Positions 1 through 64,000 of a stretch of DNA of 64,000 nucleotides are shown in pieces (positions within the stretch are counted from its first letter, which is position 1; the number at the start of each line of letters is the position of its first letter). Location of the stretch: contig JAJTTP010000016.1 of NCBI GenBank assembly GCA_023313575.1, forward strand, positions 248,001 through 312,000. Direction: 5' to 3'. The position numbers were made by a program, and so were the translations under genes. This stretch comes from Eutypella sp. D-1. Its lineage: Eukaryota > Ascomycota > Sordariomycetes > Xylariales > Diatrypaceae. Under the pieces are notes generated by a model. The model did no database searches and was not told the origin of the DNA. It saw only the letters and a list, made by a program, of their open reading frames with translations.

Positions 1-3000
1 CACCGTCTGTGCCGGGCCGCTCAGTGCAGTGGTCTGTCTGTCTGTCCTCCTAGTCCGGTCTGTCTGATTGCTTTGGTGCCACCGATGGCTATCACGGTGG
101 TACGACAGCGGATGATTTTCTTTTTTTCTTTCTTTTCTGAATCTCATAATCTTTTTTTTTTTTTTTTTTTTACTGCCCTGCCTACCTTACCACCTGTCAC
201 GAAAATGCGCATCTCGTACGCCCTTATCTCATCTCTCCCACCCCTGGACGTCGCACACGCTGCACTGTGACGGGCTGTGTTGTGCAACGCTTATTGGGCT
301 TGGTTTTGGTTATCTATCAGTTGAATGGGTGGACGGATAGATAACTGTCCTACTATCGTTGTCGTTCTTGGACCAGTGAGCTGTCTCGGTTAGGATTTCG
401 AGCATAATTATTTTTTAACCCCCTTCGCACAGTCCCTTCATTTCCTCCTCTCGCTTCCTTTCCAGCATCCCGGCAGTCGGCCTGTTAACCTTACCCTATC
501 GGATACCGACCATTTTGATTAAGTTGAAAGATAACCACCCAAAAGCAAAAAGGATATGAAGAAGAAAGAAAAGAAAAACCAAACCCCGAACTTCCCATCC
601 TCGGGAACGCATGACGTCGCATGTTGAAACGGGAAGCTGGACGGGGCATGTTGCCATTTTCGGATACCCTTTCTCTCTCTATTGGCTAATAAGCCGGGTT
701 AAGGAGGAAGGAGACTTCAGGGAGGGAGGGTCGTACATGTGAGCGCTAAGCCCTATTGCGATAAATTTAACGAGATTCCCACCCCACCCCACCCTGCTTG
801 AGCCTCGATCGTCACCCACCACCACCACACTTCTTCCTTCGCCGTCGTCGCCGCTAGCGCTAACGCCCCGTCCGTTTAAATGCCCGGTTTAGTAGTCGAC
901 CCAATCATCAACTACCTCACAACCCTAGGTGATTGTTTGCCGGATAAGGGTTGTGAGGGCATCGATTATTGACGGTCAGATATGTAAAACGGTTACGATT
1001 TGCGAATCTTCCTACCCCCAACTTCTTGTTTGCTTGCGTGCTTGCCAGGACCCTCGGAAATACGCCGGTTTCCATCTCGAAGCCCGAAATGAGTTGGGAG
1101 ATTGGCTCTGCCGCAAGGTGAGGTAGGTGAGACAAAGGTGACTGGGACATCTATATCCCCTGTGCCATCGTCGATGTTGCTGTTTGATGTGCGCTTATGC
1201 TCCTTATGTTGTAGGCTGTTAGTTAAATAGTTATACCATATTATGATTTGCATGTATAAGATTGGCATTAGTTGGCATTTCGAACTACTTGATATCTTGG
1301 CTCGGCCTAACCTTTCGCGCTGATGAGGTAACTATTATATACATATCTAAATCGTTAGTGAGGTTGCTTCGCAGGGCACTTGCTAGACAAGCCAAGATGC
1401 ACGTGCTGTTGAACGAATAGTCAATCACGAATCTACGCTATGTTTTTAACTAGTGCGTGTATCGTTCACTCTAGTAGTTGATCTGATTCCACAGGCACTG
1501 ACATCAAGACACGAGGGAACGTAACATCCGTGTCTTAGCCCTGGCTACTTACATGGTATAGCTAGGCTGCCTTATAGATTTCATGTAAATATTTGTAACT
1601 CGGACGGTGCTCGGATTATATCCGAACAACCAATCTATCCTCGGTTATTGATTGGTCTTCCGCTGTGTTTATTTTTGGCAATCCCTTCTCCTCTCTTCGG
1701 CAGCTCGGGGGCAGAAAGTCCCTGCATTCACGAAACCTGTGCCTATGTGACGAATGGCAACGTCGGACTTAACAATGCCCGTGTTGGGATTAATCCAAGT
1801 TAACATCCATACGGCAGCGACCCAGACGGATGGACTACGACATTTGCGTAGTCGACAGGTCTAGACTTGAGGTCCGGGGCTGACCCCACAAACAGACCCC
1901 ATACGGGCTATACCACAATTTCAGGTACTACAAGCCGAGCAGGGTTGTAAAAAGGCTGTCTGGTTGAATAGACATCGCCGACTACTTTAACTTCTCTGCT
2001 AATGCATGTGTACGTACAGTAGTTAGTGGTTTTAGTTGGGTACGCATGGCCCGAGGCCCAGGGATCCTGTCCGAAAGACCCATCATCCAAATATGTATAG
2101 AGTTACTAGTCTTCCAAGGTTCCCTGTCGACTCTTCCCCTTTTCGGGTTTAGATGTTACCATATTCGCGGATTCGCTTACCTCCAGCCAATCATATTTTC
2201 CCCGACTCGCTTCTTCTTGCAACCACATCTCACTTGGCTGTAACCTTGACTCGACGACCAACCACTTGTCGAGCTGTCTTCTATCAAACAACGCATTGGT
2301 ACGCTTTTCTTTTCTTTTTTGGAAATCTTTTTTTCCTCCCATCATCTTATCTGTTGGTCTTGTGTAACATTCTCCCTTTCGATCCAAACGTAGAGAGTAA
2401 TTGACAGCATTCTTCATATTACGCGGCAAATCCGGGTGATCAGCCCATCAAAACGGCCATTCCTCCGTCTTTACGTGTCGCTGATCTCTCCGTCGCTCCC
2501 AAGATATTTCCGAATCATGCTATCTAGATTTTAGTACCTGGAATCAGTCAATACTATCCACTTGTATACCAAAAAGCAACATTTTCGCTTAAATGGTGTT
2601 GTCTATCAGCTATTAGCCATTCGGTAAATAATTAGAGCACCAAACCAACGGCGCCTGAACCATGTAAATGCCGCGGTCAAACTACCGTACATGTTTCCCG
2701 GGAGGATCTTGTAGTTGTCAGAATCCACCGCCGTGTAGAAATCGGGGCGTACATAATATAAGACCTCGTCGTGCGTTATGCGGGTTCGCTTGCTTGCAGC
2801 CAATCGAGGGTTGCCTGTCTGCGTCCCTAGGTAGGTATTTATCCTCGACCACTAAAGAATCGCCCCTCAAAACAAGCAAGCAAGCCACTATCACCGTCGG
2901 CCAACAATAAAAAAATGACATATCCCATTGCCCATATTCCTAACACAAGCCCTACCTGGGTCATGATTGCCTCAACAGAAAGCAGGGGGGGAAACCAACG

Positions 3001-4304
3001 GCACCCGTCACCGAGGTGGTCCTCCTTATCAAGTGACCTTTTCTTAGTGGCTACCCGGAAACGGGTGCTGCCGCCATCACCTTCAGCCGCCCACTTCACA
3101 ATTACACGGTGACACGTTCAACGCATGTGGCTCTCTGGGGACCGCTTTTCTCCTGCGTACTATAGTTAGTAAGTTGGTGATATGGGAATTAAACCTTGGT
3201 AGCGTCGCCCTGAGTAGGCGACAAACGCGAGCCTAACGCAAGAGTACTCTTCTCGAATCATTCCCAAAGTGTCTTGGCATAAAGCGCATTAGATAACCCC
3301 GGGCTCGGGTGGAACCAACGTTTTGGGCCCGCCGCTCGTTGGTGGGTACGAGTGCGAGCTGGAAGACGGTCAGCTTAGCTCTAGGGTTGTGGATTTTTTT
3401 AGGAGGGGGAGAGCATCTTTCTACATCACTTCCTACTTCCCCAGACTTGCTCGCTTTTCTGGACAAGGCGCCCCGAAAACGTGATGACCCATCCCACTGG
3501 TCCGCATGGTCGGGCGACGCCTCCTGTCAGATATGCGCCATAGCTCTGGTTCCTGCTCACGGTTTGACCCAACTACGCCCCTGATAAGCGAGTATGGATC
3601 GTCATCTATCAGCGCTTGCCCTTTTGCACTGGAGCTGCCTGACTGTCGGGTCCTCTCTCGTGTCTCGCCTCGTCAGGCGAGGACATCCATTCGCCGAATT
3701 CTCGCTCGCTGTGACCGACTCTATTCTTGACAAAGCTCTCTGTCATCTTTTTAGACATGTCGTATTGTGTAATGCTATCTTTCCTTCCTTATCTTTCTCC
3801 CACAGATATCTCCAAAACGAACCTGCGTCTCATTCTCGAGCGCCTCGAACATTTCTTCTTGTCATCCATAATATCTAAAGAACTTCTTGGGCCGCTATTC
3901 CATCTACTGTCATATCACGGGCACCGTCTGACTGTTGCTGCTTAATATTGTCCTTGTAGCGTACGCTTCTCTACCAGGTTGATATTGCATAGGCTTCTCA
4001 TCCCATGGGGTTTACTATTCTCATCTCTTGGATATTTTTATTCGGTCCTATTCGAACAACCTGGACTTTGCAGCGCCGCAGTTAACCCTGGCAGAGAAAA
4101 CAAGGGCTATCCATTCATTCCATCTGCAGCCCCGTCGCAACCGTTGATCGAACTAGGGCTTTTGTCTCGGCTCTGACACTTAAGTGGTATATTTTATTAA
4201 GATCCCAGGGGTCCCTCAGCGGCAAGTAGCCGTGCAGCCCATCCCAATACAGCAACACTTCCCTGTCATCGCCTCTTTCCCCATTAGGAAGGGAGGGTGT
4301 CTAG
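1..4304. other. gene-poor intergenic region
   Basis: I find no supportable gene here. The stretch has pyrimidine runs (for example 120-175), a promoter-like segment at about 600-870 ending in CT- and CACC-rich sequence, and an ATG at 880 that opens only a 30-codon frame (880-972), possibly a gene start whose remainder is lost. The last 700 bases are C/T-rich, as expected for the promoter and leader of the gene that follows. Other open frames are short, overlap on both strands and resemble nothing I know. Confidence 0.5.
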
Positions 4305-6152
4305 ATGTCAGGAGCCAAGGTCTGGGGTCCGAGCAGCCCGTCAACAGAGCTGTCGTCTGCCCCCTTCAATCCATCAGTACTGCCACCATCGACGTATTGC
4401 CCTATATTGAAGCTACGTACCACCGAGGTCGTCGACTCCAGCCGTCGCCTATCAAAAGGCCTCGCTGTCCTGCAACGTCCCACAAGACACCCGTCCTCAC
4501 GTCACCAAACAGCAGCTTTCGTTGCACAGATCGACCCTTCGGTATCCGTCATCACGCCCATGTGCCAACCTTCAACCACTGAGTTCATGAGATCGGTCAT
4601 AAAGCACGCCGTTCCTGATGTGAAGATCGAGTCCATCCGGCCCCTGCCATGCGACCCGTCGCAGAGGGTCTTCACTGTCGAGGCCTTCGATGGCAGGATA
4701 CTTATGCTTGCCCTCTCACCATCGCCGACGTTGCGGCTGCTTAGGTCCGAGAAGTGGCTGGCATTAACCAACCTCCTTGTCACCAGGTGGCTTCGGTCGA
4801 CATACGAGAATGCCATCGGCCCGGACGGCAAGGTTCCTCCCGATGAAATAAGTGTCGTTGACGGGATCGGGAACAGACTAGCGAAGGGAAATCAACACGC
4901 AAGGACCAGGTCGACTGATCTCCCTAAAGGTGCTGTGCTACCATACGTTCCCGTACCCATATCCAACTCGATGCCAACGGCCGAAGTAGACACTGGATTC
5001 TATTACCTCACTGAGCCGACAAGAGGGATTTCTATCACTAGGTTACAGAAACCATTAACAATGCAGGAAAAGAAGGTCGTGAATTTCCAGACGGGGCGTC
5101 TAATCCGGCGGCTCTCTGAAGTGCGGTCTCCAAATGGGACTTTCGGACCTGCTGTCGCAGTAATAGGATCACGCCAGCAGCACCACGGGTCGCCACCGGT
5201 AGCCGTAGGCGGATCAGGCGGCACCGGAACCTGGACGAAGGCATTCCACTCGCTTCTGGAGGGCATTCTGAGGGACGGCGAGGACATGGCCGTCACCATA
5301 AGCTACGCACCCATACGATACCACTTCCGTAGGCTTTCGCACCTCCTCGATGCCGTTACGGTCGCGCGACTCGTCGTGCTCAATGCGGGAGACGACGATA
5401 ATGTGTTGGTGTCGAGAACTGCTACCGAGACGAACGATATGGCTCATCTCGGTAAGGACTTGATTGAGCCATCCCTAGTGAGCAACAGCCACTCGACTGA
5501 GCAGGAGGCGCAGCGTAGCCGTCAAACGAGGATTAGAGACGCAGGACCTGAAGGAACAGCCGCAATATCCGCCTCATCACAGCAGACAGATATCTCTGTT
5601 ACTGGGCTCTGGGATTGGAGCAACACAGTATTTGGCGACCCCCTCTTCGCCACCGTATTTAGTCGCGAGACATCACTCGAATTTCTTCAGGGCTTCCGAC
5701 AAGCTCCACCACCATCATCGCCATCGCCGTGGCCGCCGCCCCCCTCGCCCCCGCACACAGGGAAGGGACAGAAAGATCGCTATGAAACTCAACAAAACGA
5801 GGCCAGCACCAGCGCGAATAGCGGGACTGGCGATGACGGCGCCTCATCTCTTTCCTCCGACCCAGACTCAGACACCGAGTACGACGAGGTGGTGGAGGAC
5901 CGGGCAAACGCGGCGGTGCGGCTGTTGCTGTACGAGTGCTACCATGCCACGGTGAGTGTGGTGCGCCAGTTCTACCGACCAGACGCAGACAGCCCAGCAC
6001 GTGAGCTGACAGCACGCCGCCGCCTCGCTGCCGTGCTTGCCCGTCTCGGCGACGTCGAGGAGGCTACCGTTGGCAAGCGGCCCCGCCGTGCGAGCGGAGA
6101 CGCATGGCCTGCCTGGCCACCTGTCAAGAGGGTTAAAAGGAGCGGGGGCTGA
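4305..6152 (+). CDS. APH/choline-kinase-fold (kinase-like) hypothetical protein
   Basis: Single-exon frame of 615 codons. The most telling part is near residues 434-452, where a WDWSNTVFGDPLF segment matches the IDWE...DPL region that follows the active site in fungal aminoglycoside-phosphotransferase-like proteins. Upstream, near residues 350-370, a hydrophobic run leads into LNAGDDDNVLVSR, the place where active family members carry HGDxxxxN. The catalytic H-G-D is therefore not recognisable, although DDDN keeps acidic residues and an Asn. The C-terminal third is low complexity (a Pro-rich stretch, then an acidic Ser/Asp segment) and ends in a basic KRVKR tail that could be a nuclear signal. 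The first 85 residues are Ser/Pro-rich, so translation may really begin at the internal Met at 4560. Substrate unknown; possibly a pseudokinase. Confidence 0.7.
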   Translation: MSGAKVWGPSSPSTELSSAPFNPSVLPPSTYCPILKLRTTEVVDSSRRLSKGLAVLQRPTRHPSSRHQTAAFVAQIDPSVSVITPMCQPSTTEFMRSVIKHAVPDVKIESIRPLPCDPSQRVFTVEAFDGRILMLALSPSPTLRLLRSEKWLALTNLLVTRWLRSTYENAIGPDGKVPPDEISVVDGIGNRLAKGNQHARTRSTDLPKGAVLPYVPVPISNSMPTAEVDTGFYYLTEPTRGISITRLQKPLTMQEKKVVNFQTGRLIRRLSEVRSPNGTFGPAVAVIGSRQQHHGSPPVAVGGSGGTGTWTKAFHSLLEGILRDGEDMAVTISYAPIRYHFRRLSHLLDAVTVARLVVLNAGDDDNVLVSRTATETNDMAHLGKDLIEPSLVSNSHSTEQEAQRSRQTRIRDAGPEGTAAISASSQQTDISVTGLWDWSNTVFGDPLFATVFSRETSLEFLQGFRQAPPPSSPSPWPPPPSPPHTGKGQKDRYETQQNEASTSANSGTGDDGASSLSSDPDSDTEYDEVVEDRANAAVRLLLYECYHATVSVVRQFYRPDADSPARELTARRRLAAVLARLGDVEEATVGKRPRRASGDAWPAWPPVKRVKRSGG

Positions 6153-8151
6153 GGATATCTGGGAGTGAGGAAGGATCTGTTTTTGAGCGCTGGTCGTGGG
6201 TTGATACAACATAAGGCTGGGGCTGTCTACCTGTTTCTACTGTACTGACAAGAGGAAAGCGGGATGCGATGGTAGCGAGATGCTTGTATCACAACGCAGT
6301 AGACAGACGTGGAGAGGGCGGCTTAGGCATGGTGGAACCGAGCAAATGCGACCGTTGACTATGCCAAGGTTTGGGTTAACGCCTGACGGCATGAATGATG
6401 GTATCAATGAGTTAGCTGATAATAGCGGGCGTTCTATTCTTTTATGTTTATCTTCTGCAGCTCCACCCGTGTTCAAAGTGATTGACTTGTTAAGTAGCCG
6501 TATATTGTAGGCGATTTACCGCTAGTTTGAGGACTGAATTCGTACGCGCTCTGTGGCATCTTTCGGGGCAGTGTGTGCTTCTCCTCTCTAGATGAGTCGT
6601 CTTTCTCGGATCAGTTACACGGGACAGCAAGTTTCTTGGTAAACGCAGTGTAGACCTCTGTGAGCACAGTCTCGATCCTTGCAATTGTTGTGTCCTCTGC
6701 ATCGAGTTGGGAGGCCAATCGTCTGAGGCAGCCTCTATATTGTAGCTTCACCCTTCTGTGGGCTGGTCTCGTACAGATAGAGTCCATGCCATCGTGACTC
6801 CTCCGAATGGATGAAGACCGCATCTCTTAAACGTAATATCCCTGTACTATTATATATTTACGTATGGGTATCTGCTAATGCTGTAGTTGGAGGAAAGCAT
6901 GGGAGCGCGGATTCGGTTACCCAGATCTGTTCCGTGCAGATCTGAGTGTTAGTCGCCGTCCTCAGGGTTATGTAGTATGATCTCACGGGACTGTGCGAGA
7001 CGGATGGACAGAATGCTTCATCGTTAATTTTATGTAAGTGATGACGCAAATCAGTTTCTTATTAGATTCATTGTCCTTTAGGGCGAAACGGACTCGTGTG
7101 CTCGAAATAACTTGAAGTTTAGCTACTCTTAGGGAGGTGTGGGAGGTGTAGGCTTTGAAGGAAGGTGGCCTTAAGGGCGCGGAAATGGAGGGTCTCTTCT
7201 CACAGGTGCAGAACGCCTTACACAAGATTGTGCCCGACACTATTGATACATCTCTACAAAATCCAAGAGAGGATCAGCTACATCTCTCTTTGGCCATGAG
7301 CTGCTTTTAATATTCCCCTTTCTATCAAAAACAGTGTCGCATCGAGTATATAGGCCTATATGGGGCCACTCTGGACACCTATAAAAGCGAGCACCTAAGT
7401 CTAGGTTGGAGACATTCTTTTCTTTTTCTTCCGTTTCCCAAAGCCGTAGCCAGGCCCAAAATGGCCGAAAATATCACCTTTTCTGGTTGCGACAAGTAGC
7501 ATATATTAATTGGCATAAATCCAGGGAGGCTGCATCCACTTAACGAATATTTCATTTCGATAGATCTCGTCACTGATATCTTGGCTGTTTGGTGTATTTT
7601 GGTGTTGTCGAGATTCAGCCTTGTGCTTGGTATTTGGGAAGATCTAAAACGTTTCGTTGATTCTAGCTGCTTCAAGACCCCGCTGCTGGGTGTTACTAGG
7701 GATCCTCTTTTTCTCACACAGCCGAATTGAGTGAGCATTCACTCTTTTAGTTGGTCAGCTGAGGCTGACTGCAGACTCCATGCGTCGAAGTGAGAATAAT
7801 GGCATGGCTAAAGATTGGGCGCACCGTGGCGGCCAGTAAGCCTTATCTCTTGGCATCACGGCAAGTAGACTTAAGTATTGGGGCCCTCCTGAATCTTCTC
7901 TCGCTCATGTCTTGAACGCCAACAAAATCCCACAAATCTTTTTTTGTTTAAAAAAAACCCCAGAAAACAGACGATCTTCTCACGGGTACCAAAAGCGACA
8001 TCAAATCCTTCCCCCACTTTAATCAGTAGACTTTACCTAACTTTCAGGTGACGGATTCGTCACCAGTGCCACCCTTCCACTATCATAATTCCAATACACG
8101 ATAATACGGCCATCTCTTACATATTTCCAGCGGCTATTTTATTCCGAAACA
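6153..8151. other. intergenic region
   Basis: No recognisable gene. The longest frame (7379-7738, minus, 119 codons) has no family features and no splice context I can support. The last 250 bases before 8152 contain A/T runs and could be a promoter. Confidence 0.5.
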
Positions 8152-8203
8152 ATGTCCCCCAGCAACGATTCGCAGTCGTCTGCCTTATATCAAAAGTCCC
8201 TAG

Positions 8204-8563
8204 ATGGCGATAGCACTCTGCTCATCCGATGACCGATCCGCGCAGCAGTCCTTACACGGTGATTTCGAGGAATTCGACATCGAATCGCAGAATCTCGTTC
8301 AAGAGCCCGGTATCGCAAGCAATCTTGGCCAGTCCGTTAAGGGTGCTGCCGCCCGAACCGGGTCCAGACTGGGTAACCTGCATCAACTTTGTACTGGGCC
8401 GGTCCTGAATGTTCTCACGAAGATCCTGATATGTGTACTATACCTCCTCATCGGGGCCGCAGGACTTTTCGTCATCTGGTTTATTCTCATTGGTTTTACG
8501 ATCGTCATGACCAAGTTCGCCATGGCCGCAGTTTCAGTATGGGAAAAGACTGGAGCCTTATGA
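8204..8563 (+). CDS. small membrane protein, possibly frameshifted at its 5' end
   Basis: A 119-aa frame. Residues about 70-108 form a long hydrophobic stretch (ILICVLYLLIGAAGLFVIWF and onward) able to span a membrane once or twice; the first 60 residues are polar and acidic. I do not recognise a family. A second ATG at 8152, in a better start context, opens a 26-codon frame (8152-8232) that overlaps this start in another frame. Its peptide is Ser/Asp-rich like the start of the longer frame. Either it is an upstream ORF, or the gene once began at 8152 and a small indel near 8225 split it. Confidence 0.45.
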   Translation: MAIALCSSDDRSAQQSLHGDFEEFDIESQNLVQEPGIASNLGQSVKGAAARTGSRLGNLHQLCTGPVLNVLTKILICVLYLLIGAAGLFVIWFILIGFTIVMTKFAMAAVSVWEKTGAL

Positions 8564-9534
8564 TCCGCATCGAACAATTGCTTCTATCCGACATCCAGAA
8601 GAGAGTGTAGTACAACAGCCAAGTGAGCCCAACCTCACCAAAGCATACTTTCTGTTTCCTAATAGCGGATCTTTGCTTGTCGTAATTATCTTCAGCATTC
8701 TGGAATTTAGGTGGAGACACGGTACTACGCTCCACACATTATGTCCCCGATTGACTATCGTCAGTAAATCCAATGATATGACGGTTAAGGCTTTTATTTC
8801 CGGATTGCTTGGCCTTATATTTAATGTAGATAGATAAATCTTCGCGTTCGATAGACAATTTACCGACGAACCAGAGGCGTAAACCTACCCATAAATAATA
8901 TTCTCAGTGAGGCAAGCATCTCTAGCACCGTAAGTAAGGGTAGATTGAACCCAATTCCGCCTTGTGGCGTACTTATTCTACAATATTCCTCCACATCCTT
9001 CCTAGTTCGAAGCTTTCTGGCGTCAGCAAATTCTAACTGCAGTTTCAAGAGAATAGCCAATGCCACAAAGCCCTCAATGATCTTGCCATAGTCGAATCGT
9101 TTTACTTGCAAGTTTAGGCAAGCCCGCATACCTTTCGAACCTGTACGCATTATTGCCACTGCCTGTATTAGCCCATCATCATAGACTAATTATTGCATGA
9201 CTATGGCGTGGGCGCAATATCTGTAAGGACGAAGGTATCACATATCCCTTCAAGAATGCGCTTGAATAATGCCGTTATAGCTTCAGTTCAAGGGAGCTAC
9301 ACAGTTGCGTCCACTCGTCCTTGCAAACAAGACAAAAGCTCTACAGATGAAGAATTATAGGTTATTACACATTCAGGACAGATACCTTCACGGGTAATTA
9401 GATATAATTACCAGCGCCACGGCCAGAACTTATGGCTCCGTCAACGCCATAATTATTTTACTTGTAGCTGTATTCCGCAAGCCCATCATGATCCCTCTTT
9501 TTCTCTCCACATACACTGAACTGTTGACTTATGG
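8564..9534. other. intergenic region
   Basis: No supportable gene. A 99-codon minus-strand frame (8860-9159) has a moderately hydrophobic middle and basic ends, but no start context, family resemblance or splice partner. It may be a relic. Confidence 0.45.
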
Positions 9535-9841
9535 TGTCACACGGTTTGATAGGATCTTGGCAAATGTATGGTATTTGGAATCATGCAAGCACATCTACAG
9601 TTATGACTGCAAACGGAAGGCATTGGAGTGCAGATGACCACCAACGACCTATATGGCGGTTAGGACGGCTATAACAGAATACCTCGATGGCGGTACGTAC
9701 CAGCCATCATTAGTGTATATATAGGACCTAGATCTCCCACCAGACTGATCGAGAGGAGAAGACCTAAGGCCCTCGAGACCAAAGAAGAATTATTAGTTGT
9801 TCTGATCCATATCCAAGCCTTAGACACTAGCCCTTGTTACA
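9535..9841 (+). mobile_element. solo LTR, copy 1 (307 bp)
   Basis: The element begins TGTCACACGG and ends CTTGTTACA, giving TG...CA ends. It is flanked by an identical 5-bp direct repeat TATGG (9530-9534 and 9842-9846), the footprint of retroviral-type integration. A near-identical reverse-complement copy lies at 24966-25270 with a different flanking duplication, so both are independent insertions. Strand is assigned from a TATATATAGG promoter-like site near 9718. No internal retrotransposon sequence is adjacent, so this is a recombination-derived solo LTR. Differences between the copies are mostly C/T and G/A transitions, consistent with mild RIP. Confidence 0.9.
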
Positions 9842-12800
9842 TATGGGTAGTCATGCCTTGCCCATTTCCAAAAATCGGCCCCCAACAATAAATCCTAGTG
9901 AACACAGCCTTATTTAGTCTAGCTTATACTTAGCTCCTACTAGGATCTATGATCATTACACTCACATAGAATAATCCGACCTAGAATTGCGGGAAATGTA
10001 GCACAGTACGGAACTAGCACAGCCACGGTAGCGAGCCCCCAGAAGACACATTCGCTGTGATTCATTGTCTTATCCGGTAGAGGTCGAATATTGAGAACCT
10101 TGATGTCTGAAGTCAAGTATAGCAAGTTAAGCTACGTCACTATCCGCGGACACGTCGGAGCTTGGGCCACGCGATCCAAAGTTCCTATTATCTCTAAAAT
10201 TAGCTAGGACAGCGAAGGGGCCACCGCACATATTGACAAAGCTCTGCTGCCAGATCTATCCATCATACGCGGATGTATGTAAGTAATCAAGTACATAGGT
10301 ATACCAGGAGACCAATGGGGGCACCGCTGAATCTCGATGTACATCGCTGTAGAGTTGAAACCTTTGCGAGGGTGAAATGACCCCCCAGAATTTACCGATA
10401 TCCTAGACTACTCAATCATGACTAGTAAGCTAGTAGCGCCGTGGAAGTGGGGAAACTGATCGATCTTCCTTAAAATGATAAATCTTTGAACGGTAGCTGT
10501 GATTCTGAAAGTCTGTTATAGGGCCCCATTGGCCCCACCACACCTACTAGTTAATAAGGCAACGTCTGGCATATAATAAGCCGCTAAGGGCGGCACGGGA
10601 CGCAGTTATGGCACTACTTAAGCAGCAACGCTTAATAAAAAGGAATAGAATCAACGGCTAACGGTAGCATACGGTAGCTAATAAAAAAGCCGTATTCATA
10701 TAAAATAAATAGGGCCACTCGCCCATAAATACGAGCCCAGATAGCCCTAACGAAAAAAAAAGCAAAAAGGCAAGGCACTCCCTTAAAAGATTATTCTCTA
10801 AATCAATACCAAAGCGTCGACAGCTGTACACATTTATAATTTAACTCCGAGCTTCACCACCGCGAACTAAGCATTACCAGATAGAGAAAGTGAATACACT
10901 GCATAATACGCGACATATTGAAATATGCGCGTAGCACAGTGTACAAGAATATATAACCGGTAAACTCATTTTAAGATGCCACGGTTTTATATTGCGAAAA
11001 GCAACTTGATTAGTCTGGCCCAAGTATTACTAGCAAGTACTAGTTAAATCACAATTGGAACTTAGTTTTTAAAGCTCACCAGATCTACGAGTCCGGGGCA
11101 GCAACCCCGGAGTCCCAGATATTCTGGGTCTCCATTTTTATAGTACAGCCCGGCCTTTTCTGGGCCAACTTCCATTTCTGTCGACAGCATTCGTGTCTGA
11201 TTTGTCTGATTGGCTGACGTCAAGCTTGGTAGGATCAAAGCTTGGCCAATCAGATAAGTAGACTTGTGCTACATAAATCCACTATCAACGACTTGCCAAC
11301 AAATATTTTACATGTCAATCGATTTTTGCAGTATGGATATTTTCTACGCGTTAATAACACCACATATCTTGGTTGATTCGGCATATAATATTAGAGAGGA
11401 ATATGCGGAGAAACGTTTGGATATATTTTTCACGTCTTTGTTTCCATGACGTGTAACAATTCAAATAGATTAGGTGTACTGGCTATGAATATGCAGCACG
11501 GCATTTGACAGCTTGTCTGGATCAATAGAATAACACACGATTATATGAAGAGCCCATCTATTAAGACATCATGGATAGTGGGAATGTGGGATATCTAGGG
11601 GCGTGTCAGTCAGATTCACCATGTCTTCTGTGGGTCGCGGTGAATGATCCGACATCTGTGCTTCTTTTTCTGGGCCAGGCTGCTTTAAATAATAGGTAAT
11701 GCCATTTCATGCATATCAGGGTATACTAATTTCACCCGAAGCCATATACCGGATTTAGAATGTAAAGGGTAGCTGCCAGGGAAGTGATTTGGACTGTGTG
11801 TATGATCTGTGTTCACACGCCCTTGCGGGGGTTAGGTGATTAGCAGAAAGAAATTTTCCTCGACGGTGTCGAGCTCCGATTACATTGGTACATAGACAAA
11901 GTAATCAGTAACGATAGAGTAAATCATGGTAAACTGGAGGAGCCACATGGGCATGAGATGTGTAAGATGGACCATGCACCTTGTTTATCTTCACCGACTT
12001 AAACCTGACGGCCGTCACATGTACCTATGTATTATGACTTTTCCATAGACGCAGAATTGAAGGCGGCAGAAATCTCTGTATTATCCTCATTGTGCATATG
12101 CTAGCTTCAATTTTTTCTTAGACTAATGTCACAAGCCCTAGGGCTGGAGTACACGTAGACAGTAGATGGCGGAGCCGAGGATTCTACCCGCAACCCGAGT
12201 TCACTTGCTGCAGGTAGTCAAGAATTTTAAATCCCGCATCTCGTTACTGAATAGGTAGCAGATATCTGATTCCTATTGTATGCTTATAGGAGAGACAGTC
12301 TTCTTTTGCCAGATCGGGTGCACGTGGGAGCTGGGTGGGTCCTGTCCTGTCCATATCAAACTAGTAGATTTATGAACTATCCCGTGATCTTTTGCAGCTA
12401 CCGGAGCATGAAGCATAATATGAGCACTAGCACAGCGCATCAAGATCACCTTAGCTTATGGCACTAGGTATGTAGCTTTGTATAGCTTTTGCTTTTCAAT
12501 GCCCGTTCTATGAGATTTAGAGGCGGGAGCTTCATATTGAGGTAATTTTGGTACAAGAGACCGTTTACTGATCTACATTTTAAATCCCACCCGGAGAGGC
12601 CTTTCCCATAAACTGGTTTACTATTTAAACAACCCTTCTCACCCTACTTTCCAACCTTTCACCCCCTCTCAACATCTCACCATCCTTCCTCCATACACCT
12701 ACAACAACAACATCATCATTAAGGCAAAAGTTCCTTATCCCAAGTGGCTTCTTTCTAGAGCTCACTTGGCTCATCTTTCTGTTGCTAAGCCTTCTTGTGC

Positions 12801-12883
12801 TTGAGACTTCATCATCAACATACTATTCTTTCGTTAGTTGCCATCACCCACCACATCGTGGCTTCATAGCCCGGCTCGCCGCC
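9842..12883. other. gene-free region upstream of the HMG-box cluster
   Basis: About 3 kb without a recognisable gene. The part around 10560-10800 is A-rich and broken up, possibly an old mutated repeat. A strong imperfect palindrome occupies 11205-11254: outer 10-bp arms TCTGATTGGC / GCCAATCAGA and inner 7-bp arms CAAGCTT / AAGCTTG, so it carries CCAAT-box sequence on both strands. The last 300 bases are C/T- and CA-rich with a TATTTAAAC sequence near 12623, a plausible core promoter for the gene at 12884. Confidence 0.55.
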
Positions 12884-14499
12884 ATGGAGTCGTCCTACGG
12901 TACCTTTGACACAGGTCGTATTGCCAATGCTTGGAATCAGCTTTCCCGCCAGCTTTCACCTTCTCACCGGTTTCTGACAATTGAGTCTGATTTGTACGAG
13001 AGTTGGACTCCCGCTGAGAGAGAAGACCTCTCGAAACTCATGGCGTAAGTATTTCTTTTTATCTTGGTATACCTCATGCTCCGTCGACATCTTCTGGTTA
13101 CCCAGTGAAGGCTTTGTACAAGGTCTATTCTTCCCCATATATTAGTGATAAACTACGGTAGAAATATACCACCCGAGACCTTTATTTTCCTTAAGATTTC
13201 ATTTTAATCGGAGTATAATACCAAGATACTAACATGGATTTCTGTTCTAGCCAGCAGATGAACAAGCCATTCGTTCTTTATGCCATCGACACAACAGGAT
13301 GCAATGTCTACATGGGATCAATCGATGAATTTGAGAGCATGGGATACATGCTGCGCGAATCTGCTGAGGGGAAACCATACCTGATCATTCCAGCTGTCAA
13401 CTCCGGACCTGTCAACGCCAACGCGAACTTTAGGCCTTACACGAGTCCCCACCCTGAGACTCCGTCCTTCGGCTATCAGGCTGTCAACGACCACAATCAG
13501 AGTACTGACAACTCGCCTTTCCCTAATCCTCCTTTCCACGATCCTATGTGGGGTTAGGCACCCCACGGAATCGTAACGTCAGGACAAGTGACAGGACAGG
13601 TGGCCCAGCCTGATCAACAGCAGGCCGTTCAACAGCAGGCCGTTCAACAGCAGGCCGTTCAACAGCAGGCTGCTCAACAGCAGGCTCAATGGCCTGTTCA
13701 GCAGCCAGCGAAGAAGCGGCACAGCAAGCCGTCCAGTTCCGGTGCTCCGCGTTCCCAGAACTGCTTCATCCTGTACAGGGAACACTGGGACCCCATCGTC
13801 AGGGCTGAGAATCCTCACCTGACCAGTGTGGGAGATATTTGTAAGTTTGAAAACTTTCCCAACGAGCCAATACATGAATTGAGAGACAATGATGCCAATG
13901 CTAACAATCGCATCTTCACAGCTAAGATCATCGCTGCCAAGTGGCGTAATGTGGATGCGACGGAGAAGGATCTCTGGAGACGTATCTCAGCCCAGGCAAA
14001 GATTGACCATGGCACGAAATTTCCCGGCTACAAGTTTAAACCGCGCCCGTCCGCTTCGATCCCCCGTCGACGGCCCGCTGGCCAAACACAAGCTCGTCCT
14101 AAGCCACGAAGCACTCAGACTAAGAAAGCAACCCGTGCTGGAAGCAAGAAGGCCCAGCCCGCCAACGCATCTACTCAGGCGGTTGCAAGCCCAGCTTCAG
14201 CCCCGGTAATGATCCAACCTGCCATCCCCTTCGCGCCGCAGCCAACTCAGCCTGAGATCCCTAACGAGTCGGCCGCCCAGGAGGAGGACCTGGTCTTCGA
14301 TGAAGATATGGCCATGTACTTTGACTTCGAGAATTACAGCTCTGGCCAGAGCTTTCAGCAGCAGGATCAGCAGCAGGTCCAGCAGCAGGTCCAGGAGTCG
14401 CAAGATGTCAACATGAAATTGCTGGAGGGCATGGCCGACATGCAGATGACGGAGGACAGCAACCAGGATTCCCCCTACCCACTTGGGCCGCTTCTGTAA
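12884..14499 (+). CDS. MAT-type HMG-box protein A, interrupted by one in-frame UAG
   Basis: Three exons: 12884-13044, 13251-13840, 13922-14499. The start has a perfect Kozak context (GCCGCC-ATG-G). Exon 1 and early exon 2 encode an N-terminal module of about 100 aa shared with genes B and C. At codon 156 (13555-13557) the frame meets UAG. The same frame then stays open for 285 more codons: a Gln-rich repeat (13615-13686), a basic KKRHSKP stretch, an HMG box at about residues 221-290 (NCFILYREH, then DISKIIAAKWR, then HGTKFPGYKFKPR) and a Gln-rich acidic tail. The HMG intron splits the Ser codon of DIS, the position typical of MAT HMG genes. No in-frame ATG lies between the UAG and the HMG box, so DNA-binding protein requires recoding. 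Unedited product 155 aa; recoded product 442 aa. An alternative is a nonsense-mutated pseudogene. Confidence 0.85.
13548..13566 (+). promoter_or_regulatory. hairpin holding the in-frame UAG of gene A (candidate A-to-I editing site)
   Basis: Arms GTGGGG (13548-13553) and CCCCAC (13561-13566) pair perfectly and enclose the 7-nt loop TTAGGCA. The UAG is in the loop, with its A at 13556 preceded by U and followed by G. Sordariomycete A-to-I editing favours exactly this: A after U, in UAG, in a hairpin loop. Editing would give UGG (Trp) and join the two modules. Confidence 0.65.
13615..13686 (+). repeat. 15-bp tandem repeat encoding a Gln-rich tract
   Basis: Nearly five units of CAACAGCAGGCCGTT encode QQQAV repeats directly after the UAG of gene A. 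The units remain in frame, and length variation would keep the frame. Gln-rich tracts are common in fungal transcription factors as activation or interaction regions. Confidence 0.9.
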
Positions 14500-15614
14500 C
14501 TACACACTACGGACTCACCGTGTGGATGAGGTGGCTTATCCGGTGACTAGGGGAATGTTATCGACGAGCTAACCTCGATAGCATGCATAACTTTGCTTTA
14601 TGCACGTTGCTGATACGCGTTTTCGTTTTCGTTTTCTTTTCCTTATTATTTCCTTGAGTACACAGTCTTGTCGCAAGCAATAGAATGGAACCTGTGGTGC
14701 CCTACTGGGTACCTACGACAAGGAAGAACAGGGGTCTAGGTTGGGGAGCAGGGCCCAATATAGCCTAAGAGGACGGCCCCGTTCAGTTGCAAAAGTTTAT
14801 TTTTCCTTTTCCGTAGTGTTATTCAATAAATACACTTCCCCAAATATACTGATTGTGATGGTGTGACATGTATAATTCTGCTTTATCCGTAGCTAATCAT
14901 CCTGCATGTATCTTTGGCTGTGGACCTGGTGCCAATGCTACGGGGGAAATACCACTGTAATTACATTGGCTATAGGGGCTACTTGTGACTAGTTAAGTAA
15001 TTTGTAGGTACCGTCCATATCTAACTGCAAGAGCACACATCATTGCCATGTTTCCCTCTTTTCTATGTAGTACTTGGAAGTGTACGCAGGTAAATAGGTA
15101 TTGACTGTGGGCAGTTGGTCTCTTGCCTACCCAAGTACCTGGACTAGCTACCCGGGTACGCAGAAGGTCTGTAAGGTGGTATTTAATCTCTTGCCACTTG
15201 AGGTGTCCCACAAAGAGAGGTGTGCTTACTGGTTCTTACATCTGGTGCTTACCTTTTCCGCATGTGCCCAGTTAATGCGTGGTAACTGGTACTCCCCATT
15301 TGTGTTTATATGTCACCATTGACCATCAACAAACTTCTCCCAGAGAGTCTACCTAGAGGTTTACTCATGGCAATCCTACTCCCTGTTGTACCCAGTTACG
15401 TCCTGACTCCGCAAATAATAACCCTTGACACCGCTGGATTGGGATTCACCTGTACCTGTCAGGCCTCGAACCCCGGAGTCTCTCCATTCACCTGTACATG
15501 CCACCATTTTCTATCCAAGAAATAACTCGACTTTTCGATTGTAGTCTCTGTGGATATCAAATCCATTTCAACAATATAGCACAAGTATACACCAACCAAA
15601 GCCCAGCCACTGTA
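14500..15614. other. intergenic region between HMG genes A and B
   Basis: No gene seen. It includes the probable terminator of gene A (TTTTCG repeats near 14620-14640 and A/T-rich sequence near 14820) and the promoter of gene B. Two related CACCTGTAC segments occur at about 15450 and 15490. Confidence 0.5.
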
Positions 15615-16567
15615 ATGGACCCAGGCGGTTACTTTCCTGGTGGGCCTGCATCCGCCGCAAGCTTCGAGCCCGCCGAAGTCGACAATCGTCCAACACGAAG
15701 TATGATGGATGTCTGGAATGATCTCCAGATTCAACTCTGGTCACTTAACTCATTTATTGTGATCCCGAACGACTTGTTTTCTAGCTGGAGCCAGCCCCAA
15801 AAGGAACAACTCCAGAAGCTGATGAGGTGAGACGAGCCTGGTTTCTTGTACCTTTCCCGTTGTGACATATACACGACCCCTTCTACAACAATTATTTCCA
15901 GACACTCGACATGGTTATTGTACAGAATAATTCACTTTCCCTTCAGTTGTTGATAACTGCACTAAACCGCAAACAAAAGTACATGAAGCATCGACTAACT
16001 ACAAACATTTCGCAACAACCTAGTCAATCCACCCTCAAAGACGACACTGTCTACACAACCGACCAACGATATCCCGGCCGGGTGTTTCTCGGATCAGCCC
16101 AGGACTTCCAGAAGCATGGGATGCTTCTATTCCGTGGACACCCGCAACAGCCATTGAAAATGTTCCACCAATCCTCGCAGGTAACGAGCGACGCTCCCTC
16201 GCAGCACATCCTAGGTAAGACCTCGTCCAATTTGATACCTGAGAAGCCAGCTAACACCACGCAAGCAGTCGAGAGTGAGGTAGAGGAAATCGAAGAGCCG
16301 GTCCAGAAGAAGAAAGACATGAATGCCTTCATCATATTCAGGACAGCGATGTCTCCTGCTATCAAGGAGGAGTACCTCGATATAAGAGTCCGCGATATTA
16401 GTAAGTATCCTAATTTGATCACTCCTACGGTATAATTATTTGTCAAGCGACGCTGACATCTAGATTCAATAGGTGTCGTGGCTTCCCAGTGGTGGCATTT
16501 ACTACCTAAAGACGGAAAAGCGTCGTGGTACGAAAAGGCACGGGAGAGAAAAGCGGCGGGTAACTAG
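15615..16567 (+). CDS. MAT-type HMG-box protein B, shortened HMG box
   Basis: Paralogue of A and C. Exons 15615-15826, 16024-16400 and 16473-16567 encode 227 aa. I chose the 16024 acceptor because it alone keeps frame with the downstream exon, has an ACTAAC branch site upstream, and makes the residues after the intron align without gaps to gene A (VFLGSAQDFQKHG with VYMGSIDEFESMG). There is no in-frame stop between the N-terminal module and the HMG box. The box starts at about residue 170 (MNAFIIFRTAM) and has the usual intron at DIS. It stops soon after WYEKARERKAAGN, so the basic PGYK-KPR tail present in A and C is missing and DNA binding may be weak. Two in-frame acceptors 9 nt apart (ending 16463 or 16472) are possible for the last intron; the later one preserves the split Ser codon. 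Confidence 0.7.
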
Positions 16568-18629
16568 AATCTGGCAATGACCTTGACGAGTCTTATGGGC
16601 CCCAAGGTTTAGTTTCGACTTAGCTATGAGGATCAGCAGTAGGCATACGGGAACGGAGACACAGAGGAAAAAAGACAATATTGTATGTGGCAATTGTGAT
16701 CACTGTAGAGCTATCTATCATCATTGGGATCCGTTAAAAAGAAACGGTCATCCAACCTTCTAATTCTTGAACTAATATGTGCTGGGCTCACTTGGAAGAT
16801 GATTTTGTGGGAGAAAAAGGAAGGGCATACATAATCTACCGTGTGTGATTGAGATCTACACGTAACCCTATCTTAAAAACCCCATCAGCTTTACGTGTAA
16901 TCGTATAAAGCTTGAATATTTTCATGCAAAGCTTTGTGGCAGTATCGGTTAGGAAACCGCGGCTCAACTCTAGGTACCTATGTCTACCATCCCGAGGTCT
17001 AGGTAGGGTCAGCAGGGAATTTAGGTACCGGCTGGACGCGCCCTTTCTGCGGTGCCCCATCTGGAAAAATAAACAGGACAGAAACATGGTACGGGCGCAG
17101 GTAACTAGGACAAATTAGGCCAGACCAAGTTAGATAGCGTATGGTAGACTCTCTGTTTACAGTCTCCGTGGGAAGGAGCCCCCGCTGAAGGAAGCAAACA
17201 ACCTCCTTTGAACCACGGAGATCGAGAATCCAGCAGAGCAACGCGGTATCCACACGGACCGCTTGTGGAGCAGTATCTCGGGATCACGTCCTAGCGTTTT
17301 ACAGAATCAAATGGCCCGTGACCCTATTCTTTCTCTTAGTACATCTAGTGGTACCCCTCATAGAAAGGCATCTAGTTCTCCGAAGAGCCAGACGTTTAGA
17401 GGTCACACGTGACAAAATTACCGCACCTACCAACCAAGATCACATTGTATCTGCATAAGATGAGCTAGGTCGATTCATAGAGTCAGGAATAGATTAAAAT
17501 TTACAATGGGATGTTCGAATATACATGGTACTTAATGAGTAACCCATTCAAAAGAGGAAACAGCCACAGCTGCAGCGGGCAAGAGAGTGGGGTATGTAGA
17601 TAGATTAAAATTGCAACCCGGCCAACGATAATAGGTGATTGGCCCTTTATGGAACATAGCATTCAATCAAATGTGGTGGTTGGGGCGTGAAGTGTGGTGT
17701 CAGAGACGATATCAGCTGTCAACACCAAGCTCATGACTAGTTCGCTGTGCTTAGCCTGCTGGCGATTGCTTCACTACTTACGAAACAGGAAGGTGCGCGC
17801 ATAACCGGCCCCATTTTTTGATGGTACATGGGTACATAAACCGTCTAGTCCGGAGAGACCTCCTCTGCTCCAGGACATACAAAATCGCTCCGGACAACCT
17901 CCGGACAACCTACCTATTGAAGCCAGATCACTCCCAGCAACGCACTCTCTTTTCTTCTTTTCCAAAACCTATAAATACATCCCCTCCCCCACCCCCACCC
18001 TCAAGAATCTTTTTCAGTCAAGATCCCAACTCACACCTTTCTTCTACAACTTCATGAACAACCTGGACCTTGTTGGTTAACCTTTGCTCTTTTGCCATAC
18101 CTGTCTATACCCTCGACCACCAGCAGGACTAATTACCTGTTGCTTTACATTCCTTCAACGGATCCCTTTTCTATTGACACCGAGAAAGCACTGTGATAGT
18201 AGTTGATCTATCTACTGTCTTATTTTTAACTTTCTCTTTGGATACTTACGCGTTCGCGAATGGTAGTTTCTCTGGCCACTACCTTTTCTTCTCTCTTACT
18301 ACACAACCCCGCAAAGAGGCTTTACTATTGTCTACGACGCACTCGCAAAGAAGCAGTTCTATCTGCTCAACTATTCTTGGACTGTGCTTTTGGTTCATAT
18401 ACCAGAAGCAGTTCTATAGTAAGTAGTGCCACCACACCTTTCTTGCTTCCCTGCTGACCTCTGTAAAGAGTCTTCGCCACTATTAACATAGATTATCAGC
18501 ATAGCTATTGCTATCGCTACTGCTGCTATTCACCCTTGCGCGGCGACTTGATCAATAGAGTGTTACTAACTCTATACCATCAATCAATCCCCTATCCATC
18601 TAACTTCTTATCATCATCAATTCTGCACC
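16568..18629. other. intergenic region and long leader of HMG gene C
   Basis: No separate gene seen. A consensus TATAAATA lies at 17970-17977, followed by a C/T-rich initiator-like stretch. If transcription starts near 18000, gene C has a leader of about 600 nt. That leader contains several upstream ATGs, including a complete 8-codon uORF at 18054-18080 and a 65-codon frame at 18260-18457, unless introns remove them. A leader like this usually lowers translation. Confidence 0.5.
17970..17977 (+). promoter_or_regulatory. TATA box, likely promoter of HMG gene C
   Basis: TATAAATA followed within 10 bases by CCCCTCCCCC and further pyrimidine-rich sequence. It is the best core-promoter candidate upstream of the ATG at 18630, although 650 nt away. 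Confidence 0.5.
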
Positions 18630-20738
18630 ATGTCTAATATCAACGCGGCGAGTGCTGGTGAGGATGATGGCAGCATCATTGGTATCAAGGCAACACCCAT
18701 CCCCAGAGGACTAGAGGATCTGGATAGCATCTGGGATAAAATTCAAGCTCAGATTAAAGACGAGATTCTAATCATCAAAGGCGAGGTCTACCATGTATGG
18801 GACCCAGCCCTGAGACAAGGTGTCATGGAGCGACTGGAGTAAGTGTTTGTTTTTCTTTTATACATCGGTATCACCCTAACCTTCTACACTTCCTTACGAA
18901 CTTTACATCTTGTGCTCATGCTATCCATGGTGTGGCTCATGATCAGTTCGCGTACAGCCCTAATGAAACATACCACCATTTCTACTTTATGACAGACTTG
19001 TTGTAGGGCACATATTATGAATGAGAGAACTACCTGAGATTCGATATATTCCCTTCGAATTGTACATGCTCTTAAACAGAAATACTGACTGACATCTTAA
19101 CAGGAAAACTCTGGGAAGGACTCAGATCACTTACGCTACCGACCCAGACGCTTCTAACCTGGTAGCCCTCGGCCCTGCAGAGGCCTTCGCGGCGACATAT
19201 AACATGATTCTAATGCCCATCTACACTCAAGAGCTTCCGGTTCTTATTTTTCGGGGTGCACTGATCACGAGCAATGGTGCACCGCTGTCACACGCCGACT
19301 TGGTTGCAATGGTCCAGAGAATGATCGACCGTCGGGCTGAATACGATGCCATTGAGGCTGCAGCAGCAGCTGAACAAGCTGCTGAAGACGCTGCGAATGG
19401 TCAGGCGGATGAAGACGCCGCGAATGTTCAGGCTACCGAAGATGCCGCGCAGGGCTAGTCGCCCAGCGTTGGATCGTCGGCAGCTGGACGAAGGCGTCAA
19501 GCTGAGGATCAGTCTCCCGGCGAGCCCGCAGGTGCCAAAAGGCGTAAGACAAACGGCGGGAAGGCCAAGTCTCTTCAAGCACAGAGGTCGCACACCAAGG
19601 ATCCCGCGAATGGAGTACGCCGGGCGCCTAACAGCTGGATTGGGTATCGCACACATTTCCAGCCAGAAGTCCAAGCGGAGATGGTTGGCATTGCGAACAA
19701 CGACGTCTGTAAGTATTAACATGATCTTTTTGGGGCGATGCCCGACTTCGTCCCGACTTGATTCTTAAGTACAATAACTAATGTCACGTAGCCAAGGTGT
19801 TGGTCAATCGTTGGAACCAGACGGACAAGGAGCCTTGGGAGAAGAGCTACAAGTGGCGCACACGAGTTCTTTACTATAAGCATCCCGACTACCAGTTCCA
19901 GCCTCGAAAGCCCGGCGTCAAGCGGAGTCGACCTGGAGGTAGGAAGGAGGCCAACCAAGCCCGCGAAGCCGCAAACGATGGCCAGGGGTCGGTCCAAGCG
20001 CTGGCTGCAGAGGGTCAGCACGAAGCTGTCCATCCTTTTGCCCAAGAGCCAGCTGAGCAAAGAGGTGCTGGCCAGCGGGCCAACCCTGGGCCTGTCTTCA
20101 CCAACCAAGTCCCGATACCGGTTCAGTACCGAGTTCCAGATACCGTCAACAGCCCAGCTCAAGCCCTGGCATACAACCCTGCCTTCGTCGGTAATACGGC
20201 TGGTGCATACAGCCCAGCTTTCGTCGGTAATACGGCTGGTGCACACAGCCCAGCTTTCTTCGGTAATCCGGCTGGTGCATTCAACCCAGCTTTCGTCGGT
20301 AATCCGGCTGGTGAATACAGCCCAGCTTTGGACTACAGCCCAGCTGCTGTATATAACCCAGATCAAACCCCTGTCGACCAACCGATGAATCTCGAGGCTG
20401 CCCCTGTCTTGAATCCAGTCCAGGCTCTCCCTCATCAAGTTCAGGTCGCCATCGACAACCCAGATTCGGTCTCTGGTAGTGGAAGCTCGGGTCCTTCTTT
20501 GGACAATGAGCCAATCAACTTCCACATCGACCCCGATGTCGATTTTCTCAATTTCGACTTCACTCTGGACAGCGGGACTTCCAACCCCCCGCCGGCGCCC
20601 GTGGACGATGGGGAGCCATCATCAAGTGTCCAGCATGGCCCGATCGTAGAAGGACAGCACTCGGTCGCGAAGACTCCGGATGGGTTCGAATCCATGATGG
20701 AGCAATACATGGAGGCAGCCGACCGAATGGGGCTGTAA
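18630..20738 (+). CDS. MAT-type HMG-box protein C, interrupted by one in-frame UAG
   Basis: Three exons: 18630-18838, 19104-19708, 19792-20738. The N-terminal module (residues about 30-125) aligns with those of A and B, including the conserved Trp positions of exon 1. UAG occurs at codon 188 (19456-19458) and the same frame then continues for 398 codons. It encodes a KRRKT nuclear-signal-like patch, an HMG box at about residues 243-312 (PNSWIGYRTHF, DVSKVLVNRW, HPDYQFQPR), a 12-aa tandem repeat and an acidic, Pro-rich tail. As in gene A, the HMG intron splits the Ser codon (T/CC) and no in-frame ATG precedes the box. Unedited product 187 aa; recoded product 586 aa. The open state of both halves argues for continued selection. 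An alternative is an old nonsense mutation. Confidence 0.85.
19448..19468 (+). promoter_or_regulatory. hairpin holding the in-frame UAG of gene C (candidate A-to-I editing site)
   Basis: Outer arms CGC (19448-19450) and GCG (19466-19468), an A/A mismatch, then inner arms GGGC (19452-19455) and GCCC (19461-19464) enclose the 5-nt loop TAGTC. The UAG lies in the loop with its A at 19457, after U and before G. Its sequence differs from the gene A hairpin, but the architecture is the same. Confidence 0.65.
20172..20315 (+). repeat. 36-bp tandem repeat in HMG gene C
   Basis: Four in-frame units of 36 bp encode the 12-aa repeat YSPAFVGNTAGA with small variations. The repeat lies in the C-terminal region after the HMG box. 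The units differ by a few substitutions, so the array is not brand new. Confidence 0.9.
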
Positions 20739-22210
20739 GGCGGCAGATATTTGCTGGATGGTGAGGTTGATGGGCAAAACAAGGCGTGACTAAGCCTTGG
20801 AAAGTAGCGGGGGACAGGAGTACAACTAACTGCACTGCACTGCACTGACGGTCCTGGTGCGTTACAGTGCAGCACGTATACGGCCACCTTTATTTTAGTG
20901 CGATGCAATGTGTTATATATATATTACACTGGTGCGATAGTGCAAGTTATAAGGTCGTTTAAAGGGGTAAAATAAAGCCTAAGTTTAATATCGCGATACC
21001 ATGTTTTAGTGTTTTGGTGGCTATTATGGGTGCTATTATAATGGCGTATGGGTCGATCAGGACGTAAGCCAGTAAATGTGGTAACTGAAGCCACCTGTTA
21101 ATAATTTAAATATATTAAACGTATTAATAGTGAGTCTGATAACCTATTTTCGTGCGTTATATCTGTAACTATTGCACTATTGCATTAGGGACCTTTAATG
21201 CAATGCAGTGCGTGCCGTGCACGTAAATGGTACGTATTAACGGTACGCACCACGGTGCAATAGTGCAGTTAGTTGCACCCCTGGCGGGGGGTGAATGTAT
21301 CTGAGACTGTCAGAGAAGAAGACACCAAAAATACTCAGGTCAAATTTGGGTGCAACATTATTGCATGGCTCAAGCAAGCAGCAAGCATATCGTTGTCAGA
21401 TTTCATTTCATCAGGGACATGATTAAGAAAGAACACATCACCACTCTCCGAGCCGGTACTAAAGACGACCTGGCAGGTATCAAAGATCGCCCTGGAGAGT
21501 ATCACACCGAGAATCATGACCATGAAACCAGAACAGCAAGACGACTACCAGACTGAGCCAAACGACAACACTGAGAATGATTGAGAAGTTGGAGGTCATA
21601 GTTAAGGAATCCTGAGGTATTTCTTTCTTTTTTCCTTCTGTCTTTTTTTTTTTTTTCGTCTTCACTTGTTGCTCACGGCCGGATAAAAATGAGACCCAGT
21701 AAACATGCAGCGGTGGTGATGAGAATGACGGGGCTTGTTTCACTTTACCACAGGAAACCGGCGCCAAGTTCGTCCGAAACCCCACCATCAGAACTGTATT
21801 AGTTATGCCGCAGTTCTCTTTTGCTTTATGGGACACTGTAAGGTTTATAGTAATAAAAGTGATGCATTATTGCACTTGAAAGGTTCGGCTCTTGCCGGAC
21901 ATTAGTCTAGGAATCGTGATTGCTATGTGCTAGTATAGGGGCCAATCTGATATGGGCAGAGTGCTTCAATATGATGGTATCGTATTGAGAACATAGTTGT
22001 GACATATGTAGGGTAGAAATCGTAAATTGGCATCAAAAGGGGGAACGGTAACTAGCTGCGGGCTGGGGATCTTCTATTTAGATACCTTGGCGATCATCGG
22101 ACTTTAGGTCCTAGTCTCGACTCTACCCGGCTCTCTCTCATGTAATTAGAAGGTCCTTAATTAAGTGACGTTCGTCTGACTGGGATATATAAGTAGATTC
22201 ATTGGTATGG
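20739..22210. other. intergenic region containing a hAT-like element
   Basis: Apart from the element at 20815-21283 I see no gene. The remainder has T-rich tracts (21640-21660) and short overlapping frames. It is the shared 3' region of convergent gene C and the transporter. Confidence 0.5.
20815..21283. mobile_element. non-autonomous hAT-like MITE (469 bp)
   Basis: The ends are inverted repeats: CAGGAGTACAACTAACTGC on the left and the complement of CAGGGGTGCAACTAACTGC on the right. CAGGG-type termini are typical of hAT elements. The flanks form an 8-bp duplication, GCGGGGGA (20807-20814) and GCGGGGGG (21284-21291), differing at one base; hAT transposases make 8-bp duplications. The interior repeats short GTGCAATAGTGC-like motifs in both orientations and has no coding capacity. 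The element begins only 76 bp after the stop codon of gene C, so it may supply part of that 3' UTR. Confidence 0.8.
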
Positions 22211-23966
22211 CTACAGGTCTGGCTGAAACTTTCCTCGAATTCGCTCTCCAAATAGAAAAAACACGACCGGGATTGGCACGAGCGCGAGTGAAATGAAAGC
22301 CAATAAACTGTTTCCCCAGCCGAGCCCCAGGACATTGTACATCTCCAGGGCGCCGAGCGGCAGGAAGGCGGCGAGGACCGACCGCAGGACCGCTATCGCC
22401 GCCGTCACGGAAGCCGCGTATATGGGGTAGGTGTCGAGGAGGTAATTCTGTATTGCCAACTGGCGTTTAGGTGTTACTTATAATCACCGACTAGGCTGAA
22501 TTGAACAACATACATTCACGCCCATGAGACCTGTACTGAAAATGAGTACGCCCAGCATGGGCACGATCCAGTGTACACCCTTATCGGTGGTCCAACCGTA
22601 GATAAAAAGGCCAGTTGGCAAAGCCAGACCGCTGGGGAGAGTGACAAGCGGCGATAGTCGCACTTCGGGTTTGTGGCTGAACCCCTTGGCCTGGTTTCGC
22701 TTAACAATAAAGTCCGTGATTTGGCCGAAGCCTATGACGCCAGTAAACAGGCCTACGCCAGAGGGTATAAATGTGAGCCCGCTGGAGCCCTCATCGAAGC
22801 CGTACTGTTCTTGGTAAACAAATGTGAACGTGCTTATCAAGAGGTAGAGTGTCGCATAAATGATAGCAATATAGATGGCATTGAGGGTCACGATGGGTGT
22901 GATTAAGAGTAGCTTGAAGGGGCGGACGATCGCTCGTTTGAAGTTTTCCCGTGGGCTGATCTGGCCGGTGATCTTGCTGTACAGATTCGGGTTTCCGGTT
23001 TGCTTGCGTAGTCGGCGAGTTTTGCGTTCTAGGAGGACTGGAGCGTATGTCTCTTTCAATAATATGAACGAAACCGGAACAAATATGCCAGACTTCATAT
23101 ATTAGCATTACGGCATGTGATGTTCGTCGTTATCACTTAACCCCGCGGACAGGAACTTACTATGATGAGCAACAGCCAGTATACCCAACGCCATCCAGCG
23201 GCTCTGGTGAGATATCCACCAGCTATGGGTCCTACTATTGGACCTAGAAGTGGACCTAACGCCCAGATCGATATAGCACGCCCTCGCTTCTCGAGCGGGA
23301 CTATATCGATGATGCTTCCACTTCCGATGGCCAAGGGGACGGATCCAGCAAGTCCCATCAGAAGTCTGAACGCCAGCATCATGCCGATGCCATTGCTAAC
23401 AGAAGTACCAGCGGTAAAAATGGCGAAAAGTATATTGCCGCATATATAGAGTGGTCGACGGCCATAGATCTCACTAAGCGGAGCTACGATGAGAGGTCCA
23501 AAGGCAAAGCCCAGGACGTATATTGACACTAGGAAGGTGGCTGTTACTGATGAGGTGCTGTTGAACTCGCGCATTATAATTGGAACGGCCGGAGCAAACA
23601 TGGATGACCCAAGCGGACTTTCGTCTTATCAGTGTAATTCATCTGCAAGCGATGCGAAGGCGGGAAGACGTACGTGACAATCGTAAGCAAGGCTAGTATC
23701 GCGACGTTAAGCATTTGTGTAGATTCCGGCCAGTTCTTAGGGTTTTCTTGGTCATCGGGCCCATCCCAATCCACGGCATTTGGGTCTATCTCATTGTTGG
23801 GCTCTTGCTTAGGCAGAGGAGCCGCACCGTTTGTATCGGAACCATGTTGCAGGGTTGAATCATGGAGGTCAGATCCTGTATTTTTCGAAGATGTTGCGTC
23901 TTCGAATTCTCGCTTATCACCGTGCTCCTCCGTGGCTTCCAGACTTCGTGTTCTTCGTGCGTCCAT
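22211..23966 (-). CDS. MFS transporter, DHA1 drug:H+ antiporter family
   Basis: Four exons on the minus strand: 23966-23674, 23617-23161, 23092-22514, 22459-22211, encoding 525 aa. The introns are 54-69 nt with GT donors and AG acceptors. An acidic cytoplasmic N-terminus of about 80 aa ends in DQENPKNWP, typical of fungal DHA1 proteins. Twelve membrane segments follow. Motif A appears as [14 protein letters not shown] between helices 2 and 3, and motif C as [14 protein letters not shown] in helix 5, the antiporter signature. [12 protein letters not shown] at the start of the central loop is also family-typical. The protein should reside in the plasma membrane and export small hydrophobic compounds or metabolites. 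It is not part of an obvious biosynthetic cluster. The exon joins are inferred from frame and family fit. Confidence 0.9.
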
Positions 23967-24965
23967 GACTAAATAAATGTAAAACTCTAAAGAATACTAG
24001 AAGGTATCATGGGCGTAATTACTTAACAAGACTCGGAGCGGTGCCAAGTTAGGGAACTGAGCGTCGTTGGTCGTTTTATGGCGAATAGAAAGCCGGGGTT
24101 GGGGCGGATTTCGGGGTTTCCAGGATCGTAAGCCGCTTAGCTAGAAACGTCAGCAAGGCATGCTTAAATGCTACGCCGTCCGCTGAACTGAATAGACGAC
24201 AATTTTGAGGTCACCTTTCACATTTCCACTCGATTGTCGCCCAGTAAGGGAGTCCGCGAGAAGCCAGGTCGTGGAACGTGACTCAGGTAGCTACAATAGG
24301 GGTCCAGTTACGAGGAATAATGGGGCCACCATCGTGTGTAATTCAACCGTAAACTGTATTTAAGTGTATACAGAAGTTATTCCTAACGTCCGTATTGTCT
24401 AAACGGATGTTGATACTTGTGGAAGATGCTTTCTAGACGTCCATTCGAGGCCTTCAAAAAAGATTGAATAGTACTTTGCTCAGATCGCAGACGACTGTTC
24501 TTTGGGTGGGAGATTTCATTGAGCATCTGGAAGTAGCCTTAGAAGTAGGCCAAGTTGTGCCTCCTTTGGATAATCTATATCCACCCTTTCCGCTACTTAA
24601 TGAGACATGTTCAGACAAGTGCAGAAGCAGCGATCGAATACCGCCATCGCATTCAGCACCAAACGTATACTTGCCAGCTGAACGGACATATATGATCGTC
24701 ATCCACACCGCCACAAGGCAATTCAATAGTTGCTATGCTGTGTACCTAGGAGGGCGTGAGGGAGCATGTTTCCAGTGCTCGATGAAAAGAGCGAGATCCG
24801 TCAAATGGTGGACTTGATTGGTCATAAATGAGTAAAGATGTAAATATCTCTTTCCTGCCTCATGAGGAAGACATATCGCCCCAAGATACAGTAACTGTTC
24901 GAAATTTGTATGGCGGAGCTGTTGAACTATTAATTGCTACAAGGTCAATGCGGTATCAAATACAG
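23967..24965. other. intergenic region
   Basis: No supported gene. Frames at 24464-24817 (+) and 24454-24726 (-) overlap each other and resemble nothing I recognise. The first 300 bases probably hold the transporter promoter. Confidence 0.5.
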
Positions 24966-25270
24966 TGTAACAAGGGCTAGTATCTAGGGCTTGGATATAA
25001 ATCAGAACAACTAATAATTCTTCCTGGGTCACGAGGGCCTTAGGTCTTCTCCTCTCGATCAATCTGGTGGGAGATCTAGGTCCTATATATACACGTCTGA
25101 TGGCTGGTACGTACCGCTATTAAGTATTCTGTTATAGCCGTCCTAACCGCCATATAGGTCGTTGGTGGTCATCTGCACTCTAATGCCTTCCGTTTGCAGC
25201 CATAACTGCAGACACGCTGCATGATTCCAAATACCATACATTTGCCAAGATCTTATCAAACCGTGTGACA
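24966..25270 (-). mobile_element. solo LTR, copy 2 (305 bp), inverted relative to copy 1
   Basis: Reads TGTAACAAGG at the left and CCGTGTGACA at the right. It is the reverse complement of the LTR at 9535-9841 over its full length with scattered, mainly transition, differences. The 5-bp target duplication TACAG is intact on both sides (24961-24965 and 25271-25275). Confidence 0.9.
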
Positions 25271-26660
25271 TACAGGCACCTTGATTGCTGTCAACCCCAT
25301 TCAAGTTATACAAACGGAAACACAATCTAGGAATCGCCGTGGTGAGTTGACGGCACGGTAATTACAATATTTGGCACTCTGCCATGGGCCATGTCACGGG
25401 ATGGTCAATATCGTATCGTCGCCAATCAAGTAGGTATGTAGCTAAATTGCTTAAGCTATTATGTTTGCTGTCTTGATAATTACTTGACTTAATGGTCCTC
25501 TGTCTCTGTGAAACAGTCGGGAGTATGCTCAAACTGCGCAACGGGCCTTAACTACTCACTTTTGATACGTTACCGGAAAATATCGCATCAAGGGAAGATA
25601 CACACCTCCTACTATTTGCACACGGCACAACAAGAGAAAGTCTACTATGAGCTACCGCAGGGGATAAATCCACTGCGAAGATCTAAAGCCGACCCCCGTG
25701 GTGTGTTGAAGTTCAGTGTCAAGACTAAGACATCGTCACATGTATGTAAGGGACATCTTCCTCCCACCTTTCTAGAGTAACTGAACCTTCAAGTCAATCA
25801 AGTCATATACTCCATTTCAACATGGTGGCCGATCTTGAGTATATCCCAGCTGATGTGGGGCAAGCCGGGCATTTAGCGCTTTAAATCTGGGTAGACTTTG
25901 GTTCTATCAGATACTACTACTAACTTACAACTTCGTACTCAGACGCGTTATCATTAATTAGCAGGGCCCAGTCCTACCACTAGGAGTTACTCAGTTTCAC
26001 AGAGTAGGATATCAACACGAACTTAAGCGTGATACAAGGTTTAGAATAATGCTTCGATTACTCGCCATTGCGAACATCAGCCCTTCTATGTCTCGATGAG
26101 TTTACTTCTACTTCATGCTCATTCACCACATCGGCTCGGTGCCCGAATGGCCCAGCTACCCTATTACCCTACCTTCACAAGCACACATGAATCTGGGAAA
26201 CTCATCTGAGAACCTTTCCGACACTACCAGATTTCAAGGAACTTTCGAAACACCGACCCCGTCCGCTTCGCTGTTTTCCCCGTGGTATTAAATCATGATT
26301 GCAGGTTCCGCGGGATAGGTGTAGACGCAAGGGTGGGGGATCCTACGTAGTTTACCATGGATTCTCCATGTGTATGCAGCAGCACGTATCCTTTCACTAA
26401 CGAAGTGAGAACAAGGTGTAGTTAAACCAGATGATTAGGCAAATGTCCCTCAGCAACGGGGAGTCAGTATTTCTTCCGAATTTGATGAGTACCAAAACGA
26501 GTTTCAGTAGGAAGCACAAGAATGTATTTAGAAATCCATAAAAGGGGCAGTCTCCACAAATTAACGGGGCCTAAACTACTACTAGAGTTTAGTTATCATT
26601 GCCTCCAGTTCTCCTCTACCTTAACAATCGGTTATCATAAGCCTTTCCTCTTTTTATTTC
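25271..26660. other. intergenic region
   Basis: No supported gene. One 90-codon frame (25508-25780, +) has no recognisable features. The region ends at the retrotransposon's target-site duplication ATTTC (26656-26660). Confidence 0.5.
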
Positions 26661-26861
26661 TGTTGGTTGTTAGTGGTCATTGGTATAGACCTATATACCA
26701 GTAAGATATACCTATGTACTTATCTCCCGTTTATATAAAGATACGGGCTTTACCCGTATCCTTTTTAAATAAATAAATAAACCTTAAACCAGAATATAAC
26801 ACCAGTTTTATTATTTTTTATTTTATTATTATCTGTTTTTTTACATACGTATTTATTAATA
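26661..26861 (+). repeat. left LTR
   Basis: Its outer half is almost unmutated (it starts TGTTGGTTGTTAG) while its inner end shows RIP changes (TTTATTAATA where the right LTR has CCTACCAACA). It contains a hairpin-like GATACGGGCTTTACCCGTATC near 26740, also present in the right LTR. Confidence 0.9.
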
Positions 26862-29800
26862 TTAATTAATATTATTAAATAAATATAATAATATAAATTA
26901 ATAAAGTTAAAAAAGTTATTATTATAATAACTTAAAGATTTTTTTACGTTAATATTATTAATAAATCTTTATTATTATTTTCCCCCGTTTATTTTTATAA
27001 CAGATAATAACTTTTTTTTACTTATATTACCGTATAATAAACCTTTTTTACTTTTTTTATTATTATTATTTTTAAAACCATTTATTATATTAAATAATTA
27101 ATAATAAGCCGGATTATTATTTAAAGCTATTAAAAAATAACTTTACGGAAAAAAAAACTTTTAAATAAGGTTATAAATAAAAAATGCCGTTTAATAAAAA
27201 TATATAAATATTTTTACTTAACTTTTTAACCTTATTTTAAAACGTACGGTATTATTAATTTAAATATTTAACCCCGCGGTTATAAAATAAACGGAAATCG
27301 CCTTTTAATAAGTTATTTTTAAATAAAAGGCTATATAAATATTATTTATTTTTAATAACTTTAAAATAATTAATAACTGCCCCGATATTAACCGAATAAC
27401 GGAAAAAACGTTTAATAAATATTAAAATTATATTTAAATAGTTTCGGTTTATTTAAAAAACGGCATTAATATAACGAAACGTATATATTAAAGAAAATAA
27501 TATAAACTTTATAATTAAATTAATTAATTTTATTACTTAATAATAACTTCCGGAATAAAAATTTATTAAGCTCGAAACAGTTATAAATAAATAGTTTTAT
27601 ATGTTAATATAAAAAATATCGGTTTATAATATAAAATACGGATTAATTTATTTATAATTTTATAAATTATTTATATATTTTATTATTCGGTTCGTGACGT
27701 TTATAAAACCGTCCGGTAAACCTTAATATTAACCGTTTTAAAATAATTAATTAAAGACTTTAACGGTATAAATTATATTATATAAAATAATAACCCTGTT
27801 TATTTTATTACTTAATTTTTTACGTTAATTTTTAAAATATGTTTTTAATTAACCCTTTTTTTAATATATTTTTACCCCGGATTAATTACGTACCGATTTA
27901 AATTTTAACCCGGAACGTTTAAAACCTTATAAAATATTAAATATTTTAATAATATTTAATTATTTTTTTTTTAAAAACGGATTTCATTTTAACCTATTCC
28001 GTTTATATAATAACCTTTTCCCGCGTAAATAATATAACCTTTTTCCGGAAATATTAACTTAAAATATCCGTATTAATACTTTTATTTTCCGGGATATTTT
28101 TAATTAAAATATTTTTACGGTTATTTAATTTATCCGCCTTACTTAGGCATATTAAGTTATTTATTTTAATTTATAAAAAATAATTAATAATTTTTTAAAT
28201 AGTTATATTTAATAATAAAAAAGGATAACCGGATTATCCCTTTTTTAAAAATTTAAATTAACCCGTATATTATAAAATTTAAATAATTTAAAAAATATTA
28301 ATTTTTAACGTTATTTTCTTTTTCCCCGCCGATTATTTTAAATAAAGGACCGGGGCCCGTAAAAACTTTAAAAAGCTATAATTCCTTTTTTTAAACGGTA
28401 TTTAGGTTTACCCCGGAACTTAATTTATTATTAAACCGGATTTTTATATTTATTAATAATTAATAGGAATAAATTTATTACGTTATTTTATTAATTAATA
28501 TTTTAAATAAATTATATTTATTAACGATTATAAAATAATTTAAAAAGGTTTAAAATAAAAAGAATAATTACACGGAAAAAATTTACGATATTTTAAAAAA
28601 TAAATTCCGATTTGTTTTCGATATATATTATATTAATAGCATTTAATAAACGCAATTCCATATTAAATCTTTAATTATTTTATTAAAATATATAATATTA
28701 TATTTTTTTATAATATTTTTTATTATTTAATATTTACCGATATATATTTCGTTATAAAACGTTATTTTAATACCGAATAAAATAAAATTTAATACTATTA
28801 TAATTAAATTTTTATAACTTTTTTTAATATTAAAGTTAAAAACGCCGGTAAAAATAATTTAAAAATATTTTAAATTATGTTTAATAAACATTTTTTATAT
28901 TAAAAAATATTAAAACCCGATTTCCGAATAAAATAATAATTAATCGCCGTTATATATTAAATTTATCGTATAATCCTTTAATTTTAACATACCTTTTTCG
29001 AACTTATTATTTATTTTAAAAACATAATAAATAAGTTTTACGTTTTTATCGGTATTTATAAAATTATAAAAAAAATTAATTAATATATAATTAATAAAAA
29101 TAATAATAATAACAGCAGTAATAACGAAAATAATACTTTTTATATTAACCGTAAATATTATCGGAATAATAAAAACGGGAAATATTATTAAAAGCAAAAG
29201 ACCGACAGGTAATAAAACTGTAAATATTAAATATATAAAACAAAAAAGTATTAATTTATTAAATATTTAAAACGGGAACGTAAAAAAATAAAAGCTTAAT
29301 AAAAAGTTAAAAAAATATCTTACCGTATTAATTACGCCGTTTTTCTCGTTAAATATAAAAAAAGTAAACCTATTTTAAAACCCGATAAAAAAGATATTAC
29401 GGAATATTTTAATTATTTAGATAATAATTAATACTTTACGGCCGTTTATTTATTTAATTAAATATTTTAATATTAAGTTAACCCTTTTTTAATAAATATA
29501 AAAATAAAAGATATAAATAATATTATATTTATATTAAATAAATATAATAAAAATGTTTTTTAAAAAATTATATTAAATACGGACGTTATTAAAATATTTA
29601 TTATAAAAAAAATCAATATCTTATTTTAATAAAGGAATACTTTAATTAATAATTAAAAATAAATAAAAACTGCATAAAGAAATAAACATTTATTTTAAAA
29701 ACGGACCTTTTATTAAATTTTTTAACATAATTTTTATTATTATTTTATTCGGTTAAATTAACTTTTATATAATAAAAATAAATACCTTATTTTTAATATT

Positions 29801-32597
29801 AATTAAAAATATGGACCGTTTCGGTATATATTTTAATAACGTTATTAATTAATTGGTCGGTAAAAATGGTATAATAATAAATATTATTCGGAAATAAAGG
29901 CATTTATAATTTAAATTCGATAATATTATTTACTTTACCGAAATAAAATTATGTAAAATTTATACCCGATTTAGCCATTTATTTATTAATAAATTATACG
30001 ATTTTTTAAATAAAATAAAGCATAATATCGATATCGATATTTTTAAAAAAATTAATAAATTTTATTATTATTATTAAATTAAAAATAAAATATTTTAAAG
30101 GTTTAAATTTAGCTTAAAAAATTTTAAGGTTAACTTTAATTTTAGGGTAATCGTTAATATAATATATTTAAATAAAAAACTTATCCTTTATATTATCGAC
30201 GTAATTATTAAATTTTAAGCAACACGTTTTATAAAAAATATATTAATTAAAAAGATATAAAATGTATTTAAAAAGTACTGGATCGATACGTATTTAAAAC
30301 CCCCGAATATAATTATTTATAATATTAATATAAATTTTAATAATATTAAATTCCGTAATAAAGTACGTTTTATCGGTATTATTTATTATTAAATATTAAT
30401 AAAAATATATTAATTTATTAATAAAATAAAAAAATATTATAATCTTATACATAAAGCTTATAAAATTATTACGTTTATAAATAATAATAAAAATAATTAA
30501 CGATACGGTTAATTTTAACGGTTTTATATTTATTTTTTTAATTTTTAAAGCTTCTTTTCGAATTAATATAAATTTAAAAAGTTTAAATAATATAAAAGGT
30601 TATAACAAAGGTTAAAAAAATTAAGGTATAAAAGTCGGTTTAAAACGTATTAAATATTAAAAATAGCCCGAATATATAAAAATACTTTTAAAATCTTTCC
30701 TTTTAAATAATAAAATGCTTATATATATATAAAAAAAAAAAAGCTTTTTTAAAATTATCGCGGTTATTAATAAAAACATAATAATAAATTCGAAAATAAT
30801 AAAAAACACGGTAACTTTTCGAAGTTTATACGTTAAACTTTATATTTAGCTAAAGAAAAAGTTAATAATTATTTTTAATAAAAAAATCGAAAAAATACGT
30901 GTAAATTTTTAATATATTAATATTAAAAAAAAACGATAAAATATTAATTTTTAAGCTTAAAGCAAATAAAAAAATCGTAACGTTTAAAAAGTTATTCGAA
31001 GCTTTTAACTTTAAAAAATTAAATACTTTATTCGAAAAAAGCATATTATAACCCGAGATATATAATGCCGTTAATTACCGGGGTATAATAATTTTTAAAT
31101 TAAAAATAATTTATAAAATAAAAAATAAATATATCTTATTATTATATAAAAAATTATAATTAATTATTTAAAAATACGGAAACCCCGATAAAACTTTTAT
31201 TATAATTTACATACTTATTATTTAATAAATTAAGTAACGTTTTATTTTAATAATAGCTTTTATTTTACGGTTTAAAAAAATAAAAGTTATAATATAAAAT
31301 ATTATTATAACTTATACTTAATTTAAAACGCCGATATAACGGATTATTCTTATACGATTATTTATTAAATTAAAAAATAAATACCCCGAAAAAATGTTAT
31401 TACGTATCGTTAAATTATTATATAACTTTACGGAATCGGGTATTTATTAATTTAAAACTTATTCGTAATATTATTAATAAAAATTATATATAAAATTATT
31501 AATATTTAACTTTTATTTATTAATATCGAATTTAAAACTATTCGGGATTACGGGATTTTAAATAAACGATATTTTTAATATCGGTATTATAAACTTTTTA
31601 ATTTTAAAAAACGAAGTATTTAATAAAATAAAGATTAAAGTACGGTTATAAAAAATATTAAAAAACGGATTAACTAAAGATTTTAACGGCTTATAAATTA
31701 TCGTTTATAAATATAAAGTATTTATTATATAAAAAGGATAAGCTAAAAAATTGGAATTTTTAAATTTAAAAGCATTTCCCCCGGAGTTAATAAAAAAATA
31801 CGTTAAATAATAAATACGTAAAATTTATATTTTCTTTATTTATTAATTAAAAGCCGTATTCAATTATTTTACGGCAGCATAATATGTTAAACCCGGCTTT
31901 AAAAAAGTTAAAATATTAAACGTTAAGATTAAATAATAAATAAATAATAAAAATCGCGGACTTAATTATATCGAATTAAAATTTATTAAATTAAAGTTAT
32001 ATATTTTTGTTAATAATTTATTTATTAATAATAAAAACATAAATTTATAAATCGGTTATATTATCGTTTTAAATAATAAGCTTAATATTAAAAATAATAT
32101 TAATTATTAATTATTTATTAAATATAAACGCGTTATTTATAACGTTTTAATTAATAAAATATATAAAATAATTTAAGGTTTTAACATAAGATATATTTTA
32201 TACCATATGTTAAATATTATTTTAACGCATTTATTATTTCCCCGGGTTTTATTAATTTTATATATTAACTTTTTTTTTATACTAATATTTAATATAAATA
32301 AATAATATTAATAAAAAAAGCTAATAATCGATTTAATAATATTAAAACAATTTTACGAAAATAAAAAAATTAATAATATTCGATAAATTTATAACATTTA
32401 TAATCTTACCGATATTATAACAAAAGTTATTTTTAATAAAGTTATGAAAACGTTTATCGAAAATAACCAAATTATTTTAAAACTAAAAGGATAAATAAAA
32501 CGGGAGTAATATTATTAACGTTTATTATTTAATTAATTATTTATTTATCTTTTATATTAATAACATTTCGTAATTATTTAATTACGAAAAAAAAAAA

Positions 32598-32799
32598 TAT
32601 TAATTATTAATAATTATTAATATGGACTTATATATTAATAAAATGTATTTATATACTTATCTCCCGTTTATATAAGGATACGGGCTTTGCCCGTATCCTT
32701 TTTAAATAAATAAATAAACCTTAGACCAGAATATAATACCAGTCTTACCACCTTTTATTTTGTTATTATCTTTTTCCTTTACGTACGTACCTACCAACA
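32598..32799 (+). repeat. right LTR
   Basis: The mirror image of the left LTR's mutation pattern: its inner start is mutated (TATTAATTATTAAT for TGTTGGTTGTTAGT) and its outer end is intact (CTACCAACA). Comparing the two LTRs gives the unmutated sequence at each end and shows that the changes are C-to-T and G-to-A. Confidence 0.9.
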
Positions 32800-32804
32800 A
32801 TTTC

Positions 32805-33700
32805 GCCATGCTGCTATTTACCAGATCCTTTTGCTGAAAAGGGTAAAGTTGGGTAAGGCTTTAATAGACCTACGTGGTTTTGGGTAGTGTTTTGAGCCAT
32901 GACTTGACTGGATATACGGTTTTGGTGCTAATGAACTGTGCTACGCGCAGACGTCGCCGGTTTGTAGCGAAGCCATTATCATAAAGGTCATGAATTTAAC
33001 AGAAAGCGCAGAAGGGGTAATACTTGATCGAGAAGAGCGATGCAGCCGCAATGGATACTTCTTACTGGACGCCAAGACCAGTCTCTCTTTATCTCTTATC
33101 TTGTTGTGAGCCTGTTGGCAGCTTCATCAGAAGATCAGCAAAGGCACGAGAAGAATCAGTGTTCAGGATTGGTCTCTTGGAGCGGAATTCCTATTCGCAA
33201 CCAGGGACCACGAACCGTACTTTTTAAAACTTAGGCCCTCGACATAAGCGTTACCAAAGAGACCAGTCGTAAGAAGATAGATGCGAATCATTTGGAACGC
33301 TAAAGATAGGTGCGAGGTTTGAGACTCAGCCACAAATTGCATACGCGCCACATTTACTTGAGCATTGTTTCCATTACGATATTGACTACTCGAGAATTAT
33401 GACGATTATTCAGTTTTCTCATCCATACTAGCGTATAAGCACGAGAAAGCGGAATGTAATTTCTTGTAAATAAAATGAAGACCAGTACATTAACAATAAT
33501 CGGTCAACAATAGCCATACTAGAAAACTTGATAAATCATTATCGGCTCAGCCACACCTGGTCCTCAGGAAAGAAAGTACGCCAAATAGCCCCACAATACT
33601 AGCGCCACGGCTAAATGTTATCGGCAAAATGATACTAGCTATATAAGATTAACTTAAGAGCAGAACCTTCAACAATCGCTGTAACAACTTGCCTGTTCAA
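32805..33700. other. intergenic region right of the retrotransposon
   Basis: Base composition returns to normal within a few bases of the LTR end. Short overlapping frames at 33024-33234 are not supportable as a gene. Confidence 0.5.
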
Positions 33701-33804
33701 GGTGCCATCGTATAGTGGTCAGTACGTCACGTTGTGGCTCAGCTAGCTTGAAACAGGTTCAGCAAACTACCGTGGAAACATGAGTTCGATTCTCATTGGC
33801 GCCA
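33701..33804 (+). tRNA. tRNA-His (GTG), with a 32-nt intron
   Basis: The acceptor stem pairs GGTGCCA (33701-33707) with TGGCGCC (33797-33803), with one G/T pair. The D arm has TATAGTGGTCAGTA. The anticodon stem is TCACG / CGTGG with anticodon GTG at 33734-33736. The T arm is ATGAG-TTCGATT-CTCAT. An intron at 33738-33769 follows position 37, the standard site for nuclear tRNA introns. The TATAGTGG D-arm and TTCGATTC T-arm sequences match the pol III A and B boxes. A T-run at 33806-33812 is the terminator. Confidence 0.93.
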
Positions 33805-34322
33805 TATTTTTTCAACTTTTTGTCGATTTTGGCATTCGCCGTATTCTTGCGTGTGTACGAAGTCTCTTCGGCGTTGCAGGTTTTTTCTTTTCTTTTTCTT
33901 AGTCCTGCGCGACGTGCATAATTCCATGATGGAGACCTCACGCTCTTCCGAAACGGAATGTGAGACCATAGATGCCAGTAAATGATGCCTTGTGGTGTGA
34001 TCGCACTGTCGCAACGTGCTGAGCTGAACAGTAACGATATCTCACGAAATACACCGCATGTCTTCATTATCGTCGAGTTACATGCTATAATTGAATTTTT
34101 AATTGCATCCTAGAATGACATCCCGTTCTGCCCGACTTATGGTAGCTTCATTCGGAGACCTATGTACCATACATTATACACATGCCTTCGTTAGTACCTA
34201 TTCAGTCAGACAAAACCCCCAGGACACCCTTCCAAGCCCCCCAACCCCGTTGTCAGTGTCGTATGAAAGCGCATTATCGCCAATTACACCCTCACCATCC
34301 TTTTCCACTTGCAGACGGACTC
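33805..34322. other. intergenic region
   Basis: Begins with the tRNA terminator T-run. No supported gene; the minus-strand frame at 33759-34067 overlaps the tRNA and is incidental. Confidence 0.5.
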
Positions 34323-34640
34323 CTACACAACCCGGGCCCCAGACTGCACATCAGTGCGACGGCGCTTAGTCTCCTTGACAGCCTTACCCTTGTCCATCTG
34401 CCGGCGCATCCCCTCCCCCGCCGGCGGGGCATCGGACGCGGCGTCTCCATTTTGCGACGGGGTTTTCGGATCCGCGACTTCTTCCACCTCCCGGGGACCC
34501 CGCATCTCCCGCTCAAACCGGGCACGCATGGCGTTCAGGTCCTCGGTCATGGGGGCTATATCGCGGGCATAGCGGTCATTTGCGTCGCGCTGGTTGTCGC
34601 TCAGCGCAGCCATCTGCTGGTTGAAATCGTCGTCTAACAT
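34323..34640 (-). CDS. small charged hypothetical protein, probable coiled coil
   Basis: A 105-aa single-exon frame starting at ATG 34640, just after an A-rich leader. Residues 1-50 are strongly helical and charged (NQRDANDRYARDIAPMTED...), consistent with a coiled coil. The second half is Pro/Ala/Asp-rich and ends with a basic KETKRRRT patch that could be a nuclear signal. I do not recognise a family. An in-frame ATG 25 codons upstream (34715) would add a Lys-rich extension; I preferred the downstream start because of its leader. The real gene could have further exons. Confidence 0.45.
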   Translation of the reverse strand: MLDDDFNQQMAALSDNQRDANDRYARDIAPMTEDLNAMRARFEREMRGPREVEEVADPKTPSQNGDAASDAPPAGEGMRRQMDKGKAVKETKRRRTDVQSGARVV

Positions 34641-35660
34641 TTTTTTTCTTTCTTCCCTTCCTGTTCTCTGCTCTTTTTTTTTACAACCCCACCTTCTGTC
34701 TTTCGTTTGGGTCAAGTGCGCGTGTATGCTATGTTGTGGACTTGTTGACTATGGAGCCACTACCGCCTTGTTGTTGCAAGCGATGTATGGCTGTGAGATA
34801 GGTAAGGTAGTTGTTCCGCTACGAACGTAGGTAGATCAATGTGCTCTTGGCGGCTGCTACTGGCGCTCGGAGTGATAAAACGAGTCTGGTGGATGTTAAG
34901 ATAACCTCGTTCTTTCAATTCGTATTCATAGCTTAGTATAACGTCGTTTAGGTTTTATTATTCTCTTTTTCTCTGTTGCATTGGAACGTATTTATCGCTT
35001 AACTTGGTCCGGCATATCTCGATTGCGATGTGTTAATGATCACCGTCCTTCCTACCAGGTAACACGATAGACGTCATCACTTGTGCCAATCGCCAATCGG
35101 CGTTACACATGTGCTTGTGGTAACTAGAGAATTTGCCTTCAACCTGCGACCCCTACCCATCTGCCTTACCTTACTTACCCTTACCATGTTATCACCATTC
35201 AGCTGCCGTTCTTGCTCTATGCCCTGCCTTTCCTGCATCCGATTTCGAAAATTCTAGAAAGATGCCAGTCATTTGCCATCTTGCCATACAGTAATTAGGC
35301 CCCCAAGCCCCCTAGCAATCGCTCAGACTTGTTGGTGTTTCGGTTTGCGGCACCAGCGCTTGATTACACATCTCATGGGATAGGCTTGTCCGCTAGAAGA
35401 ATGTCTTTGTCCCATCAAGTATGACTCTAGACCCAGGGCCTGGAGCCATCCTAAAATGAAGAACACGCCGAGGTTTGTCCAGCTGTGCGGTAATCACCCA
35501 CCAATACGATGAAATGTACCGGGCCTGTGATTCTTTGAAAGAACAGAAAAGCGCATAGGCCGCGTCGGTATACGCACATTATAAAGCGCCCATCATCAAT
35601 TATCATCATTACAGCCATTATCTAACCCATTTGAACGCATATTATACACATAAGTAGGTA
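34641..35660. other. intergenic region
   Basis: No gene seen. It contains pyrimidine and T-rich stretches near 34645-34680 (leader of the minus-strand gene) and repeated TTACCTTACTTACCC-like sequence near 35160. Confidence 0.5.
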
Positions 35661-36718
35661 CTATCTCCAATTCGCCGGCATCTCCTGGGGTATGACGGCC
35701 GGCAGTTCCCCGACGGACTGGTCCGTGCCATGGAGCTCGGACGGGTTCGTGAGCGAACTCCTTTGCTGCCGGTCGTGGTAGATCTCTGTCCCGGCCGACG
35801 ACAAATACGTGCCCTGTGGTGGTGGTGGTGGTGGTAGCTGCGGTTGCTGTGACGATGACGGCGGACAGGAGGTGGGCCGCCGCCGCCGCCGTCGCCACCG
35901 TAGGAGCCACCACCCCAGAGCTAACAGCACAACGGCGATGCCTGCGCCCACGGCGGCGCCAGCGATGGTGCCGGCGCTCACACCACTACTATCGCCGTGT
36001 GAAGGCGGTTGCGGCGCCGGGGTGTCCGAACCACCGTCCCTACTGCTAGCCGTAGTGGTAATGGCGGGGACCAGCGAAGGCGTCGTCACGCCAGGTGTAG
36101 TAGTCTCGGACGTGTGCGTCGCGGACGCGACCAAGGTCGAGGGGTCGAAGGACAGGGAATCCTGTTCGGTGTTGTCGCCGTCGCGCAGGGAATCGTACGT
36201 CGCGTTGAGCGCGGCGCCGCCGATGTCGCGTAGCGGGTTCCGCGCGGTGCTGAGGCAGAAGTAGTTCTTCGATTGGTCACATCGCTCCCTTTGCCGGCGC
36301 CGTTCGCGGATTTAGCTTTCTCATACCGAGAAGAAGAAAAGACAACCGAAATAGAATACGGCAGGATCGGCCCGTTGTACAAGGTATAGAAGAAGAAAGA
36401 AAGAAATACGGCTAGATAAGAAAAACTAACTCACCTCCCGTTCTCACAACACCACGTAACCTCACCATCACCATTATTATTAACGCACTGCTGGGTCTGG
36501 GCATCCGCAGCAGACGAATCGTCGCCGGCCTTCGAGCACGTGGCCTGGTAAGTCCAGCACGCGCCGTCGTAATCGCAGCAATAAGGACGCAGGGTATCGA
36601 GGTCGCGGACGCACGCGTTAGGCGGCGTGCAGTCGAATGGGATGCCCTCGCAGCGGTACGCGCTCTGCTCCGTCGCGAACGCCCACTGTCCCAGGTCGAT
36701 ATCGCCGGATTGTGCCAT
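35661..36718 (-). CDS. Cys-rich single-pass membrane protein (sensor-like)
   Basis: Two exons, 36718-36435 and 36288-35661, encode 303 aa. Residues 1-115 hold many Cys residues in spaced pairs (YCCDYDGACW, TWCCENGRERCD, YFCLS), then NPL..I..AAL.ATYDSL. This pattern occurs in a Pezizomycotina family of Cys-rich ectodomain proteins with a Ser/Thr-rich stalk. A stalk of Thr/Ser/Pro leads to one membrane helix (about residues 195-220, AGAAVGAGIAVVLLALGWWL) followed by a stop-transfer RWRRRRRR and a Pro-rich cytoplasmic tail. That layout resembles fungal wall-stress sensors (Mid2/Wsc-like), but ligand and pathway are unknown. No classical signal peptide is visible; an earlier exon may be missing, or the ATG at 36733 is used. 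Confidence 0.65.
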
Positions 36719-38339
36719 CCCCTCTTTTTTCACATAGGTAGGTATACGAATTTCACACCTTTTTTGGTCGGGGTGGTACCACTTTTTGCGTCTCCCTCGT
36801 TTATCCCTCTTTGCCCTTGTTGTCTAATGTAGGTAGCAAAGGAACAGGCGCCGCGGATATCGTTACGGTTTCTGACTACCGAAGCAAGGTAGAGAAGAAA
36901 AAAATCTAGAAGATGGACGTTCCTCTTGATTACACGAACCAGGCTGCCGCCAGCCAAGCCTAGGTGCTAACTACAGGAGATACAATCCATCCGATCAAGA
37001 ACCACGGCTTCTCATCCGCCCTTTCGCAAGTTCCCCGCCGCCCCCAATAGCAGACAATAGGGGGTGCATCATTTCGTAAGATTTGCATTCCGTTTCAGCT
37101 AAAGGTTCCCGTCTATACCTATTCGAAGCGGAAGCTGACCCCCCCTAGTCAGTCGACCAGGCTGCTTGGGATGCATACATTGTAAGCTGAGTCTGAGTAG
37201 AATACTACATTACATATTTTTTTCAAAAACGGCAACTCGCGAGACCAGGCCAGATTGGGGGCACAGGATGGGGAATCATGGTAGCACGTGTATATGAGCA
37301 TGTCGCCCGGCTCATTGGTTCTTCGTTGATAGAATAATAAAAGGGGAACCATCTGTCCATCCGTCTGGGATTTGGGTTTTCTGCACAACTTGGTCGAATA
37401 CTTTACTCCTATCTGACTACCCAGGGAGTGTTCTTGGAGGTACGGCAAAAATGACCCGCACTATACGTATGTAGGAAGAAATATCAAGAAACTCTATGTA
37501 TTACAAAGATCGCGGTATAATGCAAGTAGGTGATAGGAGATACACCATCGCGCGAGGGATCTGCTAGCTTATATACCGGCCAAATTTACATGTTTAGCAG
37601 TAATATGCATGGGGATGCTTGTGCTCGAACTACCTACGCCTTGGACCAACACTGCAACGATGCAACGAAATTTGCTGCACGGATGCCCGTGGCAGGATTG
37701 TCGCGAAAATAAGCATGGGAAGGAGACACATGGGAGGCGTTACGACGGGTATGTCATATCTGGTAGGTAGGTATAAATATAAATATAGCTATATTCACGG
37801 AGCAGCCTATCTCTTATCCGGGAGATGGGGCCTATCATTCACGTCTGTCCATCATGAGCAGCAGGTAGGTAGGTTATCCAGCCCACCAACTTCGGGACCT
37901 ATCCATCCATGCATCAATCCGAAACTACAGCCGCCATCACCATCACCACCACCACCACCTCATCCTCGTCCTAGTTCGGCTGCATAATATATATCATATC
38001 TTCTTTATCATGTCGTTCCCGTCGTCATGTCCCCTCCTTCCCGGGGTGTCCATGGAAAATGAGTTGAGTGTTACCAAAAAGAAAAAAAAATGAAATAAAA
38101 TAAGAAAGCTGTAAAAGCCACAGCCGGTACGCCACGCGCCTATGCTTAAAAGAGCCGCGCCTGGTATCCTTTGAACGTGAAAGAAGAGACGGAGAAAAAA
38201 GGAAAGCAAAAAGGGAGGAAAGTGTAGTAAATATAGGTCTGGAGAGCTATGCCCACATTGAGTAAGGTCCCCCTGATCGCTCCCATGCCAGCGTAGAGCG
38301 AAATCGGCGGGGAGGGAACCAAAACATGCTCGGCTCAGC
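36719..38339. other. intergenic region
   Basis: No supported gene. It contains CAT/CAC microsatellite sequence near 37930-37970, A/G-rich sequence near 38080-38220 (3' region of the OXR1 gene), and TAGGTAGGTA motifs near 37760 and 37865. Confidence 0.5.
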
Positions 38340-39673
38340 TCAGCCGCCGGAGGCGCCAACAACCCAGAGCTCGACGCCGAGGACGTCGAACTTCTCGCCC
38401 TCGTCGCTGAGGGCCTGGTTGGCGAAGGTATCGCAGGGGGCGCTGTGGCCGCGGCTGAGGGAGTCGTTGAGCCAGAGGCCGAAGCGGCCGCCGCCCCCGC
38501 CACCGACCGACAGGAACCCCGTCTCGCAGAACATGCAGTAGTCGTTGGCGCCGCTGTAGGCGAAGTTCTGGAACCGGATGCTCTGTCCGTTCATGGCGGG
38601 GGATGGGGATAGTGATGAGGCGCGCCGTTCGCTGCCGTTGGGTGGGGATAACGTCCGGTGTTGATCCCGGTGTTGGTCGTCATGAATTTGGTCGTGGGGA
38701 TTGTCGTGATCGTTGTCGGCGTGCGGCTCGGTCACGGTCGTCGAGCGCATATTCAGATTCGTGGTATCTGTAGACGGAGGCGGCGGTAACGGCGCGTGCA
38801 CGCTCGCTCTCCAGAGAAAACATTCGCCGGTGCCGAAGTAGGAGGATGCCGGGTGTGGCGCCTCTGTCAGGTATGCGCCGAATGTCTAATTTTGGGGGGA
38901 GGGGGGAAGGGGGGAGGGGATCTAGCTGTTAGCATCACACATCGCCTTTTTTGTTTTCTCTGTGGCCATTCTATAACTATCTGCGCTCGTGCAAAGAAAA
39001 GAAAACTCACCCCTTCCTTTCCATCGCGCACGACGAGCACGAACCCCACCCTCCTGCCGCGGTATTCATCGCATAACTTGTACAGCGTGGCGAGGCTGCT
39101 GCCGTCCTGGTAGAGACTGTAGACGAGCTTCCACTCCTCGCCGATCTTGAGGCGCTCGGGCAAGAAAGTGCGGATCTCCTCGGCGACGCCCCGCGACAGC
39201 AGGCGCTCGTCATTATCGGTGTCCGGGCGGTACCCGGTGAGGGTCAGGGGGTCGAGGGAGGGAAGCATGCGGGGAGAGACGGCGCGGCGCGGGGGGGTAA
39301 AGGCGCCGTGGATGCCGTCGCCGTTAGCGGTGGCGGGGGTATGGGCAACGGAAAGCTGGGAGGGCGATAGCTGGCCGTGATGGTGCTGCTGCTGTTGATG
39401 AAAACCGGCGGAATCATTGGAGGAGAAACGACGCCAGAGTCCGCTTAGGGCAGAGCCGATACTGTAGTTGGAACTCCCCGTGGTGGTGCGCTCGTGATGA
39501 CGGCCCGGCCGTAACGGCGGCGGTGGTGGTGGTGATGGTGGCTGATGCTCCTCCGGCTGGGCATCATCGCGGATCGGGATTGGGGGGGATGTGATCGGTT
39601 CGGATGATGCGATCGGAGAGGCGGCCCCGGATGGAGGGGGAGAGAGGTCGATTAAATTCTCTTGCTGGCTCAT
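38340..39673 (-). CDS. OXR1: oxidation resistance protein 1 (TLDc domain)
   Basis: Two exons, 39673-39011 and 38885-38340, encode 402 aa. The N-terminal 130 residues are Pro/Ser/His-rich and disordered. The TLDc domain starts around LTLTGYRP and continues through RTFLPERLKIGEEWKLVYS, LYQDGSSLATLY and GTFGAYLTEAP to the C-terminal FGLWLNDSLSRG and FDVLGVELW, all in family order. An acidic, His/Asp-rich insertion of about 70 residues (NDHDNPHDQIHDDQ) separates the FLW strand from RFQNFAYSGANDYCMFC, at a place where OXR1 proteins vary. TLDc proteins protect against oxidative damage and regulate the V-ATPase. The donor is GTGAGT and the intron is 125 nt. Confidence 0.92.
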
Positions 39674-41862
39674 GGTTCTAAAAAATCGTGGGTGCGAGAA
39701 AGGATCATGCGTGTATAATATGAATAGAGTAACTAAAAAGTTAAAGAGGTGTGTACCCAGACTGCTAGATAAGAATGATCCGCGTTCGTAAATGTGTTGT
39801 CCTCTTTGAACATACAGTATGGAGGGTTGGCTGTCTTGGGGGGGGGTTTTTTCTGGGGTTCCGGGGTTGTACTGTAGAGCTCTCTACTTCTACTTAGGTA
39901 CTACATAGGCGCCTGTCTGACCTACCGACGTACTACCTAGATACCCACAATAGGGCTGCAAGGTATAGGTTTGGTACGGCGGGTAACCTCTTGACTGCTG
40001 GCTGGCGTAGTACCTAAAAGTATACCTAACTATCTTGAGTTTAGTGAGGCGTTGGCGGACTTATTTGTATGTAGGTACCCAAGTTGCTGTTCCAAGATTA
40101 CCCGTATTTAGCGGGGACAGTAGTAGGATGATCGCGATAACCGAATGCGTGAAACGGACTTTCTTTACATAAGGGATCGAGGAACAGAAAAAGAAAGGGA
40201 AAAAAAAACTAGGGATTAGAATAGACATGCGGACTCTGTATCGGAATACAAAACTTTGAATTGTATATGCATTACCTAAAATCAAGAACAAAATGACCGG
40301 ATATAGAGCAAATCTCCATGTTCTAGCCAGTCCGCCCAGGAAGTATATCACAAGCTATTAGTAACACGGAGGCATCATCAAGGGGGTAAAAGAGGCACAA
40401 TTGGCGGGCTTGGGAAGCGCCCAGATGCTTTCTCTTCTTTCTGTTACCTAAAAACTCAATATTTAGATACATTACTTCTTGAGAAGACTTTTTTTGGCGC
40501 CAGCCCAACTTGTCCCCGTCTCCAACTTTTGCAAGTGTCTTCGAGGGGGTCTCGACCCAGCCCGGCAGTGCGCATGGCCTGGAGATGCCTAGGTTTCTGG
40601 GCTTGGCTTCAACAGCATAACTCATGATGATGCAGGGCCTATCTAATCCCGAGGTCACCATGGATTTGCAAAAAACCTTACCTGAAACTTCCAACCAGTG
40701 TTGTTTGTTAGATCCGAAATGGGTCTAAGCCAACAAGTACTATGTATACAGCCTCACCCAGGGCTCCTAAGGCTTCTGAGATCCCTTCAGCCTCATCGTT
40801 ACGAGCGCTGCCACTGATTCTAGATTCTTCTCAGGGCTGAGGAAATGCAAAAAAGGTTACTAGGATCTTGAGAGTATTCCAAAGCGAGGTGCGGAACTCG
40901 GTGACGATCGTGTTATCAACCCCGTACTCGGCGAAGGATTCTCGCTGGTCGATCTGATCTGCAGGTATCAGGATGAGGTTTGAGGAAGCGCCCTTCCGAC
41001 GACATGTGATACTCGAACATCCAGAGATGGGGCTTCATTTTCCGCCGAGAAGATAGCGATAGCCTCCCGCGGCAAAAGCTCTAACCATGGAGTTGAAGCC
41101 ACGGCACTGGGAAGATCAACCCTCCCCCTTGCCTCATGATGTCTGGCATCCGCTGCCTCCATTGAGGGCTTGTAAAACGGCTTGACGTTGACCATCAAGA
41201 ACTGTACGAGGCACTACGAAGCTTGTGGCGGAAAGCTGGCGGATGGATCTGTGTAGTCTCCAGTCCCGTGACGATGTATGACGAGGCTGGAACCAGTGAG
41301 TGAGCCCCTCGAAAGCTTCTTCCGTAGCCACTTTCCAGCGCGAAGTCCGTGATCTGCCAAAGTCTATCTTCAGTAATATGAGAAGAATACCAGTCTCTAG
41401 AAAAGTCTGCTTTTCCCGTATTTAGCCATGGCCCATCCCTGGTGCAATGCTGTCCTGTCTGTTATACTGGCCTGCTTATTATCTGTATCATATGCATGTT
41501 ATATATAGCTTTATGCACTACCAGCCAAATCTGATAACCTTAAGTTACCAACGTAAGGGGAACGAAAAAACGTGGTGGAACGAAGCAAGCAGTGATCAAT
41601 TCCGCCGGCCTTATAGCTCCACTTCCAACATCCAAATCTGTTGTTCCTTCACCCGTAGACCTTAGGAATCTAGTATTGGAATTCATTCACGGTACTCGCA
41701 TCCTATCTTCTCAGTAGCATTTTTCGCTACTATCCTCCCAAATTTGGTCCGTCGGCATCCCCACGCACCCAATCAAATGGGAAGCCTCATACGACTTTCG
41801 TCATCATCGGAGGGCGGGGACCTACTACCAGATGGGCAACCCACTGCTGTCGTCGGCTCCAT
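39674..41862. other. intergenic region, rich in TAGGTA/TACCTA motifs
   Basis: No supported gene. Segment 39880-40080 holds many copies of TAGGTA, TACCTA and close variants. Minus-strand frames at 40968-41331 are broken in several frames and may be a decayed gene that I cannot name. Confidence 0.5.
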
Positions 41863-42268
41863 TGGGCGGCGGCTGTGCTTTCATTTGCCAGCAGATCGCC
41901 GCTTCGCGGGCTTCAAGCGCCAGCGCGAGCTCTTCACTACTGAAGCCGTGAGGAAGATCCTGGTGGATCCGGTAGGGTAGAGCATTCGCCGGACCCGGCC
42001 GTGGAGACGGAACGAGCAGATCCTCGACGCCATCCGCAAGACCTTGTCAGCTCTGTTCCACGCCTCGGCGAACCTGCAGGATGGGTAAGGCAGACGATCC
42101 ATCCGGACACCGTGGTGGAAACGACTCGAGCGGCAGAGTTTTCCAGAGTGTCTGGTTTGCGGATCGTGGATACGAGGTCCTTTGCTATGCTGCCCTCGGG
42201 TCATCCCCAGACTTATGATCTATGCGCTTGCGGAGAAGATTGAGGATGATATCAAGGCAGGCAAATGA
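41863..42268 (+). pseudogene. decayed GMC oxidoreductase, C-terminal fragment
   Basis: Fragments in different frames join into the C-terminal signature of glucose-methanol-choline oxidoreductases. These are an RKTLSALFHASANL helix, then HPDTVVETTRAAEFSRVSGL, then LRIVDTRSFAMLPSGHPQ, then in a shifted frame YALAEKIEDDIKAGK and a TGA at 42266. At least two frameshifts and an in-frame TAG (41977-41979) separate the pieces, and the N-terminal FAD-binding GxGxxG part is missing, so the gene is dead. GMC enzymes oxidise alcohols or sugars with FAD. Confidence 0.65.
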
Positions 42269-42892
42269 TGGTAAGGAGTGTCTCACCTCTTATAATTACT
42301 CACTCTATGCTTTTGCGCTCTGGGGCAGAAACGGCGTGCTTTGATATATTATATTGTAGAAGTACAGTGGATTTTATTTCTATCATTTTCAGTTGTGGGC
42401 AGCGGAACTAGGGATCTGGCACATCCGGGCGTCGTGGGGCCGTTTCCGGCCGTAACCAAGACATACAGGACTCTACACAAAATCACTTCATGTCATCATA
42501 TCGACAGGCTGGTAAAAGGGGGAGGGGAGTTGGCGCGTCGGAAAGAGCTGTTGTTTCCAGGCATACCGGGATCTGATTAAAGTCCAAATCGGACGATATG
42601 CTATCTATGGGTAGGTAGGGCCATAACTACAGACTGAACAATTGAGACAGCTAAGTAGCCGATTTAATGGAAGAGAGAATTGCGCTGATCCCCGTCCTAA
42701 TCATATACCCATGATCCAGCTTCGCGGTCGCAGAATGTGGCTCCTTGGCAGCTGAGCCATAGCATACTGACTGCCCAGTGTATGTAAGCGTGTAGATAAT
42801 CTGTATGCTCAAAAAATGTACATGAAGTAGTCAAACGAGTAGATAAACAGGCCTTCAAGGCCGCGATCATACTGGCCAATCCCTTAGAGCGA
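42269..42892. other. intergenic region
   Basis: No gene seen. Presumed 3' region of the minus-strand HEM4 gene at its right end. Confidence 0.5.
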
Positions 42893-43938
42893 TCACGCCC
42901 TAGCACGAAGAAAACTCTCAATGCCCTCCAGTACACCTTCGGGACTAGGCTTCCCGGCGCATACATCCGGCTCATACCCGAATTTCTTCTCCAGGTGACT
43001 CCGCGTCGTCGGCCCTATGGTCGCGATGCGAGTCGTCCTATCCGCTGCAATCCGGTGCGCCTCCTTCGCCCTGCCCGTCTCTGCGTCCAGGAAGTCAAGG
43101 CCCCGGAGCATGCTATCGCAGCCGGTAGGCGAGAAGACGACGACCCACCTCAGCGGCCGGTCCGCCGTGCGGCGCAGGACCTCCCGGAAGTCCTCGGCGA
43201 AGGACTCCATGACCCCCGTACCGTACACCACCATCTCCGTGACCTCGATGCGCCGGTCGCGCGGCAGGCTCGGGTCCATCAGCGTCTTGGGGATCACCTC
43301 CCGCCTCTGCTCTCCGACTAGGAAGAGCAGCGGCGGCTTGACCTCCCGGTCCCGGTACCATTCGCCGTAGTGCTCCAGGATGAACGGCGCCAGCACGTCG
43401 CCGACCCCCGTGTGCTCGCCGAACACCTGGAGCGGTGGGTTCTGCGGTATAGCACGCAGAGCCCGGGTCGTCGCCGGCCCAACGCTGTAGACCGGCACGT
43501 CCTGGAGGTGAGGCCAACCCTCGTCTCCTATCACAGGTGAGTATTTAGTTAGCACGCAAAGCTTCTTTAAAAAGAGTACATTTAATACTCAACTACAATG
43601 CGAGAAAAGGGGAGACGATTCCACCCACCTTTGCCATTTTCCACCAATTTCGCAAACCCCTCGACGGCCCTCTGCGAAGTGAAGACGAGCCCGCCGTACG
43701 CGCAATCCGGCGAGGGGCCGATCCTCCGACCCCGCAGCAGCGCGTCGACCTGGCGCATCTCGTCATCTCGGAAGGAGTGGTGGAGCACCGGCACGAAGAC
43801 GGGCTCGAAGCCCGGGCCACCGTTCGGCCGCGCGGTGGAGAAGAGGTCCTCGTACGCGTCGGTCGGCGACGATTTCGTCTTCAGGAGTAGCACGGGGATC
43901 TTCTCCTGTGGCTTGGACCCGGACGACATGGCTGCCAT
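42893..43938 (-). CDS. HEM4: uroporphyrinogen-III synthase
   Basis: Two exons, 43938-43629 and 43527-42893, encode 314 aa. The enzyme closes hydroxymethylbilane into uroporphyrinogen III in cytosolic heme synthesis. Features seen: IPVLLLKTKSSPTDAYEDLF at the start, GLVFTSQRAVEGFAKLV of the first lobe, PVYSVGPATTRALR (family V-G-x-x-T), LVGEQRREVIPKTL, a VVVFSPTG strand and RIATIGPTTRSHLEK, a second SPTG/IGPTT pair characteristic of HemD. It ends with PSPEGVLEGIESFL. The length matches fungal Hem4. The intron donor is GTGGGT, the branch CTAAC and the acceptor TAG. The gene is divergent from ERV1 with about 555 bp between the starts. Confidence 0.93.
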
Positions 43939-44493
43939 TTTTTATTCTTGTTTTTGTTTTCCGGGAAGGAGACCACAATCCCCCTTTTAGAAAACTGGGT
44001 ATGGAATAGGGTTATTTTGACCAACAAGCAAGCCCTCCCAGTGTCCCTATACAGGTACAATTCAGGGAGAAATGCTTTGCTACTACCTGTAGTATAGTGG
44101 ACCTCGGGGGCTCCGGGCTATCTTGCAGGAACTGCAGGACTGGCTCTAAAGACTGCCAAGCCGACTGCCCCTCTGCCCCTCCCCCCCTCCAAGAGAGCTT
44201 TATCGATAAAGCTAGCTAGATAAAGTACAGTGTAGTGATAGCACCGTAGAGCGCCCGCGATAAGGTGGGCCTCGTAAGATAATCTACCTAGGCAGTTATT
44301 TGGGACACTTCATTTGCATTCGGCCGGGCCGGGCGATTATCGCTGACAAATGTTGGCATTTCTACAAGGTGAACGAACTATCTTTCCGAGGTTTCTTTTT
44401 TTTTTCGGGGGTGCTTGAAGAAAAATCGTCAGTCTTCTCATACGAGGGAACATCCTAGCGTTTCATCTCGAGTTTTCTAGACTTGAAGATATC
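43939..44493. promoter_or_regulatory. divergent promoter between HEM4 and ERV1
   Basis: A 555-bp region between two start codons on opposite strands. It contains a T-run with CTTTTTTTT near 44395, repeated GATAA sites around 44205-44280 on both strands (GATA-factor type), and short TATCGATAA palindromes near 44200. Shared regulation is possible but not shown. Confidence 0.5.
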
Positions 44494-45179
44494 ATGGCGG
44501 TCGACTCGACAGATCACCGCCCGGGCGATTCCGCCACCCCCCGGAAACTGCCCCCGGGAATGGTCCTGGGCAAAGATGGGAAGCCGTAGGTCAACCATCC
44601 ACCTTCTCCTCATTACAGGATGGCACATTTGAAGATGACCTATTTAATACTGCATTTGACGAACATTTTGCGTGTGCTGACGAGAAATTTGCGATCGCAT
44701 GCTACAGCTGCCGGACGTGCTCGTCGCTGGCATCTTTCACGTCGCAGACGAAGAATCTAAAGGCAGCTGCTGGCGGAGGGGCCGCCGCCGCCGCGGGAGC
44801 AGCGACAGCAACAGCTGCAGCCGCATCATCATTACCAGACGACTGCCCCGCGGACGTGGAGACGCTGGGGCGGAGTACGTGGACACTATTGCACTCAATG
44901 GCGGCAACGTACCCCGAGCGGCCGACGGCGGCGGAGCAGGCAGACTTGCGCACGTTCATGGGCGCCTTCTCGCGCCTGTACCCGTGCTGGGTGTGCGCCG
45001 AGGACCTGCAGGCCTACATGCGCCGCGAACAGCTCCGCGTCGGCGGCCGCGACGAGTTCGGCCGCTGGCTCTGCGAGGCCCACAACGCCGTCAACCGCAA
45101 GCTCGGCAAACCCAACTTCGACTGCAACACCTGGGAGGAGCGCTGGCGCACCGGCTGGAAGGATGGTCGGTGCGGTTAG
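44494..45179 (+). CDS. ERV1: FAD-linked sulfhydryl oxidase ERV1/ALR
   Basis: Two exons, 44494-44585 and 44708-45179, encode 187 aa. This is the mitochondrial intermembrane-space oxidase that reoxidises Mia40. The N-terminal shuttle pair is CRTC (residues 32-35), reconstituted across the intron. An Ala-rich linker leads to the catalytic domain: LGRSTWTLLHSMAATYP, the active-site CWVC (residues 124-127) and the FAD-binding WLCEAHNAVNRKLGKP. FDCNTW near the C-terminus is the structural Cys. The length is close to yeast Erv1 (189 aa). The intron is 122 nt with donor GTAGGT. Confidence 0.95.
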
Positions 45180-46003
45180 CTCGGGTCGGGTTTGAGTAGA
45201 GTTGGATCTTAGGATATGTCGGGTCCGGACCGGTAATTTACACCCGCCCTTCGCGGTTCCGCTCTCCGGTCTTGGCCTTTAGGATTTTTCATTCCGGGCC
45301 CCGGTGTTTTGCCGCGGAGATAGAAAAATAGATGGGGATACCAAGAAAAAATTCCAGAAAGAAAATCCTTCTCGACTCGTATCATGTTAGGCCAGACTCC
45401 TGTTCTATAACATGATTACTGGCGAGTATTTTTGATAATATTTGTAAGATAGCTACGGGACAAGACAGGGGCAAATTGGCACCGCATCGCGGCGGTCGGC
45501 GTTCCTGGTCCATTGCATTGCATCACCGCTCATACATATCAGAGGCGCAATTCCAATTAGAAAAATTTAAAGTATACTTTAGCACTTACTTTTGTTAGTT
45601 AGGTGACATGCGAGTTTATCTCACGAGTACCCGTAATTCTTTGCTTGTCCGTAGAAAAATATTAATTGATGCACTCAAATTATTGAAACCACATATCTAT
45701 CAATTGCCTGTTTTTGGTGGAGAGGCCGAACATCCTCCGATTTCTCGAATGCCAGGAATGCCTCTCTTTGTTTCCGCCGGAGGGGCCGGGGTGGGTTCTA
45801 TCTACGGTCGCTGCATGGTTAGATCCATAGTGTAGTCGCACACATCAGACCACCAACACCAACGTCTTTTTTGGACGGTGCATCTCCGAAGGTGGAACCG
45901 GGTCTGGGACGCTGGATCTAGATCTGTATATACGAATCAGCAATCCCCAGTATTCCGGTCCGTTTTACGAAGCTTAAAAAAGCCCTCTTATTTCCTATAC
46001 GTA
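45180..46003. other. intergenic region
   Basis: No supported gene. A 75-codon frame at 45608-45835 is unrecognised. The region ends at the TA target site of the foldback element. Confidence 0.5.
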
Positions 46004-46616
46004 CGGTGGGCTACAGCGCTGACTGTTTCAATTCCCTTTTTTTTAATACATGCACCCCAATTCGAATTAAGGGTGCACTAGCAGCCAGCTGGTGATTTTT
46101 AGAGCACCCTTTAAATGCATATACTTTTTTAAAACGATAATATACCCACTATATACCTTCTAAATACATAACATTACATCTTTTTATTACAACTTATTAA
46201 GGGCTATCGAGGGCTATCTATCCCATCCTATCTATCCCATTCAATCGCACCCATTCAATCGCACCCATTCAATCGCACCCATTCAATCGCACCCATTCAA
46301 TCGCACCCATTCAATCGCACCCATTCAATCGCTCGCACCTATTTGATCGCAGCCATTATAGCCACTGCAGCCACTGCAGCCACTGTAGCCACTGCAGCCA
46401 TTACTGCCACTACAGCCTATTTAGATGGGATAGATAGAATGGGTGCGATTGAATAGGTGCGATTGAATGGGATTGGATGGGTGTGATTAAATAGGATGGA
46501 TCACACCCCATTTGGTGCCAGCTGGCAGTCCAAATTTATATCTACATAGGGGTGGCCCTATACGCGTTTTTGGGCAAAAAAAAGGGAATTGAAACAGTCA
46601 GCGCTGTAGCCCACCG
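46004..46616. mobile_element. foldback/MITE-like element, 613 bp, 41-bp perfect terminal inverted repeats
   Basis: The left terminus 46004-46044 (begins CGGTGGGCTACAGCG) and right terminus 46576-46616 are exact reverse complements over 41 bp. Both ends are flanked by TA (46002-46003 and 46617-46618), as for Tc1/mariner-superfamily insertion. The interior has no coding capacity. It contains a 14-bp tandem array and, further right, inverted versions of the same GTGCGATTGAAT motif, so the element can fold on itself at several levels. A perfect terminal repeat implies recent activity or conversion, with no RIP damage. Confidence 0.88.
46236..46333 (+). repeat. tandem array, 7 units of 14 bp, inside the foldback element
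   Basis: Seven head-to-tail copies of CCCATTCAATCGCA; the last differs by one base. Related units in inverse orientation occur at about 46438-46475. A second, GCCACTGCA-based minisatellite follows at about 46355-46415. Confidence 0.93.
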
Positions 46617-47333
46617 TATATACGGGTATTGAGCTGACAGGCAGACTAGTTCTAGTGAGGTGGACCTCCTCGTAGTATAGAACCGGGCCCGGCCGCGGCT
46701 TGAGCCAAAGCCAAAAATTGCTGCGACTAAAGCTCTCCCGGCTGGCCTGGCAAGAAATGGATAGGAAATGGATGGGACGAGAATCGAACTAACGTGCCGG
46801 CATTGCATCATACAGATGCAAGACGTGTGGCATTTAAGAGGGGGCCACACTTAGGAGGGACTGAGGGAAAAGGACCGAGGGGTCGCCGCCGCCAGCCGAT
46901 GTTCGAGACTGCGCGAGCCTCCCATCTCCTGATTCTTTCACGTCTTATCGTCCCGTAAAATTTCAAGGCCGATTAGAGCTCGCGATTCGGCTCAAATCGC
47001 TCCAATTCATCGGTGAATTTGTATTGGCTACGGCGAATTGCCAGGTTCATCCACCAGGGTGGGATGTGGCGCTCTCTCCTTGTGCCACTAACAAACCTAC
47101 GCATACCAACGTCACGTCACGTCACGTATTGTATCGTGCCTTTTATCTAACTACCATTTCTTTAATGCTCCTAGAGATGTAAATCCCGCCGAGCTCGGAG
47201 GAAAACTTACGCGTACTGAGATACTATAAACTCTGCCCAACCGCCCCTCTCAGTCGTAAAAGGCTGTCTAATTCACAGTCTTACACATAGACTTTTCTTT
47301 ATTCCTTAATCTAGACATAGATCGAATTTCATC
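46617..47333. other. intergenic region with promoter of the pyruvate decarboxylase gene
   Basis: No gene. A short minus-strand tRNA-like shape near 46775-46850 does not fold properly. The right half is the PDC promoter. Confidence 0.5.
47109..47127 (+). promoter_or_regulatory. triple CGTCA repeat upstream of PDC
   Basis: AC followed by three tandem GTCAC units, about 210 bp before the PDC start codon. CGTCA/TGACG is a bZIP (CRE-like) half site and CACGT an E-box-like core. Tandem spacing of 5 bp is unusual. Function inferred only. Confidence 0.35.
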
Positions 47334-49298
47334 ATGGCTAGTAAAGATATCAGAACACAGAACCTAAAGGAGCCCGTGGACGTGGCCCATTACCTATTCA
47401 CCCGGCTTCATCAGCTCGGCATCCGCTCGATTCACGGTTTGCCGGGAGACTTCAACCTCGTTGCCCTGGATTATGTTCCAAAAGTTGGCCTGAAATGGGT
47501 TGGCAACTGTAACGAGCTGAATGCTGGTAAGGAGAGCCCCAAACACTCCAGGAGTGTCACCTTCGCCCGGATATCCCGGAGAGGGTGACGAATCTAAGCA
47601 AACTAGTGTAAGCGCTCACACTTCATGTTTTCTATCACAGGTTATGCTGCGGACGGCTATGCCCGAGTAAAGGGCATGTCAGCGATCGTGACGACGTTCG
47701 GCGTGGGTGAGCTGTCAGCGATCAACGGTTTGGCGGGCGCCTATAGCGAGATGGTGCCGGTTGTGCACATCGTGGGGTGTCCGTCGACCATCTCGCAGCG
47801 GTCGAACATGCTGCTACACCACACGCTGGGCAACGGCGACTTCCAAGTCTTCGCCAACATGAGCGCGAGCGTGTCTTGCGCCGTCGCGCGCCTCGGGGAC
47901 CCTGCCGAGGCCGCAGCCCAGATCGACCACGCCTTGCGCGAGTGCTATCTGCGCAGCCGCCCCGTCTACATTGGTCTACCGACGGACCTCGTCACTAAGA
48001 AGGTCGAGGGTGCCCGCCTGCACGAGCACATCGACCTGACCGAGCCCCCCAACGACGTTGACCGCGAGAACTACGTTGTCGACGTCATCCTGAACTCGCT
48101 GCATGCAGCCAAGAGCCCCGTCGTTCTAGTCGACGCATGCGCTATCCGCCACCGCGCTCTGACCGAGGTTAACGCCCTGTTGGACAAGACGGGTCTGCCA
48201 GTTTTCGTGACGCCGATGGGCAAGTCTGGGGTCGACGAGACGCACCCCAGTTACGGCGGCGTGTACGCGGGCGACGCATCGCAGCCGGCCGTACGCGACG
48301 CCGTCGAAAACTCGGACCTCATTCTTAGCGTAGGGGCGCTTCAGAGCGACTTCAACACCGCCGGTTTTTCGTTCCGGCTGGGCCCTCTGCAAACCATCGA
48401 CCTGCATAGCGACCACTGCGTTGTCCGATACTCCGAGTACCCGGGCGTCAAGATGAGGGGCGTGCTACGCAAGCTGACGGAGCGCATTGACCTCAGCAAG
48501 CTTACGGTCAATCCGCCACCGCCCAATGTGCCTACCGTCGACGACAAGCAGGCGCTTCAAGCCGCCGGTGATGTCATCACCCAGGAGTGGTTCTGGAAGC
48601 GCGTGAACCGCTTTTTCCGCCCTGAGGACATCATCGTTACCGAGACTGGCACTGCAAACTTCGGTATCTGGGACACTCGCTTCCCCGCCCGTGTCACAGC
48701 CCTTAACCAGACCCTGTGGGGCAGCATCGGCTGGGCCGTTGGTGCCACCCAGGGCGCCGCTCTCGCCGCCAAGGACCTCGACGACGGCAAGCAGCGCCGC
48801 CGCACTGTCTTGTTCGAGGGTGACGGCAGCTTCCAGCTCACCGCCCAGGAGGTCAGCACCATGATTCGGCATAATCTAGACGTTATACTGTGAGTTTCAC
48901 TTTCCCTTCTACATAACCTTTTCGTTCTTGGAAGGAAAGGGTTGAAACCCGAAAAAGAAGAAGAGAACTGACATGCCTGAAATCCCAGGTTCGTCATTTG
49001 CAACGATGGCTACACAATCGAACGATACATCCACGGTATGGATGCAGAGTATAACGACGTGGCAACGTGGAAGTACAAGGACCTGGTGGCGGCCTTCGGT
49101 GGGGTCGAGGGCTCCGGGTCCCGTACATACGCCGTCAAGACGCCGGCCGAGCTCTCCCAGCTGCTCGACGATCCTGACTTCAACGCCGCCCGCCCCGGAC
49201 TGCGTTTTGTTGAGGTCTACATGCCCCGCGACGACGCCCCCGCTGCGCTCAAGCTCACCGCTGCCGCCAGCGCCAGGAACAATGCCAAGATGGAGTAA
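47334..49298 (+). CDS. PDC1: pyruvate decarboxylase (thiamine-diphosphate dependent)
   Basis: Three exons, 47334-47526, 47641-48889 and 48989-49298, encode 583 aa, the usual fungal length. It converts pyruvate to acetaldehyde and CO2 in the cytosol, the first step of fermentation. Seen: [14 protein letters not shown] and the catalytic Glu in [16 protein letters not shown] (E61), the active-site His pair in [11 protein letters not shown], a central lobe with VDACAIRH, and the ThDP/Mg motif GDGS (458-461) with N486 in CNDGYT, giving the GDG-X-N spacing of the family. It stands alone; no alcohol dehydrogenase is adjacent. A related indolepyruvate or 2-oxoacid decarboxylase role cannot be excluded from sequence alone. 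Confidence 0.95.
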
Positions 49299-52200
49299 GC
49301 CCGATGGGTTATTGTGGGATGAGGTGAGATGAATGAAAAGATGAAAAGCAGTGCTTATCCTTATCCTACTGTTATGAGACGACGAATCAAGACTTAGTAC
49401 GGTGTTTATTTGCGCTTTCTTTCCTCTGTTTTTTTCCTTTTGTCGAGAATACACAAAACGCTACTCTTAGGAACGGGGGGGTTCGGGATTTCATTTCATA
49501 TTGGGTTGATCCGGGGTCGGTGAGAGAGGAAAAAAGGATGAACAATATCAAAAACGAGAGATATCTTTACATATCTTTAATAAACACTACTCTAATGAAC
49601 TACGCGCCTTACCGTCACAACTATTGTTGTCCGGCTTCGGCTCCCTGACTCCTTATACCCCCGCTCATTCCTTACTGGGCTGCAAGGGCTTATGGGATGC
49701 ACCAGCCACACATATCACCCTTTCCAACCACATTGATATATGCCGAATAAGCAGTTTAGGGCCGTAGCGCATGGTATATATGTGACGTCAATAAGCCAGT
49801 AACGAGACTGGCATCGAGCTAGGAAAGTCTGCACTCGACCGCGAGCTTACTCACGGTTCTCTTTCGTCATTCCCAAGGCCATGCGTACGGCATCTCTTAG
49901 GAGCGAATGAGCCCAGTGTAAGTGAGGTAGACCGTAGATCAGATGGAAATTGGCGGTATGAAGATAAGTAGCTCAAGTACTCAGGCAATTATCTCTTATC
50001 CTGTAAGAGAAAGAGATCTAGCCTCGGATTCCAGATCCCCTGGATGTCTATGCTTCCTCACTCGACACGAAAATTATCATCTTGTCGCCCTCCATCTCAT
50101 CATGCTACCGTGGATACTGCTGTTGTCTAAGTTTAGAAAGAAAAGGAGGCGCATGGATTTCGCATCGTCTTTCGTATTGTTTTGCTTTGGGATAGGTAGA
50201 TATGCGATACGATGCGGTCGGTGATAACTTCGTCTGTGAGCATGAAGAGTTCTAGACCTGGGCTATTTACCACGTCGACTATACGGTCCTATTATTAGAC
50301 TTAAGTGTGTTCGGAGATAAGTGCCGAAGGCTCTATCCATCGACTGGTAGGTAATGTATGGATGTTGATGTGATGTGTGGGTGGTATGCTATGGCAATAG
50401 GGTGCATATTGCATACCTATGTGCGGGGGCGTGTATGGGTAGTTATTGACCGCTGTCTATGGCGTAGCACTTTTCCAGTCTACTATGCGACAGGAGAATC
50501 CGAAATCCCATCGTTGCATATGCTGATTACGCCGAATGTGAAAGGAATTATCAGAGAAGGGGAAGAAAGAATTGTTCGTGTGGGTTACGTTGGGATGCTT
50601 CGACTGCATGATCCGCCAACTAGTCCCAGTATACAACATGCACATCTGTCTGCGCCACAGCCCTGTTGCATATGTAAGTGAGCATATCGAACTTTTCTTC
50701 CCCCGCGGAGAGTTGGTATTTTTCCCAATTTGTACCGATGCAACATCTTATCGGCAGGCTTACCTAGCCTTTCTTTCTTTCTTTTTTTCTTTTGGTGGCT
50801 GGGTAGCACGGCAATGGATGCAGCCTGCATGATAAGCGCTGCATTTCTCCCCGATCCGGTCTCAATATCCGGCACTCCACAGTCGGCCAGATCCGAGAGA
50901 CGGGTCAGTGACGCTTCTCCGGTGTACCATTATGTGCGGTCCTTTACGTCAAAATTTGCGAAGAGACTCCTTTACCGCCTTGCCGCCCTGACTCCTGCGC
51001 TTATCTTGCATACGTCAATATGCGCAATGAGGACTTATGGAAGCACCTCAGTTATTTAGGTAGCATTTCTGTAGAATTTCGCTATATACATGTGTATTTA
51101 ATTCAAGGACTAAATGCACTTAAACGTAATTGCACATATTCGTTAGATCGGGTGCATAGACAACAAGTGTTCGGAGAAAGGGGTTAGCGACCCGAGATAG
51201 GAGAACATCTCACCCGACTACGAGCTTAAAGAGGCAATGGAGCCGGTGGGAAAGGTGAGCATGGTCTCAAATAGACGCCATACATACGACTATACTCACC
51301 TAAATAGACGCGCGTGCGATACCCAGAGCTCCCTTGTCCGACGTAGGGCTAGACCCTCAAATTTCTAAGCACGATGGGCTGAGACAACCCCCCTCCACCA
51401 TCGTTATTTGCGTAAGTGACAACTACGTTGTGGTCCGATGTGGTAAAAAAGCAAACCCCATATGTAACCCACAGGGTCTTCTAAGATATGCACATATATG
51501 GCTGTGCAGAAGAAGGGGGGGAGGGGCGCCTGTGCCGTGGGTAGCGGGAAGAAAGGGCTAATCTTCGGGGAATACATGTACATGACCGTTCGAACATCGC
51601 ATGACACACATCTACGCGTAAAGCGCCATGGCGTACCTTCCCTCCCTAGTATGTACATGTCCACACATATGTCTGATGCCACGTGAGATTCGGGACCGTG
51701 ATGGCTTGCAGCGATATCGTGGGAACAGACGATGGGGCTTGCTCTACCTAGCGGAGGCGCACAAGGGAGCCGGCTAACCTAAGCGGCGAGATATTAGATC
51801 GGTTCCCTCCGACTCGAGACACCCCACAAATGTAATGAAACTGTGGCCTTGGCCACCCGGAATCTAGCAAGGCTGTTCTGATGTACGTATGTCTGGGGTA
51901 AAGTATGGGTGGGTGCTCTACCTTTACCCTCCTTAGTCAATCGTCTCGTCATAACGGCGTTGCTATTCTAGGGACCCGGAAACCCCAATAAGGCATTGTA
52001 TCTGTAGAGTTCGACGCACTACTACGTTATGCAGCCCTGCGATTGTACATTCCTCTTCTTACTATTGAGAGGGCAGAGAAACATAGATATTTGATAAAAT
52101 GAAGATAAGATATCCAAGGACCGTACTTCTGTGAGTTCAGTATGATGGTCACTGCTGGGTACGTGCTAGTTTATCGGAAGGCCCTAAAGCCACGACTCAA

Positions 52201-55200
52201 AGGGCATAGGGCCGTGAATGATTTCGAAATATCGATGTTTCGTTGGCTGCCTCTCGATTCATGAGGCGTTATGATCATGAAGAAGATCCCTGGGCGATAG
52301 CTTTGCATGCAACTATAATTCAAGCCGGAAGTATCCTTGTCGAAGTCCTACGATATGATCGTCATCGGGGCAGAGGGGACTTATTCAAGTTCCTATAACA
52401 ATTAGACCAACTGGACTAAATATAGATCATAACTGAGGTAACCTCTGTTGCCCTACGAGGCGAGCAATTACTAGTGGTTACAGCTACCCATTCGGTATGG
52501 GGTATCTCTGGATCTAAACTCGAACTATTGGGTTGTATTGTGTATGGATAACACGCTCATCATCCATACTCCGAGGCCAATAGCCGGCTATGCTTCCCGC
52601 TGTCATCCCGAAGAGACACTAACACTACCGATTCCGATACGGCCCCCACACCCCTTCAGGTGCCGGACATGGGCGCCTATATGGAGGGGCTTCACACGTA
52701 CTTTGTCAGTAGCATCTTAAGTGCTGTACCTGACGATCAATGCCCGCTTTGAGAAACCTGGTGTAACTATTGGACTTAGCCATGGAGCTATCACGCCGAG
52801 AAAGATGTAGTGAATCGAGGAAGATCTCCCCAGGCTAGACAGGCACCTCGGGCCTATTCTCTAGTCTGCATATTCGTCAGTCCTATCATTTAGGAGACGC
52901 GTATGGGAGAGGATTTGGAGCCCTCACTTTTCGTGGGAGACCCGATGTTAATAAGCTATCCATCTTAACCCGAGGCCCGAGTGGGTTAAGACCGTGATGA
53001 ACACACTAAGATCTGAGACATCTCCGATCCGATTTGGATCAGAGCTCCAACTTGCCTACCTACATATGATAACATCGCACCGCATCTTACCGTGCGTACA
53101 TGGCAAAAAAAAGAGCAACGGGTAGGTATGGATCCGGGGCAGGATGTGCCACACTTCGGGCTCCAATGTTGCGGGATTCACAATTTTTTTTACCCCTTCT
53201 CTCCTTAACCCCTAGAAGAAGTTCGCCTTTATCGATGGACCAAACAGCGGCGTGGCGGGCGAGCGAGCCGCTAGCCATGTATAACATCCTGATTGGCTCG
53301 GCGGGCCAGGGTGGTTCAGCAGCTGTCAAGACACGGGATGACCGCATGCCATACCCGATCGAGCGGACCTGCAGATGGAGAATCGTTGTTCCCGTTTTTC
53401 CATTGCCATAGGACGCACGTCAAATCTCTTCTTTCTTCCCCTTCCCATGTATCCATGTGCCTATGTAATCCACGGCGCGGGCTTGGCCCTCGGGAAACAC
53501 AGCCGTACCGAGGGAAAAGATAGCGCATGGTATGTGGGGGGTGTAACCAACCGCCTGCCTGCCTGGCAGCGAAGAATTTTTTTTATTCTCTATTTTGTCT
53601 TATTTCCCCATCCCCCATCCCCATCCCATCCTCCCCTGGCTGTTAATAGCTAACAACGTCCTCGGAAATCCTAAAGCGAACTAGCACCAAATTACACACA
53701 CTAGAGCACGACCTGCATCCAGGGTCCATTATGAAGGCTATGCAATTATGTCATTACCAAACGGTCAAGTCCGTTCGGTGTGATATAGTTGCGTTTTAAT
53801 TTTTTTCTGGAATTTTGAAATGCTGGTTTTGCGAAAGCAAAGTGTAGTTAATCGAAGATTGAGACAAGAGCGGTGATGTAGTTAGGTTAGTTTTTGCTCC
53901 GTTTCCCGATATAACCTGTCGCAACTACATGCGATGTGATTCAATTGGTATCGCGAGTGGAGACGAGGGGCTGAAATCTCGACCCCGGACCGAGGAGCAA
54001 CCAAAACATGCTTGCCGACCTTGCCTATAACCTATGTATGTACACAACTTCACCCCGATTATGTATGCAGTGTAGAAAGCCGCTTGCCGGTGCCATCCTG
54101 GCATCTTAATACCAAAGCCCTAAGTATTAATGCGGCTGAAGTCAATGTTAACGTCAACGGCTCCACCAGTTATAGTAGTACTTTAATTATTTACCCTACT
54201 GTTCGTTCACGCGCTGTTGAATCCGGAAAACACGTAATACACGGTGTAATTGATAGACGCGAAAATACGTAGAATGGGTACAGAAGCCGAAGGCTGTTAG
54301 CATAAGGTCTCTCCACTAGTTTTAGAATTTAGCGCGATAGGGCAGTAATAGCAAGACGGCTACAGATTTGTAAAACCACCGGTACTTAACGAGCATCAGT
54401 GCTCTGCCATGGCTCGTTAAAATGCCACCAGTTTCCCAGACCAAGCGATGCCATCACTGCGCCTTCAACCAGCCGGCTTAAATCCTTTTGCCGAATGATG
54501 TGAATGATGAAAGGTAATAAGGCCAAGCCTGCCTAACCACGCGGCTGAGAAACTGAGGGCCTCGCAGGCTGGGGTTCTGCTGGGGCTGAGGACGCTAGGG
54601 ACGAGCAAAACCTGGGCTATTGACGATCGTGGCTCCTTGGGTGCCCCATATTTCATGTCATTGTATGTAGTGTATATGTAACAGGAGAACGGATATAGGG
54701 TAAAAAGACCTCTACGCCTGCATAGCAGTGACTGGGCTTGAGCTCACTACCTATGTTAACCGGAAAACCAGATACTACAACCTTCGCTAAATGTGTCAAG
54801 CGACTTGGCATCGTTGTAACGTTGAACTTGTTCTGCATGGCGCTGCGCCAGAGAACGGTTACAGATCTGACTAACTATACATCTCCGTTAGACTCTATAG
54901 CTAGTATGTTCTGGTATAGAAACTAGACCAACCAAGCACCCTGCCCGTGCACATGAAATGCCACGAGGCGAGGTAAGATTTTGCGTATAGTAGATACGCA
55001 GTATAACTGCCAGATTGAGCTAGCAATGCCAACACTTTTAAGTCCCGTTACGGCTAGATCGGCCTTTAAACTCTCGGGTTTAGCCGTCGCTTCGAACCCT
55101 GTATATAAGCTTGTAGTATGAAACATTACGTAGGTATAGAAGGTACGTAGGAGCATTCCTTGCATGATCTACCAAAGTCTATCCATCGGATTTAGAGGTT

Positions 55201-57339
55201 GTAAGTTGCGTGGAAGCGCCATATTCTGTTTATCTAGATAGCGAGGACCCTGAACAAGAAGCCATGTATGTAGTGTACCCATTAAGCGCCCCGAAGATCC
55301 GATGTACATATCGACATGTCTGCTATCCATGGATGCCATTATGATCGGAGTTAAACATTTCGGGATGGCGAATGGTAGTTCAACGACGAATATCGATCAT
55401 ACCCTCCGTGAATTATCTACTAACTATTACATACACGCACAGACACGCGCGCATACATAGCCGCCTTCTCTCGTCATCCCTGCACGTTCGACTCGGCTCG
55501 AGGTAGGTTCTTCAATAGTTAGCTACAAAATGACAGGCCGGGGTATTGAAACCCAAAAAGTCCCATCAATCGGTTATGCCATCCGACCTAAGAGGGAAAC
55601 ATCCAAGCCTCAGATCCGGCACCCCTGCAAAAGATTTCCCTGCCAACACAACCCTGCATACATCGATGCATGTGTGTTTTGTATGTATGTGTGTGAAATG
55701 TCTATGAAGTATGAAGTCTATATTCAATTGACTGGTTCGCCTTCGTCCTAATAATTACATGATATGTTTGACGATAATAGCAAATATACCTCGGGACGTA
55801 ACCTAGATAGACTCAGATCCTAGATTAACTCCGATAGCTAGTGTGCATGTATGTCTCTCATCTACGTAGGTGTTACATATGATCAAGGAAGTACGCGGAG
55901 ATAGGAACTCTTTTGCTCTCTCTCTGACTATAGGGTCCAATATAGGATCGACCTATAGCAGAGATACCTACACCAACAACCAGTAGCAGCAACACTGCAG
56001 CAGCACACCCACACACCCCAATTCCCTCCCCTGCCGGCAAAGAAAGCCGATGTTTTTCTTGGGTTCATACTCTGCGTTGCTAGACCGCCCCGTTGGGTTT
56101 TCTCAAGTTCTCTCCAACGATTCCCCACTAAAAAAACTTCGAAGCCGTCCCATTGGCACGAGTATATGGCAATATCGCGCGCTACGGGCTACTCCGTAAC
56201 CTACCTATCCTATGTACCGGACTGGGACAGAACAAGGGTGTAATTAACTACCTAGACCGAAAAGTCACTACAAGCACAAAGAAGACATCGAATGCGTGGG
56301 TACGTAGTAGTAGTAGTAGTGCATGTTGTATGTACATAAGTATGTACGTACATCCATGGATAGATAGGATGGGCCAGTGTGGCTTGGAGGCACCTGAGGT
56401 GCATAAGTCCCGGATTGGGTAGAGAATAGTCTATAATACTTCGTACCAGGCATCCAGGATACCATGCTTTAGAAGTACCCAGATACCTGTGTGTCCAGTC
56501 GGTTTATTCTTGGCAATTTGACTCTGCCCCCCGGTAATTCCATGTCTAGTGAAGAAAGTACCCACTTTCCATCGTTCTAAGTGCATCGATACACCTCTTA
56601 ACTTTAGGCTCTAAAGAGGTTCTTGGTAGGCTGGTAGGGCCGTCTTGGTCACTAAGTGGTCGTACACTTACACTACGAAGTACATTTCCATTTACACATC
56701 CATGATTTACATCATTGTCAATCCCCAAATCTCTACAAATCTCTACATCTACCTATTCTTTGCGTTTGCTTATTTATCAGGCCTGTCCCTCTTTGATATA
56801 TAAGACTTATCTATCATCTCGACATTTTTCTGGCTCAAATCCTCAAGCAGTTTGTTTTCTTGTCTATCTATATCCAGCTATTGTTATGGTTATGAGAGAA
56901 AACACTTGTTGTATAGCAAGCACATAACCACCAGCTTGGACGGCATCCATACATAAAAAAGACCAAAAAAAAAGAGCATAAGGGTAAACCTGCGACTAGC
57001 CGATGAGGAAGAGCCTCGTCATTATCAATTGGCAGCACCATCCCACGGGTAAACCACGCCGAGTTTCTTTGAAAGATTGAAAGCTGCCACTACCATACAC
57101 CACTCGATCGATTCCTCTGGTTTACTTTGTCTTTCAAGGTTATTCTCACACCAGCTTTACAACCCCACTACGATAGCCTCACCATCATCATCAGAACACC
57201 CAACAACCCGTGTTACCCGTGTTTAAACGACGTCCAGCCCTATCGCTTTGTTTGGCCTCTCTCTCTCTCTCTTTATCTCTCTACTATCGCCGACCGACAA
57301 CAATACCAACTCATAGCCGGTCCCATTTTGTAAATTGCT
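49299..57339. other. 8-kb region without recognisable genes
   Basis: I find no gene with supportable start, splice sites and family resemblance on either strand. Base composition is ordinary, not RIP-like. Frames longer than 80 codons (50358-50681, 53100-53411, 54012-54272) overlap others and look random. Small curiosities are a YDMIVIGAEG peptide near 52350 that resembles a flavoenzyme N-terminus but has stops around it, and poly-T/pyrimidine tracts near 50770 and 57255 (CTCT repeat in the metacaspase leader). Non-coding transcripts cannot be judged by eye. Confidence 0.5.
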
Positions 57340-59582
57340 ATGTCGTACGGCTATCCCGGCGGATACGGTGGTCCACCTCAGCAGCAGTACCCGGGAAATT
57401 ACTACCAACCTCCGTATGTACTATGTAGGACAAAGGAAGTTTATACGAGGTATTCCGACATACTGATCCCACTTCTCATGTAGTCCTCCTCAACAGTACA
57501 ACCATTACGGTCCCCCGGCCGGAGGTCCGCCTCCTCCGAGCCCTTACGGGTACAACCAACCCCCTCCTCCTCCCCAGCCCTATGGCGGCTATAACCAGGT
57601 ACTTTTAACGATCCCTTCTATCTCTCAAGCGCTTTCTTATTCTCAAGAGGTAGAGAGGCAGTCGCTTACTAGAAGAAATAAAATCATATCAGGGCCCTCC
57701 ACCTCCCCAGCAGCAGTATGGCGGCTATAATCAACACCCTCCTCCTCCCAACCATCATAACCGACCTGGTGAGTTCTCACCCGACAACCCCGCGACTGAC
57801 CAATTTCAACCTCTGACTGACATCGTTGAAAAATAAAGGAATCCCCACGGTGAGCTCGAATTCTTACAACCATGGCAACATGCACGCTCCTCCGCCGCCA
57901 CCATCGGGTCCGCAATATTTCGGCCACGGTGCCCCTCAAAATTACTCCTTCAAGTACAGCGCCTGTACCGGTCGAAGGAAAGCCCTGCTTATCGGCATCA
58001 ACTACTTCGGCCAGCGCGGCCAGCTTCGAGGCTGTATCAATGATGTCAGGAACATGTCGACCTACCTCGTCGAGAATTTCAACTACAAGCGCGAAGATAT
58101 GGTCCTTCTCACCGATGACCAGCAAAATCCCATGAGCCAGCCCACGAAGCAGAACATACTGCGGGCTATGCATTGGCTTGTCAAGGACGCGAGACCGAAC
58201 GACTCGCTCTTCTTCCACTACTCCGGTACGTGTTTGCCACCTTTGCTTGGGATGGCGTGGACAATACGCGGTCTCGGGTATCTAATACGAATACAGGTCA
58301 CGGCGGCCAGACCAAGGATCTAGACGGTGACGAGCCTGATGGCTACGACGAAGTTATCTACCCAGTCGATTTCCGCCAGGTCGGTCACATAACGGACGAT
58401 GAGATGCACAGGATTATGGTACGACCGCTCCAGGCAGGAGTCCGTCTGACAGCCATTTTCGATTCGTGCCACTCCGGAACCGCTCTCGATCTTCCTTACA
58501 TCTACTCTACGCAGGGTATCCTCAAGGAACCCAACCTGGCCAAGGAGGCCGGCCAGGGCCTGCTCGGTGTTATCTCTTCCTACCAGCGCGGCGATCTCAG
58601 CGGCGTTGCTGGGAATATCATGGGCTTCTTCAAGAAGGCCACCAACGGCGAAGATGCGCACAACCGGGCTTTGGCCACGAAGACTTCCGCTGCCGACGTC
58701 ATTATGCTTTCCGGAAGCAAGGACGACCAGACCTCGTTCGTATACCCTTTCACGTTTTACTGCCCCTACTACCCATAGGCGTATGGTTCTAAAGTGTCTT
58801 GTCTGGCTTTTCTTTTTCTTTTTCCTTTTTTTTTATCTGTTTTTGCTTTTCTTTTCTTTTTCTGTGGTACACATGGTCGGGTCATGACTTATGATATTTC
58901 TACATGAAACAAAAAACGTGGTTCTGGGAAGATAATAATGCGGGGTTGTTCTGTATGATATGTATGACGGCAGAACGTGGAGTTTTGGGGGCTGGCTTTA
59001 TGATAGGGTCTCATGTACCTAAATGTTTCACTTCTTTCGTTTTTTTTTTTGTTTTGGTTTTCTTCGCACGCTCTAGATCAAAGTACAGCTCCAATGTGGC
59101 TGTGACTTTGATTCTAGAGCGACGGGTTACGTTGGGCTACACACGGCCTACCAACGGGATGCGATCCAGAACCCTTCCCATATCGCAACTTTCTCACGTG
59201 TCTTTTCAAGCCACATCGCATCATTTAACATGTCATTCATTCACTAACTTTCTTGTTCCTTCCCCCGCAGTGCCGACGCGACGATCGCGTCCCAAGCCAC
59301 GGGCGCCATGTCGTGGGCGTTCATCACGGCGCTCAAGAAGCGGCCCCAGCAGAGCTACGTGCAGCTGCTCAACAGCATCCGCGACGAGCTCGAGTCCCGG
59401 TACACCCAGAAGCCCCAGCTCTCGTGCAGTCACCCCCTGAGTAAGTCCCGCCCGCCACCACCATTACCATTATCATTGCCATTGCCATTGCCATCAACTC
59501 TCCACCCCCCAACACTCGCAGACACCCGCAGGATAACTGAACTAGGCACCCTATAGATACCGACCTGCTGTTCGTAATGTAA
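57340..59582 (+). CDS. MCA1: type I metacaspase
   Basis: Seven exons: 57340-57413, 57484-57598, 57693-57768, 57839-58225, 58297-58735, 59271-59440, 59557-59582; 428 aa. An N-terminal Pro/Gln/Tyr-rich prodomain ([15 protein letters not shown], about 120 residues) precedes the caspase-like p20 domain: [21 protein letters not shown], catalytic His in HYSGHGGQ (H219) and catalytic Cys in FDSCHSG (C275). p10 ends with [18 protein letters not shown] and the family-typical terminus NTDLLFVM. Metacaspases are Ca-dependent cysteine proteases cutting after Arg/Lys and act in stress, ageing and proteostasis. The fifth intron is 535 nt and has a weak GTTCGT donor, fixed here by frame and by the conserved DDQTSADAT join. 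Without splicing it, the protein would end at 58779 without the p10 part. Confidence 0.93.
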
Positions 59583-61109
59583 GAAAGGCTGCTTCGTGCT
59601 CGCTCTACCCCTCCTCTTCCTCCCTATCTGTGGAAAAGGGGGGTAAAGGGAGGGTGTCTAGTCAGCAGGCCGGTTCGTTCGCAAAGGAAGAGAAACACGC
59701 AACGCGGCGCGAACGTCGGGGGAGGGAAGGCATCGCTTATTTTGTACATGGGATGAGATGGATGGATGGATGGGAAATGAAATTTGTGAACATAATGAAT
59801 TTACAAGGATTGGAAATAGCGGGTAGGATCGTTCTTTAGGGGAGGGGGAATTGGGTAGTTGGGAGCGAGCAAGGGGTTTGGAGAGGAAGGGAAGGGAAGG
59901 GAAGCGAGGGGGGGAAGGAAAAGGGGTGGTGGGTGGTCAACGTTTTCCGGAACTATTTTACGATGACGATGACGATACAAGCACTTGTCACCACTACCAC
60001 CACTACCATAACCACCACCAACTACAACAAAACAGACAATCAATCGTTTCCAAAAAATAACAAACACAACAACATGCCTCGCCGCCGCCCACCCCTTTTC
60101 GCAGGATTTCCCCCCTCCAGGGCCGGCCAAAGGGGGGGTGGGTTGCTTATTTCAGGTTTTATTTCTTAATTCTTTTGAGACTTGGATGGAGTCTTCTCAT
60201 GGGCTGGGGGGGGAGGTTATCTTGTTTTTGTTGGGGTTTGACCTTTACATCTATCGTCTTTTATCGTACCTCCGTACAGTACAGTACATCATTTAGGTTA
60301 TTTTCAGCAACAACGCACATGCACATGCACGCAGCCTTTAACATACATACGTACTTGAAAGTATCTCTTGGTGTAAACTAAGGGATGGGATGGTATACTG
60401 AATATGAGTGAATACTACTCACTGAGTTATACTCACCAAGCTACCTAGTTAACAAGTTATGAATGGGGACGCACGCGCATCTGGGCTCGATCAGATCCAT
60501 CATCCTACGTTGTTACATAGGGCATCCTTATGAACGCTTGTCATGTGTGACACGGCTATGGGGGGAAAACTGGCTTAACGAATGAAAATGAGTCTTGCAA
60601 TGCTGGTCTCTGCCTTACGAGATGTGATGTTGTGACTTTCTGGTGGTAGTCTTGTGTTCTTAGGGGGGACGGGGGTTGGTGAGTTAAGGCAGTCTCTCTT
60701 TTTTTTTTTGCACAATGTCTGCACGTGTTCATGTTCATGCTCATGCATCCTGCTGTCGGCATCATCACAATACGTGGACGGGCAGTAGGTTGCTAATAAT
60801 ATATATTTTATTTTCCTCGGAACGCCGTTGTGCCCGGACCAAACTCGTGATGAAAGCAGCAGTGAATCATTGATGTAGAAAAGGAAAAAAAGTAGAATGA
60901 ATAAACGACACGACCCAGAATTTGCCCTTTTGTCTCCTTAGGGGGAGGGGTTGGGGATGATGATGACTGGCAAAGGGTCGTCCTTAGGCAGACTCGGACA
61001 ATCCAGGCCAGGTCTGGGGAGAGACAGACATTCGAGGCGGTTACCGGCTCGATGGGATCCCCTCCTTCGTTCGCACGAGTTATATCATATATCGTCGCCC
61101 ACTGCATTA
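59583..61109. other. intergenic region between convergent metacaspase and GAR1
   Basis: No gene seen. G/A-rich runs (59830-59935), ACC/ACT microsatellite-like sequence (59985-60025) and pyrimidine tracts are present. Both neighbouring genes end here. Confidence 0.5.
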
Positions 61110-61871
61110 TTACCGGCCTCTGCCGCTGAACCCACCACGCCCGCGACCGCCACCGCCGCCACCACGGCTAAAGCCTCCACCACCACCTCTACCACCGCCA
61201 AAGGAGCCCCGACCACCACCGAAAGAACCGCGTCCGCCCCTTGAAGGGCCGCCCCTACCACCACGACTAAAGCCGCCTCCACGCCCACCGCGAATCGGAC
61301 CACCACGGCCAGCACCACCACCACGACTTGGCTTCTTGACCTTCGGGGCGCCAGGCGGGGGCTTCGGTTTAGGGAGGAAGCGTTCCATGGGAAGCAATTT
61401 CTCGGAACCGATGAAGAACTTGTCGCCGGGCTTGAAGGAGGCGGCCTGGATGCCGTCGGTGGGCTTGATGGTGAAGAAGACCTGGTTGATGGGGCCCAGC
61501 ACCTCGTCGATCTTGCCCACCGCCGTCTTGTTCTCCAGGAACATCTGCGCGTTGAACTGCGGCACCTTCGGGTTCGTCGACTCGCATACCATCTCCCCCT
61601 CGCACGCGTGCAGGAACGTCCCGATCTCGAGGATTTGGTCTGGTGGGCCGAAGTCGCGCTGTCCGAATCCGCCCCGGCCTGTTGTTAATGTCCGCGTCAG
61701 TGATCAATCCCCTCTCGGATCTTCTTCCCTCTCTAAAGTATGCTCTCCATATAGCTGGGGAAATAGCTGGAGATAGGGAAGGAAGCTCGACATACCACCT
61801 CGAAAACCACCGCCCCTGCCACCGCCGAAACTGCCCCGACCTCGCGGCGCACCACCGCCTCTAAACGACAT
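61110..61871 (-). CDS. GAR1: H/ACA snoRNP subunit Gar1
   Basis: Two exons, 61871-61796 and 61678-61110, encode 214 aa. Gar1 is the nucleolar subunit of H/ACA particles that pseudouridylate rRNA. Arg/Gly-rich tails flank the core: the N-terminus reads [17 protein letters not shown], and the C-terminal 80 residues are RGG repeats. The core has [40 protein letters not shown] and [12 protein letters not shown], in the family's order and spacing. The length matches the fungal norm. The intron is 117 nt with donor GTATGT and lies in the first GAR region. The gene is divergent from the threonyl-tRNA synthetase gene. Confidence 0.95.
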
Positions 61872-62683
61872 TATTGAGTATTGAAGAGGTATCGGAACCC
61901 GTTATTTCGAAGATTTGCCGTCGCTATCGTGTCGCTATTGTTTTGTGGCGATTGGGGGAAAATGCGACGGACGTGAACAAGTTCTTTGGTAGCTTAACTT
62001 TGATTGATTGAAGCTTTCAAACTCGATTATTTTTTTTCTACTGGATAAGAAAATCCCAATTGGAGCTTTGATTGGAAGAGGTTAGGTCGCTTGGATCTGG
62101 TACACATTTACTAGCCTAACCTGGACTAGATTGGACCATTAGCATGTCTAACTTAAGCCTTGCCTATTATGGAAAGGGGCACCTTCCCTTGTCTCTGGGG
62201 AAACTTAGTCCGGAAAATCACCGGTACCGATATATATACGGTGCTAATATGATAAGATATTGATTATTATCGATAAGTTCAGAGCTTTATCAAGTACCTA
62301 AGTACTCAAAGTGCCCCTCATCCTGAAAAGGGCATACCAAAGGTACATCACATCGTATTAGGTACTTCGTACCTATGGACAAGCTAGGTACCCAGCGACA
62401 GGGGGATAACCCGCTATCAGCCACTACCAGACAAGTTCGAGGGGTGCACCGTGTTTACTACAATACCTACTTAGGTACTATAACGTACAGGTGGGGTGAC
62501 TCTTCCAGCCTTGACTTTTATCGTATTACCACACCAAAACATTAGGTATTGCCAATTTAATTTTATCTGACTCACTTCTCGGTTGATATCGAGGAGTGTA
62601 TTCCGTTCTTTTTACCAGGGATTCTAACCCCCTTGGATCCTCTCCGTTTCCCACTACTGAGTTTTCACTCAGAAACTGTAAAT
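61872..62683. promoter_or_regulatory. divergent promoter between GAR1 and THS1
   Basis: An 812-bp region between two start codons. It holds a dense group of TACCTA/TAGGTA/GTACC motifs at about 62290-62490, a TATATATA near 62230 and GATAA-like sites near 62250-62280. Shared control of two translation-related genes is plausible but not shown. Confidence 0.5.
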
Positions 62684-64000
62684 ATGGAGGCTGCAAAAAA
62701 GGCAGTCGAGTCTGTCGCTGAGGGGGTGAAGAACGTCGCTATCAGCGGTGGTGACAAACCCGCCAAGTCGGGTGGGAAGAAGGACAAGAAAGCCGCCGCC
62801 GCTGGGGATGCCTCGGCCGGCCCCCTCGAGCTGAAACCCGCTCCCGATTTCCTCCAGACCCGTCTCGATCTGTTCGACCGATTAAAGAAGCGACAAGATG
62901 AGGAGCTCGCCCAGAAGCCCCGTGAGCCGATCACTATCACGATGCCTGATGGTAGCATCAAGACCGGTACATCCTACGAGACTACTCCCGGAGAGATTGC
63001 TCGCGGAATCAGCAACAGTCTATATAAACGTGCCGTTGTTGCGAGACTAGACGGGGATAAGGAACAGCTGTGGGACCTGGAGAGGCCCCTCGAGAAGAGC
63101 TGTAAGCTGGAGATCTTGACCTTCGACGACGAGCAGGGAAAGCAGGTCTTCTGGCACTCGAGCGCGCATATTCTCGGTGAAGCTTCCGAGAGACGGTTTG
63201 GGTGCTCGCTGTGTATCGGCCCCCCTATCGAGAATGGTTTCTACTACGAGATGGCGTTACCGGATGGTGCTGCTGTCCAGACTACCGATTGGAAGCCGCT
63301 CGAGACCATTGTCTCGTCTATTGTCAAGGAGAAGCAGAAGTTCGAGCGTCTTACCTTGTCCAAGGACGAACTGCTCGAAATGTTCAGCTACAACAAGTAC
63401 AAGCAGCATATTATCAAGGACAAGATCCCTGATGGAACTTTCACTACTGTCTACCGAAATGGCCCTCTGATCGATCTGTGCCGAGGCCCCCACGTCCCCG
63501 ATACCGGTAGGATTGAGTCGTTTGCCATCATGAAGAATTCCGCCTCGTATTTCCTGGGTGATAACAAGAACGATTCGCTTCAGCGGATTTACGGTGTGTC
63601 GTTCCCGGACAAGAAGCAGATGGCGGCCCATAAGAAGTTCCTTGAGGAGGCTGCCAAGCGTGACCACCGGAAAATTGGTAAGGACCAGGAGCTGTTTTTC
63701 TTCCACGAAATGTCTCCCGGTTCCTGCTTCTTCCTCCCGCATGGCACCAGGATTTACAACACCCTTCTCGACTACATCCGCCAACAGTACTGGAAGCGGG
63801 GTTACCAGGAAGTGGTTACGCCCAACATGTTTAACTCCGAACTATGGAAAGCCTCAGGCCATTGGGACTATTACAAGGACGACATGTTCGTCATTGACCT
63901 CGAGGAGAATCTGAAATTCGGTTTGAAGCCGATGAACTGCCCGGGACACGCCCTGATGTTCGGCCACCGAGAGCGGTCGCACAGGGAACTACCATGGCGA
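62684..64000 (+). CDS. THS1: threonyl-tRNA synthetase, cytosolic (partial, runs off the window)
   Basis: 439 codons without an intron up to the window edge; roughly 60 percent of the expected protein. A Lys-rich eukaryotic N-terminal extension comes first. The TGS domain follows at about residues 84-145 ([24 protein letters not shown]). The editing domain begins with [10 protein letters not shown] (158-167; HxxxH zinc or catalytic site). The class II core begins after [17 protein letters not shown], continues through [19 protein letters not shown] and reaches MNCPGH (417-422), whose Cys is a zinc ligand for threonine recognition. Everything visible is intact. The cytosolic form is favoured because no mitochondrial presequence is seen. 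Confidence 0.96.

Follow-up and report, generated by a model that had tools for sequence, protein, structure and literature searches.

Editing of mRNA from A to I in fungi is tRNA-deaminase based, prefers a loop A that follows U, and occurs in the sexual tissue of Sordariomycetes, where it rescues stops such as that in PUK1. PUK1 and AMD1 of Fusarium graminearum are reportedly restorative (stop-loss) edited genes. To our knowledge, the reason why fungi keep stops that require editing is an open question. We analysed a window of 64,000 nucleotides (positions 248001-312000 of contig JAJTTP010000016.1, here C8) together with the genome around it (48.5 Mb in 72 contigs), and describe a group of paralogous genes in which a comparable stop recurs. 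The genome is probably that of a filamentous ascomycete, as its Utp22 matches the Chaetomium structure 6rxv best (372 bits, against 181 for the next chains, which are from yeast; 400 residues compared). We consider it highly probable that four of them, A, C, D and E, encode MAT-like HMG factors with a programmed UAG-hairpin switch opened by A-to-I editing, and we stop short of greater confidence because the full alignment leaves the four stops out of one column. Coordinates of genes A, B and C are window positions, and those of D and E are positions on C8.

Gene A, with which the analysis began, is organised as follows.
12884-14499, forward strand: gene A, three exons
12884-13044, forward strand: exon 1, start of the N-terminal domain (gene model; ATG at 12884)
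13045-13250, forward strand: intron 1, GTAAGT..TAG
13251-13840, forward strand: exon 2, remaining N-terminal domain, linker with the UAG and first half of the HMG box
13538-13574, forward strand: extended hairpin whose loop holds the UAG; the core stem is 13548-13554 / 13560-13566
13555-13557, forward strand: in-frame UAG, codon 156, candidate edited base 13556
13922-14499, forward strand: exon 3, second half of the HMG box and C-terminus

The gene comprises 442 codons besides the final stop, the in-frame UAG being counted among them, and exon 2 is closed by a GTAAGT donor at 13841. The sequence bore out the initial annotation, which had described exon 2 (13251-13840) as open save for the TAG at 13555-13557 and had found no ATG ahead of the HMG box; the stretch from UAG to box indeed lacks a Met codon. 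The HMG box behind the UAG scores 46.9 bits against PF00505 over the spliced box (the Pfam cut-off for this family is 25.4 bits). Directly behind the UAG, 15-bp repeats at 13606-13685 code for Gln-rich units. The GC hairpin reported earlier around the UAG was recovered as well, with GUGGGG (13548-13553) paired to CCCCAC (13561-13566) in a 6-bp stem that encloses the 7-nt loop UUAGGCA; with one further U-A pair, the stem in the minimum-energy fold has 7 bp and the 5-nt loop UAGGC, and outer pairs reach 13538-13574. The adenine of the UAG has an unpaired probability of 1.00 at all five flank sizes folded. Among the 5816 TAGs on both strands of 260 kb of C8, which served as the background set, a loop hairpin of at least this quality is found at 8. 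The z was -2.19 for the core 33 nt and -0.86 for a longer 111-nt stretch. The hairpin is largely set by the amino acids, because 691 of 2000 synonymous recodings of gene A fold as well as the native sequence, and taken alone it is above chance only in part.

Home-made HMMs built from A-D and run over 260 kb of C8 found five such genes, of which A, B and C lie in the window and D and E beyond it, and a sixth member, F, lies on another contig.
15615-16567, forward strand: gene B, exons 15615-15826, 16024-16400 and 16473-16567
18630-20738, forward strand: gene C, exons 18630-18838, 19104-19708 and 19792-20738, PF00505 27.5 bits
19447-19469, forward strand: inner part of the gene C hairpin, GGGC and GCCC around the loop UAGUC, with outer GCGC/GCGU
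19456-19458, forward strand: in-frame UAG of gene C, codon 188
C8:345238-343066, minus strand: gene D, UAG at 344429-344427, PF00505 68.8 bits
C8:341735-340020, minus strand: gene E, UAG at 340842-340840, PF00505 47.9 bits
C67:656600-659100, minus strand: gene F, ATG at 658706, N-terminal domain with an E of 6e-8

From start to start, D lies 84 kb and E 81 kb from A on C8. The copies are widely diverged, with identities of 17-36% between the HMG boxes of A, C, D and E and of 16-33% between the N-terminal domains of the six members. Gene B has no stop ahead of its HMG box and carries AAG at the place aligned by eye; its box is shortened and scores 47.5 bits against PF00505. The GGTAAG at that place could double as a splice donor. 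The C-terminal part of gene C contains 36-bp direct repeats (20133-20361). In gene F, a UAG from 658001 lies in a hairpin loop and is followed by 45 codons until a TGA; the roughly 1.4 kb read behind this UAG yielded no HMG box, and the gene as it stands suggests a relic or an N-terminal-only gene. When fragments of A, C, D, E and F were used to search the genome, the best candidates alone being scored, F was recovered and no other member could be confirmed. A candidate at C1:2567839 was rejected, and C4:993065 is a weak match to the gene E query (E 2.28). The best PF00505 match of the genome search, at C34:197907-198098 on the minus strand (66.5 bits), lies in an 808-codon intronless frame, and its HMG box is the closest to that of gene A outside C8, with 41% identity.

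The strongest evidence comes from outside gene A, with which the initial annotation dealt, since C, D, E and F share the feature. A, C, D and E hold exactly one internal stop apiece, which is always UAG, always sits between the N-terminal domain and the HMG box, and has 249-433 codons behind it; all four HMG boxes behind it exceed the Pfam cut-off. Gly precedes the UAG, and Ala or Ser follows. Of the five C8 paralogs with an HMG box, four thus carry the UAG, as does F, and B alone of the six is without it. In the full alignment the stops of A and C share a column and those of E and D lie 17 and 117 columns away, a scatter that arises because the linkers do not align. Judged by interval, codon and local motif, the four stops probably share one origin, and because they are probably homologous, the chance figures for hairpins and stops given here are not to be multiplied.

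It could be argued that the UAG is simply the true end of these genes, which would then make the N-terminal protein only, with an HMG part that is decaying or separately expressed. Loss does occur in the family, as the shortened box of B and the stop of F with no box found behind it illustrate, and gene D has Met codons ahead of its HMG box. In A, C and E, however, the stretch from the UAG to the box has no Met, and the same codon in the same interval, as a single stop in each of four widely diverged copies, is followed in every case by a box above the cut-off and by coding signal. In each of A, C, D and E, three segments (ahead of the UAG, from the UAG to the box, and behind) were scored with codon statistics trained on other long frames, and frame 0 came out best in 12 of 12. 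The short linkers of A and C are near-neutral and not decisive alone (0.075 against 0.067 in A, -0.022 against -0.072 in C), and the 195-codon linker of gene D is decisive (0.302 against -0.192). A scan of the 260 kb for frames broken by a single stop was uninformative; many of its 16 matches (10 TAG, 4 TAA, 2 TGA) are seemingly antisense shadow frames and, of A, C, D and E, only D passed. Plain decay leaves four matching single stops unexplained, and we regard a true end at the UAG as very unlikely.

The UAG could also be the 3' end of an intron and be spliced out. All four stops read YTAG and so offer a possible acceptor; gene A has branch-like CTRAY words 35 and 53 nt upstream of its UAG, and in gene E a GTGAAT lies 72 nt upstream, the use of which would keep the frame. 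Yet a donor search from the start of exon 2 to the UAG in A, C, D and E, for introns of at least 45 nt, returned not one GTRAG, whereas 9 of the 10 real introns of A-E begin with it (the other with GTATGT). The closest donors in C (GTCAGG) and in D (GTGTGT, 230 nt) would break the frame, which runs on across the UAG in all four genes. Likewise, a CTRAY lies no more than 80 nt from the end in 9 of the 10 real introns, and C, D and E have none within 80 nt of the UAG. When real TAG acceptors were folded in the same manner (n = 11, one mis-indexed row being left out), a single one was in a loop, at -5.8 kcal/mol. An intron that removes the UAG of gene A, which the initial annotation had set against its own reading, is accordingly unlikely in a gene whose exon 2 offers no GTRAG ahead of the stop, and for the group as a whole we find splicing extremely improbable.

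The four stops also have a structure in common. Folded with 20 nt on each side, the UAG is enclosed by 14 pairs in A, 14 in C, 12 in D and 13 in E, at -17.9, -18.3, -14.7 and -16.1 kcal/mol, respectively. In the background set, 1013 of the 5816 TAGs fall within hairpin loops no longer than 9 nt, and 106 reach at least 10 enclosing pairs and -13 kcal/mol or better; where the GC content of the flanks is at least 50%, the corresponding counts are 421 and 90 of 2145. The four hairpins share a register in which base -k pairs with +4+k, so that for k = 1-8 standard pairs fill 28 of 32 cells, against 11-15 in eight slid registers. Two standard pair types occur across the four genes at 7 of the 8 pair positions, and both-sided (compensatory) changes at three of them (k = 1, 5 and 6). 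The native structure was equalled by 66 of 2000 synonymous recodings in C, 19 in D and 0 in E; together with the figure for A, this means that the protein sequence explains much of the hairpin of A, little of those of C and D, and none of that of E. Across A, C, D and E the hairpin UAG exceeds chance as a family.

The hairpin of gene F (12 pairs, -13.7 kcal/mol) reaches the same mark of 10 pairs and -13 kcal/mol, in a register displaced by two, and does not stand out from shuffled sequences (z 0.01). Two of the five terminal stops of A-E are in loops, namely the UAG of gene B (-4.7 kcal/mol) and the UAA of gene E (-8.6 kcal/mol, 12 enclosing pairs), and both are weaker than the internal-UAG hairpins. 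Four copies of the word GGGTTAGGCACCC exist in the genome, in A, in E and at two further loci (L041 and L044), against a chance expectation of about 1.4 and a reversed-pattern control of 2. The two further loci are unconvincing as genes, with 44 and 45 open codons at L041 and 3 and 18 at L044.

All of these observations, namely the four paralogs, the shared register, the coding signal and the splice check, give good support to the view that the UAG has been maintained in A, C, D and E as a recoding site which would gate the HMG box; for gene A, the initial annotation had proposed that the HMG box is reached only through the UAG. As to the agent, programmed translational readthrough could carry ribosomes across the UAG by means of a near-cognate or suppressor tRNA, with the hairpin slowing the ribosome, and it would account equally for the conserved stop, the open frame and the structure. 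Leaky stop contexts are of the types UGA CUA and UAG CAA, whereas the bases 3' of the UAG are GCA in A, TCG in C, TCC in D and GCA in E; moreover, structures that stimulate readthrough lie 3' of the stop, whereas here the stop is itself in the loop. Readthrough predicts both isoforms at a fixed ratio in any tissue, and we judge it unlikely.

The agent is most probably A-to-I editing of the mRNA, by analogy with the known fungal cases. In A, C, D, E and F the candidate A follows a U, which the codon itself fixes, and lies in the loop of a hairpin. The unedited mRNA would yield an N-terminal protein of 155-187 residues that lacks the DNA-binding domain. If the loop A were deaminated, UAG would become UIG and be read as UGG (Trp), and the frame so opened would give the full-length HMG-box protein. 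The switch would act for the most part in sexual tissue (there only, in the initial annotation), and the N-terminal product may have a role of its own. Matches to PF05277, which we take to be the domain of the editing cofactor AME1, were found at four places in the genome and are by themselves no proof of editing. Kinase matches were tried as a PUK1-type control and set aside: among 146 Pkinase matches, 13 had one TAG and no other stop, and in the six of these read by eye, one of them on C8, all six TAGs resemble intron 3' ends, so that no known edited gene emerged as a positive control.

A broader reading, for and against which we see the chances as about even, is that one ancestral UAG-hairpin switch holds off the whole group and that a wave of editing at sexual onset turns its members on. 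N-terminal fragments, possibly antagonists, would then jointly become DNA-binding regulators, the duplications would be old enough to have left 17-36% HMG identity, and gene B, where AAG stands at the site of the stop, would be a copy that escaped. A stop kept between two domains by a group of paralogs would be evidence for a useful switch and against tolerated damage, and editing would be placed upstream of mating-type-like transcription. Furthermore, several natural hairpins in one register offer material for the study of deaminase recognition.

Compared with known systems, the genes of C8 share with MAT1-2-1 and MATA_HMG proteins an N-terminal domain ahead of the HMG box and, in A, B and C, an HMG-box intron at the conserved Ser codon (the codon is Gly in D and Ala in E). 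They differ from MAT1-2-1 in that there are five copies on C8 and in that four of these five carry the UAG. MAT1-2-1 lies at the MAT locus beside SLA2 and APN2, and SLA2 is the usual marker of that locus. The SLA2-type gene, recognised by its I_LWEQ domain, is on C13 and not on C8, and A-E are therefore called no more than MAT-like; a search with MATalpha (PF04769) gave no match, but as its control also matched nowhere this is no sign of absence. With programmed readthrough that adds a C-terminal extension they have in common that one gene would give two products by way of a stop, but here the stop is in a hairpin loop, its 3' bases are not of the leaky kinds, and the long product would be the DNA-binding one. 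The closest likeness is to PUK1 and AMD1, in a UAG within an otherwise open frame, an A after U, a hairpin loop and a likely Trp. Unlike in those genes, the stop with its candidate edit site recurs here in several paralogous transcription factors, and its place at the junction of two domains would let editing control production of the DNA-binding part.
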